Shown here: in pieces, positions 1 through 42,298 of the stretch
How the letters are laid out: each line of letters begins with the position of its first letter
How positions within the stretch are numbered: the stretch's first letter is position 1
NCBI GenBank assembly: GCA_020630595.1
Contig: JAHDBC010000012.1
Coordinates: 27,457 to 69,754 of the forward strand
Reading direction: 5' to 3'
Origin: Planktomarina sp.
GTDB lineage: Bacteria > Pseudomonadota > Alphaproteobacteria > Rhodobacterales > Rhodobacteraceae
DNA length: 42,298 bases
Position numbers and translations under genes: made by a program
The notes under the pieces: model-generated
Seen by the model: the letters and a program-made list of their open reading frames with translations, nothing else
What the model was told of the DNA's origin: nothing
Database searches by the model: none

Positions 1-4
1 TTTT

Positions 5-58
5 CATTTTGCGGGCAAATACTCCGGGTGAATTGGCCTGTTCGGCAGAACAGGCCAA
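5..58 (-). repeat. Hairpin plus conserved GGAGTATTT tail (copy 1)
   Basis: Read on the minus strand, a perfect 11-bp stem (33-43 with 48-58, loop 44-47) is followed by a tail GGAGTATTT, a short variable piece, then CGCAAAATGAA (about 28 down to 3). The same arrangement, with a different stem but a nearly identical tail, occurs at 20205-20263. It lies about 50 bases downstream of the sulfotransferase stop, in the direction of that gene. It could be a 3' processing or termination element. No clear U-run follows the stem. Confidence 0.55.
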
Positions 59-109
59 GAGGGCGGCGCCCTTGATCAATATGGTGTGCGCCGCAGGCGC
101 GCCGCTGGA

Positions 110-928
110 TCAATCCCCCAGTTTGGCGTGCACTTCGTCCAGATCAATTTCACCGATGGGCATTTTGTTGGATGGGTCATCGAAGCTGTATTTGAACAGG
201 TGAAAATCGCGGTGGTAGATTTCATAGACCAGATGCATCGACAGATCGTCGAAATAATCTGCGACCGGATGCGCGCGTTTCGGGCCGTGGCCTTCGCTTT
301 CGTTGAACCGGGGGATGGCGTTGATATCCACGGAATGGGGTGTGTTGATGCTGTTGAGTACCTGTTGCATCCCGTCGTTGAATTGTTCGGTCCAAAAGAT
401 TTTGTCGTACCGTCCGCCATTGGCGATAAAGGTCGACACATGGCCCGACATCGCCGACCAGTGAATGTCCGGATCCATGGGTTTGCGCCAGCGAATCGTA
501 TCGCGCGCAAACAGCAAGAACCGGCGGAATGATTTGATCTGGTCAAATTGGAAACCATCTTCGGGGCGGCCCACTTCGATTCCGTATTTCTGGATCAACA
601 ACGGGACCAGGTTTCCGCGATAATATTTGCCGTTGCGCTGGATTCCGCAAATCTTGTCAAAGAACGAACTGAGGATCCGTGTGTACGGATTGCGCACACA
701 GGTAAACGCATAGCTTTTGTGGGCGGTCACGTTGCGGGTGATGGGGTCATGGCTGTGATCCAGCGCCCATTTGTGCAGCCCATTGTTTGCGTCGTGGATG
801 TCGCCATCGAAAAACTGACCGTGGTCAGAATAGTACATAATTTGACCGATGGTTGAACAGGCGCACTTCGGAACAACCCGATACACAACACTTTCACTTT
901 CGGTCATCCAGGTTCCAGGAAATCCCAT
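110..928 (-). CDS. PAPS-dependent sulfotransferase, Sulfotransfer_2 family
   Basis: This 272-residue protein is predicted to move a sulfuryl group from PAPS to a carbohydrate or similar acceptor. An N-terminal VPKCACSTIGQ (about residues 19-29) fits the 5'-phosphosulfate loop of the family, and CVRNPYTRILSSFFDKI (about 77-93) fits the 3'-phosphate-binding motif. No signal peptide or membrane helix is visible, so it is probably cytoplasmic. It diverges from a GT14 glycosyltransferase at 1063, which suggests that both build or decorate a surface glycan; that link is inferred. A second in-frame ATG at 907 (residue 8) is an alternative start and has an SD-like TGGAA. The acceptor cannot be told from the sequence. 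Confidence 0.85.
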   Translation of the reverse strand: MGFPGTWMTESESVVYRVVPKCACSTIGQIMYYSDHGQFFDGDIHDANNGLHKWALDHSHDPITRNVTAHKSYAFTCVRNPYTRILSSFFDKICGIQRNGKYYRGNLVPLLIQKYGIEVGRPEDGFQFDQIKSFRRFLLFARDTIRWRKPMDPDIHWSAMSGHVSTFIANGGRYDKIFWTEQFNDGMQQVLNSINTPHSVDINAIPRFNESEGHGPKRAHPVADYFDDLSMHLVYEIYHRDFHLFKYSFDDPSNKMPIGEIDLDEVHAKLGD

Positions 929-1062
929 GGCCGCTTATCCCCAATCTTCAGGTTCTTTTGCCCTTGTTTGCGCAAAATTACATTGTAACCCTATTTATTC
1001 AACGCTTCTTCACTTAGTTTGGCGTAAACAATCTTAGTTTCATATGGGTTTATGTTTCGAAT
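929..1062. promoter_or_regulatory. Divergent intergenic region, sulfotransferase/GT14
   Basis: These 134 bases are AT-rich compared with their surroundings and must hold the promoters of both divergent genes. A palindromic TTTGCGCAAA lies at 967-976. I could not assign -35 and -10 boxes with confidence. Confidence 0.35.
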
Positions 1063-2640
1063 ATGGCAAAAATAGCTTATATTCTTTTGTGTCACAAAGA
1101 TCCGGCGTCGATTATTCAACAAGCGGAACGTTTAACGGCTGTTGGTGATTATATCAGCATCCACTTTGATGGACGTGCGCCCGATGCGGCTTTCCGGTCC
1201 ATTCATGATGCTTTGAAGGATAACCCCAATGTCGCCTTTGCCCGCAAACGGATAAAATGCGGCTGGGGGGAATGGTCCCTGATCAAGGCCACGCTTGGCG
1301 CAGTTGAAGCCGCTGTCGAAAAATTTGCGGATGCATCGCATTTTTATATGCTGTCGGGGGATTGTCAGGCGATCAAATCAGCTGCGTTTGCGCACAGGTT
1401 TCTGGACAATCGCGATGTCGATTACATCGAATCATTCGACTATTTTGAAAGTGACTGGATCAAAACCGGGATGAAAGAAGAACGGCTGATCTATCGCCAT
1501 TTCTTCAACGAACGGAATTCGAAACGGTTGTTTTATGCATCGTTCAACCTGCAACGCCGTATGGGGTGGACCCGGTCGATCCCCGACGACATTCAGGTGA
1601 TGATCGGGTCGCAATGGTGGTGCCTGCGTCGCCGCACGATCGAAGCCATTCTGGATTTCACCCGCCAGCGCAAGGATGTGATGCGCTTCTTTTCCACGAC
1701 CTGGATCCCGGACGAGACATTTTTTCAAACGCTTGTCCGCCATCTGGTGCCGGAATTGGAAATTGAAACCCGTACGCTGACGTTCCTGATGTTCACCGAC
1801 TACGGGATGCCCGTGACATTCTATAACGATCACTATGATCTGTTGTTGTCGCAGGATTTTCTGTTTGCGCGAAAGATCAGCCCGGACGCAAAGCAATTAA
1901 AGGAACGCCTGGGCACGCTTTACGCCGATGAAACGGCAGAGTTTCAGATATCGAACGAAGGGCGGCGTCTGTTTGCGTTTCTAACAAACCGGGGCCGTGA
2001 AGGGCGGCGGTTCACACCGCGGTTCTGGGAAAACGAAAGTTCGCTGGGCCGCGACCGCGAACTGTTGATCATTGCCTGCAAGAAATGGCACGTGGCCAAA
2101 CGTTTGGTAGACAGCATTCGCCAGAACATGCGTTTGCCGGTGTTGGAATACATCTTTTCTGAAATGGAATCGGAACTGCCGGATTTGGGGGGGATTGAAT
2201 CGACCCTGCCCAAACGGATGCGGCACCGCCGGGTGTTGATGCGGATGTTGTTCGATTATTATGACACGAACCGCATGCTGATTTGTGTGGACAGTTCGAA
2301 CCACGAACTGGTCGATGATTTTTACAAGGACCGGTCATCGACCCGGTTGTTGGAAATCAAGTGCAACTTCAATGATGACTATCTGGTGGGCCACGCCAAA
2401 CGCATCGGGTTGGCCGGGAATACGACGCCTGAAGAAGTGATCGAACGGCTTTTGCCGACGGTGCGTCAGGACGTGGAACACGAACACAATCAACTGCGCG
2501 ACAGTGAATTCGCAGACCATTACCGCATCCGTGAAACCAATACGATGGATGAAAATGCCGTTCAGCTTGCCGCGTTTCTGGATGTGGATATGGACACGGC
2601 GCGGCGGATTGCTGCGACGGATTATCTGTTTTACGACTGA
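1063..2640 (+). CDS. GT14 beta-1,6-N-acetylglucosaminyltransferase-like protein with DUF5928 C-terminus
   Basis: The first about 290 residues match the core-2/I-branching (GT14) glycosyltransferase fold. The opening IAYILLCHKDP, the HFDGRAP acid motif (about 33-39), LSGDCQAIKS (about 97-106) and GSQWWCLRR (about 181-189) are typical. The remaining about 230 residues fit the DUF5928 extension that accompanies this enzyme in Rhodobacteraceae. No signal peptide is seen. It probably adds a GlcNAc or xylose-like sugar during synthesis of a surface polysaccharide. It diverges from a sulfotransferase and lies 25 bases before a HIT protein. Donor and acceptor are unknown. Confidence 0.85.
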   Translation: MAKIAYILLCHKDPASIIQQAERLTAVGDYISIHFDGRAPDAAFRSIHDALKDNPNVAFARKRIKCGWGEWSLIKATLGAVEAAVEKFADASHFYMLSGDCQAIKSAAFAHRFLDNRDVDYIESFDYFESDWIKTGMKEERLIYRHFFNERNSKRLFYASFNLQRRMGWTRSIPDDIQVMIGSQWWCLRRRTIEAILDFTRQRKDVMRFFSTTWIPDETFFQTLVRHLVPELEIETRTLTFLMFTDYGMPVTFYNDHYDLLLSQDFLFARKISPDAKQLKERLGTLYADETAEFQISNEGRRLFAFLTNRGREGRRFTPRFWENESSLGRDRELLIIACKKWHVAKRLVDSIRQNMRLPVLEYIFSEMESELPDLGGIESTLPKRMRHRRVLMRMLFDYYDTNRMLICVDSSNHELVDDFYKDRSSTRLLEIKCNFNDDYLVGHAKRIGLAGNTTPEEVIERLLPTVRQDVEHEHNQLRDSEFADHYRIRETNTMDENAVQLAAFLDVDMDTARRIAATDYLFYD

Positions 2641-2665
2641 TCTGAACTGATACGAGGGCCGCGCG

Positions 2666-3046
2666 ATGGCATACACTTATGATCCCGAAAACATCTTTGC
2701 CAAAATCCTGCGCGGGGAAATTCCGAACACAACGGTCTTGGAAACGGATCACGCGCTTGCGTTTCGGGACATCGCGCCACAGGCCCCTGAACATGTGCTG
2801 GTGATCCCGAAAGGGCCCTATGTCAGCATTGATCATTTCGCTGTCGAAGCATCGGCAGACGAAATCGTGGATTACATGCGCGCGGTGGGGCAGGTGTGCC
2901 AACAATTAGGTGTCGATCTGGGGTCGGGCGGGGCCGGGTTCCGGGCCATCGCCAATGCCGGATCAAATGGTGTGCAAGACGTGCCGCATTTGCATGTGCA
3001 TATCGTGGCCGGGCGGCCCTTGGGGCCGATGCTGGTTCGGGATTAA
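2666..3046 (+). CDS. HIT (histidine triad) family nucleotide hydrolase
   Basis: This 126-residue protein has the histidine-triad signature HLHVHIVAG, with H108, H110 and H112. H110 would be the nucleophile. The N-terminal half (NIFAKILRGEIPNTTV, then DIAPQAPEHVLVIPK) is characteristic of the HINT branch, which hydrolyses purine nucleoside phosphoramidates and aminoacyl-adenylates in the cytoplasm. Length is usual for the family. It follows the GT14 gene by 25 bases and may be co-transcribed with it. Its TAA stop shares a TTAA palindrome with the stop of the convergent ABC gene, so the two reading frames overlap by four bases. Confidence 0.95.
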   Translation: MAYTYDPENIFAKILRGEIPNTTVLETDHALAFRDIAPQAPEHVLVIPKGPYVSIDHFAVEASADEIVDYMRAVGQVCQQLGVDLGSGGAGFRAIANAGSNGVQDVPHLHVHIVAGRPLGPMLVRD

Positions 3047-3957
3047 TCGTGCCGCGTCAGCGCCAAGAACACATCTTCCAAATCGGCTTCTTGGCTTTGG
3101 ATATCCTTGATCGGTGTGCCAAGGGCGCTGACCTGTGCAATCAGATCGCCGGCGGTGTGCATGCTTTGGCTGTAGGTCAGCGCCAAACGGCCATCTGGGC
3201 GCACCTGTGATGTGATCGTTTCGGGCAGATCGACCGCCGGGGCGGGGCCATCGAAATCCAGCACCAGCGTTTTCTGATCCAGCTGCGACAACAGGTTGCG
3301 TGTCGTATCGCGGGCCCGCAATTTCCCCTGATCAATGATCGCGATTTCGTCGCACATATCCTGTGCTTCTTCCAGATAATGGGTGGTCAGGATGATTGTC
3401 ATGCCGCGCGCGTTCATATCGCGGATGTTGGCCCACAGCATTTGCCGCAGTTCGATATCGACCCCGGCGGTCGGTTCATCCAAGACCAGAATCTGTGGCT
3501 GATGCACCAGCGCCTTGCCCAACAAAAGCCTGCGCCGCATGCCCCCTGACAGGGTTCTGGCATAGGCTTCGGCTTTGTCGGTCAGGCCGATCAGCTCCAA
3601 AACCTCTTCTGTGCGGCGCTTTGATTTGGGAATACCGAACAACCCGGCTTGCACATCCAGCGCGGCACGTGGGGTAAAGAACGGGTCCATGTTCAATTCT
3701 TGTGGCATGACCCCAATCGCCGCGCGGGACTGGCGCGGGTTCACATCCTGATCAAAACCCCAGATCGTGACCTGACCCGCAGATTTTCGGACCAGACCGG
3801 CCAGAATATTGATCAACGTCGATTTGCCCGCGCCATTTGGCCCCAACAGCCCGAAAATGGACCCGCGCGGAATATCCAGATCAATGCCATGCAGCGCAGT
3901 CTTGCCCCCGGCATAGGTCTTTTTCAGGCCCTTCAGGGCAATTGCAGCGTCAGACAT
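3043..3957 (-). CDS. ABC transporter ATP-binding protein (export type), no adjacent permease
   Basis: This is a 304-residue ATPase. Walker A is GPNGAGKST (residues 39-47), the signature is LSGGMRRRLLLGKAL, Walker B is ILVLDEPTAGVD, and the H-loop is TTHYLEEAQ. The C-terminal about 80 residues form the accessory domain seen in drug, lipid and polysaccharide exporters of the CcmA/DrrA/YadG type. Such ATPases normally pair with an ABC-2 permease, but no permease gene lies on either side in this window. The transported substrate is unknown. The gene is probably monocistronic: it converges on the HIT gene and diverges from the zinc-finger gene at 4054. Confidence 0.92.
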   Translation of the reverse strand: MSDAAIALKGLKKTYAGGKTALHGIDLDIPRGSIFGLLGPNGAGKSTLINILAGLVRKSAGQVTIWGFDQDVNPRQSRAAIGVMPQELNMDPFFTPRAALDVQAGLFGIPKSKRRTEEVLELIGLTDKAEAYARTLSGGMRRRLLLGKALVHQPQILVLDEPTAGVDIELRQMLWANIRDMNARGMTIILTTHYLEEAQDMCDEIAIIDQGKLRARDTTRNLLSQLDQKTLVLDFDGPAPAVDLPETITSQVRPDGRLALTYSQSMHTAGDLIAQVSALGTPIKDIQSQEADLEDVFLALTRHD

Positions 3958-4053
3958 GGATTGATCCCTTTGGCCCTTGTTGGGCAGGCGAAAATTCGTA
4001 TTTTACGCACATAGGCCCGGAACCGCCGGGCGACAATGGAAGGTTCGCACACC

Positions 4054-4233
4054 ATGACACTTGAAGCCCCGGAAACCAAAGTGGTCGAAAGCTATCGCAT
4101 TGCCTGTGATGGCGGCGAAGGGGCGTTGGGTCATCCCCGTGTCTGGCTGCAAATTCCCGGTGAACATGGCTGGGTCGAATGCCCTTATTGTGACGCCAAA
4201 TACATCCACAAAGATTTTGAAGGCAAAGTCTAA
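4054..4233 (+). CDS. zf-CHCC zinc-finger domain protein
   Basis: This protein of about 59 residues has one zinc-binding domain with the pattern Cys-x8-His-x14-Cys-x2-Cys (ACDGG...GHPRVW...VECPYC). The family (zf-CHCC, PF10276) includes the mitochondrial complex I subunit NDUFS6. In alphaproteobacteria the small protein is thought to be an accessory complex I subunit or assembly factor, but that is not proved here. I chose the ATG at 4054 because GGAAGG lies ten bases upstream. An in-frame ATG at 4036 would add six residues. Confidence 0.85.
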   Translation: MTLEAPETKVVESYRIACDGGEGALGHPRVWLQIPGEHGWVECPYCDAKYIHKDFEGKV

Positions 4234-4240
4234 ACCGCGA

Positions 4241-5251
4241 TCAATCGAATATTCCGGCAACGCGGCCCAACAGCATAAACGCCTTGGCGCTGCGGGTGTT
4301 GGTGATCGCTGACAGTTCGGCATCGGTTGCATCTTCTTCGATGTGTTGCAGCAAACGGTCAAAATGGCGCATGAAATGATGGGCCGTATCCTTGAAGGCT
4401 GCGTCCTGTCGCATCCGCCCGGCCGTCAGGGCCAGCGATGACCGGTCGCGCACCCCGCCCAAGGCCGTAATCATTGCCCCCCGTTCCCCCTGAATGAACC
4501 GTCGCCACAAATCAGGGCGGGCCCGGTCCGGGCGCAAATCATCCATGTAAACGCCATCTTCGGCAAACAGGGTCAGGATGTCCTGTGCCGCCTGCACCGT
4601 TGGCTTGGCCTTTCGATCTGCCAGAACCCGGCGCAGGGCGGCGAACCCGGCCTTGTCATTGGCATCATCCGGGAAATTCAGCCCCTTGATCAGATCTTCC
4701 ATCGATGTGTTCGCCGCGCGATCCGGTTCCATGCCAAGGGCAAGGGGTGGCTGATCCAAATCCGCATCTTGCGGAAACGGGTTTGTCGATTGTGCCTGTT
4801 GCGCCTTTGTGCGGCGTGTCGCAAAGACGGCGACCGCACTTTCGGCGGTGCGTGCGGCGGTGGCGATATCTTCTAATTTGCGTTCCACGGATGGCTGCAA
4901 ACCGGTTTTGCGGGCGCGGGCGTCTTCTTCGAACGTCTGACGCATGTGATCCACAGTGGCCTGCAACCGCATGCTTTCTTCGCGCATCAGCCGAACCGAA
5001 CGTGCTGCCGCTGCGACCATCAGGATGACCGCGATGGGCAACAACATGGCAACACCCGCCATCAGCACCACCAGCCCGTTTTCCCCCGCCAAAATGCCAG
5101 ACCCGCCCAGCACGAAAAAGAAGACCGCAACCCCGATGCCCCAAACAAGGCACAGGGCGATCGCGATGCGTTCGGTTGCGGTCACGCGCTGGGGCTGGGG
5201 TGTTGAAAACAGTCCAAGCGGCTTTGGCGTCGGGTCAAAGGGATCGGGCAT
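4241..5251 (-). CDS. Two-helix membrane protein, function unknown
   Basis: I do not recognise a named family in this 336-residue protein. Two strong hydrophobic segments (about residues 27-48 and 57-82) are followed by a charged, probably coiled-coil stretch (about 83-150: SVRLMREESMRLQ..., DHMRQTFEEDARAR). A long cytoplasmic C-terminal domain comes after that. It starts three bases after the greA stop on the same strand, so it is almost certainly co-transcribed with greA. It looks like a conserved Rhodobacteraceae protein of unknown role. Its stop lies seven bases from that of the convergent zinc-finger gene. Confidence 0.75.
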   Translation of the reverse strand: MPDPFDPTPKPLGLFSTPQPQRVTATERIAIALCLVWGIGVAVFFFVLGGSGILAGENGLVVLMAGVAMLLPIAVILMVAAAARSVRLMREESMRLQATVDHMRQTFEEDARARKTGLQPSVERKLEDIATAARTAESAVAVFATRRTKAQQAQSTNPFPQDADLDQPPLALGMEPDRAANTSMEDLIKGLNFPDDANDKAGFAALRRVLADRKAKPTVQAAQDILTLFAEDGVYMDDLRPDRARPDLWRRFIQGERGAMITALGGVRDRSSLALTAGRMRQDAAFKDTAHHFMRHFDRLLQHIEEDATDAELSAITNTRSAKAFMLLGRVAGIFD

Positions 5252-5254
5252 GGT

Positions 5255-5725
5255 CTATTTGTAAACGACAGACAGCACTTCGTAAGATTTCATCCCGCCC
5301 GGGGTGCGCACTTCGACGCTATCGCCTTCTTCCTTGCCGATCAGGGCACGGGCGATGGGGGATTTGATGTTCAGACGCCCCTGATCGATGTTGGCTTCCG
5401 CTTCGCCCACGATCTGATAGGTTTTTTCTTCGTCGGTATCTTCGTCCACCAAGGCGACTGTTGCGCCAAACTTGATCGCCCCGGACAGTTTTGCAGGGTC
5501 GATCACATCAGCCAGCGACATGATCGCCTCCAACTCTTTGATGCGGCCTTCGATAAAGCCCTGTTTTTCGCGGGCGGAATGGTATTCGGCGTTTTCTTTC
5601 AGATCGCCCAATTCGCGTGCTTCTGCGATGGCCGCGATGATGGTCGGGCGTTCCACGGATTTCAGATGCTTCAGTTCTTCGTCCAACCGCGCATGGCCCG
5701 CGCGGGTCAGGGGAATCTTTTCCAT
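5255..5725 (-). CDS. greA: Transcription elongation factor GreA
   Basis: GreA rescues backtracked RNA polymerase by stimulating cleavage of the nascent transcript. The 156-residue product has the N-terminal coiled coil, including the acidic tip ([19 protein letters not shown], residues about 36-54; the two acidic residues of the tip are present), and the C-terminal FKBP-like domain ([16 protein letters not shown]). The start is the ATG at 5725, since the protein then begins [14 protein letters not shown] as in the family. The same frame stays open far upstream, antisense to the ETF-QO gene, but that extension is an artefact. Confidence 0.96.
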
Positions 5726-5998
5726 GGGTGTGCCCTTTTGCCGGGGTTTCGTGTGCAAATCACTAGACCCAAGCCAGCACCGCTTGGCAAGGGGCTTGCG
5801 TGGATCATGGCGCAGATTGGATGCCGCGAATTTCGGGCAGATGAACCAACGACGTTGCGAAATAATCCTGCGGACCTTGGGTCGCATTGGGAAATTATTG
5901 ACCCTGCATACATGGCTGTCATAAAGGCAATCAGCTTGGATGAAAATTCGGCCCGTTTTTTCATGAACGCAAATGGGCCAACCGAAAAGGGGACCGCA
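5726..5998. promoter_or_regulatory. Divergent region greA / ETF-QO with candidate sigma-70 promoter
   Basis: This 273-base gap holds the promoters of both flanking genes. On the plus strand TTGACC (5898-5903) and ATAAAG (5921-5926) are 17 bases apart, a plausible promoter about 75 bases upstream of the ETF-QO start. I see no convincing small gene here. Short in-frame codons precede the ETF-QO ATG but lack family similarity. Confidence 0.4.
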
Positions 5999-7651
5999 AT
6001 GGCCGAAATTGAACGCGAAACCATGGAATATGACGTTGTCATCGTCGGCGCAGGGCCATCTGGCCTGTCTGCCGCGATCCGTCTGAAACAGCTGGATGCT
6101 GATCTTGAGGTCGTCGTGCTGGAAAAAGGGTCCGAAGTTGGTGCCCATATCCTGTCTGGTGCCGTGCTGGACCCATCTGGCCTGACCCGTCTGATCCCCG
6201 ATTGGAAAGAAAAAGGCGCGCCGCTGAACACCGAAGTCAAAGAAGACAACTTCTACGTCATGGGCGAAGCCGGACAAATCCGCCTGCCAAACTTTGCGAT
6301 GCCGCCGCTGATGAACAACCACGGCAATTACATCGTGTCTATGGGCAACGTCTGCCGCTGGATGGCCGAACAGGCAGAGGCGCTGGGCGTCGAAATCTTC
6401 CCCGGTATGGCCTGTTCCGAATTGGTTTATGGCGACAATGGCGAAGTCAAAGGCGTGGTGGCCGGTGTGTTCGGCCTGAACGAAGATGGCACCTATGGCG
6501 ACGACACGGAACCGGGCATGGAACTGCACGGCAAATACGTGTTCCTGTCCGAAGGCGTGCGCGGATCCCTTTCGAAAGAAGTGATCGCCAAATACGATCT
6601 GGCCGCAGACGCCGATGCGCCCAAGTTTGGCATCGGGATGAAAGAAATCTGGGAAGTGAAGCCGGAAAACCACAACCAGGGCGAAGTCACCCATTCGATG
6701 GGCTGGCCCCTGGGGTTCAAGAACGGCGGCGGGTCGTTCATGTATCACCTGGAAAACAATCAGGTCTACGTCGGTTATATCGTGAACCTTGATTACAAAA
6801 ACCCGCATCTGTTCCCGTACATGGAATTCCAGCGGTTCAAACACCACCCCCGCATCGCCAAAGTTTTGGAAGGCGGCAAACGCGTGGCCTACGGCGCACG
6901 GGCCGTGACCAAAGGCGGTTTCCAATCCATGCCACAGGCCGCGTTCCCCGGTGGGGCACTTTTGGGCTGTTCGGTTGGTCTGGTGAACCTGCCCCGGATC
7001 AAGGGCAACCACAACGCGATGCATTCCGGGATCGAAGCAGCGGAAGCGGCCTATGACGCGATCAAGGCTGGCCGGTCTGGCGACACGCTGGACGCATACG
7101 ACAGCGAACTGCGGTCCGGCCCAGTGGGCAAAGACCTGAAAATCGTGCGCAACGTTGCGCCATTGACGGGCAAATACGGTGCGCTGGGGGGTCTGGTGCT
7201 GGGTGGGCTGGATATGTGGTGCCAAACCCTGCTGCGCTTCAGCCCGTTTGGAACTGTGGCCCACGGCAAGACCGACGCCGACGCGACCGAACCGGCGTCC
7301 AAACACAAAGACATCGATTATCCAAAGCCGGATGGGGTGCTGTCGTTTGACCGTCTGACCAACGTCAGCTTTTCGGCCACCAACCACGAAGAAGCCCAAC
7401 CGTGCCATCTGCGTCTGAAAGACAGCAGCGTCCCGATTGCCGTGAACCTGCCCAAATACGCCGAACCCGCACAGCGGTATTGCCCGGCAGGGGTCTATGA
7501 AGTGGTGGAAGAAGACGGCAAAGACCCGCGCTTTGTCATTAACTTCCAAAACTGCGTGCACTGCAAAACCTGCGATATCAAAGACCCATCCCAGAATATC
7601 ACATGGGTGACCCCACAGGGCGGAGATGGGCCAAATTATCCCAACATGTAA
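5999..7651 (+). CDS. Electron transfer flavoprotein-ubiquinone oxidoreductase
   Basis: ETF-QO passes electrons from reduced electron transfer flavoprotein to ubiquinone at the inner membrane, linking fatty-acid and amino-acid oxidation to respiration. The 550-residue length is that of the family. The FAD site is [17 protein letters not shown] near the N-terminus. The C-terminal 4Fe-4S cluster ligands are C495, C519, C522 and C525 (CPAGVYE, then CVHCKTC). The start at 5999 gives [17 protein letters not shown] with AAGGGG eight to nine bases upstream. An upstream open frame is not supported. The genes for ETF itself are not in this window. Confidence 0.95.
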
Positions 7652-7715
7652 GAACATGTTTGCGTGGCCCTTTGGGGCTGCCTAAGGTCCTTCCGGTAAA
7701 CCGGGAGGACCCGCC

Positions 7716-9410
7716 TTGAAACGCATCGTTTCAGTTTTGGCACTGTGTGCCACAATGCCCTTTGCCACACCTGTTGCCGCCCAAGGCGTGTCGGGCCCAT
7801 ATCTGGCCGCCCGTCAGGCATTTGATGCCCATGATTATAAACAAGCTGCGACGTATCTGTCCCATGCCTTGGCCGTGGATCAGGGCAGCGTCTATTTGCG
7901 ATCACTGGCGTTGCAGTCCTTTGTGGCGCTGGGCGATATCGACAATGCGGAAGTTCTGGCCCGGCAATTGCGCGCGGCGGACGTGCCGCTGGCAATGGCC
8001 GATCTTGTGGGGCTTGTGGCCGCAGCACAGGGCGAAGATTTTGCCGCCGTTGCATCGGTTCTGGATGACACCAGTGTGGGCGGTGCCGCGATGGATGGAC
8101 TGTTGCGCGGCTGGGCCCAGATGGGGCAGGGGCAGGTTCGCGCGGCGCTGACCACATTCGAAACAACGGCGGACACGGCCGGGGTGCGGGCGTTTGCCTT
8201 GTACCAAAAGGGGCTGGCGCTTGCATTGGTGGGGGATTTTGAACAGGCCCTTGCCGTCTTTGATGGCACAGAGGGCAGCCCTGCCATCCCACTGACCGAA
8301 CGCGGCGCATTGGCCAAGGCACAGATCATGGTCCAACTGGACCAGCGCGATGCGGCGGCAGATATGCTGTCGGCGCGTTTTGCCGGCACCGACAACGCCG
8401 CAGCAACAGCGCTGGCAGACCGCATCAGATCCGGGGCGACGTTGGATTTCGATTTCATCACCTCTGCCCAAGAAGGCATGGGGGAAGTGATTTTCACCAT
8501 TGCACTGGCGTTAGAGGCGGAAACGGACGCCGATCTGTTGCTGATCTATACCCGGTTGGCGCATCATCTGGCACCGCGCAATATTGATGCGCTGTTGTTG
8601 TCGGCCCAACTGTTCGAAGCGTTGGGCAATCCGGCGCTGGCAACCGAAGCCTATGATGATGTCCCCCGCAGCCATCCTGCATTCTTGCGCGCCGAATTGG
8701 GCCGGGCAGAGGCATTGGAATCTTCTGGCCGCGCCGATGCCGCCGTCGAAGTGTTGGCGCAACTGTCCGAAACCTATCCCGATATTCGCAGGGTGCAGAT
8801 GTCCCTGGGCGATTTGTTGCGGCGCACACAGGATTACGATCAGGCGCAACGGATCTATGATCGGGTCATCGCCGGATTGGATGCCCCAACCGAAGACGAC
8901 TGGTTTTTGTATTTTGCCCGGGGCGTGACCCATGAACGGCTGGGCACATGGCCGCAAGCCGAAGCCGATTTTCGCACATCGCTGGATCTGAACCCAAATC
9001 AGCCAATGGTTCTGAATTATCTGGGGTATTCATTCGTGGATCGTGGTGAAAATCTGGAAGAAGCGCGCGATTTGATTCAACGCGCCGTCGATGGGGCGCC
9101 CGACCGGGGCTATATCATCGATAGTCTGGGGTGGGTGTTGTTCCAATTGGAAGATTTTGATCAGGCTGTCATCCATCTGGAAGACGCTGTATCAAAAATG
9201 CCCACAGACCCGGTCGTCAACGATCATCTGGGCGATGCCTATTGGATGGTTGGGCGCAAAACCGAAGCACGGTTTCAATGGCGGCGGGCGGCATCCTTTG
9301 ATCCCGACCCGGATGTGGCCGACCGCATCGCCCGCAAGCTGGACCTGGGGTTGGATGTCGTTCGGGCCGAAGACTCCAGTGGCGATGTGAAGGTTGCGGA
9401 TGACAATTAG
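7716..9410 (+). CDS. Secreted tetratricopeptide-repeat protein
   Basis: A signal peptide (KRIVSVLALCATMPFATPVAAQG, cleavage after about residue 22) is followed by many TPR-like helical pairs over the rest of 564 residues. The clearest are near the C-terminus (LGYSFVDRGENLEEARDLI, LGWVLFQLEDFDQAVIHLE, LGDAYWMVGRKTEARFQW). The TTG start is supported by GGGAGG a few bases upstream and by the signal peptide. The protein is periplasmic or envelope-associated and probably acts as a scaffold. Its end overlaps ispE by 11 bases, a conserved-looking arrangement in this family of bacteria. No enzymatic motif is visible. Confidence 0.88.
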   Translation: MKRIVSVLALCATMPFATPVAAQGVSGPYLAARQAFDAHDYKQAATYLSHALAVDQGSVYLRSLALQSFVALGDIDNAEVLARQLRAADVPLAMADLVGLVAAAQGEDFAAVASVLDDTSVGGAAMDGLLRGWAQMGQGQVRAALTTFETTADTAGVRAFALYQKGLALALVGDFEQALAVFDGTEGSPAIPLTERGALAKAQIMVQLDQRDAAADMLSARFAGTDNAAATALADRIRSGATLDFDFITSAQEGMGEVIFTIALALEAETDADLLLIYTRLAHHLAPRNIDALLLSAQLFEALGNPALATEAYDDVPRSHPAFLRAELGRAEALESSGRADAAVEVLAQLSETYPDIRRVQMSLGDLLRRTQDYDQAQRIYDRVIAGLDAPTEDDWFLYFARGVTHERLGTWPQAEADFRTSLDLNPNQPMVLNYLGYSFVDRGENLEEARDLIQRAVDGAPDRGYIIDSLGWVLFQLEDFDQAVIHLEDAVSKMPTDPVVNDHLGDAYWMVGRKTEARFQWRRAASFDPDPDVADRIARKLDLGLDVVRAEDSSGDVKVADDN

Positions 9411-10233
9411 CGAAACCGCCCCGGCCAAGGTGAACCTGTCGTTGCATGTGACGGGGCGGCGGGCGGATGGCTATCATCTGTTGGACAGCGTGGTTGTTTT
9501 TGCAGACATCAGCGACCGCATTGACCTGCGCAAGGCGGATGTGACCACGCTGACAGTGACAGGGCCGCTGGCGGATGGCGTGCCAACCGATGCGTCAAAT
9601 CTGGTGATGCAGGCTGCCGCGTTGTTTGGCGCCCATTGCCCCACCCACATCACATTACACAAACATTTGCCCGCCGCCGCGGGGATCGGGGGCGGCAGTG
9701 CGGATGCCGCAGCAACGCTGCGCGCCATGGCCCAACTATGGGACGAACCCTTGCCAGACATGCCGTCGCAGCTGGCCTTGGGGGCGGATGTGCCGGTCTG
9801 CGTGGCCGGGCGGTCATTGCGCATGCAAGGGATCGGGGACCGGCTGACAGCGTTGCCCCGATTGCCCGAATTGGGAATCGTATTGGCCAATCCGATGCAG
9901 GGCGTGCCAACCGGGCCCGTTTTCACGGCGCTGACGGGCGTTGATAACGATGGCCTGCCCGCGGCACCCCAATCGTGGGATCGGCCAACCGTGTTTGAAT
10001 GGCTGGCGATGCAACGCAATGATCTTCAAGCCCCGGCCATCCAGATTTGCCCAGCCGTGCAGGATGTCTTGGACGCGCTGAACGATGCGCGCCCCGCGCT
10101 GGCACGGATGTCGGGATCGGGGGGCACGTGTTTTGCATTGTTTGAAAACCGCACACAGGCGGAATCGGCGGCGTCCGTGATCGCAAAAGATCATCCAAAC
10201 TGGTGGGTGCAGGCAGGGTCGGTGTTAAGTTAA
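9400..10233 (+). CDS. ispE: 4-diphosphocytidyl-2-C-methyl-D-erythritol kinase
   Basis: IspE phosphorylates CDP-methylerythritol at the 2-position in the MEP isoprenoid pathway. The 277-residue protein has K10 (APAKVNLSL), the GHMP-kinase glycine-rich loop PAAAGIGGGSADAA (91-104), catalytic D130 (LGADVPVC) and the third GHMP motif MSGSGGTCFALF near the C-terminus. The ATG at 9400 has GAAGG six bases upstream; a TTG at 9394 is less likely. It overlaps the TPR gene and ends near an inverted pair of palindromic repeats. A polyprenyl diphosphate synthase, which uses products of this pathway, lies convergently next door. Confidence 0.96.
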   Translation: MTISETAPAKVNLSLHVTGRRADGYHLLDSVVVFADISDRIDLRKADVTTLTVTGPLADGVPTDASNLVMQAAALFGAHCPTHITLHKHLPAAAGIGGGSADAAATLRAMAQLWDEPLPDMPSQLALGADVPVCVAGRSLRMQGIGDRLTALPRLPELGIVLANPMQGVPTGPVFTALTGVDNDGLPAAPQSWDRPTVFEWLAMQRNDLQAPAIQICPAVQDVLDALNDARPALARMSGSGGTCFALFENRTQAESAASVIAKDHPNWWVQAGSVLS

Positions 10234-10254
10234 CAGCTTTGGCAAAGGGGCGAC

Positions 10255-10320
10255 GTGCGGTGGGTTGCACCCACCCTACGATATCGGAGCGGGCTGTAGG
10301 GTGGGTGCAACCCACCGCAC
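10255..10320. repeat. Perfect 25-bp inverted pair of the GGTGGGTGCAACCCACC element
   Basis: Arm 10255-10279 and arm 10296-10320 are exact reverse complements over 25 bp, separated by 16 bases. Each arm contains its own smaller hairpin, GGTGGGT-GCA-ACCCACC. Single copies occur at 17640-17663 and 30188-30209. All three sites lie between convergent genes. The pair would form a long stem in RNA from either strand and could end transcription of both ispE and the polyprenyl synthase. It resembles a REP-type element. Confidence 0.8.
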
Positions 10321-10321
10321 A

Positions 10322-11320
10322 TCATACCAATCGCGCAACCACGTAATCGGCCAAATCGGACAGCATGTCTTTGATATCGTGATCTGGCAGGGGGGTCAGG
10401 GCCGCCTTTGCCTTTTGCGCCCAGTCCATTGCGGTATCGCGTGTGGACACCAACGTGCCATGGCGTTCCATCAGCATCAGCGCATGGTCCAGATCACCAT
10501 CACCCTGTTTGCCCTTGCCAATGACACGATCCCAGAACGCGCGTTCGTCCGCATCACCTGCGGCAATCGCGCGGATCACGGGCAGGGTCAGTTTGCGTTC
10601 CCGAAAATCATCGCCGATGTTTTTGCCAGTCGCGTCGGTGCCCTGATAATCCAACAGATCATCGACGATCTGAAACGAAATTCCCAGCGCATCGCCATAA
10701 TCGAACAACGCTTTGACCATCGCCGCGTCCTGCCCCGCGATGACGCCGCCAACTTCGGTTGCCGCTGAAAACAGCGCCGCCGTCTTGCCGCGCACGACCT
10801 TGAAATAAATCTCTTCCGTTGTGGCAATGTTTTGTGCTGCCGACAGTTGCAGAACTTCGCCTTCTGCGATTGTGGCTGCCGCATTGGCCAGAATATCCAA
10901 CACCCGCAACGATCCGGTTTCGACCATCAATTGAAATGATCGCGCAAACAGGTAATCGCCCACCAGAACGGACGATTGATTGTCCCACAACAGATTGGCC
11001 GTCGGGCGGCCCCGGCGTTGCGCGCTTTCGTCAACCACATCATCATGCAGCAGCGTGGCGGTGTGAATGAATTCAACCGTTGCGGCCAGATGCACATGAT
11101 ATGGGCCGTCATAGCCACACATTTTGGCCGCGGCCAAGGTCAGCATGGGCCGCAATCGTTTGCCGCCCGCTTCGACCAGATGGGCGGTCACTTCGGGGAT
11201 GCGGGGGGCGTGTTCGCTGGCCATCCGTTCGCGGATCAGCGTGTTCACGGCGTCCAATTCGCCTGCCAATGCGGCGGCCATCCGTTCGTGCGGCTTTGTG
11301 ACGGCGTTGTCCAAACTCAT
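10322..11320 (-). CDS. Long-chain polyprenyl diphosphate synthase
   Basis: This trans-isoprenyl diphosphate synthase (332 residues) makes the side chain of ubiquinone. Both aspartate-rich motifs are present: DDVVD at 93-97 and DDLLD at 220-224, plus GGKRLRP near residue 52. The residue five places before the first motif is A88. A small residue there is known to allow long products, fitting an octaprenyl to decaprenyl synthase. Rhodobacteraceae use Q-10, so the decaprenyl form is likely, but exact chain length cannot be read from sequence. It diverges from the DUF2007 gene with a 58-base gap. Confidence 0.93.
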   Translation of the reverse strand: MSLDNAVTKPHERMAAALAGELDAVNTLIRERMASEHAPRIPEVTAHLVEAGGKRLRPMLTLAAAKMCGYDGPYHVHLAATVEFIHTATLLHDDVVDESAQRRGRPTANLLWDNQSSVLVGDYLFARSFQLMVETGSLRVLDILANAAATIAEGEVLQLSAAQNIATTEEIYFKVVRGKTAALFSAATEVGGVIAGQDAAMVKALFDYGDALGISFQIVDDLLDYQGTDATGKNIGDDFRERKLTLPVIRAIAAGDADERAFWDRVIGKGKQGDGDLDHALMLMERHGTLVSTRDTAMDWAQKAKAALTPLPDHDIKDMLSDLADYVVARLV

Positions 11321-11378
11321 CTATCCCGTGATCCCGATCCACTCGACAAATGGACCCTGACGCCCTTATGTCAAACCC

Positions 11379-11597
11379 ATGAAAGAGCTTTTGCGCACCA
11401 CCGACCCCACTGTGATCGCCTTTGCCCAAGCCCTGCTTCAGGGAGAGGACATAGCTTGCTTCGAATTGGACGTCCATATCAGCATACTGGAAGGCAGCAT
11501 TGGCATATTGCCGCGTCGCCTGATGGTCGCGGATCAGGATCATTTCATGGCCAAAGCCATCCTGAAAGACAACGGGATCGAGGCGGACGGGCTGTGA
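11379..11597 (+). CDS. DUF2007 domain protein
   Basis: This 72-residue protein matches the small DUF2007 family: MKELLRTTDPTVIAFAQALL, then ELDVHISILEGSIGILPRRLMVADQD, which forms a ferredoxin-like fold proposed to sense or bind ligands. Its biochemical role is unknown. Its stop overlaps the GTG start of the methyltransferase by four bases (GTGA), so the pair is translationally coupled and may act together. Confidence 0.85.
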   Translation: MKELLRTTDPTVIAFAQALLQGEDIACFELDVHISILEGSIGILPRRLMVADQDHFMAKAILKDNGIEADGL

Positions 11598-12340
11598 AAA
11601 CCACCATCGACGATTTTTTGGGGGGGCGTCTGCGCATTGAACAACCCGCCAAGGGATACCGTGCCGGGATGGATCCGATTTTGTTGGCTGCGGCCTGTTC
11701 CGCGGTGGCGGGTGACACGGTTCTGGATCTGGGGTGCGGCGTTGGAACGGCTGCGTTGGCTGTGGCCGAACGCACAGGCGCACAGGCATTCGGCGTTGAA
11801 CAGAATCCTGATTTGGTGGCGCTGGCCCAAGCGAATGGCACACGAAACGACCTGCCGTTTGTTGCCATTCAGGGCGATGCAACGTCGCGCCCGACACCGT
11901 TTTCCGATCAAAGTTTTGATCATGTGATCACCAACCCGCCCTTCTTTGATCCCGGGCGGGGAATTGTGTCGGGCGATGCCACGCGCGCGGCGGGGCGGTC
12001 GGGCGCCTTTTCCATGGAAGACTGGATTGGAACCGCGTTTAAGCGGCTAAAGCCCAACGGACGGTTGACCGTGGTCTATGCCATGGACCGGCTGCCGGAT
12101 CTTTTGTCGGCCTGCCGGCAGGGGTTTGGCGATATGCGGGTGGCCTGTTTGGTTCCTTATCTGGGCAAACCACCCAATCGGTTTATCCTGACGGCCCGCA
12201 AAGGCAGCAAGGCACCATTCCAGATGTTGCCGAATGTTCTGATGCATGTGACGGGTTTTGATGGCCGGGTATCGGACCAATACGATGCGCGGATTGAAAA
12301 CGTGCTAAGGCATGGGGCGGCACTGACTTTTCCTGATTAA
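11594..12340 (+). CDS. SAM-dependent N6-adenine/tRNA methyltransferase (TrmN6/YfiC-like)
   Basis: This is a 248-residue class I methyltransferase. Motif I is VLDLGCGVGTAALAVA (about residues 44-59), an acidic residue follows in AFGVEQNP, and motif IV is NPPFFDPG, the NPPY-type motif of N6-adenine and amino methylases. The layout matches tRNA1(Val) adenine-37 N6-methyltransferase relatives in alphaproteobacteria. The true substrate is not certain. The start is GTG at 11594, overlapping the DUF2007 stop; this yields the family-like opening KTTIDDFLGGRL. Confidence 0.82.
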   Translation: MKTTIDDFLGGRLRIEQPAKGYRAGMDPILLAAACSAVAGDTVLDLGCGVGTAALAVAERTGAQAFGVEQNPDLVALAQANGTRNDLPFVAIQGDATSRPTPFSDQSFDHVITNPPFFDPGRGIVSGDATRAAGRSGAFSMEDWIGTAFKRLKPNGRLTVVYAMDRLPDLLSACRQGFGDMRVACLVPYLGKPPNRFILTARKGSKAPFQMLPNVLMHVTGFDGRVSDQYDARIENVLRHGAALTFPD

Positions 12341-12459
12341 TGAATTGGCAACCTTTGTGCAGCACCCTGCCGAAAGGGACGGGATTGCTGCTGCGCGGCG
12401 TGACAGACAGTTGTTTTCCGTGCTGTACTGAAAACGTTCACAACAAGAAGGAGATTACC

Positions 12460-12627
12460 ATGACCGTTAGTTCCCATATTGTTGAGTTGAAGCGCAAACA
12501 CCAAACCCTGTCGGACGCTGTGGAACATGCGCAACGTGCGCCCGGGGCCGATGATTTGGAAATCGCTTCGTTGAAAAAGCAAAAGCTGGCGTTGAAAGAA
12601 CAAATCCAGCGGCTGCAGGCCCAATAG
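12460..12627 (+). CDS. DUF465 (YdcH family) small coiled-coil protein
   Basis: This 55-residue protein fits the DUF465/YdcH family: SSHIVELKRKHQTLSDAVE followed by IASLKKQKLALKEQIQRL, a short helical hairpin or coiled coil. Its function is unknown. The start at 12460 has AAGGAG six bases upstream. The frame is open further upstream but without family similarity. A 119-base gap separates it from the methyltransferase and contains GTTTTC...GAAAAC (about 12413-12435), a weak dyad near where its promoter should be. Confidence 0.85.
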   Translation: MTVSSHIVELKRKHQTLSDAVEHAQRAPGADDLEIASLKKQKLALKEQIQRLQAQ

Positions 12628-12647
12628 CGTTATCCGGGCTTTTGGGA

Positions 12648-13586
12648 TCAGTGGGGAATATCGCGTTTCTCAAACTGATCCGACACATGCTGGGTCTTTT
12701 GGATCTCTGTCTGCATCCACTCCCTGAATGATCTGATGGCAGGGCGATCTTCCTGACCCAGCATGCAGATGAACCGAAATCGTGCACCGGTGTTCAGCGC
12801 GATCTTGAAGGGCGCGACCAGCCTGCCTTCGGCCAGATCCTTGATCACAAGGGACCGTCGTCCCAGAACCGCACCAACCCCGGCCAGCGCTGCATCGACT
12901 GCATGATCGGCCTGACTGAATTTCGGGCCAGACTGATCGGGCATGTCTGCCCCCATCAGGTCAAACCATGTGTGCCAATCCGATTGCGGCCACAGAAAAT
13001 CAATGGATTGATCCCCGATCAGGGTCATTTTCCGCAAATCTTCCACCGTGTGGCAGGTTGCGGCCAATTCGGGAATCATCACTGGTGTCACCCATTCATT
13101 TGCCAATGGGACAGCAAACAATGTGGGATCCGGATCCGTGCGCCCGAACCTGATCGCAACGTCGATGTCATCGCGACCAAAATCCATAATGCGCAAGCTG
13201 GCGCTGAACCGCAATTCCACATCAGGATGATCCTGTGCAAAGGCATAAAGCCGCGGCGCAAGCCATTTGGCCGTAAAGGCAGGCCCCGCCGTCACGGTTA
13301 AGTGTCTTTGATCTGTGGCCCGCTGAACCGTGCGCCACGCAGCCGTCAGCGTCGCAAAACCATCACTTACCCCCGGGGCCAGCAATTTGCCCGCTTCGGT
13401 CAGGGCCACAGCCCGGTTCAGCCGGTGAAACACGGGATGGCCCAGATGATCTTCCAAAGACTTGATCTGAAACGACAGGGCCGCGGGCGTCACGTTCAGT
13501 TCATCTGCCGCTTTGGCAAATGACATATGGCGTGCCGCAGCTTCAAAGGCACGCAGGGCAGTCAGTGGGGGCAGGCGATCTGGCAT
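12648..13586 (-). CDS. LysR-type transcriptional regulator, GcvA-like
   Basis: The N-terminal winged helix-turn-helix (LTALRAFEAAARHMSFAKAA, then ELNVTPAALSFQIKSLEDHLG) is typical of the GcvA group of LysR regulators. It is followed by a periplasmic-binding-protein-like effector domain in about residues 90-300. Total length is 312, usual for the family. It diverges from a 50-residue protein at 13698, and LysR regulators often control a divergent neighbour. A near-palindrome GTTAAGTAAAACTAATC (13592-13608) sits just upstream of its start and could be its own binding site. The effector is unknown. Confidence 0.93.
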   Translation of the reverse strand: MPDRLPPLTALRAFEAAARHMSFAKAADELNVTPAALSFQIKSLEDHLGHPVFHRLNRAVALTEAGKLLAPGVSDGFATLTAAWRTVQRATDQRHLTVTAGPAFTAKWLAPRLYAFAQDHPDVELRFSASLRIMDFGRDDIDVAIRFGRTDPDPTLFAVPLANEWVTPVMIPELAATCHTVEDLRKMTLIGDQSIDFLWPQSDWHTWFDLMGADMPDQSGPKFSQADHAVDAALAGVGAVLGRRSLVIKDLAEGRLVAPFKIALNTGARFRFICMLGQEDRPAIRSFREWMQTEIQKTQHVSDQFEKRDIPH

Positions 13587-13697
13587 GATCAGTTAAGTAA
13601 AACTAATCCGAAGGCAGAACAAGTCTCGTTTGTCAGCGGTAACATCCGCGCCCATATTGAGATCAATCGCAGATACCCAAGCCCATTGGAGGCCCCC

Positions 13698-13850
13698 ATG
13701 ATCGAAGCAACCACATCCGCCCAGTCCCGCACCGCAATCGAAGCCGCCCATGCTGCGCGTGGGGCTGCGCTGCGCGACTTGATCACCGCCATTCGCACCC
13801 TGTTTTCGAAAGGGTCAGCCAACCCTGCTCCGGCAGCCTTAGCCCACTGA
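13698..13850 (+). CDS. Small protein divergent from the LysR gene, function unknown
   Basis: I do not recognise this 50-residue protein. It is Ala-rich and mildly basic, with an amphipathic helix (HAARGAALRDLITAIRTLF). Support for it being real comes from TGGAGG five bases before the ATG at 13698, its position divergent from a LysR regulator, and a strong terminator 36 bases after its stop. It may be the regulatory target of the LysR protein. A longer open frame begins inside the LysR gene but is a shadow. Confidence 0.6.
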   Translation: MIEATTSAQSRTAIEAAHAARGAALRDLITAIRTLFSKGSANPAPAALAH

Positions 13851-13886
13851 CGTTCATCCGCGTTGGGCCGTGCCGCCGAACAGAAA

Positions 13887-13916
13887 AGGGCCGCAGTGAT
13901 CCCCCACTGCGGCCCT
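13887..13916. terminator. Bidirectional rho-independent terminator
   Basis: A perfect 12-bp GC-rich stem (13887-13898 with 13905-13916, loop ATCCCC) lies between the convergent 50-residue gene and phaB. On the minus strand it is followed by TTTTCTG, a good U-run for ending phaB transcription. On the plus strand TATT follows, a weaker end. Confidence 0.85.
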
Positions 13917-13937
13917 TATTACATCGTGATGAATGGA

Positions 13938-14663
13938 TCAGGTCAGGTACTGACCGCCGTTGATTGTCATGGTCGACCCGGTCACAAACGCCGCGTCGTC
14001 GGATGCCAACCAAACCACACCGCGTGCGATTTCATCGGCTTCGCCCAAACGCCCAACCGGGATTTGCGGCAAAATGACTTCGTTCATGACTTTTTCGGGG
14101 ATTGTGCTCATCATTTCGGTGTTGATGTAGCCGGGGCAAATCACGTTCACGGTGATGCCTGCACGCGCGCCTTCCTGCGCCAATGCCTTGGTAAAGCCGA
14201 TGTCGCCTGCTTTTGCGGCGGCATAGTTGGCTTGGGCAAATTGGCCCTTTTGGCCGTTGATGGATGAAATGGAAATCACACGGCCAAATTTCCGGTCGCG
14301 CATGCCACCCCAAACATTGTGGGTCATGTTGAACAGGCCTGTCAGGTTCGTATCGATGACCTGATGCCATTGATCCTTTGACATTTTGTGGAACGGCGCA
14401 TCGCGGGTGATCCCGGCGTTGTTGACCAAGATGTCGATTGCGCCCAGATCAGCTTCGACCTGCGCGATGCCTGCCTGACAGGCGTCATAATCAGCAACGT
14501 CCCACTTATAGGTTTTGATGCCAGTTTCGGCGGTGAACGCAGCGGCCTTTTCATCGTTGCCGGCATAGGTCGCGGCGACGGTGCAGCCGGCGGCTTGCAA
14601 GGCTTTTGAAATGGCTGCGCCGATCCCACGGGATCCGCCGGTGACGATGGCAACACGGGACAT
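13938..14663 (-). CDS. phaB: Acetoacetyl-CoA reductase
   Basis: PhaB reduces acetoacetyl-CoA to (R)-3-hydroxybutyryl-CoA with NADPH, the second step toward polyhydroxybutyrate. The 241-residue short-chain dehydrogenase has the cofactor motif GGSRGIG (about residues 9-15), NNAG (81-84) and the catalytic S134, Y147 and K151 (NYAAAK). Family-typical phrases GRVISISSINGQKGQF and VICPGYINTEM separate it from FabG. It lies downstream of phaA on the same strand, but a 194-base gap with a terminator and an operator-like palindrome suggests its own promoter. The polymerase gene phaC is not in this window. Confidence 0.94.
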   Translation of the reverse strand: MSRVAIVTGGSRGIGAAISKALQAAGCTVAATYAGNDEKAAAFTAETGIKTYKWDVADYDACQAGIAQVEADLGAIDILVNNAGITRDAPFHKMSKDQWHQVIDTNLTGLFNMTHNVWGGMRDRKFGRVISISSINGQKGQFAQANYAAAKAGDIGFTKALAQEGARAGITVNVICPGYINTEMMSTIPEKVMNEVILPQIPVGRLGEADEIARGVVWLASDDAAFVTGSTMTINGGQYLT

Positions 14664-14698
14664 GATGATTCCTTTCGGTAATGTTATTTCTGTTGCGG

Positions 14699-14725
14699 CA
14701 TATACTGCGCAATATTATTGCGCAA
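14699..14725 (-). promoter_or_regulatory. Palindromic operator within a candidate phaB promoter
   Basis: TGCGCAAT (14706-14713) and ATTGCGCA (14717-14724) form a perfect dyad around ATT, 43 to 61 bases upstream of the phaB start. On the minus strand TTGCGC (14725-14720) and TATATG (14704-14699) could be -35 and -10 boxes 15 bases apart, which would put the dyad between them. TGC/GCA-rich sites are known for the polyhydroxybutyrate repressor PhaR. TTGC/GCAA octamers are also typical of short-chain acyl-CoA regulators. Which protein binds is not known. Confidence 0.5.
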
Positions 14726-14811
14726 TGGATTTTCGCAGATATTGTTAGCAGGTGCAGCATGATTGTGCATCACACGTTTCCGAAAGGCGGATATGTGTGT
14801 GCTGCAATGAA

Positions 14812-14837
14812 AAAAGCCGGGCCCATGCCCGGCTTTT
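14812..14837 (-). terminator. Rho-independent terminator of phaA
   Basis: A perfect 11-bp stem (14812-14822 with 14827-14837, loop CCAT) starts 21 bases after the phaA stop. On the minus strand the stem ends in a run of T residues (TTTTTTCATT). It separates phaA from phaB, so read-through between them should be reduced. Confidence 0.85.
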
Positions 14838-14857
14838 CATTGGGATCAACGCATGGG

Positions 14858-16036
14858 TTAAGGGCGTTCCAAACACATGGCGACACCCATGCCGCCCCCA
14901 ATGCACAATGTGGCAAGGCCCTTTTTGGCATCGCGGCGTTTCATTTCGAACAGCAGGGTGTTCAGGATGCGGCAGCCGGATGCGCCGATCGGATGGCCAA
15001 TCGCAATCGCGCCACCGTTGACGTTCACGATTTCGGGGTCCCAGCCCATGTCTTTGTTCACGGCACAGGCTTGTGCGGCAAAGGCTTCGTTGGCTTCCAC
15101 CAGATCCAGATCGCCAACAGACCAGCCCGCCTTGTCCAACGCTTTGCGCGATGCATAGATCGGGCCAACGCCCATGACCGATGGGTCCAGCCCCGCGGTG
15201 GCATAAGACGCAATCCGCGCCAGTGGTTCAATGCCGCGCTTTTCAGCCTCTTGCGCGGTCATCATCAGCGCAGCGGCGGCCCCATCGTTCAGGCCGGATG
15301 CGTTCGCCGCAGTGACGGTGCCGCCGTCGCGCACAAACGCGGGGCGCATTTTCTGCATGGCTTCGATCGTTGCGCCGTGGCGGATGTATTCATCACTGTC
15401 CACAACGATATCGCCTTTGCGGGTTTTCACGGTGTGGGCCACGATTTCATCAGCGAATTTGCCGGCCTTTTGCGCGGCTTCCGCCTTGTTTTGGGACCCC
15501 AATGCGAATTCGTCCTGCGCGTCGCGGGAAATCTGCCATTGTTCCGCGACGTTTTCGGCGGTTTGACCCATGTGATACCCGTTGAACGCATCCCACAGGC
15601 CATCCTTGATCATGGTGTCGATCATTTTCATATCGCCCATTTTCTGGCCTGCCCGCAGGTAAGTGGCATGGGAAGACAGGGACATGTTTTCCTGCCCGCC
15701 CGCTGCAACGATATCGGCGTCACCCAGTTGGATGTGCTGGGCGGCCAAGGCCACGGCCCGCAAGCCTGACCCGCAGACTTGGTTGATGCCCCATGCCGCA
15801 GATTCTTTGGCAAAGCCTGCGTTGATGTGGGCCTGACGCGCGGGGTTTTGCCCCTGGGCCGCTGTCAGCACCTGGCCCAAAATCGTTTCCGAAACTTCTG
15901 CGGGGTCAACGCCAGCGCGTTCCACGACAGCCTTCAGCACTGTCGTTCCCAGATCGTGGGCGGGGACGTTTGCAAAAGATCCGCTGAAGCTGCCGACCGC
16001 GGTCCGGGCGGCAGAGGCGATAACGATATTGGTCAT
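14858..16036 (-). CDS. phaA: Acetyl-CoA acetyltransferase (beta-ketothiolase)
   Basis: PhaA condenses two acetyl-CoA into acetoacetyl-CoA for polyhydroxybutyrate, and can also cleave acetoacetyl-CoA. The 392-residue length is that of biosynthetic thiolases. The nucleophile is C88 ([11 protein letters not shown]), with H348 (GHPIGASG) and C378 (CIGGGMGVA). The NEAFAAQA motif is present. The product also feeds the ethylmalonyl-CoA pathway, to which mcl1 in this window belongs. It has its own terminator and a large dyad 63-103 bases upstream. An EAL-domain gene precedes it on the same strand. Confidence 0.96.
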
Positions 16037-16098
16037 GGGTTGGTCCTTCGTTGCATAGGGCTGAGTCGCTATGGCTCAACTTATGCTGCGGGTGCGTA

Positions 16099-16139
16099 AT
16101 ATTGAAGGACCTGACATGCAAGTCATTTTATTTCAATAT
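16099..16139. promoter_or_regulatory. Nested dyad upstream of phaA
   Basis: ATATTGAA (16099-16106) and TTCAATAT (16132-16139) are exact inverted repeats. Inside them TGACATGCAAGTCA (16112-16125) is palindromic except at one pair and has nearly the same centre. The element lies 63-103 bases upstream of the phaA start and 29 bases downstream of the EAL-gene stop. It could bind a regulator of phaA or form an RNA structure. No U-run supports termination. Confidence 0.5.
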
Positions 16140-16168
16140 GGTATCCCAATACGAAAGATTTGTACCCA

Positions 16169-17017
16169 TCAGGCGCGCTTGCGCGCCTCTGCCGCCAATG
16201 TCCATGGTGGTGATACCGTGGGCGCGCCAAAGTGATACCCCTGAAGACAATCGACATTCATCGATTTCAACATTTCAGCGTCCTTGGCCGTTTCAACATT
16301 TTCCGCCACCGTGAACATTTCGAAATGATTGGCAATGCTGACAAGCGCCTGAACCAGAACCTGATTGTCCGGGTTTCGCGCAAGATTTTTCGTGAATTGG
16401 CCATCAATCTTCAGAATGTCGAAAAAGAAATCGCGCATATATCGGAACGATGTTTGCCCGGCGCCAAAATCATCAATCGCGAACGATATCCCGCGCGATT
16501 GCATGTCTGACATGAAGCTGATCACCAGTTCCGGCATGCCCATCGCGCTGGTTTCGGTGATTTCAAGGATCAGCCGTTCCCCGACGGTGGGTTGCCCGGC
16601 CAGCCCGTTTTCAAGCGTTTGGACCCATTTTTTGTACCCGATGGATCGCGCAGACATGTTGATCGACAGGCGCAGTTTCGGTTCTGCCGCCAGTGCCTTC
16701 AGCCCCAGATCAAGGGACAGACAATCAATCTGGCGACCGATTTCGTTGTCTTCGACAGCATACATGAAATCGCGTGCCGGGATGTGGCGTCCGGTGTCGT
16801 CGACCAGACGGATCAACCCTTCGAAAAAGGCGATCTGTTTGGTCTTTTGCGCTTGGACAATGGGTTGGTATGCCAGAACCCCCCGCCCCATCGCCAGCGC
16901 ATCCCGCACCATATTCATCACTTGGCCGTCGCGTTCTGATACCGCATGGCTAAGCGGATCAGTCGGACCCCATCCGATACTGTAGTCCTTTTGGTTCGCG
17001 GGTTTCGCAGTTGACAT
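16169..17017 (-). CDS. EAL-domain cyclic-di-GMP phosphodiesterase-like protein
   Basis: This 282-residue protein is one EAL domain with a short N-terminal leader and no membrane helix or sensor domain. The signature reads EGL (E66-G67-L68) instead of EAL. The metal and catalytic positions otherwise look intact: N120, E152 (EITET), D182-D183 (DDFGAG), K203 (KIDGQF), E239 (VAENVET, where VAEGVET is usual) and Q259 (QGYHFG). It may hydrolyse c-di-GMP or serve as a c-di-GMP sensor. It lies upstream of phaA on the same strand, 132 bases away, with a dyad between. Confidence 0.88.
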   Translation of the reverse strand: MSTAKPANQKDYSIGWGPTDPLSHAVSERDGQVMNMVRDALAMGRGVLAYQPIVQAQKTKQIAFFEGLIRLVDDTGRHIPARDFMYAVEDNEIGRQIDCLSLDLGLKALAAEPKLRLSINMSARSIGYKKWVQTLENGLAGQPTVGERLILEITETSAMGMPELVISFMSDMQSRGISFAIDDFGAGQTSFRYMRDFFFDILKIDGQFTKNLARNPDNQVLVQALVSIANHFEMFTVAENVETAKDAEMLKSMNVDCLQGYHFGAPTVSPPWTLAAEARKRA

Positions 17018-17085
17018 TTGGACCCTCCATTACTGACAGTCACTATGCGCGATGCGCCCTAAGGACCCGTAAACGGAGAACGGCA

Positions 17086-17643
17086 ATGAACCGGTGCAGT
17101 TGGGTAGGTTCCGAACAAATTTACATAGATTATCATGACACCGAATGGGGCGTGCCCGAATACGACAGCCGTGCGTTGTGGGAAAAGCTGATTTTGGATG
17201 GGTTTCAGGCCGGGTTGTCGTGGATCACCATCTTGAAAAAACGCGATGCGTTTCGCGCAGCCTTTGAAGGGTTCGATCCCGCCGTGATTGCCGGGTGGGG
17301 GGAACAGGATGTGCAGCGTCTGCTGGCCAATCCCGGCATCATCCGCCACCGCGGCAAGATCGAAGCCACCATTGGCAACGCGCAGGCCTATCTGGCACAG
17401 GCCGAAGCCATGCCCTTTGCGGATCGCATGTGGGCTTATGTCGGGGGTGCGCCGGTGGTGGGGGGCTATGCCACGCAGGCAGACGTGCCAACGCAATCGG
17501 ATCTAAGCGCGCGCATCGCAAAAGATTTGAAGAAGGCCGGGTACAAATTCTGCGGACCCACGATCGTCTATGCATGGATGGAGGCATGCGGGCTGTTCAA
17601 CAACCACACAACGGGCTGCTTTCGATATTCTGGCGATGCGTAG
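17086..17643 (+). CDS. tag: DNA-3-methyladenine glycosylase I
   Basis: Tag excises 3-methyladenine from alkylated DNA as the first step of base-excision repair. The 185-residue protein keeps the four zinc ligands of the E. coli enzyme: C4, H17 (DYHDTEWG), H174 and C178 (NNHTTGCF). It also keeps the helix LWEKLILDGFQAGLSWITIL that forms the base pocket. I chose the ATG at 17086, with GGAG about eight bases upstream; the frame is open further upstream. Its TAG stop is part of the GTAGGGTGGGTG palindromic repeat, so the repeat has supplied the last codon. Confidence 0.95.
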   Translation: MNRCSWVGSEQIYIDYHDTEWGVPEYDSRALWEKLILDGFQAGLSWITILKKRDAFRAAFEGFDPAVIAGWGEQDVQRLLANPGIIRHRGKIEATIGNAQAYLAQAEAMPFADRMWAYVGGAPVVGGYATQADVPTQSDLSARIAKDLKKAGYKFCGPTIVYAWMEACGLFNNHTTGCFRYSGDA

Positions 17644-17663
17644 GGTGGGTGCAACCCACCGCA
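17640..17663. repeat. GGTGGGTGCAACCCACC palindromic element (single copy)
   Basis: The first 24 bases of the 25-bp arm seen at 10296-10320 are repeated exactly here, between the convergent tag and tlpA genes. The tag stop codon is bases 2-4 of the element. A 7-bp stem with a GCA loop could form on either strand. Confidence 0.8.
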
Positions 17664-17680
17664 AGCGGCCCGTGGGGGTT

Positions 17681-18235
17681 TCACCGATCCGACATATCAA
17701 TCAGCGCACGTATAATGTCGCGTGCATTGTCTGAATACCAATCTGCATCCCCCTGAAGCCGGGCGATTTCGCGGCCATCGCGGTCCAGCACAACGGTAAC
17801 GGGCAGGCCCAGCACCGCCATATCGCGCGCAACAGCAGACCGTGGGTCTTTGTGCAAAGGCAGGTTGTCGACGCCGATGTCGTCAAAGAACGCCTTCATC
17901 CCCATCAGATCGTTGCGGCCTGTGGCGATGGTGACGACTTCGAAATCATCCCCACCGAATTCGGCCTGCAAATCGCGCAGGTGGGGCATTTCCTTGCGGC
18001 AGGGGGCGCACCACGTGGCCCAGAAATTCACCAGTGTGATCTTACCGTTGTAATCCGCCAAAGACCCCGGGCCGCCATCTTGATGGTCAAAGGTTTCTGT
18101 GGTCACGGATTGCGCTGTTTCGTGAAAGCGCAGTTTGCGCATGTCGCCTTCGCGCATGGCTTCCACGGCAGACATATCTGCGTTTGCAGGCAACACCAGC
18201 GCGGTATAGAGGATGGCGGCAATCAGAAAGCGCAT
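17681..18235 (-). CDS. TlpA-like periplasmic thiol-disulfide oxidoreductase
   Basis: This thioredoxin-fold protein (184 residues) has an N-terminal signal (MRFLIAAILYTALVLPANA) and the active-site motif WCAPC (C76, C79) in VNFWATWCAPCRKEMPHL, the hallmark of the TlpA/ResA group. A cis-proline loop follows (LGLPVTVVLD). Such proteins reduce disulfides in the periplasm, often for cytochrome c or copper-site assembly; the partner here is unknown. I chose the ATG at 18235 because it begins the signal peptide; a longer frame overlaps argH. It diverges from argH with only 32 bases between. Confidence 0.92.
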   Translation of the reverse strand: MRFLIAAILYTALVLPANADMSAVEAMREGDMRKLRFHETAQSVTTETFDHQDGGPGSLADYNGKITLVNFWATWCAPCRKEMPHLRDLQAEFGGDDFEVVTIATGRNDLMGMKAFFDDIGVDNLPLHKDPRSAVARDMAVLGLPVTVVLDRDGREIARLQGDADWYSDNARDIIRALIDMSDR

Positions 18236-18267
18236 AATGACGGCTCCGTCAGACGAAAGGGTTTTAC

Positions 18268-19653
18268 ATGACCAAAGACCAGAACCAGATGTGGGGTGGG
18301 CGGTTCGCGGCAGGGCCCGACGCAATCATGGAGGCGATCAATGCGTCCATCGGGTTCGACCAGCGCATGGCAGCCCAGGATATCGCAGGCAGCCGCGCCC
18401 ACGCCGCCATGCTGGGCGCCGTTGGTATCATTTCAGATACAGACGCGGATGCGATCCGGGAAGGGTTGCTCACGGTCTTGTCAGAGATTGAGGCGGGCAC
18501 ATTTCAGTTTTCGACCGCTTTGGAAGACATTCACATGAATGTGGAAGCCCGGTTGAAAGATTTGATCGGCGAACCGGCGGGCCGGTTGCACACGGCCCGG
18601 TCGCGCAACGATCAGGTCGCGACCGATTTCAAACTGTGGGTGCGCGATCAGATGGATGCGGCAATCACGGGCATTGATGCGCTGATGAAGGCGTTTCTGG
18701 ATCAGGCCAAGGCCGGCGCCGATTGGGTGATGCCGGGGTTCACACATTTGCAAACTGCGCAGCCCGTGACATGGGGCCATCATATGCTGGCCTATGTGGA
18801 AATGTTGGCCCGCGACAAATCCCGGTTTGAAGATGCGCGGGCACGGATGAACACGTCGCCCTTGGGGGCTGCGGCATTGGCGGGCACGGGCTTTGCGATT
18901 GATCGGCACATGACGGCAAAGGCGTTGGGCTTTGACCGCCCGGCGGCCAATTCGCTGGATGCGGTCAGTGACCGGGATTTTGCCTTGGATTTTCTGGGTG
19001 CGGCCAGCATCTGTGCCATGCACCTGTCCCGCTTTGCCGAAGAATTGGTGATCTGGTCGTCTGCGCAGTTTCGGTTTGTGACCCTGTCGGATCGGTTCAG
19101 CACCGGATCGTCCATCATGCCACAGAAAAAGAATCCGGATGCGGCTGAATTGATCCGCGCCAAGGTTGCCCGCGTGATGGGGGCCAACGTGGCGCTGATG
19201 ATGGTGATGAAGGGTCTGCCGCTGACCTATTCCAAAGACATGCAGGAAGATAAAGAACAGGTCTTTGATGCGGCGGACAATCTGATGCTGGCGCTGGCTG
19301 CCATGACCGGCATGGTCAGCGATATGACCGCGAATCGTGACAGTCTGCATGCAGCGGCGTCATCGGGGTTTTCGACGGCAACGGATCTGGCCGATTGGTT
19401 GGTGCGGGAATTGGGCATGCCATTCCGGGATGCCCATCATGTAACCGGGTCTTTGGTGGCAATGGCAGAAGCGAAATCCTGCGAATTGTCTGACCTTTCG
19501 CTGGAACAGATGCAATCGGTGCACAAAGGGATTACCGATGGGGTCTATGATGTTCTGACGGTGGAAAATTCTGTTGCGTCGCGCCTGTCTTACGGGGGCA
19601 CAAGCCCCACACGGGTCCGCGAACAGATCGCCGCATGGGAAAAGGTGTTGTGA
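18268..19653 (+). CDS. argH: Argininosuccinate lyase
   Basis: ArgH splits argininosuccinate into arginine and fumarate, the last step of arginine synthesis. The 461-residue length is usual. The superfamily signature [12 protein letters not shown] lies around residues 280-291. The N-terminal [11 protein letters not shown] and the [13 protein letters not shown] segment are typical. The gene diverges from tlpA and is followed, with a TGATG overlap, by a tiny lipoprotein, a layout that looks conserved in Rhodobacteraceae near lysA. Confidence 0.97.
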
Positions 19654-19823
19654 TGCGTGTTGTGTTGATTTGTGGGGTCTTGGCCCTAGCTGGCTGTGGT
19701 GCTGATGGGGTGCCGATCACACCGGGGGTGAACCTGGGTGTGAAAATTGGCCCGAATGGGATCACGCCAAGCGTAAGCGCAAGCGCATCATCCGGGCCGG
19801 TGACTGTCAGCGTTGGACGCTGA
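19653..19823 (+). CDS. Small lipoprotein between argH and DUF2834 gene
   Basis: This 56-residue protein begins with a lipoprotein signal (VVLICGVLALAGC, lipobox LAGC, Cys at about residue 15). The mature part is only about 40 residues, rich in Gly, Val and Ser, with no recognised domain. Its ATG overlaps the argH stop (TGATG), so translation is coupled. Tiny lipoproteins at this place are seen in related bacteria; the function is unknown. Confidence 0.75.
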   Translation: MRVVLICGVLALAGCGADGVPITPGVNLGVKIGPNGITPSVSASASSGPVTVSVGR

Positions 19824-19839
19824 ACACAAAGGACATTCC

Positions 19840-20157
19840 ATGTCGCCCTTGCGGATTACGTATCTGGCCCTTGCCATCTGGGGGGCCATTCACCCGATGT
19901 ATTATTTCATCACCTGGTTTAACGAAAACGGCTATTCGCTGATGGCAATGGTCGACGCGTGGCATGTGAACGCAGCCACAAGCGGGTTGGTGTGGGATCT
20001 GACGATTGCCGCCACGGCCCTGACGATCTGGATCATTGCAGAGGTGATGGCGCGGCGAAACTGGCTGGCCCTGATCGCGATTCCCGCCACATTCTGCATC
20101 GGGGTCAGCTGTGGTTTGCCCCTGTATCTGTTCCTGCGCACCCGCCCTGTCACCTGA
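19840..20157 (+). CDS. DUF2834 integral membrane protein
   Basis: This 105-residue protein has about three hydrophobic helices (ITYLALAIWGAIHPMYYFI, GLVWDLTIAATALTIWIIAE, WLALIAIPATFCIGVSCGLPLYLFL). It matches the DUF2834 family, a small inner-membrane protein of unknown function. The ATG at 19840 follows AAAGGA; a TTG at 19813 is possible but less likely. The conserved hairpin-plus-tail element follows about 50 bases after its stop. Confidence 0.82.
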   Translation: MSPLRITYLALAIWGAIHPMYYFITWFNENGYSLMAMVDAWHVNAATSGLVWDLTIAATALTIWIIAEVMARRNWLALIAIPATFCIGVSCGLPLYLFLRTRPVT

Positions 20158-20204
20158 TTGACCGGACCTGATTGGGCCGCGTGCCGCGGCGCGTGATGTT
20201 GGCC

Positions 20205-20263
20205 CGTCCCATCCGGGACGTGCGGTTGATGCCTCCGGCGGGAGTATTTTTCGCAAAATGAAG
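20205..20263 (+). repeat. Hairpin plus conserved GGAGTATTT tail (copy 2)
   Basis: CGTCCC-ATCC-GGGACG (20205-20220) forms a short perfect hairpin. It is followed by CTCCGGCGGGAGTATTTTT (about 20233-20251) and CGCAAAATGAAG. Copy 1 at 5-58 has the same order on the other strand. Both start about 50 bases after a stop codon and point the same way as the gene. The element sits 58 bases before lysA. Confidence 0.55.
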
Positions 20264-20320
20264 TTGGCGGCGTTGGGTTGGCTTGCTAGGACGCGCAGGA
20301 CCACCGGAAAGGGGCATGTG

Positions 20321-21589
20321 ATGGATCATTTTTTGTATCGTGATGGGGCGTTGCATGCCGAAGATGTCCCCGTGGCTGAGATTGCGCGGGCCGTCGGCAC
20401 GCCGGTCTATGTGTATTCTGCGGCGACGCTTTTGCGGCATTATCATTTGTTTGATGAGGCGATTTCCTGGGCTGACGATCATCTGGTCTGTTATGCGATG
20501 AAGGCTGCGTCTAATCAGGCGATCCTGAAGCTGTTGGGGGATGCGGGGGCCGGCATGGATGTGGTGTCGGAAGGCGAATATCGCCGGGCCAAGGCGGCAG
20601 GTGTGTCGGGTGACAAGATCGTGTTTGCGGGCGTAGGCAAAAAGCCGGGTGAAATCCGTACCGCGTTGGAAGGCGGTATCCGGCAGTTCAACGTGGAATC
20701 AGAACCGGAGATGCAGGTGATTTCCGATGTCGCCACGTCGATGGGGGTGGTTGCACCGATCACCATTCGTGTGAATCCGGATGTGGACGCCAAGACCCAT
20801 GAAAAGATTGCAACCGGGAAGTCTGAAAACAAATTCGGCATTCCGATTTCCCGCGCCGTTGAGGTCTACGCCATGGCTGCCGCACTGCCCGGTTTGCAGA
20901 TTGTGGGCATCGATGTGCATATCGGTAGCCAATTGGTGGATCTGGACCCGTTCCGGCTGGCCTATCGCAAGGTGGCAGAACTGACCGACACCCTGCGCGC
21001 AGAGGGGCACGAGATCAGGCGGTTGGATCTGGGCGGGGGTCTGGGCATCCCCTATGAAAAGTCGAATTTGGCGCCGCCGTCGCCCACCGATTATGGTGCC
21101 GTCATTCGGCAAGAGGTTGGCCATTTGGGGTGCGAGATTGAAATTGAACCGGGGCGTCTGATCGCAGGAAATGCGGGCATTCTGGTGGCAGATACGATCT
21201 ATGTGAAACAGGGCGAAGACCGCCAGTTTCTGATCCTGGATGCAGCGATGAATGATTTGATCCGCCCGTCCATGTACGGTGCGCACCACGATATCGTGCC
21301 GGTGATCGAACCGGCTGCAGGCGTGGACTATCAGCCCTATGATATTGTGGGGCCCGTTTGCGAAAGTGGTGATACCTTTGCCAAGCAGCGCAACATGCCA
21401 CCCGTCAAGGCGGGTGAATTGGTCGCGTTTCGGTCGGCAGGGGCCTATGGGGCGGTGATGGCATCGGAATACAATTCGCGCCCCCTGATCCCCGAAGTTC
21501 TGGTGCAGGGGGATCAATTCGCGGTGATCCGCGCACGCCCCACCTTTGACGAAATGGTGAACCGCGATACCATACCTGAATGGCTATAG
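20321..21589 (+). CDS. lysA: Diaminopimelate decarboxylase
   Basis: LysA decarboxylates meso-diaminopimelate to L-lysine with PLP. The 422-residue protein has the PLP-binding lysine K61 (VCYAMKAASN), HIGSQL in the barrel, LDLGGGLGIPY for the phosphate site, and CESGDTFAK (the C-terminal catalytic cysteine motif). I chose the ATG at 20321 because the family-like MDHFLYRDGALHAEDV begins there and GGAAAGGGG lies upstream. Twenty-two bases separate it from the TIGR02302 gene, so the two are probably co-transcribed. Confidence 0.97.
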   Translation: MDHFLYRDGALHAEDVPVAEIARAVGTPVYVYSAATLLRHYHLFDEAISWADDHLVCYAMKAASNQAILKLLGDAGAGMDVVSEGEYRRAKAAGVSGDKIVFAGVGKKPGEIRTALEGGIRQFNVESEPEMQVISDVATSMGVVAPITIRVNPDVDAKTHEKIATGKSENKFGIPISRAVEVYAMAAALPGLQIVGIDVHIGSQLVDLDPFRLAYRKVAELTDTLRAEGHEIRRLDLGGGLGIPYEKSNLAPPSPTDYGAVIRQEVGHLGCEIEIEPGRLIAGNAGILVADTIYVKQGEDRQFLILDAAMNDLIRPSMYGAHHDIVPVIEPAAGVDYQPYDIVGPVCESGDTFAKQRNMPPVKAGELVAFRSAGAYGAVMASEYNSRPLIPEVLVQGDQFAVIRARPTFDEMVNRDTIPEWL

Positions 21590-21611
21590 TGCCATTCAGG
21601 AGGACGCTTTG

Positions 21612-24158
21612 ATGTCCAGTCTGCCAAAACAGTCCCGTCGTGCGGTCTTTGCAACCTATGTTGGCATGTGGGCCGAACATCTGGTGCGCGCGGTTTGGCC
21701 GCTGATCGCAGTGGCTTTGGCGGCGCTGGGCGCATTGCTCTTGTTTGATGTGGCGCTTTGGCCGGTTGAAGGGATCTGGATCGGCGCCGCGGCGGTTCTG
21801 GCGGGGGCGGTTTTTGGCGCCGCCTATGCCATCCGGCAGTTCACGATGCCCAGATGGTTTGTTGCGCAGCATCGCGTTGATGCGCGCCTGCCCGGTCGGC
21901 CCTTGCAGGCGCTGCAGGATCACCAAGCCACGGCAACGGATGATCCGGCCGCTCAGGCCGTGTGGGCCGCCCATCAGGACAGAATGCGCAAACAGGCCGA
22001 ACAGGCCACGCGGGACCGCCCGGATATGCGCGTGTCTGACCGCGATCCGTTTGCCTTGCGTTATGTGGCGGTTTTGATCGCGGCCCTTGGGCTGTTGTTT
22101 GGGTCTTTGGGGCAGGTTGCAGACCGCGCAGTCAACCCGGGCGATGTCATCGCGACCGGACCCGCATGGGAAGGCTGGGTGCGCCCGCCAGCCTATACGC
22201 GCAAGCCCAGTGTCTATTTGAACGATGTGGTGGGCCAAAGCATTGTGGTTCCCGAAGGCAGCGATGTGATTTTGCGCCTGTATGGGGACGTGGGCGCGTT
22301 GACGGTTGCTGAAACCGTTTCTGCCCGCGTGGATGTGACAGAAAGTGTCAGTGCCGCAGAACAACAGTTTCAAATCGCCCAGTCGGGCCGGTTGGAAGTG
22401 CGCGGCCCGGGCGGGGCCATCTGGTCTGTTGTTGCGGAACCTGACGATCCGCCACGGGTGCAACTGTCGGCGCGGTTTGAAACCACGGATCGCAATTGGA
22501 TTTCGCAACGCTTTTTGGCGCAGGATGATTATGGGGTGGTCGCGGGCCGGGCTTTTGTGTCGCTGCATCTGGACGAAGTGAACCGCCAGCATGGGCTGAT
22601 TGCGGCCCCGATGCCGCGCGATGCCTATGAATTGCAATTGCCGCTGACAATTTCTGGCGACCGTCGGCAGTTTGAAGATGTGCTGACCGATGATCTGTCA
22701 AAGAATCCGTGGGTGGGTTTGCCTGTGCGGATCGTTTTGGAAGTGGAAGATGTTCTGGGCCAGACGGGCCGATCTGCGACCGTTGAAACGACGCTGCCCG
22801 GGCGCAGGTTTTTTGATCCGCTTGCCAAGGCGTTGATCGAACAACGGCGTGATATTTTGTGGTCCCCCGTCAATGGGCCGCGATTGGCACAAATTCTGCG
22901 TGCCATCAGCGTTTCGCCAGACGACGTGTTTCGAAACCCCGATGACGCCGCATCCTTGCGCCAGATCATCGCGGATCTGGAAGCGTTTGATCCGGGCGCA
23001 ATGTCCGCAGCTGATATGGACAAGGTGGCAGAGGCGCTGTGGCTGTTGGCCCTTGAAATCGAAGAAGGGGAGTTGGCCGATGCCCGCGCCGCGCTGGAAC
23101 GGGCGCAGGAAAAACTGGAAGAGGCGATCCGCAACGGCGCATCCCCCGAAGAAATCGCACGCCTGATGGATGAATTGCGCGAAGCGCAGCGCGATTACAT
23201 GCGGGAATTTGCAGAACGCAACCCGCTGGACCCGCAAGAACAGCGGGACCGTCAAAATGGTGAAGGTGCCAACCAAGACGAAAACATGGTGTCGCCAGAC
23301 GATCTGGCCGAAATGATGGATCGACTGGAACAGTTGATGGAAGAAGGCCGGATGGCCGAAGCGATGGAGCTGTTGGAAGAAATCAACCGGCTGATGGAAA
23401 ATCTGCAAATGGCCGAAGGCCAAGGCGGCGAAGGCCAGCAATCCGAAGGCCAGCAGGCAATGGAAGGGCTGGCGGATACACTGCGCCAACAACAGCAGTT
23501 GTCAGATGATGCCTTCCGCGATTTGCAGGATGGTCAGCCGGGCCAGAACCAACAGGGACAGCCAGGCCAGCAGCAAGGTCAGGATCAACAGGGCCAACAA
23601 CAGGGCCAAGGCCAAAACCCCAACGGGGGCGATCAACCCGGGGACGGTCAGACGTTGGCCGAACGGCAAGAAGCGCTGCGCCTGTTGCTGGAACAACAGC
23701 GCCGCAACTTGCCCGCGCCGGGCAGCGAAACCGGGGATATGGCGCGCGAATCGCTTGATCAGGCCGAAGGTGCGATGCGCCGTGCGGAACGGGATTTGCG
23801 CGAAGGCGATATTCCCGGTGCCATCGACAATCAGGCCCAGGCCATGGAAGCCCTGCGCGAAGGCATGCGCAATCTGGGTCAGGCATTGGCTGAACAGCAA
23901 CAACAGCAGCAAAACCAAGGGACGGCTGAAAATCAGGGCTTTGGTCAGGAACCGGGCCAGTTCGAACAGATCGATCCGCTGGGGCGCAACACGGGCAATC
24001 CGCTGGGCAGCGATGGCCCGGACGGAGATATGGTCACCCAACAGGATTTGCGTGACCGGTCACAGGAATTGATCGATGAAATCCAGCGCCGCGGTCAGGA
24101 TCTGAACAGATCAGAAGAAGAACGCAATTACTTGCAACGGCTGCTGGATCAGTTCTGA
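21612..24158 (+). CDS. TIGR02302-type (DUF4175) low-complexity membrane protein
   Basis: This 848-residue protein has two or three N-terminal hydrophobic helices (about residues 25-80 and 155-175) and a large probably periplasmic region. A long helical section rich in Glu and Gln follows (about 470-620). Then comes a Gln/Gly low-complexity stretch (about 640-680, GQPGQNQQGQPGQQQG) and more coiled coil. It fits the alphaproteobacterial TIGR02302 family found next to lysA. The role is unknown; an envelope scaffold is plausible. AGGAGG lies eight bases before the ATG. Its last ten bases overlap the convergent zinc-ribbon gene. Confidence 0.88.
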   Translation: MSSLPKQSRRAVFATYVGMWAEHLVRAVWPLIAVALAALGALLLFDVALWPVEGIWIGAAAVLAGAVFGAAYAIRQFTMPRWFVAQHRVDARLPGRPLQALQDHQATATDDPAAQAVWAAHQDRMRKQAEQATRDRPDMRVSDRDPFALRYVAVLIAALGLLFGSLGQVADRAVNPGDVIATGPAWEGWVRPPAYTRKPSVYLNDVVGQSIVVPEGSDVILRLYGDVGALTVAETVSARVDVTESVSAAEQQFQIAQSGRLEVRGPGGAIWSVVAEPDDPPRVQLSARFETTDRNWISQRFLAQDDYGVVAGRAFVSLHLDEVNRQHGLIAAPMPRDAYELQLPLTISGDRRQFEDVLTDDLSKNPWVGLPVRIVLEVEDVLGQTGRSATVETTLPGRRFFDPLAKALIEQRRDILWSPVNGPRLAQILRAISVSPDDVFRNPDDAASLRQIIADLEAFDPGAMSAADMDKVAEALWLLALEIEEGELADARAALERAQEKLEEAIRNGASPEEIARLMDELREAQRDYMREFAERNPLDPQEQRDRQNGEGANQDENMVSPDDLAEMMDRLEQLMEEGRMAEAMELLEEINRLMENLQMAEGQGGEGQQSEGQQAMEGLADTLRQQQQLSDDAFRDLQDGQPGQNQQGQPGQQQGQDQQGQQQGQGQNPNGGDQPGDGQTLAERQEALRLLLEQQRRNLPAPGSETGDMARESLDQAEGAMRRAERDLREGDIPGAIDNQAQAMEALREGMRNLGQALAEQQQQQQNQGTAENQGFGQEPGQFEQIDPLGRNTGNPLGSDGPDGDMVTQQDLRDRSQELIDEIQRRGQDLNRSEEERNYLQRLLDQF

Positions 24159-24943
24159 TCCCCTGTGGATGCGGATGACCCGGCGGTTGCGCCCTGTAAG
24201 GCGTTGATTCCATCTTCTGCCCATTTGAACAGCGCCTGACGGGTGTCATTCACCCACAGCACATAGTTGTTCACATCATCCGCAAGATTGGGAAGTGCAA
24301 CGGCAATATCGGGGGCAAACACATAGGCCGCCGTTGCCAGCGCCAGAACAAACAACGCCAGAACAAACCCAAACCGGAACCCGCGTTTGCGCTTGACCCG
24401 GACTTCTGCCGCATCAGGGCCATCGGGTGGCCGCTGTCTGACATTGGCCCGCTGTGTATCGGCGGACAGGGTGGAATTGATTTCATCGACATCGGGCAAC
24501 CGTGCGTCGCGCCGGGCGGGCGCGGCAGGTGGCGGTGTGTTTTCCGATTGGGGGGCCGCCGCTTTGCGCAGGTCTGCGGCGGTGGGTTGTTGGGCCTTTG
24601 GGGGGGCATCCAAATCCAGATCAGGCTGAACTTCGACTGATGGGTCCAGATCTGCCTGCCGGGCGGCCAATTCCCGCTCTGCCTCTTGGCGCAGAACGGA
24701 TTTGGCCTGATCTGATACGGGCGCACGCGCCGGCTGTGGCGTGGGGCGGCTTGGGGGGCGGCGCACCGGGGCCGCAGGCTGCACGGGCTGTGGTTTCGCA
24801 TCACGGGTTGCAAATCCAGCCGATTTTGGTTGGGCAAACCACGTATGGCCGCAGTTCGAACATTGCACATCGCGCCCGGATGCGGGGACCGCATCATCGG
24901 GAACTTCATATTGTGCTTCGCAATTAGGACAGGTTAAACGCAC
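24149..24943 (-). CDS. MJ0042-type zinc-ribbon membrane protein
   Basis: An N-terminal zinc ribbon (RLTCPNCEAQYEV and DVQCSNCGHTWFA, four cysteines) is followed by a Pro/Ala-rich linker of about 130 residues. Then come a basic patch RVKRKRGFRFG and one membrane helix (FVLALFVLALATAAYVFA), with a short C-terminal domain outside. I prefer the GTG at 24943, which gives the usual family start MRLTCPNC; a TTG at 24958 would add five residues. The gene diverges from ftsE and converges on the TIGR02302 gene. The family is common next to ftsEX in Rhodobacteraceae; the function is unknown. Confidence 0.85.
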   Translation of the reverse strand: MRLTCPNCEAQYEVPDDAVPASGRDVQCSNCGHTWFAQPKSAGFATRDAKPQPVQPAAPVRRPPSRPTPQPARAPVSDQAKSVLRQEAERELAARQADLDPSVEVQPDLDLDAPPKAQQPTAADLRKAAAPQSENTPPPAAPARRDARLPDVDEINSTLSADTQRANVRQRPPDGPDAAEVRVKRKRGFRFGFVLALFVLALATAAYVFAPDIAVALPNLADDVNNYVLWVNDTRQALFKWAEDGINALQGATAGSSASTGDQN

Positions 24944-25102
24944 CGAAATTTCATCCAACTTGGGGCCAGTGGCAAGGATTCACCCGCGACCTTTGTCGAA
25001 TAATTAACAGTCCGGAAAGACTTCGCCAAGTTTCCCTGTGATGTGACGTTGATTGGGGCGGCGTCATGCTGCAAAGTTGCGTCATAACAAAGGGGTGTCC
25101 CG

Positions 25103-25780
25103 GTGATCGAATTTCAGAACGTGAGCTATTCTTATGGCGGCGCCACATTGCTAAACAATGTGTCGATGGCCCTGCCGCAGGGGTCGTTTCATTTTTTGAC
25201 CGGTCCGTCGGGGGCGGGCAAAACGACGTTGATCAAAATGTGCTATGCCGAACTGCAGCCCACGCAGGGAACGGTGCGGGTGTTTGGCCGTGACACATCT
25301 GCGCTGGGGCGCGACGAAGTATCGTTCTTGCGGCGCAACATCGGCGTGGTGCATCAGGACTGCCAGTTTTTGGATCACCTGACTGTGGCCGAAAACGTGG
25401 CCCTGCCGCTGACCGTGGCCGGATCCACCAACGTGCGCACCGATGGCAATATGGAAGAACTGCTGGCATGGGTTGGGTTGAAACACGTTGAAGATGCGTT
25501 TCCGCCATCCTTGTCGGGCGGCGAACGCCAGCGTGCCGCGCTGGCCCGGGCGCTGATTGGTGCGCCCGATTGCATTTTGGCCGATGAACCCACGGGGAAT
25601 GTCGATTGGGATATGTCGAAACGGTTGATGCAGTTGCTGGTCGAACTGAACCGGATGGGCAAAACCGTGTTGATGGCGACCCATGATATGGCGCTGATAC
25701 GGTCCATGAAATCAGATGTGCAGGCCCGCGTGCTGCGCATTCAGGAAAAACAGCTTTGGCTGGCGGGGGCAGATCTGTGA
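25103..25780 (+). CDS. ftsE: Cell division ATP-binding protein FtsE
   Basis: FtsE is the cytoplasmic ATPase of the FtsEX complex, which activates peptidoglycan hydrolases at the division site. The 225-residue protein has Walker A GPSGAGKTT (34-42), Q-loop VVHQD, signature LSGGERQRAALARAL, Walker B CILADEPTGNVDWD and H-loop ATHDM. The GTG start at 25103 follows AAAGGGG. The stop overlaps the ftsX start by four bases (GTGA). Confidence 0.95.
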   Translation: MIEFQNVSYSYGGATLLNNVSMALPQGSFHFLTGPSGAGKTTLIKMCYAELQPTQGTVRVFGRDTSALGRDEVSFLRRNIGVVHQDCQFLDHLTVAENVALPLTVAGSTNVRTDGNMEELLAWVGLKHVEDAFPPSLSGGERQRAALARALIGAPDCILADEPTGNVDWDMSKRLMQLLVELNRMGKTVLMATHDMALIRSMKSDVQARVLRIQEKQLWLAGADL

Positions 25781-26682
25781 AGGGCCTGATCGAAACCATT
25801 GCCGCGTTTTTGATTGGCGATTCTCAGGCGGAACGCATGGTGCCGCCAACCGGGTTCACAGTGCGCCTGACGATTGTCGCAGCCGCCGCGATGGCGTTTT
25901 TGGCGACCTTTGCGTTGGCGTTTTCCATCGCGACCGGGACCTTGGCCGATCGATGGTCCACCGATCTTGCCCGCACCTCCACCATTCGCATCAGCGCCCC
26001 TGAAACACAGATGTCAGCCCAGGTCGCCGCCGTGTTAGAGGTTTTGCGCACAACGCCGGGCGTTCAATCATCCCGCCTGATCGAATTGGAAGAACAGCAG
26101 GCCCTGCTGGCCCCGTGGTTTGGCGATGATCTGGCGCTGGATCAATTGCCCCTGCCGCAACTGATCGAAGTTGTGGAAACCGCAGATGGGTTCGATCCAC
26201 AAAACCTGCAACTGCGGCTGACGGCGCAAGCCCCCGGTGCGGCCTTTGACGACCATGGTCGGTGGCAACGGCCCTTGGTCGGGGCGGCCAACCGGCTGCG
26301 CCTTGTCGGCTGGCTGGCTGTGGGTTTGATTGGTGTGACGCTGGCCGTGATCGTGACATTGGCGGCGCAATCGGCGCTGGCGGCCAATCATCAGGTCATA
26401 CAGGTGATGCGGCTGATTGGCGCGCGTGATCATTACATCGCGCAGGCCTTTGTGCGCCGCTTCACGCTGCGGTCCATACTGGGTGCATTGATCGGCATGG
26501 GGGTGGGCATAGTGGTGTTAACCCTGATGCCGGGCGCAGAAGACGAAACCGGTTTTCTGACCGGATTGCGCCCCACGGGAAACCAATGGTTGATGCCGCT
26601 GGCCCTGCCGTTCTTGACCGGGGTCATTGCCTTTTTTGCCACCCGCCGCGCGTCGCGCCGCGCCCTAAGGGAACTACGATAA
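25777..26682 (+). CDS. ftsX: Cell division protein FtsX
   Basis: FtsX is the membrane partner of FtsE. The 301-residue protein has the expected layout: a first helix (about residues 26-48), a periplasmic domain of about 120 residues, then three more helices (about 170-195, 222-245 and 265-290). The motif QVMRLIGARDHYIAQAFVRR, just after the second helix, is typical of the FtsX permease fold. The GTG start at 25777 overlaps ftsE, and the stop overlaps the acyltransferase ATG (TAATG). Confidence 0.93.
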   Translation: MKGLIETIAAFLIGDSQAERMVPPTGFTVRLTIVAAAAMAFLATFALAFSIATGTLADRWSTDLARTSTIRISAPETQMSAQVAAVLEVLRTTPGVQSSRLIELEEQQALLAPWFGDDLALDQLPLPQLIEVVETADGFDPQNLQLRLTAQAPGAAFDDHGRWQRPLVGAANRLRLVGWLAVGLIGVTLAVIVTLAAQSALAANHQVIQVMRLIGARDHYIAQAFVRRFTLRSILGALIGMGVGIVVLTLMPGAEDETGFLTGLRPTGNQWLMPLALPFLTGVIAFFATRRASRRALRELR

Positions 26683-27401
26683 TGAAAGCCATTCAATGGG
26701 TGCTGTCGCTGGTGTTCATCATTCAGATGTATCTGGCGATGGTGGTTTTGGCCGTCGTGTTCCTGATCCCGATGTTGTTGCATCCAGCGGGGGCCCATGC
26801 GGCCTGCAAAACCTATTGCTGGTGGGTTCTGTTTACGGCGCGCTGGATGGTTGGCCTGAAAACCGAAGTGCGGGGCACACCGCCCACAGACGAAGTGATG
26901 GTCGCCGCCAAACATCAGTCTTTCTTCGATATCATCATCATTTTTTACCACCTGCCGCGCCCCAAATTCATCATGAAACGCGAACTTCTGTTCGCCCCGA
27001 TTCTGGGGCAATATGCGTACCGTTTGGGCTGTGTGCCGGTGAACCGGGGCAAAGGGGCGGAAGCGATCAAAAAGATGGTCGCCGCGGTGCAATCCGGACA
27101 GGCCCGCCCGGGCCAGCTGGTCATTTATCCGCAAGGCACCCGTGTCGCCCCGGGGGAAAAGCGCAGCTATAAAATCGGCACGGCGGCCCTGTATCAGGCA
27201 CTGGGGCAGGCCTGTGTTCCGGTTGCCGTCAACGTGGGGGCGTTCTGGCCGAAACACGGGATCATGCGCACACGTGGCACGGCAGTGGTCGAATTTATGG
27301 ACCGCATTGAACCGGGGCTGACGAACGATGAATTCATGGCACGCATGGAAGGGGACATCGAACCCCTGTCCGATGCCCTGTTGAAAGAAGCGCGATCATG
27401 A
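26682..27401 (+). CDS. 1-acyl-sn-glycerol-3-phosphate acyltransferase (PlsC family)
   Basis: This 239-residue membrane acyltransferase has the catalytic HxxxxD motif as H-QSFF-D (KHQSFFD), the glycerol-phosphate-binding segment (CVPVNRGKGAEAI), and the third block YPQGTRVAPGEK. An N-terminal hydrophobic segment anchors it. It would transfer the second acyl chain in phosphatidic acid synthesis. It begins inside the ftsX stop and ends inside the next start, so the four-gene block from ftsE is one operon. Linking lipid synthesis to division is an inference. Confidence 0.9.
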   Translation: MKAIQWVLSLVFIIQMYLAMVVLAVVFLIPMLLHPAGAHAACKTYCWWVLFTARWMVGLKTEVRGTPPTDEVMVAAKHQSFFDIIIIFYHLPRPKFIMKRELLFAPILGQYAYRLGCVPVNRGKGAEAIKKMVAAVQSGQARPGQLVIYPQGTRVAPGEKRSYKIGTAALYQALGQACVPVAVNVGAFWPKHGIMRTRGTAVVEFMDRIEPGLTNDEFMARMEGDIEPLSDALLKEARS

Positions 27402-28015
27402 CATGGATCACCGACCTTGCCGCGCTGGAAGATCGATATGGCACCCCGGCAGACGCATCGCTGATCAAAGTTGCCGATCATATCACGGATGAATACGCCG
27501 CATGGATCACAGCATCACGGCTGTGCATCCTGTCGACCGTTGGCCCCGATGGGACAGACGGCAGCCCACGGGGCGATGACGGCCCGGTTGTGCGCATCGT
27601 CGATCCGGGCACGCTTTGGATGCCGGATTGGCGCGGCAACAATCGCTGTGATTCCCTGCGCAACATCGTGGCAGACGGGCGTGTTTCGCTGATGTTCATG
27701 GTGCGCGGAACCAACAATGTGATCCGCGTCAACGGCACGGCACGGCTGTCCGTCGATGCGGGGATCATCGCTGCATTTGAACAGGGCGGGCATCACCCCC
27801 GGTCCGTGATCGTCATCACAGTGGCAGAGGTTTATTCACAATGTGCCCGCGCCCTCATGCGGGCGGGTGTCTGGGACACGGCAGACGACAGCCCCGGCCT
27901 GCCCACAATGGGGGATATCCTGCGCGCCCAAAAGGCCGGGTTTGATGGAAAAACCTACGACGCCCAATGGGCCGCGCGGGCGCGCGACACCATGTGGGGC
28001 GACCCGAAAGAATAG
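27398..28015 (+). CDS. Pyridoxamine 5'-phosphate oxidase family (FMN-binding) protein
   Basis: This 205-residue protein has the split-barrel flavin fold: CILSTVGPDGTDGSPRGDD, LWMPDWRGNNRCDSLRNI and VSLMFMVRGTNNVIRVNGTARL. It resembles the MSMEG_1061-type branch of PPOX-fold proteins, not true PdxH. The substrate is unknown. The ATG overlaps the acyltransferase stop (ATGA), so it is the last gene of the ftsE operon. Confidence 0.86.
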   Translation: MTWITDLAALEDRYGTPADASLIKVADHITDEYAAWITASRLCILSTVGPDGTDGSPRGDDGPVVRIVDPGTLWMPDWRGNNRCDSLRNIVADGRVSLMFMVRGTNNVIRVNGTARLSVDAGIIAAFEQGGHHPRSVIVITVAEVYSQCARALMRAGVWDTADDSPGLPTMGDILRAQKAGFDGKTYDAQWAARARDTMWGDPKE

Positions 28016-28067
28016 GGCCACCACCCCATTGGCGCAAAGATTGGCCGTGCGCTTGCGTCTGACGGGA

Positions 28068-28538
28068 TCAGAACGTTTCGATGATCAAACGGGCGTTGCA
28101 CAGACTGCCGTCATAGGTGCCGATCCAGACATCGTAAATGCCGCCGCCTGCCGGGTTGGTGAAGCGGATTTTCGGATCGATGTTTCCATTATCGTCATCG
28201 TCAAAATACCAGTTGCCCGCCGCCGTGTTCACAGCCAGAACCGCATCGCATTCTGAAAGTACGCGGAATTCAATTTCATAGCCGCCCAAATTGTTCACAG
28301 TGATCGAAAAGTCTGGCGCAGACGTAACGTGGCCGCTGGGACGACCGTTCCAGTTTCGCCAGTTGATCGCACATTTCTTAAGATTTCGATCCCCCCCCGC
28401 AACGACATCCAGCGCACGCGGGCTGTACAGATCCGACCCGGAATAGGTCGCTTGGGCCCCCCATGCCGAAGCATCCGGGCACGCTGCGGCGGCGCCTGCA
28501 CTTAGGGTAAAAAACAGGGCTGAAAATAGGCGTTTCAT
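28068..28538 (-). CDS. Small secreted beta-rich protein, function unknown
   Basis: The first 19 residues are a signal peptide (RLFSALFFTLSAGAAAA). The mature protein of about 137 residues has four cysteines and a beta-rich pattern like pre-peptidase C-terminal domains (VNTAAGNWYFDDDDNGNID, YDVWIGTYDG). I do not recognise a named function. The start is supported by AAGGAGG, which lies directly after a perfect 18-bp palindrome (28548-28565). It lies downstream of accA on the same strand with a 68-base gap. Confidence 0.75.
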   Translation of the reverse strand: MKRLFSALFFTLSAGAAAACPDASAWGAQATYSGSDLYSPRALDVVAGGDRNLKKCAINWRNWNGRPSGHVTSAPDFSITVNNLGGYEIEFRVLSECDAVLAVNTAAGNWYFDDDDNGNIDPKIRFTNPAGGGIYDVWIGTYDGSLCNARLIIETF

Positions 28539-28547
28539 CTAAGCCTC

Positions 28548-28565
28548 CTTAAACAATTGTTTAAG
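28548..28565 (-). promoter_or_regulatory. 18-bp perfect palindrome abutting the ribosome-binding site
   Basis: CTTAAACAATTGTTTAAG is a perfect palindrome. On the minus strand its last AAG is the start of AAGGAGG, the ribosome-binding site of the secreted protein that starts at 28538. It could be a repressor site over the promoter or leader, or a weak RNA stem that hides part of the ribosome-binding site. Confidence 0.6.
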
Positions 28566-28606
28566 AAGCATACCACAATCAACAGAATCTGCCCAGCCGC
28601 GTCAGA

Positions 28607-29569
28607 TCAGGCCGCCAACCCGTTCGATCCCATCGACAGGAATTTGCGGCGACGGTTGTTCAGCAGATCGTCTGGCGTCTGATTGGTCAATTCATCCAGC
28701 ATCGTTGCGATGGCCCCCGAAACGGCGTCCAATGTCGCTGTGCGGTCGCGGTGTGCGCCGCCCATGGGTTCTGAAATGATGGTGTCACAGATGCCCAGTT
28801 CGGTCAGGTCTTGCGCAGTCAGGCGAAGGGCTTCGGCGGCTTCGCGCATCTTTTCCGCGTCTTTCCACAGGATCGATGCACAACCTTCGGGACTGATCAC
28901 CGAATAGACCGAATGTTCCAACATCGCGACGCGGTTTGCCGTGGCAAAGGCGACCGCGCCCCCGGATCCGCCTTCGCCGATGATGATGGAAATCAACGGC
29001 ACCTTCAGTTGCAGGCATTTTTCGGTGGACCGGGCGATGGCTTCGGATTGGCCGCGTTCTTCTGCGCCTTTGCCGGGGTATGCGCCGGGGGTATCAACCA
29101 AGGTGATCACCGGCAGGCCAAACCGGTCGGCCAGATCCATCAACCGGACGGCCTTGCGATACCCTTCGGGCCGGGCCATGCCGAAATTGCGTTCGATCCG
29201 GGATTTCGTGTCGCTGCCCTTTTCATGGCCAATCACCACGACGGGCTGCCCTTTGAACCGGGCCAAGCCACCCATCACGGCCTGATCGTCGGCGAAATTG
29301 CGATCCCCGGCCAATGGCGTGTATTCAGTGAACAACGCTTCGATATAGTCTTTGCAATGGGGCCGTTCCGGGTGCCGCGCAACCTGACATTTCCGCCACG
29401 GGGTCAGGTCTTTGTACAAAGACACCAAAAGGTCAGCGGCCTTTTTGTCCAGGGCGGCGGCTTCGTCCGTGATATCCATTTCTTCGTTGGCCCGCGCCAA
29501 GGCACGCAGTTCTTCTGCCTTGCCTTCGATTTCTGCCAATGGGCGTTCGAAATCCAGATAATGGGTCAT
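28607..29569 (-). CDS. accA: Acetyl-CoA carboxylase carboxyltransferase subunit alpha
   Basis: AccA, with AccD, transfers the carboxyl group from carboxybiotin to acetyl-CoA to form malonyl-CoA, the first step of fatty acid synthesis. The 320-residue protein has the family's [13 protein letters not shown] start and the crotonase-like core with [30 protein letters not shown] and [12 protein letters not shown]. It is complete and of usual length. It diverges from a lipoprotein gene at 29700 over 130 bases. Confidence 0.97.
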
Positions 29570-29699
29570 GACGTTACGTTCCCTTGTTTCGTTGCTATAT
29601 GCAAAGCGCCGCAGCGAAATTCAATCGCAATGCAATGGATTGCGCGAAAAGCCTGACTTTGCGAAGCTACAGACCTGTTCACAGCAAAGGATTTTTCGG

Positions 29700-30158
29700 A
29701 TGTCATTTCATATCACACTGCGCGGCGGCATTTTTGCAGGCCTTGGGCTTTTGGGTTTGGCGGCTTGCGCTGTGCCTGTGGCGTTGAATTTTGGCGACAA
29801 CAGCAGCGAATATGCAAATGACGGCGAATGCGATGATCCGCGCTTCATCGGGGCGGGGATGGCGACATCGCTGAACCAAGCCAACACAGAAGCCGACGCC
29901 ACCGATTGCCGGACCCTGTTCAACAGTGGCCGGGTTGAACTGGTCAGCGTGGCCGCCGGCAAGGCCGCGACCCAATGCGATGCTATCCGATATGGCGATG
30001 ACACGTCAGAATGGGCCAATGATGGCGAATGTGACGACCCACGCTTTATGGGGCCGGGGGCATCATCGATCATGTTGGCGTCTGATTTGTTCAAAGATGC
30101 CAAGGATTGCCGTGCGACCTGTGACGCCGGCTTGGTCTGGTTGCGCACGGCGCAATAG
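29700..30158 (+). CDS. Lipoprotein with duplicated NDGECDDPRF domain
   Basis: This 152-residue protein has a lipoprotein signal (GLGLLGLAAC, Cys at about 23) and then two similar units of about 60 residues. Each begins (F/Y)GD(N/D)(S/T)SE(Y/W)ANDGECDDPRF(I/M)G and ends with a DC pair. Each unit has conserved Cys and acidic residues that could form a disulfide and a metal site. I do not know a named function. AAAGGA lies about nine bases before the ATG. Its stop is followed by a palindromic repeat at the junction with mcl1. Confidence 0.75.
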   Translation: MSFHITLRGGIFAGLGLLGLAACAVPVALNFGDNSSEYANDGECDDPRFIGAGMATSLNQANTEADATDCRTLFNSGRVELVSVAAGKAATQCDAIRYGDDTSEWANDGECDDPRFMGPGASSIMLASDLFKDAKDCRATCDAGLVWLRTAQ

Positions 30159-30187
30159 GTTCGGAACACCCACCCCGCGCCAGTGGC

Positions 30188-30209
30188 GTAGGGTGGGTGG
30201 AACCCACCG
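30188..30209. repeat. GGTGGGTGCAACCCACC element, variant copy
   Basis: GTAGGGTGGGTGGAACCCACCG here matches the start of the 25-bp arm at 10296-10320 with one change (loop GGA instead of GCA). The two stem halves are conserved. It lies between the convergent lipoprotein gene and mcl1, the same type of place as the other copies. Confidence 0.75.
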
Positions 30210-30213
30210 TTCG

Positions 30214-31179
30214 TTACCCCGCAGATGCCGCGATCAGTTCAGACTGTTTCACGATCACTTCGGCTTGTTTGATCGACGCGATATCGACCAAGCGACCCTT
30301 GTAGACGGTCGCGCCTTCGCCGTTGGCCTTGGCCTGTTCCATGGCTGCCAGAATTTCGCGGGCTTCGGCAACAGCGTCTTCTGATGGGGTGAAGACTTCG
30401 TTGGCCAAGGCGATCTGTTTGGGGTGGATGGCCCATTTGCCGACCATGCCCAATGTGGCCGACCGTTTCGCCTGCGCACGGAACCCGTCATCATCACTGA
30501 AATCCCCGAATGGACCATCGACCGGCAGAACGCCGTGGGTGCGACAGGCGGCGACAATGGCGGCCTGCGCCCAGTGCCATGGGTCTGACCAATGCTGCAC
30601 CCCGTCGCGCAGCATGTAGTAGTTTTCCTGCGTACCCCCGATGCCTGTGGTCTGCATGCCCATCGATGCAGCAAAATCCGCAGCGCCCAATGACATGGCC
30701 ACCAACCGGTCAGATGCGGCGGCGATTTCTTCGACATGGGCAATGCCCGCGGCGGATTCGATGATCACTTCGAAAGTGATGCGTTTCTTGCGGCCCTTGG
30801 CGGCTTCGATGGCAGACACCAAGGCATCGACGGCATAGATATCGCCGGCACATCCCACTTTCGGGATCATGATCTGGTCCAGCCGGTCGGATGCCTGTTC
30901 CAGCAAATCCACCACGTCGCGGTACCAATAAGGCGTATCCAACCCATTGATCCGAACAGACAGGGTTTTCGTGCCCCAATCAATATCATGGGTCGCTTTG
31001 ATCACATTTTCCCGCGCCATGTCCTTGTCGGTGGGGGCGACGGAATCCTCCAGATCCAGGTTGATCACATCGGCCGCTGACGCCGCCATTTTTGGGTGCA
31101 ACTTGGTGTTCGATCCGGGGCCAAACAGTTGGCAACGGTTCGGACGATCAACGGGTGCGGGTTGCAGGCGGAAAGACAT
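30214..31179 (-). CDS. mcl1: L-malyl-CoA / beta-methylmalyl-CoA lyase
   Basis: This enzyme cleaves beta-methylmalyl-CoA to propionyl-CoA and glyoxylate, and malyl-CoA to acetyl-CoA and glyoxylate, in the ethylmalonyl-CoA pathway. The 321-residue CitE-like protein has the N-terminal CQLFGPGSNTKLHPKM, the acidic VINLDLEDSVAP motif, FEVIIESAAGIAHVEE and a Rhodobacter-type C-terminus. Acetoacetyl-CoA made by PhaA is a feeder of this pathway. The gene diverges from dgcN with 299 bases between that contain a TGC/GCA-rich dyad. Confidence 0.92.
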   Translation of the reverse strand: MSFRLQPAPVDRPNRCQLFGPGSNTKLHPKMAASAADVINLDLEDSVAPTDKDMARENVIKATHDIDWGTKTLSVRINGLDTPYWYRDVVDLLEQASDRLDQIMIPKVGCAGDIYAVDALVSAIEAAKGRKKRITFEVIIESAAGIAHVEEIAAASDRLVAMSLGAADFAASMGMQTTGIGGTQENYYMLRDGVQHWSDPWHWAQAAIVAACRTHGVLPVDGPFGDFSDDDGFRAQAKRSATLGMVGKWAIHPKQIALANEVFTPSEDAVAEAREILAAMEQAKANGEGATVYKGRLVDIASIKQAEVIVKQSELIAASAG

Positions 31180-31478
31180 CGCATGGACCTTTGGGTAAGA
31201 ATGTTACGTTTTGTTCGCTGTGGTGGGTATTATCTTTCGCACAATGCTGCAACCGCATTTTGCATGTGCAGCATGACGGCCCCGTGCGAAAATCGTGCGG
31301 GAATCACGCGCAGGTCTGGAGGATCAACGGTTTCTGATCCGAAACGTAGAATAATCTTGCGCAAAATTTTCTGAAATCGGTGAAGGTTTGCAGAAATGTC
31401 TGCCTTTACGCCCATATCTGCGAAGACCTTCGCGCGTACCGCCGTATACTGCGGGAAATTCTTGCAAGGATGATTCCC
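31180..31478. promoter_or_regulatory. Divergent region mcl1 / dgcN with TGC/GCA dyad
   Basis: This 299-base region holds the promoters of two divergent operons. ATGCTGCA (31244-31251) and TGCAGCAT (31267-31274) are exact inverted repeats, with GCA and TGC near the middle giving a longer imperfect dyad. TTGCGCAA occurs at 31357-31364. TATACT (31445-31450) may be a -10 box for dgcN; a clear -35 box is missing. I see no small gene here. Confidence 0.5.
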
Positions 31479-32480
31479 ATGATCCGTACTCCTTACCTTT
31501 TGTTTTTGGGCGACGCGCCCGACATGCTGGCCGCCAAAGTGGCCATCGGCATCCGGGACTGGCGCCCGGAAAATGCTGTTGGTCAGTTCCGCATGGATGG
31601 CTGTGGCGCCGATCTGGGCATTCCGGATCTGTCGCTGGACGAAGCGTTGGAACAGGGCTGCAAAACGCTGGTCGTTGGTGTGGCCAACCGGGGTGGCGTG
31701 ATTTCCGCAGCCTGGAAAGAAGTGCTGGTCGAAGCGCTGCAAAAAGGGTTCGATCTGGCGTCTGGCCTGCACAACCTGTTGCGTGACGAAGATGAACTGG
31801 TCGCGGCAGCCCGCGTCAATGGCCGCACGCTGCATGATGTGCGCATCCCATCCGTGGCCTATCCCATTGCCAACGGCAAGAAACGCACCGGCAAGCGGTG
31901 CCTGACCGTTGGCACGGATTGTTCCGTGGGCAAAATGTACACTGCGATGGCGATGGATGCTGAAATGCAAAAGCGCGGCATGAAATCCACGTTCCGCGCG
32001 ACAGGCCAGACCGGCATTCTGATCACCGGGGGCGGTGTGCCGCTGGATGCTGTGATTGCCGATTTCATGGCTGGGGCCGTCGAATATCTGACGCCAGACA
32101 ACGATGATGATCATTGGGATCATATCGAAGGGCAGGGGTCCCTGTTCCATGTATCGTATTCCGGTGTGACCATGGCGCTGGTGCACGGCGGTCAGCCTGA
32201 CGCGCTGATTTTGGGCCATGAACCGACACGGGCGCATATGCGCGGCCTGCCCGAATATCAGCAGCCATCGCTGGAAGATTTGCGCGATACCGCGCTGGCG
32301 CTTGCAAAAGTGGCGAACCCGAATTGCAAGGTCGTGGGCATTTCTGTCAACACCCAGCACATGGAAGAAGCCGAAGCATTGGCCTATCTGGCAGAGGTTG
32401 AAGACCGCATGGGCCTGCCCACCACGGACCCGATCCGCGTCGGTGCCGGCAAGCTGGTCGATGCGTTGGAAGGCATCTGA
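31479..32480 (+). CDS. dgcN: DUF1611 protein, predicted D-glutamate N-acetyltransferase DgcN
   Basis: This 333-residue protein belongs to the DUF1611 family, which has a P-loop-like GTDCSVGK (145-152) in the C-terminal domain and the phrase LGHEPTRAHMRG. In marine Proteobacteria, DgcN is described as acetylating D-glutamate with acetyl-CoA to N-acetyl-D-glutamate. The next gene encodes a DgcA-like racemase and the third a D-amino acid aminotransferase, which strongly supports this role here. The ATG at 31479 has AAGGA eight bases upstream; an in-frame ATG at 31470 overlaps that site. The stop is three bases before dgcA. Confidence 0.88.
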   Translation: MIRTPYLLFLGDAPDMLAAKVAIGIRDWRPENAVGQFRMDGCGADLGIPDLSLDEALEQGCKTLVVGVANRGGVISAAWKEVLVEALQKGFDLASGLHNLLRDEDELVAAARVNGRTLHDVRIPSVAYPIANGKKRTGKRCLTVGTDCSVGKMYTAMAMDAEMQKRGMKSTFRATGQTGILITGGGVPLDAVIADFMAGAVEYLTPDNDDDHWDHIEGQGSLFHVSYSGVTMALVHGGQPDALILGHEPTRAHMRGLPEYQQPSLEDLRDTALALAKVANPNCKVVGISVNTQHMEEAEALAYLAEVEDRMGLPTTDPIRVGAGKLVDALEGI

Positions 32481-32483
32481 CCC

Positions 32484-33446
32484 ATGAAAATCACTGTCCA
32501 GGCAGAATCGTTCAAGCTGGCCCAGGTGTTCACGATCTCGCGCGGGTCGCGGACACAGGCCGATGTCCTGACCGTCTTTGTGGAAGATCAGGGCGTGACC
32601 GGCTGGGGGGAATGCGTGCCCTATGCCCGCTATGGCGAAACGCTGGACAGTGTAACGGCGCAGATCAACGGTCTGGGGGCGCTGGATCGGCAGGAATTGC
32701 AAGATGCACTTCCTGCGGGGGCGGCCCGAAACGCAGTGGATTGTGCGCTGTGGGATTGGGAGGCCAAGCGCAAGGGCACAACTGTGGCGGCTTTGGCCGG
32801 GATCAGGGATTTGGGCCCGGAAATCACGGCCTATACGCTGTCGCTGGACACGCCCGAAGCAATGGAAGCGCAGGCCGCAAAAAACGCATTTCGCCCCCTG
32901 TTGAAGATCAAGCTGGGCACCCCCGACGATATGCCAAGGTTGGAGGCCGTGCGACGCGGCGCACCTGCATCGCGCATCATCGTGGATGCCAATGAAGGCT
33001 GGACGGCAGAAGTTTATTCCGATCTGGCCCCGCATCTGGTGCGTTTGGGGGTGGAACTGGTGGAACAACCGCTGCCAGCATCCGAAGATGACGCCCTGTT
33101 GGGGCTGGCCCGTCCACTGCCGGTGTGCGCAGATGAATCCTGCCATGACCGCACATCGCTTGCCGCAATGGCGGGCAAATACGATTTTGCCAACATCAAG
33201 CTGGATAAGACCGGTGGCCTGACCGAAGCGTTGCAGTTGCGCCAAGCGGCAGTCGATGCGGGATTTGGCATCATGGTTGGGTGCATGGTCGGCACATCGC
33301 TGGCCATGGCCCCGGCCACGCTGGTTGCGCAGGGTGCGGCCTTTACCGATCTTGACGGCCCGCTTTTGTTGGCAGAAGACCGCGATGCAGCATTGAAATT
33401 TGATGACGCCGGTGTGCATCCACCCCGGCCCGAACTTTGGGGATAG
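32484..33446 (+). CDS. dgcA: Enolase-superfamily epimerase, predicted N-acetyl-D-glutamate racemase DgcA
   Basis: This 320-residue enolase-superfamily enzyme has the catalytic lysine pair of the mandelate-racemase/muconate-lactonizing branch: K141 and K143 (LLKIKLG) and K239 (NIKLDK). Metal ligands are D168 (VDANE), E194 (VEQPLP) and D217 (ADES). The family is often annotated as L-Ala-D/L-Glu epimerase (dipeptide epimerase). Next to dgcN the better call is DgcA, which converts N-acetyl-D-glutamate to N-acetyl-L-glutamate. A dipeptide epimerase acting on murein peptides remains possible. It is tightly spaced between dgcN and dat. Confidence 0.85.
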   Translation: MKITVQAESFKLAQVFTISRGSRTQADVLTVFVEDQGVTGWGECVPYARYGETLDSVTAQINGLGALDRQELQDALPAGAARNAVDCALWDWEAKRKGTTVAALAGIRDLGPEITAYTLSLDTPEAMEAQAAKNAFRPLLKIKLGTPDDMPRLEAVRRGAPASRIIVDANEGWTAEVYSDLAPHLVRLGVELVEQPLPASEDDALLGLARPLPVCADESCHDRTSLAAMAGKYDFANIKLDKTGGLTEALQLRQAAVDAGFGIMVGCMVGTSLAMAPATLVAQGAAFTDLDGPLLLAEDRDAALKFDDAGVHPPRPELWG

Positions 33447-33450
33447 TCCA

Positions 33451-34311
33451 ATGACCCGCACTGTCTATGTAAATGGGGACTATGTTCCTGAATCCGAAGC
33501 GATGGTTTCCGTCTTTGATCGCGGCTTTCTGTTCGCCGATGGCGTCTATGAAGTCACATCTGTGCTGGATGGCAAATTGGTGGATTTTGACGGCCACGCC
33601 GTGCGGCTGGAACGGTCGTTGTCTGAACTGGGCATGGGTCATCCGATCACCAAAGACGATCTGTTGGCGGCACACCGCGAACTTGTGCGCCTGAACGATA
33701 TCACGGACGGTCTGGTTTATCTGCAAATCACACGCGGATCCGACGGCGACCGGGATTTTGTGTATCCTGCCGCTGATACGCCGCAGACGGTTGTTATGTT
33801 CACGCAGAACAAACCCGGTCTGGCCGATGCACCCGCTGCGCGCACAGGGATCAAGGTGATTTCCATCGAAGATCAGCGCTGGGCGCGCCGCGACATCAAA
33901 ACAGTGCAGTTGCTGTATCCATCCATGGCCAAAATGGCGGCCAAGGCTGCGGGCTGCGATGATGCGTGGATGATCGAAGACGGGCATGTGACCGAAGGGT
34001 CGTCCAACAACGCCTATATCGTCAAAGGCAACAAGATCATCACCCGTCAGCTGTCCAACGATATCCTGCACGGCATCACCCGGGCCGCCGTTTTGCGCTT
34101 TGCCAAAGAAGCGCAGATGGAAGTCGAAGAACGCCTGTTCACCATCGAAGAAGCCAAACAGGCAGACGAGGCATTTGTCACATCGGCCAGTACCTTTGTC
34201 ATGCCGGTCGTTGAAATCGACGGGGCCACCATTGGGACGGGCGCACCGGGCAAAATCGCGCCCCGTTTGCGCGAAATCTATCTGGATGAAAGCCGCAAAG
34301 CCGCCATCTGA
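33451..34311 (+). CDS. D-amino acid aminotransferase (class IV)
   Basis: This PLP enzyme of fold type IV (286 residues) has K150 (RRDIKTVQLL) as the Schiff-base lysine, VFDRGFLFADGVYE at the N-terminus, and ITRGSDGDRDF and VTEGSSNNAYIV, typical of D-alanine aminotransferases. It would move the amino group from D-amino acids to 2-oxoglutarate, giving D-glutamate for DgcN and DgcA. It starts four bases after the dgcA stop, making a three-gene operon. Substrate range is not certain. Confidence 0.88.
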   Translation: MTRTVYVNGDYVPESEAMVSVFDRGFLFADGVYEVTSVLDGKLVDFDGHAVRLERSLSELGMGHPITKDDLLAAHRELVRLNDITDGLVYLQITRGSDGDRDFVYPAADTPQTVVMFTQNKPGLADAPAARTGIKVISIEDQRWARRDIKTVQLLYPSMAKMAAKAAGCDDAWMIEDGHVTEGSSNNAYIVKGNKIITRQLSNDILHGITRAAVLRFAKEAQMEVEERLFTIEEAKQADEAFVTSASTFVMPVVEIDGATIGTGAPGKIAPRLREIYLDESRKAAI

Positions 34312-34332
34312 GGCATTTGAGTCATAAACCGT

Positions 34333-34360
34333 GCCCGAAGCGAACGGTGTTACTTCGGGC
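34333..34360 (+). other. GC-rich hairpin after the dgcN-dgcA-dat operon
   Basis: GCCCGAAG (34333-34340) and CTTCGGGC (34353-34360) form a perfect 8-bp stem with a 12-base loop, 21 bases after the dat stop. No U-run follows, so it is at best a rho-dependent or processing site. Confidence 0.45.
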
Positions 34361-34429
34361 CGCCCATTCCCCCTTGCGCGATTCGCCGAATTGTTCATTG
34401 TGGCCGCAAATAAAGCGGGGAACTGGGAC

Positions 34430-37400
34430 ATGCGGACTATTCTGGGTGCAATCGTGCTGTGCGGTGGCGTCGGCGTTTTGGGCTGGTGGGGATCACAAAA
34501 CCATGCGGTTCGCATGGAAACAGATGTCACCGAAGGCGCACGCGCGGCGATTGCAGGGGGCAAGCATCCGCTGTCCACATCTGTCAGTGGGCGGGATATT
34601 CAGGTCTCTGGTCTGGTCGACAGCGAAGCGGACCGCGATGCCATTCTGGCGACCCTGAATGATGTGAACGGGCGCCGCGTTGTGCGCGACGATCTGACGG
34701 TTCTGGCCACCGCGTCACCCTATGTGTTTCAATCGACCTTGTCCGATGGGGATCAATCCTACAGCGGGAACGTGCCATCCGAAGCGCAGCGCGTTGCGTT
34801 TGCCGATCGCATCGGTGCCGCCGCCGCAGGGCTGACCCTGTCTGCCGGAATGCCAGATGATCAATGGCCCGGTGTTGTGGGGCAGGGTCTGGATGGATTG
34901 TCCCAGCTGAAATCCGGCAGTGTTGAAGTGTCCGACCGCGATGTGCGGATCGAAGGGCTGGCGGCGTTGCCATCGAACCGTGATGCGGCCCTTGCAGCCC
35001 TTGCTGGTTTGCCAGACGGATACACGCTGACGGATGCGATCACGGTCGAAGACGATGGCACCCCCATGCGCCTGACCGTTCGCAAGGATGCCGAAACGGC
35101 GACCGCCGTGGGCAAACTGCCACAGGATGCGGACATTGACGGTTTGCAAGCCGACTTGGGCCAGCAGATGGACAGCACCGGGGTTGCATTGGCGCAGGTC
35201 GGTGGACCAACGCCTGATTGGAACGATTTCAGCCGGTCCGGTGTGACGGCCCTGTCCATGCTGGACAGCGGCACATTGTCGATCAGCGACACCGATCTGT
35301 CACTGACCGGTGCCGCCACCCGCGATGGCAAAATCAGTGCAGAGGCCACATTGGCCGCGATCGGGTCTGATTATGGTGTCCGGTCTGACATTCAGTTGAT
35401 TGATGATGGCACCCCGCTGCGCCTGTCTTTGCAAAAAGGCGAAGATGGCACCGCTGGTACGGGGAAACTGCCCTATGGCATGACCGCCGCGGATGTGGAA
35501 TCCGCCTTCGGCGCTGGTGTCGATGGGTCGTCCATTCAGACTGCCAATATTGATGCTGAACAAGCGGCTTGGTCCGACGTGGCCCTGAATGGTGTGCGCG
35601 GATTGTCTGCGCTGACGATGGGCAGTCTGGAAATTGAAGGGCAAACGATGGCCCTGCGCGGCGTGGCCACCCGTCAGGGCAAGGCCGATGCCGAAGCCGC
35701 CGCCCTTGCGCTGCGCGACCCGGCGTTTGACATCACGACCGATATTTCCATCGCCGATGACGGTCGTCCGTTTGCGCTTGCTGCGGGGACCGGTACTTTT
35801 GCGCAAACCCCCACGGGCAAACTGCCCTTTGGCATGGACGCTGGGCTGGTGAATTCCGTTTTGGGAATTGATGCCCCGAAAGATCAGCTGGAATTGGCCG
35901 AAATCGAAAGCGCGGGCGGCCAATGGCCCACCGCGGCAGGCCGCGCATTGGAAGGGTTGAATGCCCTTGAAAACGGGCAGTTGTCCATTGTCGGCCAAAC
36001 CATTCGGCTGACCGGCGACGGAACCCGCGCCCAACGCAACGCCGCGTTGGATGCATTGCGCAATGTGGACCCCGCATTTGATGTGTCGTCCGACATCAGC
36101 TTGGTGGATGATGGTGCACCCTTTGCACTGACCGTTCAGAAATCAGACACAGGCCAGATCGCCGATGGCAAATTGCCCTTTGGCATGACAGCCGATCAGA
36201 TCGCCGCAGGGCTTGACGGTGCCACCGATGCTGGCGGCGTTGGCGTGGCCGAAATCGAAGACGGCGCCGGCACATGGCCCGCCATCGCAGGCGGCGGTGT
36301 CGAAGCGTTGAATGCGTTGCGCAATGGGACATTGACCATCACGGACCGCAACGTTGAATTGACCGGCGTTGCCACCCGTGCAGGGCGCGCAGCAGCGCTC
36401 GCGACCCTTGATGGGTTGCCCGATGATGCGCAGGTCGCATCGGACATCAGCATTTATGATGACGGGGCCCCGTTCGGACTGCGCGTTGCATCTGACGGTG
36501 CGGCGGCAACAGCATCGGGCAAACTGCCCTTTGATCTGGATCCCGCGTCCATCGCATCTGATCTGGGACTGCCAACGGATGCATCATCCGTTCAGCAAGC
36601 GGAAATTGGCGGTGACGCTGATCTGAACACGGCGATTGCGCTGGGTCTTGGATCATTGGCCGATCTGAACAGCGGCACGTTGGATGTTGGCCCCGGCCAG
36701 CTGACCCTGACCGGTGTGGCCACCCGCGCCGCGCGTGATGCGGCGATTGCAAATCTGTCTGCAACCCCGGATGGCATTGCGGTCAACACCGATATCGCCA
36801 TCGCGGATGATGGCGTGCCGTTCGGTTTGTCCGTTCTTGCAACTGATGCTGACGTGACCGCCAGTGGCAAACTGCCGTTCGGCATGTCGGGCGATGTCGT
36901 CGGCACGGTTCTGAACAGCGATGTGGATACCGCAGGTTTGCGCAATGCTGAAATCGAAAGCGACGCGGGTTTCGCCCAAAAGGCACAGGTGGGGCTGACC
37001 GCGCTGGATCAGCTTCAATCCGGCAAGCTGGATGTTTCGGAAACGGAAATCCGTCTGTCTGGTGTTGGGCTGACGCCTGCGGATCAGGATGCTGTTGATG
37101 CGATCCTGGCCGATGCGCCAGATGGCGTGACGGTCACCACCGACCTGACATTCCTGGATGATGGTACGCCGCCATCTTGGACGCTGGATTATGCAAATGA
37201 TGCTGCGACCGTTGTGGCGGGTAAACTGCCAGCGGGTCTGTCGCCCGCCGGTGCATTCGATGCGCTGGGCGTCCAACCCGGATCGGTTGGGGCACAGGAA
37301 GGTTTGACCGGAACACCGGATGCGGCCGTCGCGGTTTTGAATGCCGTGGCCCCGTGGAAAGACCGTGTCGAAGCCATGACCGTAACCGCCGTGGGGGATG

Positions 37401-38110
37401 ACATTTCGGTGCGTGCTGTTGCCGGACCGGAAGAACCCGTTGATGCGCTGCGTGCGGCGATGGAAGCCACCATCGATGCACCGCTGACAGTTGTTGCATC
37501 GCCCAATGCTGTTGCGCTGGGCACCGTGCGCACCCGTGCAGACGGACGGTCGGAAATCTTCACAGCGTCTGGTTGGGACTTGGTGCCGGAACCAGAACCC
37601 GCGCCAGAACCAGAGCCGGAGCCAGAACCCGCGCCGGAACCAGAGCCGGAACCTGCGGCTGAACCGGAACCAGCGCCACTTGTTGTTGGATCAGATGCAT
37701 TCTTTGCCTTTGCCCCATCTGTGGCGGCCTGTACCGAACGCAGCCAACTGGTGCTGGAACAATCAAAGATCAACTTTGTGACCTCTGGTTCTGATGTGGA
37801 TGCATCATCGGCAGAAACCGTCGGCTATTTGGCGCGGATCATTGCAAACTGTTTGCAAGACCCGAACCTGACTGTCGAAGTGGGCGGCCACACCGACAGC
37901 CGCGGCAGCGAAGCGGGCAACCAACGCCTGTCCGAAGCGCGCGCGAATTCTGTCGTGGCCGAACTGGCGGGTCTGGGTGTGACATCTGACCGGATCACCG
38001 CGGTGGGGTATGGCGAATTGCGCCCCATTGCAGACAACGAAACCGAAGAAGGTCTGGCGGCCAACCGCCGCACCGAATTCACTTGGTCCGACGCGACCAA
38101 CAGCCAATAA
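34430..38110 (+). CDS. Giant OmpA-family protein with seven tandem BON-like repeats
   Basis: The 1226-residue protein starts with one hydrophobic helix (RTILGAIVLCGGVGVLGWWG). A BON-like unit is next. Seven tandem units of 115, 117, 118, 117, 117, 116 and 118 residues follow, each opening with GKLP (GNVP in the first) and closing with DDGxP and a short beta tail. A partial eighth unit, a Pro-Glu linker (about residues 1050-1082) and a C-terminal OmpA peptidoglycan-binding domain (EVGGHTDSRGSEAGNQRLSEAR) complete it. It is probably anchored in the inner membrane and spans the periplasm to the cell wall. The ATG at 34430 is preferred; a GTG at 34331 is in frame. Confidence 0.88.
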   Translation: MRTILGAIVLCGGVGVLGWWGSQNHAVRMETDVTEGARAAIAGGKHPLSTSVSGRDIQVSGLVDSEADRDAILATLNDVNGRRVVRDDLTVLATASPYVFQSTLSDGDQSYSGNVPSEAQRVAFADRIGAAAAGLTLSAGMPDDQWPGVVGQGLDGLSQLKSGSVEVSDRDVRIEGLAALPSNRDAALAALAGLPDGYTLTDAITVEDDGTPMRLTVRKDAETATAVGKLPQDADIDGLQADLGQQMDSTGVALAQVGGPTPDWNDFSRSGVTALSMLDSGTLSISDTDLSLTGAATRDGKISAEATLAAIGSDYGVRSDIQLIDDGTPLRLSLQKGEDGTAGTGKLPYGMTAADVESAFGAGVDGSSIQTANIDAEQAAWSDVALNGVRGLSALTMGSLEIEGQTMALRGVATRQGKADAEAAALALRDPAFDITTDISIADDGRPFALAAGTGTFAQTPTGKLPFGMDAGLVNSVLGIDAPKDQLELAEIESAGGQWPTAAGRALEGLNALENGQLSIVGQTIRLTGDGTRAQRNAALDALRNVDPAFDVSSDISLVDDGAPFALTVQKSDTGQIADGKLPFGMTADQIAAGLDGATDAGGVGVAEIEDGAGTWPAIAGGGVEALNALRNGTLTITDRNVELTGVATRAGRAAALATLDGLPDDAQVASDISIYDDGAPFGLRVASDGAAATASGKLPFDLDPASIASDLGLPTDASSVQQAEIGGDADLNTAIALGLGSLADLNSGTLDVGPGQLTLTGVATRAARDAAIANLSATPDGIAVNTDIAIADDGVPFGLSVLATDADVTASGKLPFGMSGDVVGTVLNSDVDTAGLRNAEIESDAGFAQKAQVGLTALDQLQSGKLDVSETEIRLSGVGLTPADQDAVDAILADAPDGVTVTTDLTFLDDGTPPSWTLDYANDAATVVAGKLPAGLSPAGAFDALGVQPGSVGAQEGLTGTPDAAVAVLNAVAPWKDRVEAMTVTAVGDDISVRAVAGPEEPVDALRAAMEATIDAPLTVVASPNAVALGTVRTRADGRSEIFTASGWDLVPEPEPAPEPEPEPEPAPEPEPEPAAEPEPAPLVVGSDAFFAFAPSVAACTERSQLVLEQSKINFVTSGSDVDASSAETVGYLARIIANCLQDPNLTVEVGGHTDSRGSEAGNQRLSEARANSVVAELAGLGVTSDRITAVGYGELRPIADNETEEGLAANRRTEFTWSDATNSQ

Positions 38111-38131
38111 AGAAAAAGAAGGGATAAGATC

Positions 38132-38758
38132 ATGTTCCAGGAATGGGGATTTTTGCTGGGCGAAATCTGGGTCCTTTTGGCCCTCGCCGCTTTGATTGGT
38201 CTTTTGGCCGGATGGATCATCTGGGGCCGTGCCTCCAGCTATGAAGGGGGCGATGTGACCAACCTTCAGGCGGATCTGGATGCGTGCCGCGCGAAACATG
38301 CGGACAAAGACGCATATATCAAAGATCTGGAAGCTGACTTGGCCGCATGCCAAGCGGCACGCGATACTGCGCCTGTCGCCGCACCTGTTCCAGTGGCGGC
38401 ACCCGTTGCCGCAGAACCGGAAGGTGTCGATTACGATGGCGACGGTGTGATCGAAGGCAAAGACGAAGGCGTGAAACCAGACACCCTGACCGCAGCCCGC
38501 GGTGGCGTTGCGGACGATCTGAAAATGATCAAGGGGATCGGGCCGAAAATGGAACGCCTGTGTAACGATCTGGGCTTTTTCCACTTTGATCAGGTCGCCA
38601 GCTGGACCGCTGACGAAGTTGCATGGGTTGATGCCAATCTGGAAGGGTTCAAGGGCCGCGTGTCGCGCGACAATTGGGTCGAACAGGCCAAGGTTTTGGC
38701 GGCTGGTGGCACAACCGAATTCGCCAACAAAGTCAAAGATGGCGGCGTTTACGACTGA
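38132..38758 (+). CDS. Membrane-anchored helix-hairpin-helix protein
   Basis: One N-terminal helix (IWVLLALAALIGLLAGWIIWG) is followed by a coiled coil with paired Cys (DLDACRAKHADKDAYIKD, DLAACQAAR), a Pro/Ala-Val linker, an acidic YDGDGVIEGKDEG loop like an EF-hand, and a C-terminal helix-hairpin-helix (DDLKMIKGIGPKMERLCNDLG). The last domain resembles the COG3743 fold fused to NADH dehydrogenase subunit E in related bacteria. The ATG follows AAGAAGGG and lies 21 bases after the OmpA-like gene. The two are probably one operon. Its function is unknown. Confidence 0.8.
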   Translation: MFQEWGFLLGEIWVLLALAALIGLLAGWIIWGRASSYEGGDVTNLQADLDACRAKHADKDAYIKDLEADLAACQAARDTAPVAAPVPVAAPVAAEPEGVDYDGDGVIEGKDEGVKPDTLTAARGGVADDLKMIKGIGPKMERLCNDLGFFHFDQVASWTADEVAWVDANLEGFKGRVSRDNWVEQAKVLAAGGTTEFANKVKDGGVYD

Positions 38759-38782
38759 TCCGCCCAATCAAAGAAACAGAAG

Positions 38783-38810
38783 GCCGCCCCAGAAACGGGG
38801 GCGGCTTTTT
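38783..38810 (+). terminator. Rho-independent terminator after the OmpA/HhH operon
   Basis: GCCGCCCC (38783-38790) pairs with GGGGCGGC (38798-38805), and TTTTT follows. The stem-loop lies 24 bases after the stop of the helix-hairpin-helix protein. This is the clearest plus-strand terminator in the window. Confidence 0.9.
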
Positions 38811-38825
38811 CATGTCTAAGCCCGT

Positions 38826-39116
38826 TCAATGCGATTTTGAAAACGCATCCTGTGCTGCAGGCGACGCTTCGGTCTGGTATTTGTCTTTCCATTCGGAAAA
38901 GGGCATCCCATAGAACGCTTCGCGCCCTTCGTCTTTTGACATGTCGATCCCGCGTTCGTTAGCGGCTTCCTGATACCAGCGGGACAGGCAGTTGCGGCAA
39001 AACCCTGTCAGGTTCATCATGTCGATGTTCTGCACATCCGTACGGTCTTGCATCAGGTGCTGTTGCAAGCGGCGAAATGCTGCGGCTTCCAATTCCAGTT
39101 TGGTTTGATCATCCAT
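38826..39116 (-). CDS. DUF1244 family protein
   Basis: This 96-residue protein matches DUF1244: ELEAAAFRRLQQHLMQDR, then NIDMMNLTGFCRNCLSRWYQEAA and a FYGMPFSEWKDKYQ tail. The FCRNC pair of cysteines suggests metal or redox binding, but the function is unknown. I chose the ATG at 39116, from which the family start MDDQTKLELEA begins and AAGGA lies upstream. It is the last gene of a three-gene minus-strand operon (40205 to 38826). Confidence 0.9.
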   Translation of the reverse strand: MDDQTKLELEAAAFRRLQQHLMQDRTDVQNIDMMNLTGFCRNCLSRWYQEAANERGIDMSKDEGREAFYGMPFSEWKDKYQTEASPAAQDAFSKSH

Positions 39117-39129
39117 CGGATCCGTCCTT

Positions 39130-39465
39130 TCACAGACTGCGTTTGCGGTAGCTGGGTTTGTCCATATCGACCACTTCAACGGTCAGGTTCGCCACATGCG
39201 TCAGGTGGGCGGCCAACACACCCATCACGGCATCGGCCACTTCGCCTTTGGCGGCATCATCGCGGCCTTGCAACATCCGGATGGTGGCATGGGCGAAATC
39301 GTCGCCAGTGCCACCGGTGTGGTTGGCGCACAACCGGCTGCGCACCTTGATCGCGCTGGGGTCGGTGAATGTGCTGCACTGCGCTGCGGCGTCAAACACA
39401 TCCTTGCAGACAGATGGCATTTGGTCGGCGGTTTTGTCGGTGTGTTCAATGACGACATGGGGCAT
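39130..39465 (-). CDS. 5-carboxymethyl-2-hydroxymuconate isomerase-like (tautomerase-fold) protein
   Basis: This 111-residue protein begins PHVVIEHTDKT, with the N-terminal proline that is the catalytic base in the CHMI/4-oxalocrotonate tautomerase superfamily once the Met is removed. The RSRLCANHTGG segment fits CHMI. CHMI acts in homoprotocatechuate breakdown, but no other gene of that pathway is nearby, so the true substrate is uncertain. The ATG at 39465 overlaps the stop of the amidohydrolase gene by one base. A longer open frame upstream is not supported. Confidence 0.82.
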   Translation of the reverse strand: MPHVVIEHTDKTADQMPSVCKDVFDAAAQCSTFTDPSAIKVRSRLCANHTGGTGDDFAHATIRMLQGRDDAAKGEVADAVMGVLAAHLTHVANLTVEVVDMDKPSYRKRSL

Positions 39466-40205
39466 CAGGGGGCACTCACTTTGCTTAGGGCGGCGGTCAG
39501 ATGCGGGGCCAGCCGTTCGGCCCACGCCCGCTGTTTTTCGGCAGTGTCGATCAGATCGTTGCGCAGTTCAATCAGCGTGTTGTGGTGGCCATGGCGCAGG
39601 GCGTGGGTGTCCACACTGTCACCGGGCAATTTGCCCACATAGGGTTCGTTCATCCCGATGATCAGACCGGTTTCAGACCGCAACGACGATTCCAGCGCCA
39701 CCGACAAACGGTCATCTTCGGCATACAGGATGCCGATGTGCCACGGGCGGGGCGGGCGGCCATTCAACTGTGGGGTAAACGAATGGATCGCCAAATAGGC
39801 GGGCGCATCCCGATCCCGCATTACGCCATCAATTGCAGCGTGATAGGGATCGTACAGATTGGCCTGACGTTCGGCCCGGTCTGCATCGGTCACATGGCGA
39901 TTGCCCGGAATGATCGTGCCATCATACAGTTGCATCACCAACGTCGGATCATCCGCCCCCCTGTTAGGGTCAATGACCAAGCGCGAAAACCGTGATGCGA
40001 CCACCGGACTGTCCAACAGATCGCCCAACGCCAGCGCGACGCCTTCGGCGCCGGGGTCAAAGGCGATGTGGCGCTGCATGTCTGCTGGGTCCAATCCCAG
40101 ATCGCCGACCCAATCAGGCACATGGTTGGTTGCATGGTCCGCTGTGATCACCCACGGGCCGGGCCGTTGTCGCCCTGTTACAATAAATGGTGTATGGTCG
40201 TTCAT
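39465..40205 (-). CDS. N-formylglutamate amidohydrolase family protein
   Basis: This 246-residue protein has the family's conserved VITADHATNHVP near the N-terminus, VIDPNRG, LAIHSFTP and GHHNTLIELRNDLI, in which His and Glu residues form a zinc-peptidase-like site. True N-formylglutamate deformylases act in histidine breakdown, but no hut gene is nearby. Many family members in alphaproteobacteria are of unknown substrate. It is the first gene of the minus-strand operon with the CHMI-like and DUF1244 proteins, and it diverges from pyk over 101 bases. Confidence 0.88.
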   Translation of the reverse strand: MNDHTPFIVTGRQRPGPWVITADHATNHVPDWVGDLGLDPADMQRHIAFDPGAEGVALALGDLLDSPVVASRFSRLVIDPNRGADDPTLVMQLYDGTIIPGNRHVTDADRAERQANLYDPYHAAIDGVMRDRDAPAYLAIHSFTPQLNGRPPRPWHIGILYAEDDRLSVALESSLRSETGLIIGMNEPYVGKLPGDSVDTHALRHGHHNTLIELRNDLIDTAEKQRAWAERLAPHLTAALSKVSAP

Positions 40206-40306
40206 ACGCGTCCTGTAGCCGAGTTGCCCTTTGGCTTCAAATGGGTCACAAGCGCACCGATAGCGGTAACATATCCGATGTTGCCTGACGCCGAAAAGGA
40301 AGACTG

Positions 40307-41761
40307 ATGAAGCGAGATCGCAATGTAAAGATCGTGGCCACCCTTGGCCCGGCCTCTAACGACTATGACATGATCAAGAAATTGCATTTGGCAGGGGCCG
40401 ATGTGTTTCGCCTGAACATGTCGCACGGCGATCATTCCGAAATTCAGGCCCGGCACGACATCATTCGCCAGATCGAAGCGGAACTGGACAGCCCGATTGC
40501 GATTCTGGCTGATTTGCAAGGGCCGAAGCTGCGCGTTGGAACCTTTGCCAATGACGATGGCGAAGATCTGGTGGTTGGCGCAAAATTCCGGATGGATTTG
40601 GACACCACGCCGGGCGATGCGACCCGTGTCTGCCTGCCGCACAAAGAAATTTTTCAGGCCTTGGAACCGGGGGCCACGTTGCTGGTCAATGACGGCAAGA
40701 TCCGCATGACGGTGGATGCATGCGGGCCTGATTTTGCTGACTGCACGGTCACGGCCGGCGGTACGATTTCAAACCGCAAGGGTGTAAACGTGCCAGACGT
40801 GGTGCTGCCCTTGAAGGCGCTGTCTGACAAAGACCGGGCTGATTTGGAATTTGTGTGCAGTCTGGGCGTGGATTGGTTGGCGCTGTCATTCGTTCAGCGG
40901 CCCGAAGATATCTATGAAGCCCGCGCATTGGCCAATGGCCGGGCGGCGGTCTTGGCAAAGATCGAAAAACCCGCAGCGGTTGAAGCGTTTGATGACATCC
41001 TGAAGGTCAGCGATGGGATCATGGTGGCGCGCGGCGATTTGGGTGTGGAACTGCCTGTGCAAGCGGTGCCGCCGATCCAGAAACAACTGGTCCGCAAATG
41101 CCGGGCCGCCGCAAAGCCCGTGATTGTGGCCACGCAGATGCTGGAATCGATGATCGAAAGCCCGATGCCCACACGGGCCGAAGTGTCGGACGTGGCGACC
41201 GCCATTTACGAAGGCACCGATGCGATCATGCTGTCTGCGGAATCTGCTGCCGGTGATTTCCCGATCGAAGCGGTGACAACGATGAACAACGTCGCCGTCG
41301 AAGTGGAAGCCGATCCAACCTATCGCAACATCATCGATGCATCGCGCCGGGTGGAACGCACATCCGTGGCCGATGGGATTGTGGCCGCCAGCCGGGAAAT
41401 TTCCGAAGCCACAGAAATTGCCGCCATCGCATCGTTCACATTTTCCGGCACAACAGCCGCACTTGTGGCCCGCGAACGCCCATCGGTGCCGATCATCGCG
41501 CTGACCTCAAACGAAGTCACAGCGCGGCGCATGTGCCTGACATGGGGCACAAACTGCGTGATGACCGGCCCCGTGGAACGGTTCAAGGGCGCAGTTGTCG
41601 CCGCCGTGCGTGCCGCCGTGCGGCAAGGGTTCGCCACATCCCGCGACCAGATCGTCGTGACAGCAGGGGTGCCATTCAACCAGGCAGGCACCACAAACAT
41701 CCTGCGGGTTGCACCATGCGAAGAACGGCTTATCTATAGATCAGAACCGGATGATGCATGA
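40307..41761 (+). CDS. pyk: Pyruvate kinase
   Basis: Pyruvate kinase makes ATP and pyruvate from phosphoenolpyruvate in the last step of glycolysis. The 484-residue protein has the active-site segment RLNMSHG (R35, N37, H40), ADLQGPKLRVG, the signature around AKIEKPAAVEAFDDIL, and VARGDLGVELP for metal and substrate. The C-terminal domain (ATSRDQIVVTAGVPFNQAGTTNIL) is complete. The ATG at 40307 follows AAAGGAAGA. The stop overlaps the next gene by four bases (ATGA). Confidence 0.97.
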   Translation: MKRDRNVKIVATLGPASNDYDMIKKLHLAGADVFRLNMSHGDHSEIQARHDIIRQIEAELDSPIAILADLQGPKLRVGTFANDDGEDLVVGAKFRMDLDTTPGDATRVCLPHKEIFQALEPGATLLVNDGKIRMTVDACGPDFADCTVTAGGTISNRKGVNVPDVVLPLKALSDKDRADLEFVCSLGVDWLALSFVQRPEDIYEARALANGRAAVLAKIEKPAAVEAFDDILKVSDGIMVARGDLGVELPVQAVPPIQKQLVRKCRAAAKPVIVATQMLESMIESPMPTRAEVSDVATAIYEGTDAIMLSAESAAGDFPIEAVTTMNNVAVEVEADPTYRNIIDASRRVERTSVADGIVAASREISEATEIAAIASFTFSGTTAALVARERPSVPIIALTSNEVTARRMCLTWGTNCVMTGPVERFKGAVVAAVRAAVRQGFATSRDQIVVTAGVPFNQAGTTNILRVAPCEERLIYRSEPDDA

Positions 41762-41994
41762 TGTTGATGACCGTGGCATGGCTGATCGTGATTTCGACCC
41801 TTTCAATAGGGTTCGGAATGATGTCCAGCCTGGGCCGCAGTGTTGAAGGCCGCGCCATATGGCCCGGTCTTTTTGTGATCATCGTTGGTGCGACCGCAGG
41901 GGCCTTGGCCTATCTGGGGTCGCCCACGCCTTTGCAAGCCACAGATATCCCCATGGCCTTTATTGAGGTCGCAGCGCTTGTTCTGGGGCCATAG
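41758..41994 (+). CDS. Small membrane protein downstream of pyk
   Basis: This 78-residue protein has two or three hydrophobic segments (MTVAWLIVISTLSIGFGMMS, WPGLFVIIVGATAGALAYLG, IPMAFIEVAALVL). I recognise no family. Its ATG overlaps the pyk stop, so it is translated with pyk. A second ATG at 41761 overlaps the stop differently but is in another frame. It is likely a real small gene because of the overlap and the hydrophobic pattern; the function is unknown. Confidence 0.65.
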   Translation: MMLMTVAWLIVISTLSIGFGMMSSLGRSVEGRAIWPGLFVIIVGATAGALAYLGSPTPLQATDIPMAFIEVAALVLGP

Positions 41995-42111
41995 CGCAGA
42001 TTCAGGCTTGCCATTCCGCGCCCACTTTCCTAAAGACCCACATCCTTGCACGGCCGGCCCAAGTGGCATGCCGAGTCGTGCGTAAACGTACTGAAGATAC
42101 AGGAGACGCAA

Positions 42112-42298
42112 ATGCCCAAGATGAAAACGAAATCGAGCGCGAAAAAGCGCTTTAAGGTCACGGCGAAAGGCAAAGTCCTGGCCGGCCAGGCGGGCAAACG
42201 CCACGGCATGATCAAACGCACCCGCAAATTCATTCGTGACGCACGCGGCACGACAACCCTGTCCGCTCCTGACGCGAAAATCGTCAAGAGCTACATGC
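42112..42298 (+). CDS. rpmI: 50S ribosomal protein L35, cut by the window end
   Basis: The 62 residues visible ([20 protein letters not shown], then [20 protein letters not shown]) are ribosomal protein L35, usually about 65 residues, so only a few are missing. AGGAG lies six bases before the ATG. A 117-base leader precedes it after the small membrane gene. The usual partner rplT would follow outside the window. Confidence 0.97.

Follow-up and report, generated by a model that had tools for sequence, protein, structure and literature searches.

A tandem array of BON-like modules, variable in number among relatives, in a putative membrane-to-wall tether of Planktomarina

The best solved counterpart of the protein described here is Rv0899 (ArfA, OmpATb), in which a membrane anchor is followed by a central BON-type domain and an OmpA-like domain. 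The account of its structure used here places six strands opposite three helices in the central domain (PMC6151718). A wider grouping of BON proteins is given in Table 1 of PMC7806268, where cluster 7 has the architecture BON+BON+OmpA, with 157 (161) entries under alpha, and cluster 3 has three plus one BON domains; the same source describes DolP and OsmY as proteins with two BON domains, the first a lipoprotein and the second periplasmic, and names no OmpA domain for either in the sections drawn on. A 2025 paper puts the maximum at three BON domains among the pathogens that it surveyed (PMC11747388). We found no account of BON arrays as expanded as the present one in the open literature searched.

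The window analysed here, a stretch of 42,298 nucleotides from Planktomarina sp. (assembly GCA_020630595.1, contig JAHDBC010000012.1), encodes a protein with the same order of parts as Rv0899: a predicted anchor, BON-like modules and a C-terminal OmpA-like domain (Table 1). An alternative GTG start at 34331 would extend it to 1259 residues. Neither a lipobox nor a clear signal-peptidase site is evident at its N-terminus by inspection, and a lipobox cysteine of the DolP type was not found, the cysteine at residue 11 being preceded by IVL with no Gly, Ala or Ser; a similar hydrophobic start is present in most of the relatives compared. The OmpA domain aligns with Omp38 (3td3) and shares with it the GHTD and LSxAR motifs, which we take to be the site of the wall-binding residues, and these motifs are suggestive of peptidoglycan binding by the array protein. 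Other Pfam families listed for the protein all fall below cutoff and lie on the linker region.

Table 1. Features of the array protein and its neighbours, in coordinates of the window. The Pfam cutoffs are 27 bits for PF04972 and 27.2 bits for PF00691.
Feature	Coordinates	Strand	Evidence
DgcN	31491..32480	+	NF041892, 552.8 bits
DgcA, N-acetyl-D-Glu racemase	32484..33446	+	NF042940, 496.6 bits
D-amino-acid transaminase, upstream neighbour	33451..34311	+	NF005209, 388.9 bits
Array protein, 1226 aa	34430..38110	+	open reading frame, ATG start
Predicted N-terminal membrane anchor, aa 3-21	34436..34492	+	hydrophobic stretch read by eye
B0, full BON module (helix-strand-strand-helix-strand)	34502..34702	+	PF04972, 32.3 bits; model residues 3-69
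Unit 1 (GNVP), orthologous first unit	34766..35110	+	held-out profile; clade of first units
Unit 2	35111..35461	+	GKLP motif, held-out profile
Unit 3	35462..35815	+	GKLP motif, held-out profile
Unit 4	35816..36166	+	GKLP motif, held-out profile; modelled with units 5 and 6
Unit 5	36167..36517	+	GKLP motif, held-out profile; model
Unit 6	36518..36865	+	GKLP motif, held-out profile; model
Unit 7	36866..37219	+	GKLP motif, held-out profile
Unit 8, diverged last unit (GKLP), two modules and extra strands	37220..37585	+	modules A8 and B8 in model
Pro/Glu/Ala-rich linker	37586..37678	+	repeat family D1
OmpA-like peptidoglycan-binding domain	37775..38068	+	PF00691, 63.1 bits
HHH protein, 208 aa, putative partner	38132..38758	+	directly downstream of the array gene

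An earlier note on this DNA had read the central part of the protein as seven tandem repeats, opening with GNVP in the first unit and bounded thereafter by GKLP. The motifs stand exactly where it placed them, at the unit starts given in Table 1 and with GKLP spacings of 351, 354, 351, 351, 348 and 354 bases, and the seven units, of 115-118 residues each, follow one another in tandem from 34766 to 37219. When scored with leave-one-out profiles the held-out units reach 70.0-109.7 bits against 7.0-13.0 for the best shuffle (up to 200 shuffles per unit, 196-200 reported), with the caveat that each held-out unit had helped to shape the alignment supplying the remaining rows. The count of seven clear units holds, because the stretch from 37220 scores just 9.4 bits with the unit profile (best shuffle 5.4). 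Relatives, most of which among those compared have a GKLP-like last unit after the final full one, and structure prediction point to this stretch as a distinct, diverged last unit. The proposed DDGxP end is found in all seven units (at 35051, 35402, 35756, 36107, 36458, 36806 and 37157); the TR of the proposed core is present in five and missing from the first and seventh. Identity is 26-46% between the seven units at the amino-acid level and 39-53% between all eight at the DNA level, and no exact word longer than 16 bases is common to them, which argues for old duplications and makes an assembly artefact an unlikely origin of the repeats.

Structure prediction changes the number of domains in each unit. 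In an AlphaFold2 model of units 4-6, built with 39 related stretches (pLDDT 93.7, pTM 0.80), the three consecutive units align in structure, and each runs strand-strand-helix-strand and then helix-strand-strand-helix-strand. Each unit is accordingly modelled as two BON-like modules, a short one without the first helix and then a whole one; the earlier description of BON-like units in an OmpA protein was correct, whereas its single BON module per unit, from one GKLP to the next, is ruled out by the model. The alignment used (A2) holds non-overlapping three-unit stretches, another (A1) having been set aside since overlapping stretches of the same protein had been matched with one another at an offset of one unit. 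A model of the whole array (residues 23-1061, 27 sequences; pLDDT 88.1, pTM 0.39) contains seventeen modules, nine of them full and eight short, with extra strands after them, and includes a full BON module ahead of the first unit that had previously been overlooked. With a pTM of 0.39 there is no confident rigid rod, and the overall shape is not fixed by the model.

Searches with the units lead to the same fold. Of the 39 three-unit stretches, 27 are matched by the BON profile at E≤10, the lowest value being 1.7e-9; the stretch from the window protein gives E 0.0015, under Pfam's cutoff. In a profile search of the PDB with the three-unit alignment, which returned eight sequences at E≤10, the central domain of Rv0899/OmpATb (2ksm/2kgs) is best at E 0.0024 and OsmY (8rjx) second at E 0.018, the rest being at 0.019 or above. 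When the three-unit model is run through Foldseek, OmpATb 2kgs likewise ranks first (probability 1.00, E 4.9e-4, rmsd 6.3; TM 0.64 when normalised to the length of the target, 0.24 to that of the query), and CdsD, a type III secretion protein, ranks second; these two alone pass E 0.001. OsmY 8rjx and DolP 7a2d were also matched, and further matches (gelsolin, S-adenosylmethionine synthetase and others) have E 2.5e-3 and higher with low probability. As modelled, the array would in effect be the ArfA central domain, repeated.

BON domains can also be binding surfaces, and the array might be read as a lipid- or protein-binding one, in which unit number sets avidity and not length. BON2 of DolP is described as binding anionic phospholipid (PMC7806268), and in the units a Trp or Phe recurs close to where the first helix begins, W51 being present in at least 90% of the 39 rows of A2. 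The same source presents W127 of DolP as a specialisation absent from BON1 and from OsmY, however, and we regard this reading as unlikely.

The number of units was compared among relatives found in a family search of 394 genomes from 393 genera, with the N-terminal part and first unit as query (E≤1e-10). The array was matched in 48 genomes, four of which have a second copy, and nine further genomes from the genus bring the set to 61 genes. Of these, 54 could be scored; five were dropped as truncated or broken (L048, L064, L088, which was fetched again as L121, L109 and L118) and two (L075 and L081) since the unit scheme could not accommodate their ends. Seven paralogues (L063, L092, L096, L099, L100, L101 and L104) were set apart, and loci L124-L132 and L133-L212 stand outside the 54-protein count. 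One protein (L116) was scored as having two units, its third reaching 34 bits against a cutoff of 35, with a length that fits three. The 54 proteins have one full unit before the last in 13 cases, two in 6, three in 26, four in 1, five in 1, six in 1, seven in 2, eight in 1 and nine in 3; on this scale the window protein has seven. Protein length follows 111 n + 389 for n full units (r 0.981, 54 proteins), and if the relatives are built like the window's array they would have 2n+3 modules in total, from 5 to 21. A fixed count is therefore ruled out for the family. The window's array is not the largest either, since three congeners (G301, G302 and G303) have nine full units. A class-wide search matched 11 of 385 genomes at E≤1e-12, five of them from the same family, the window's included, and six from others; the window protein apart, the open frames listed for these matches are of 434-798 residues.

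These numbers bear on the suggestion that the repeats act as a precise periplasmic ruler, in which unit number sets a defined distance between the inner membrane and peptidoglycan. A predicted anchor at one end, a wall-binding domain at the other and regular units between them are what such a device would have, and the number is constant inside sets of close relatives: of the 20 genus genomes, three carry nine units and seven carry three, beside the window's seven. Yet relatives with the same transaminase and HHH genes beside the array range from 1 to 9 full units, one clade (100/100) holds 1, 1, 2, 3 and 3, and the whole-array model gives no confident rod, so that a fixed-length ruler is not supported. 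Size speaks against it too. The three modules of YscD are reported to span 6.5 nm when compact and 11.5 nm when extended in simulation, and basal bodies 30-36 nm (PMC3728920); seventeen modules stacked linearly in the manner of YscD would span 37-65 nm, more than the basal bodies, although this is a guide only, as ArfA-type units may pack more tightly. We consider a precise ruler decidedly improbable.

On a tree of the constant parts, whose bootstrap had not quite settled, unit number has changed at least 19 times among the 54 proteins (the least possible being 8), and a pair joined at 99/89 holds seven and one units. With labels shuffled on the tree the mean is 25.7 changes, and none of 200 shuffles is as low as 19; unit number is clustered on the tree, and is therefore also inherited, a pattern that a ruler would share. 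Expansion and contraction thus recur among the relatives scored. Which units take part was followed in a second tree, built on 110 columns from 64 units that belong to 11 proteins; many of its deep forks lack resolution. Each of the 11 proteins has its first unit in a single clade (99/94); the last units, of which only three passed the script's cut, make up another group (100/98), and interior units branch largely by lineage. In the three proteins with nine units the third unit is sister to the seventh (96/84) and the fifth to the eighth (95/89). G303 carries two copies that are both related to a single unit in G301 and G302, and it lacks another of their units; interior units turn over between these congeners at a constant total of nine.

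Repeated changes of number and such turnover at a constant nine, together with the absence or breakage of the gene in some genomes, are what would be expected if the chain were a passive linker whose unit number wanders neutrally by unequal exchange. Against drift of this kind stand the conservation of first units, the clustering of unit number beyond all 200 shuffles and the three units held by 15 of the 16 transaminase-side copies without HHH, though 14 of the 16 belong to one clade. On balance we doubt it.

The gene is dispensable, because copies that look broken exist and because it is absent from most genomes of the family and from nine of the 20 of the genus. In those nine no array match was found, the best matches being other OmpA proteins; completeness is below 90% for six of these genomes. 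The apparently truncated or broken genes lie in five genomes (G063, G123, G149, G072 and G388). In one congener without an array, a 167-residue frame (G297:C7:72862-73233) matches the anchor and first BON only (query 1-124, E 6.6e-14) and is possibly a remnant or minimal form of the array gene. Some match to the window protein exists in all 295 family genomes searched, many of those listed being to the OmpA domain only. The window's genome also encodes a second BON/OmpA protein of 623 residues (L096:4398-6269, G000:C23; PF00691 80.2 bits, PF04972 33.8 bits), and six proteins like it from other genomes comprise four of 613-685 residues and two of 881 and 992.

A phmmer search detected the C-terminal OmpA domain in 43 of the 54 proteins, the 11 misses being the eight-unit L057, L110 and nine of the fourteen proteins in the clade without HHH. 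With Pfam at E≤0.01 no OmpA domain was found in L057, L078 or L110; L083 has a weak match below cutoff, L061 one just above it (29.0 bits) and L093 one of 56.9 bits. Since even an eight-unit protein lacks the domain by this measure, wall binding is not universal. The units of that same protein (L057:2868-6284), as they stand in A2, have no DDG motif.

The genes around the array offer a further view of its setting. The order dgcN-dgcA-transaminase, array, HHH, N-formylglutamate amidohydrolase-like and pyruvate kinase recurs in many of the loci compared. The DgcN-DgcA route is described as converting D-glutamate to L-glutamate (PMC10845958). None of the six neighbours scanned, nor the array protein, is a secretion protein. 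D-glutamate and D-alanine are components of the cell wall, and the dgcN-dgcA neighbourhood would for that reason fit a wall-related setting. Also in the window, a small protein at 29568-30158 contains two near-identical motifs, EYANDGECDDPRF and EWANDGECDDPRF, and is apparently a duplicated cysteine-containing module.

The array gene adjoins the transaminase gene in 35 of the 54 loci, and a gene for the HHH protein lies close downstream in 36, the window included (19 with the transaminase and 17 without). The window's HHH and transaminase neighbours were entered by hand in this count, which allowed genes to overlap as start codons were taken mechanically. Relatives with HHH have 1-9 units, and the same full range is seen when the transaminase is also beside; of the transaminase-side copies without HHH all but one have three, the exception being scored as two with a third just under the cutoff. 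This contrast is best taken as a difference of clade and not as many independent events, because of the single clade that holds most of these copies. Copies with and without HHH occur together in four genomes (G127, G082, G190 and G250).

The HHH protein has an N-terminal membrane segment, a charged centre that looks coiled-coil-like by eye and a helix-hairpin-helix-like C-terminus, with a weak, below-cutoff match to HHH_5 (E 0.054). Among the matches to it that were listed, all 22 aligning from residue 5 or earlier (a cut of our own choosing) are from array genomes; in three genomes without an array (G380, G108 and G062) matches start at residues 11-14. Some part of the protein is matched in 355 of the 394 genomes, through a common C-terminal domain, to which models of NuoE, ribosomal L21 and S2, and phasin can be matched as well; as this domain is common to unrelated proteins, its presence alone does not imply DNA binding. 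In many relatives GRR or GR comes directly after the hydrophobic segment, together with a charged stretch, a pattern judged by eye as suggesting a cytoplasmic C-terminus.

Our preferred reading, to which we give a probability of roughly 0.55, is that the array protein is an inner-membrane-anchored, peptidoglycan-binding tether, a flexible double-BON chain of adjustable length that acts with the HHH protein. An inner-membrane-to-peptidoglycan link is the likeliest topology: the N-terminal helix would keep the protein in the inner membrane, the 17 BON-like modules would cross or fill the periplasmic space and the OmpA domain would grip the wall. The first and last units may be conserved for connecting the chain to the anchor and to the wall-binding end, with interior units as exchangeable spacers that duplication adds and deletion removes, and through whose number reach or compliance could be retuned from species to species. 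The chain of YscD is described as elastic (PMC3728920), a property that would suit a compliant tether. The HHH protein of the inner membrane, whose gene follows that of the array, is probably the working partner of the array protein, the two genes forming a conserved pair. More speculatively, and in our opinion very improbably, the two proteins could make up one envelope-crossing tie, their membrane segments meeting in the inner membrane, with the OmpA end holding the wall, the cytoplasmic HHH holding nucleic acid or a nucleic-acid-bound machine, and interior BON number setting slack or reach; if true, this would be a link of evolvable length between cell wall and cytoplasm. Whether bacteria adjust the spacing or the compliance between wall and inner membrane is a question hard to approach unless a single tether occurs naturally in several lengths; these related genes, 35 of the 54 beside the same transaminase, offer every full-unit number from 1 to 9.

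Of the known systems, DolP and OsmY have the BON fold in common with the array protein, and their architecture of exactly two BON domains and no OmpA domain is not that of the array. YscD, CdsD and PrgH carry chained abbab modules on an inner-membrane protein, extensible in YscD, and the array protein has a similar chain; the periplasmic fold is all that they share, and the array protein ends in an OmpA domain. Cluster 7 of PMC7806268 comes closer, with BON domains followed by OmpA and many alphaproteobacterial members, and against this published BON+BON+OmpA architecture the expansion that had been proposed for the array is borne out. That cluster is listed with two BON domains, whereas Pfam reports one in the window protein where structure prediction finds seventeen modules, so that Pfam may under-count expanded members. 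Rv0899 has the same order of parts, the anchor of the array protein being a predicted one; its central domain has the strand and helix make-up of one unit and is the best solved match to the units by both sequence profile and fold, and its OmpA domain matches too. It differs in having a single central domain, where the array protein has seven clear units followed by a diverged eighth, as well as one additional BON module, and where the relatives have 1 to 9 full units. The array protein, with its BON domain, central domain of the Rv0899 fold and C-terminal OmpA-like domain, is closest to the ArfA-like BON+BON+OmpA architecture, as an expanded variant of it and not a plain member.
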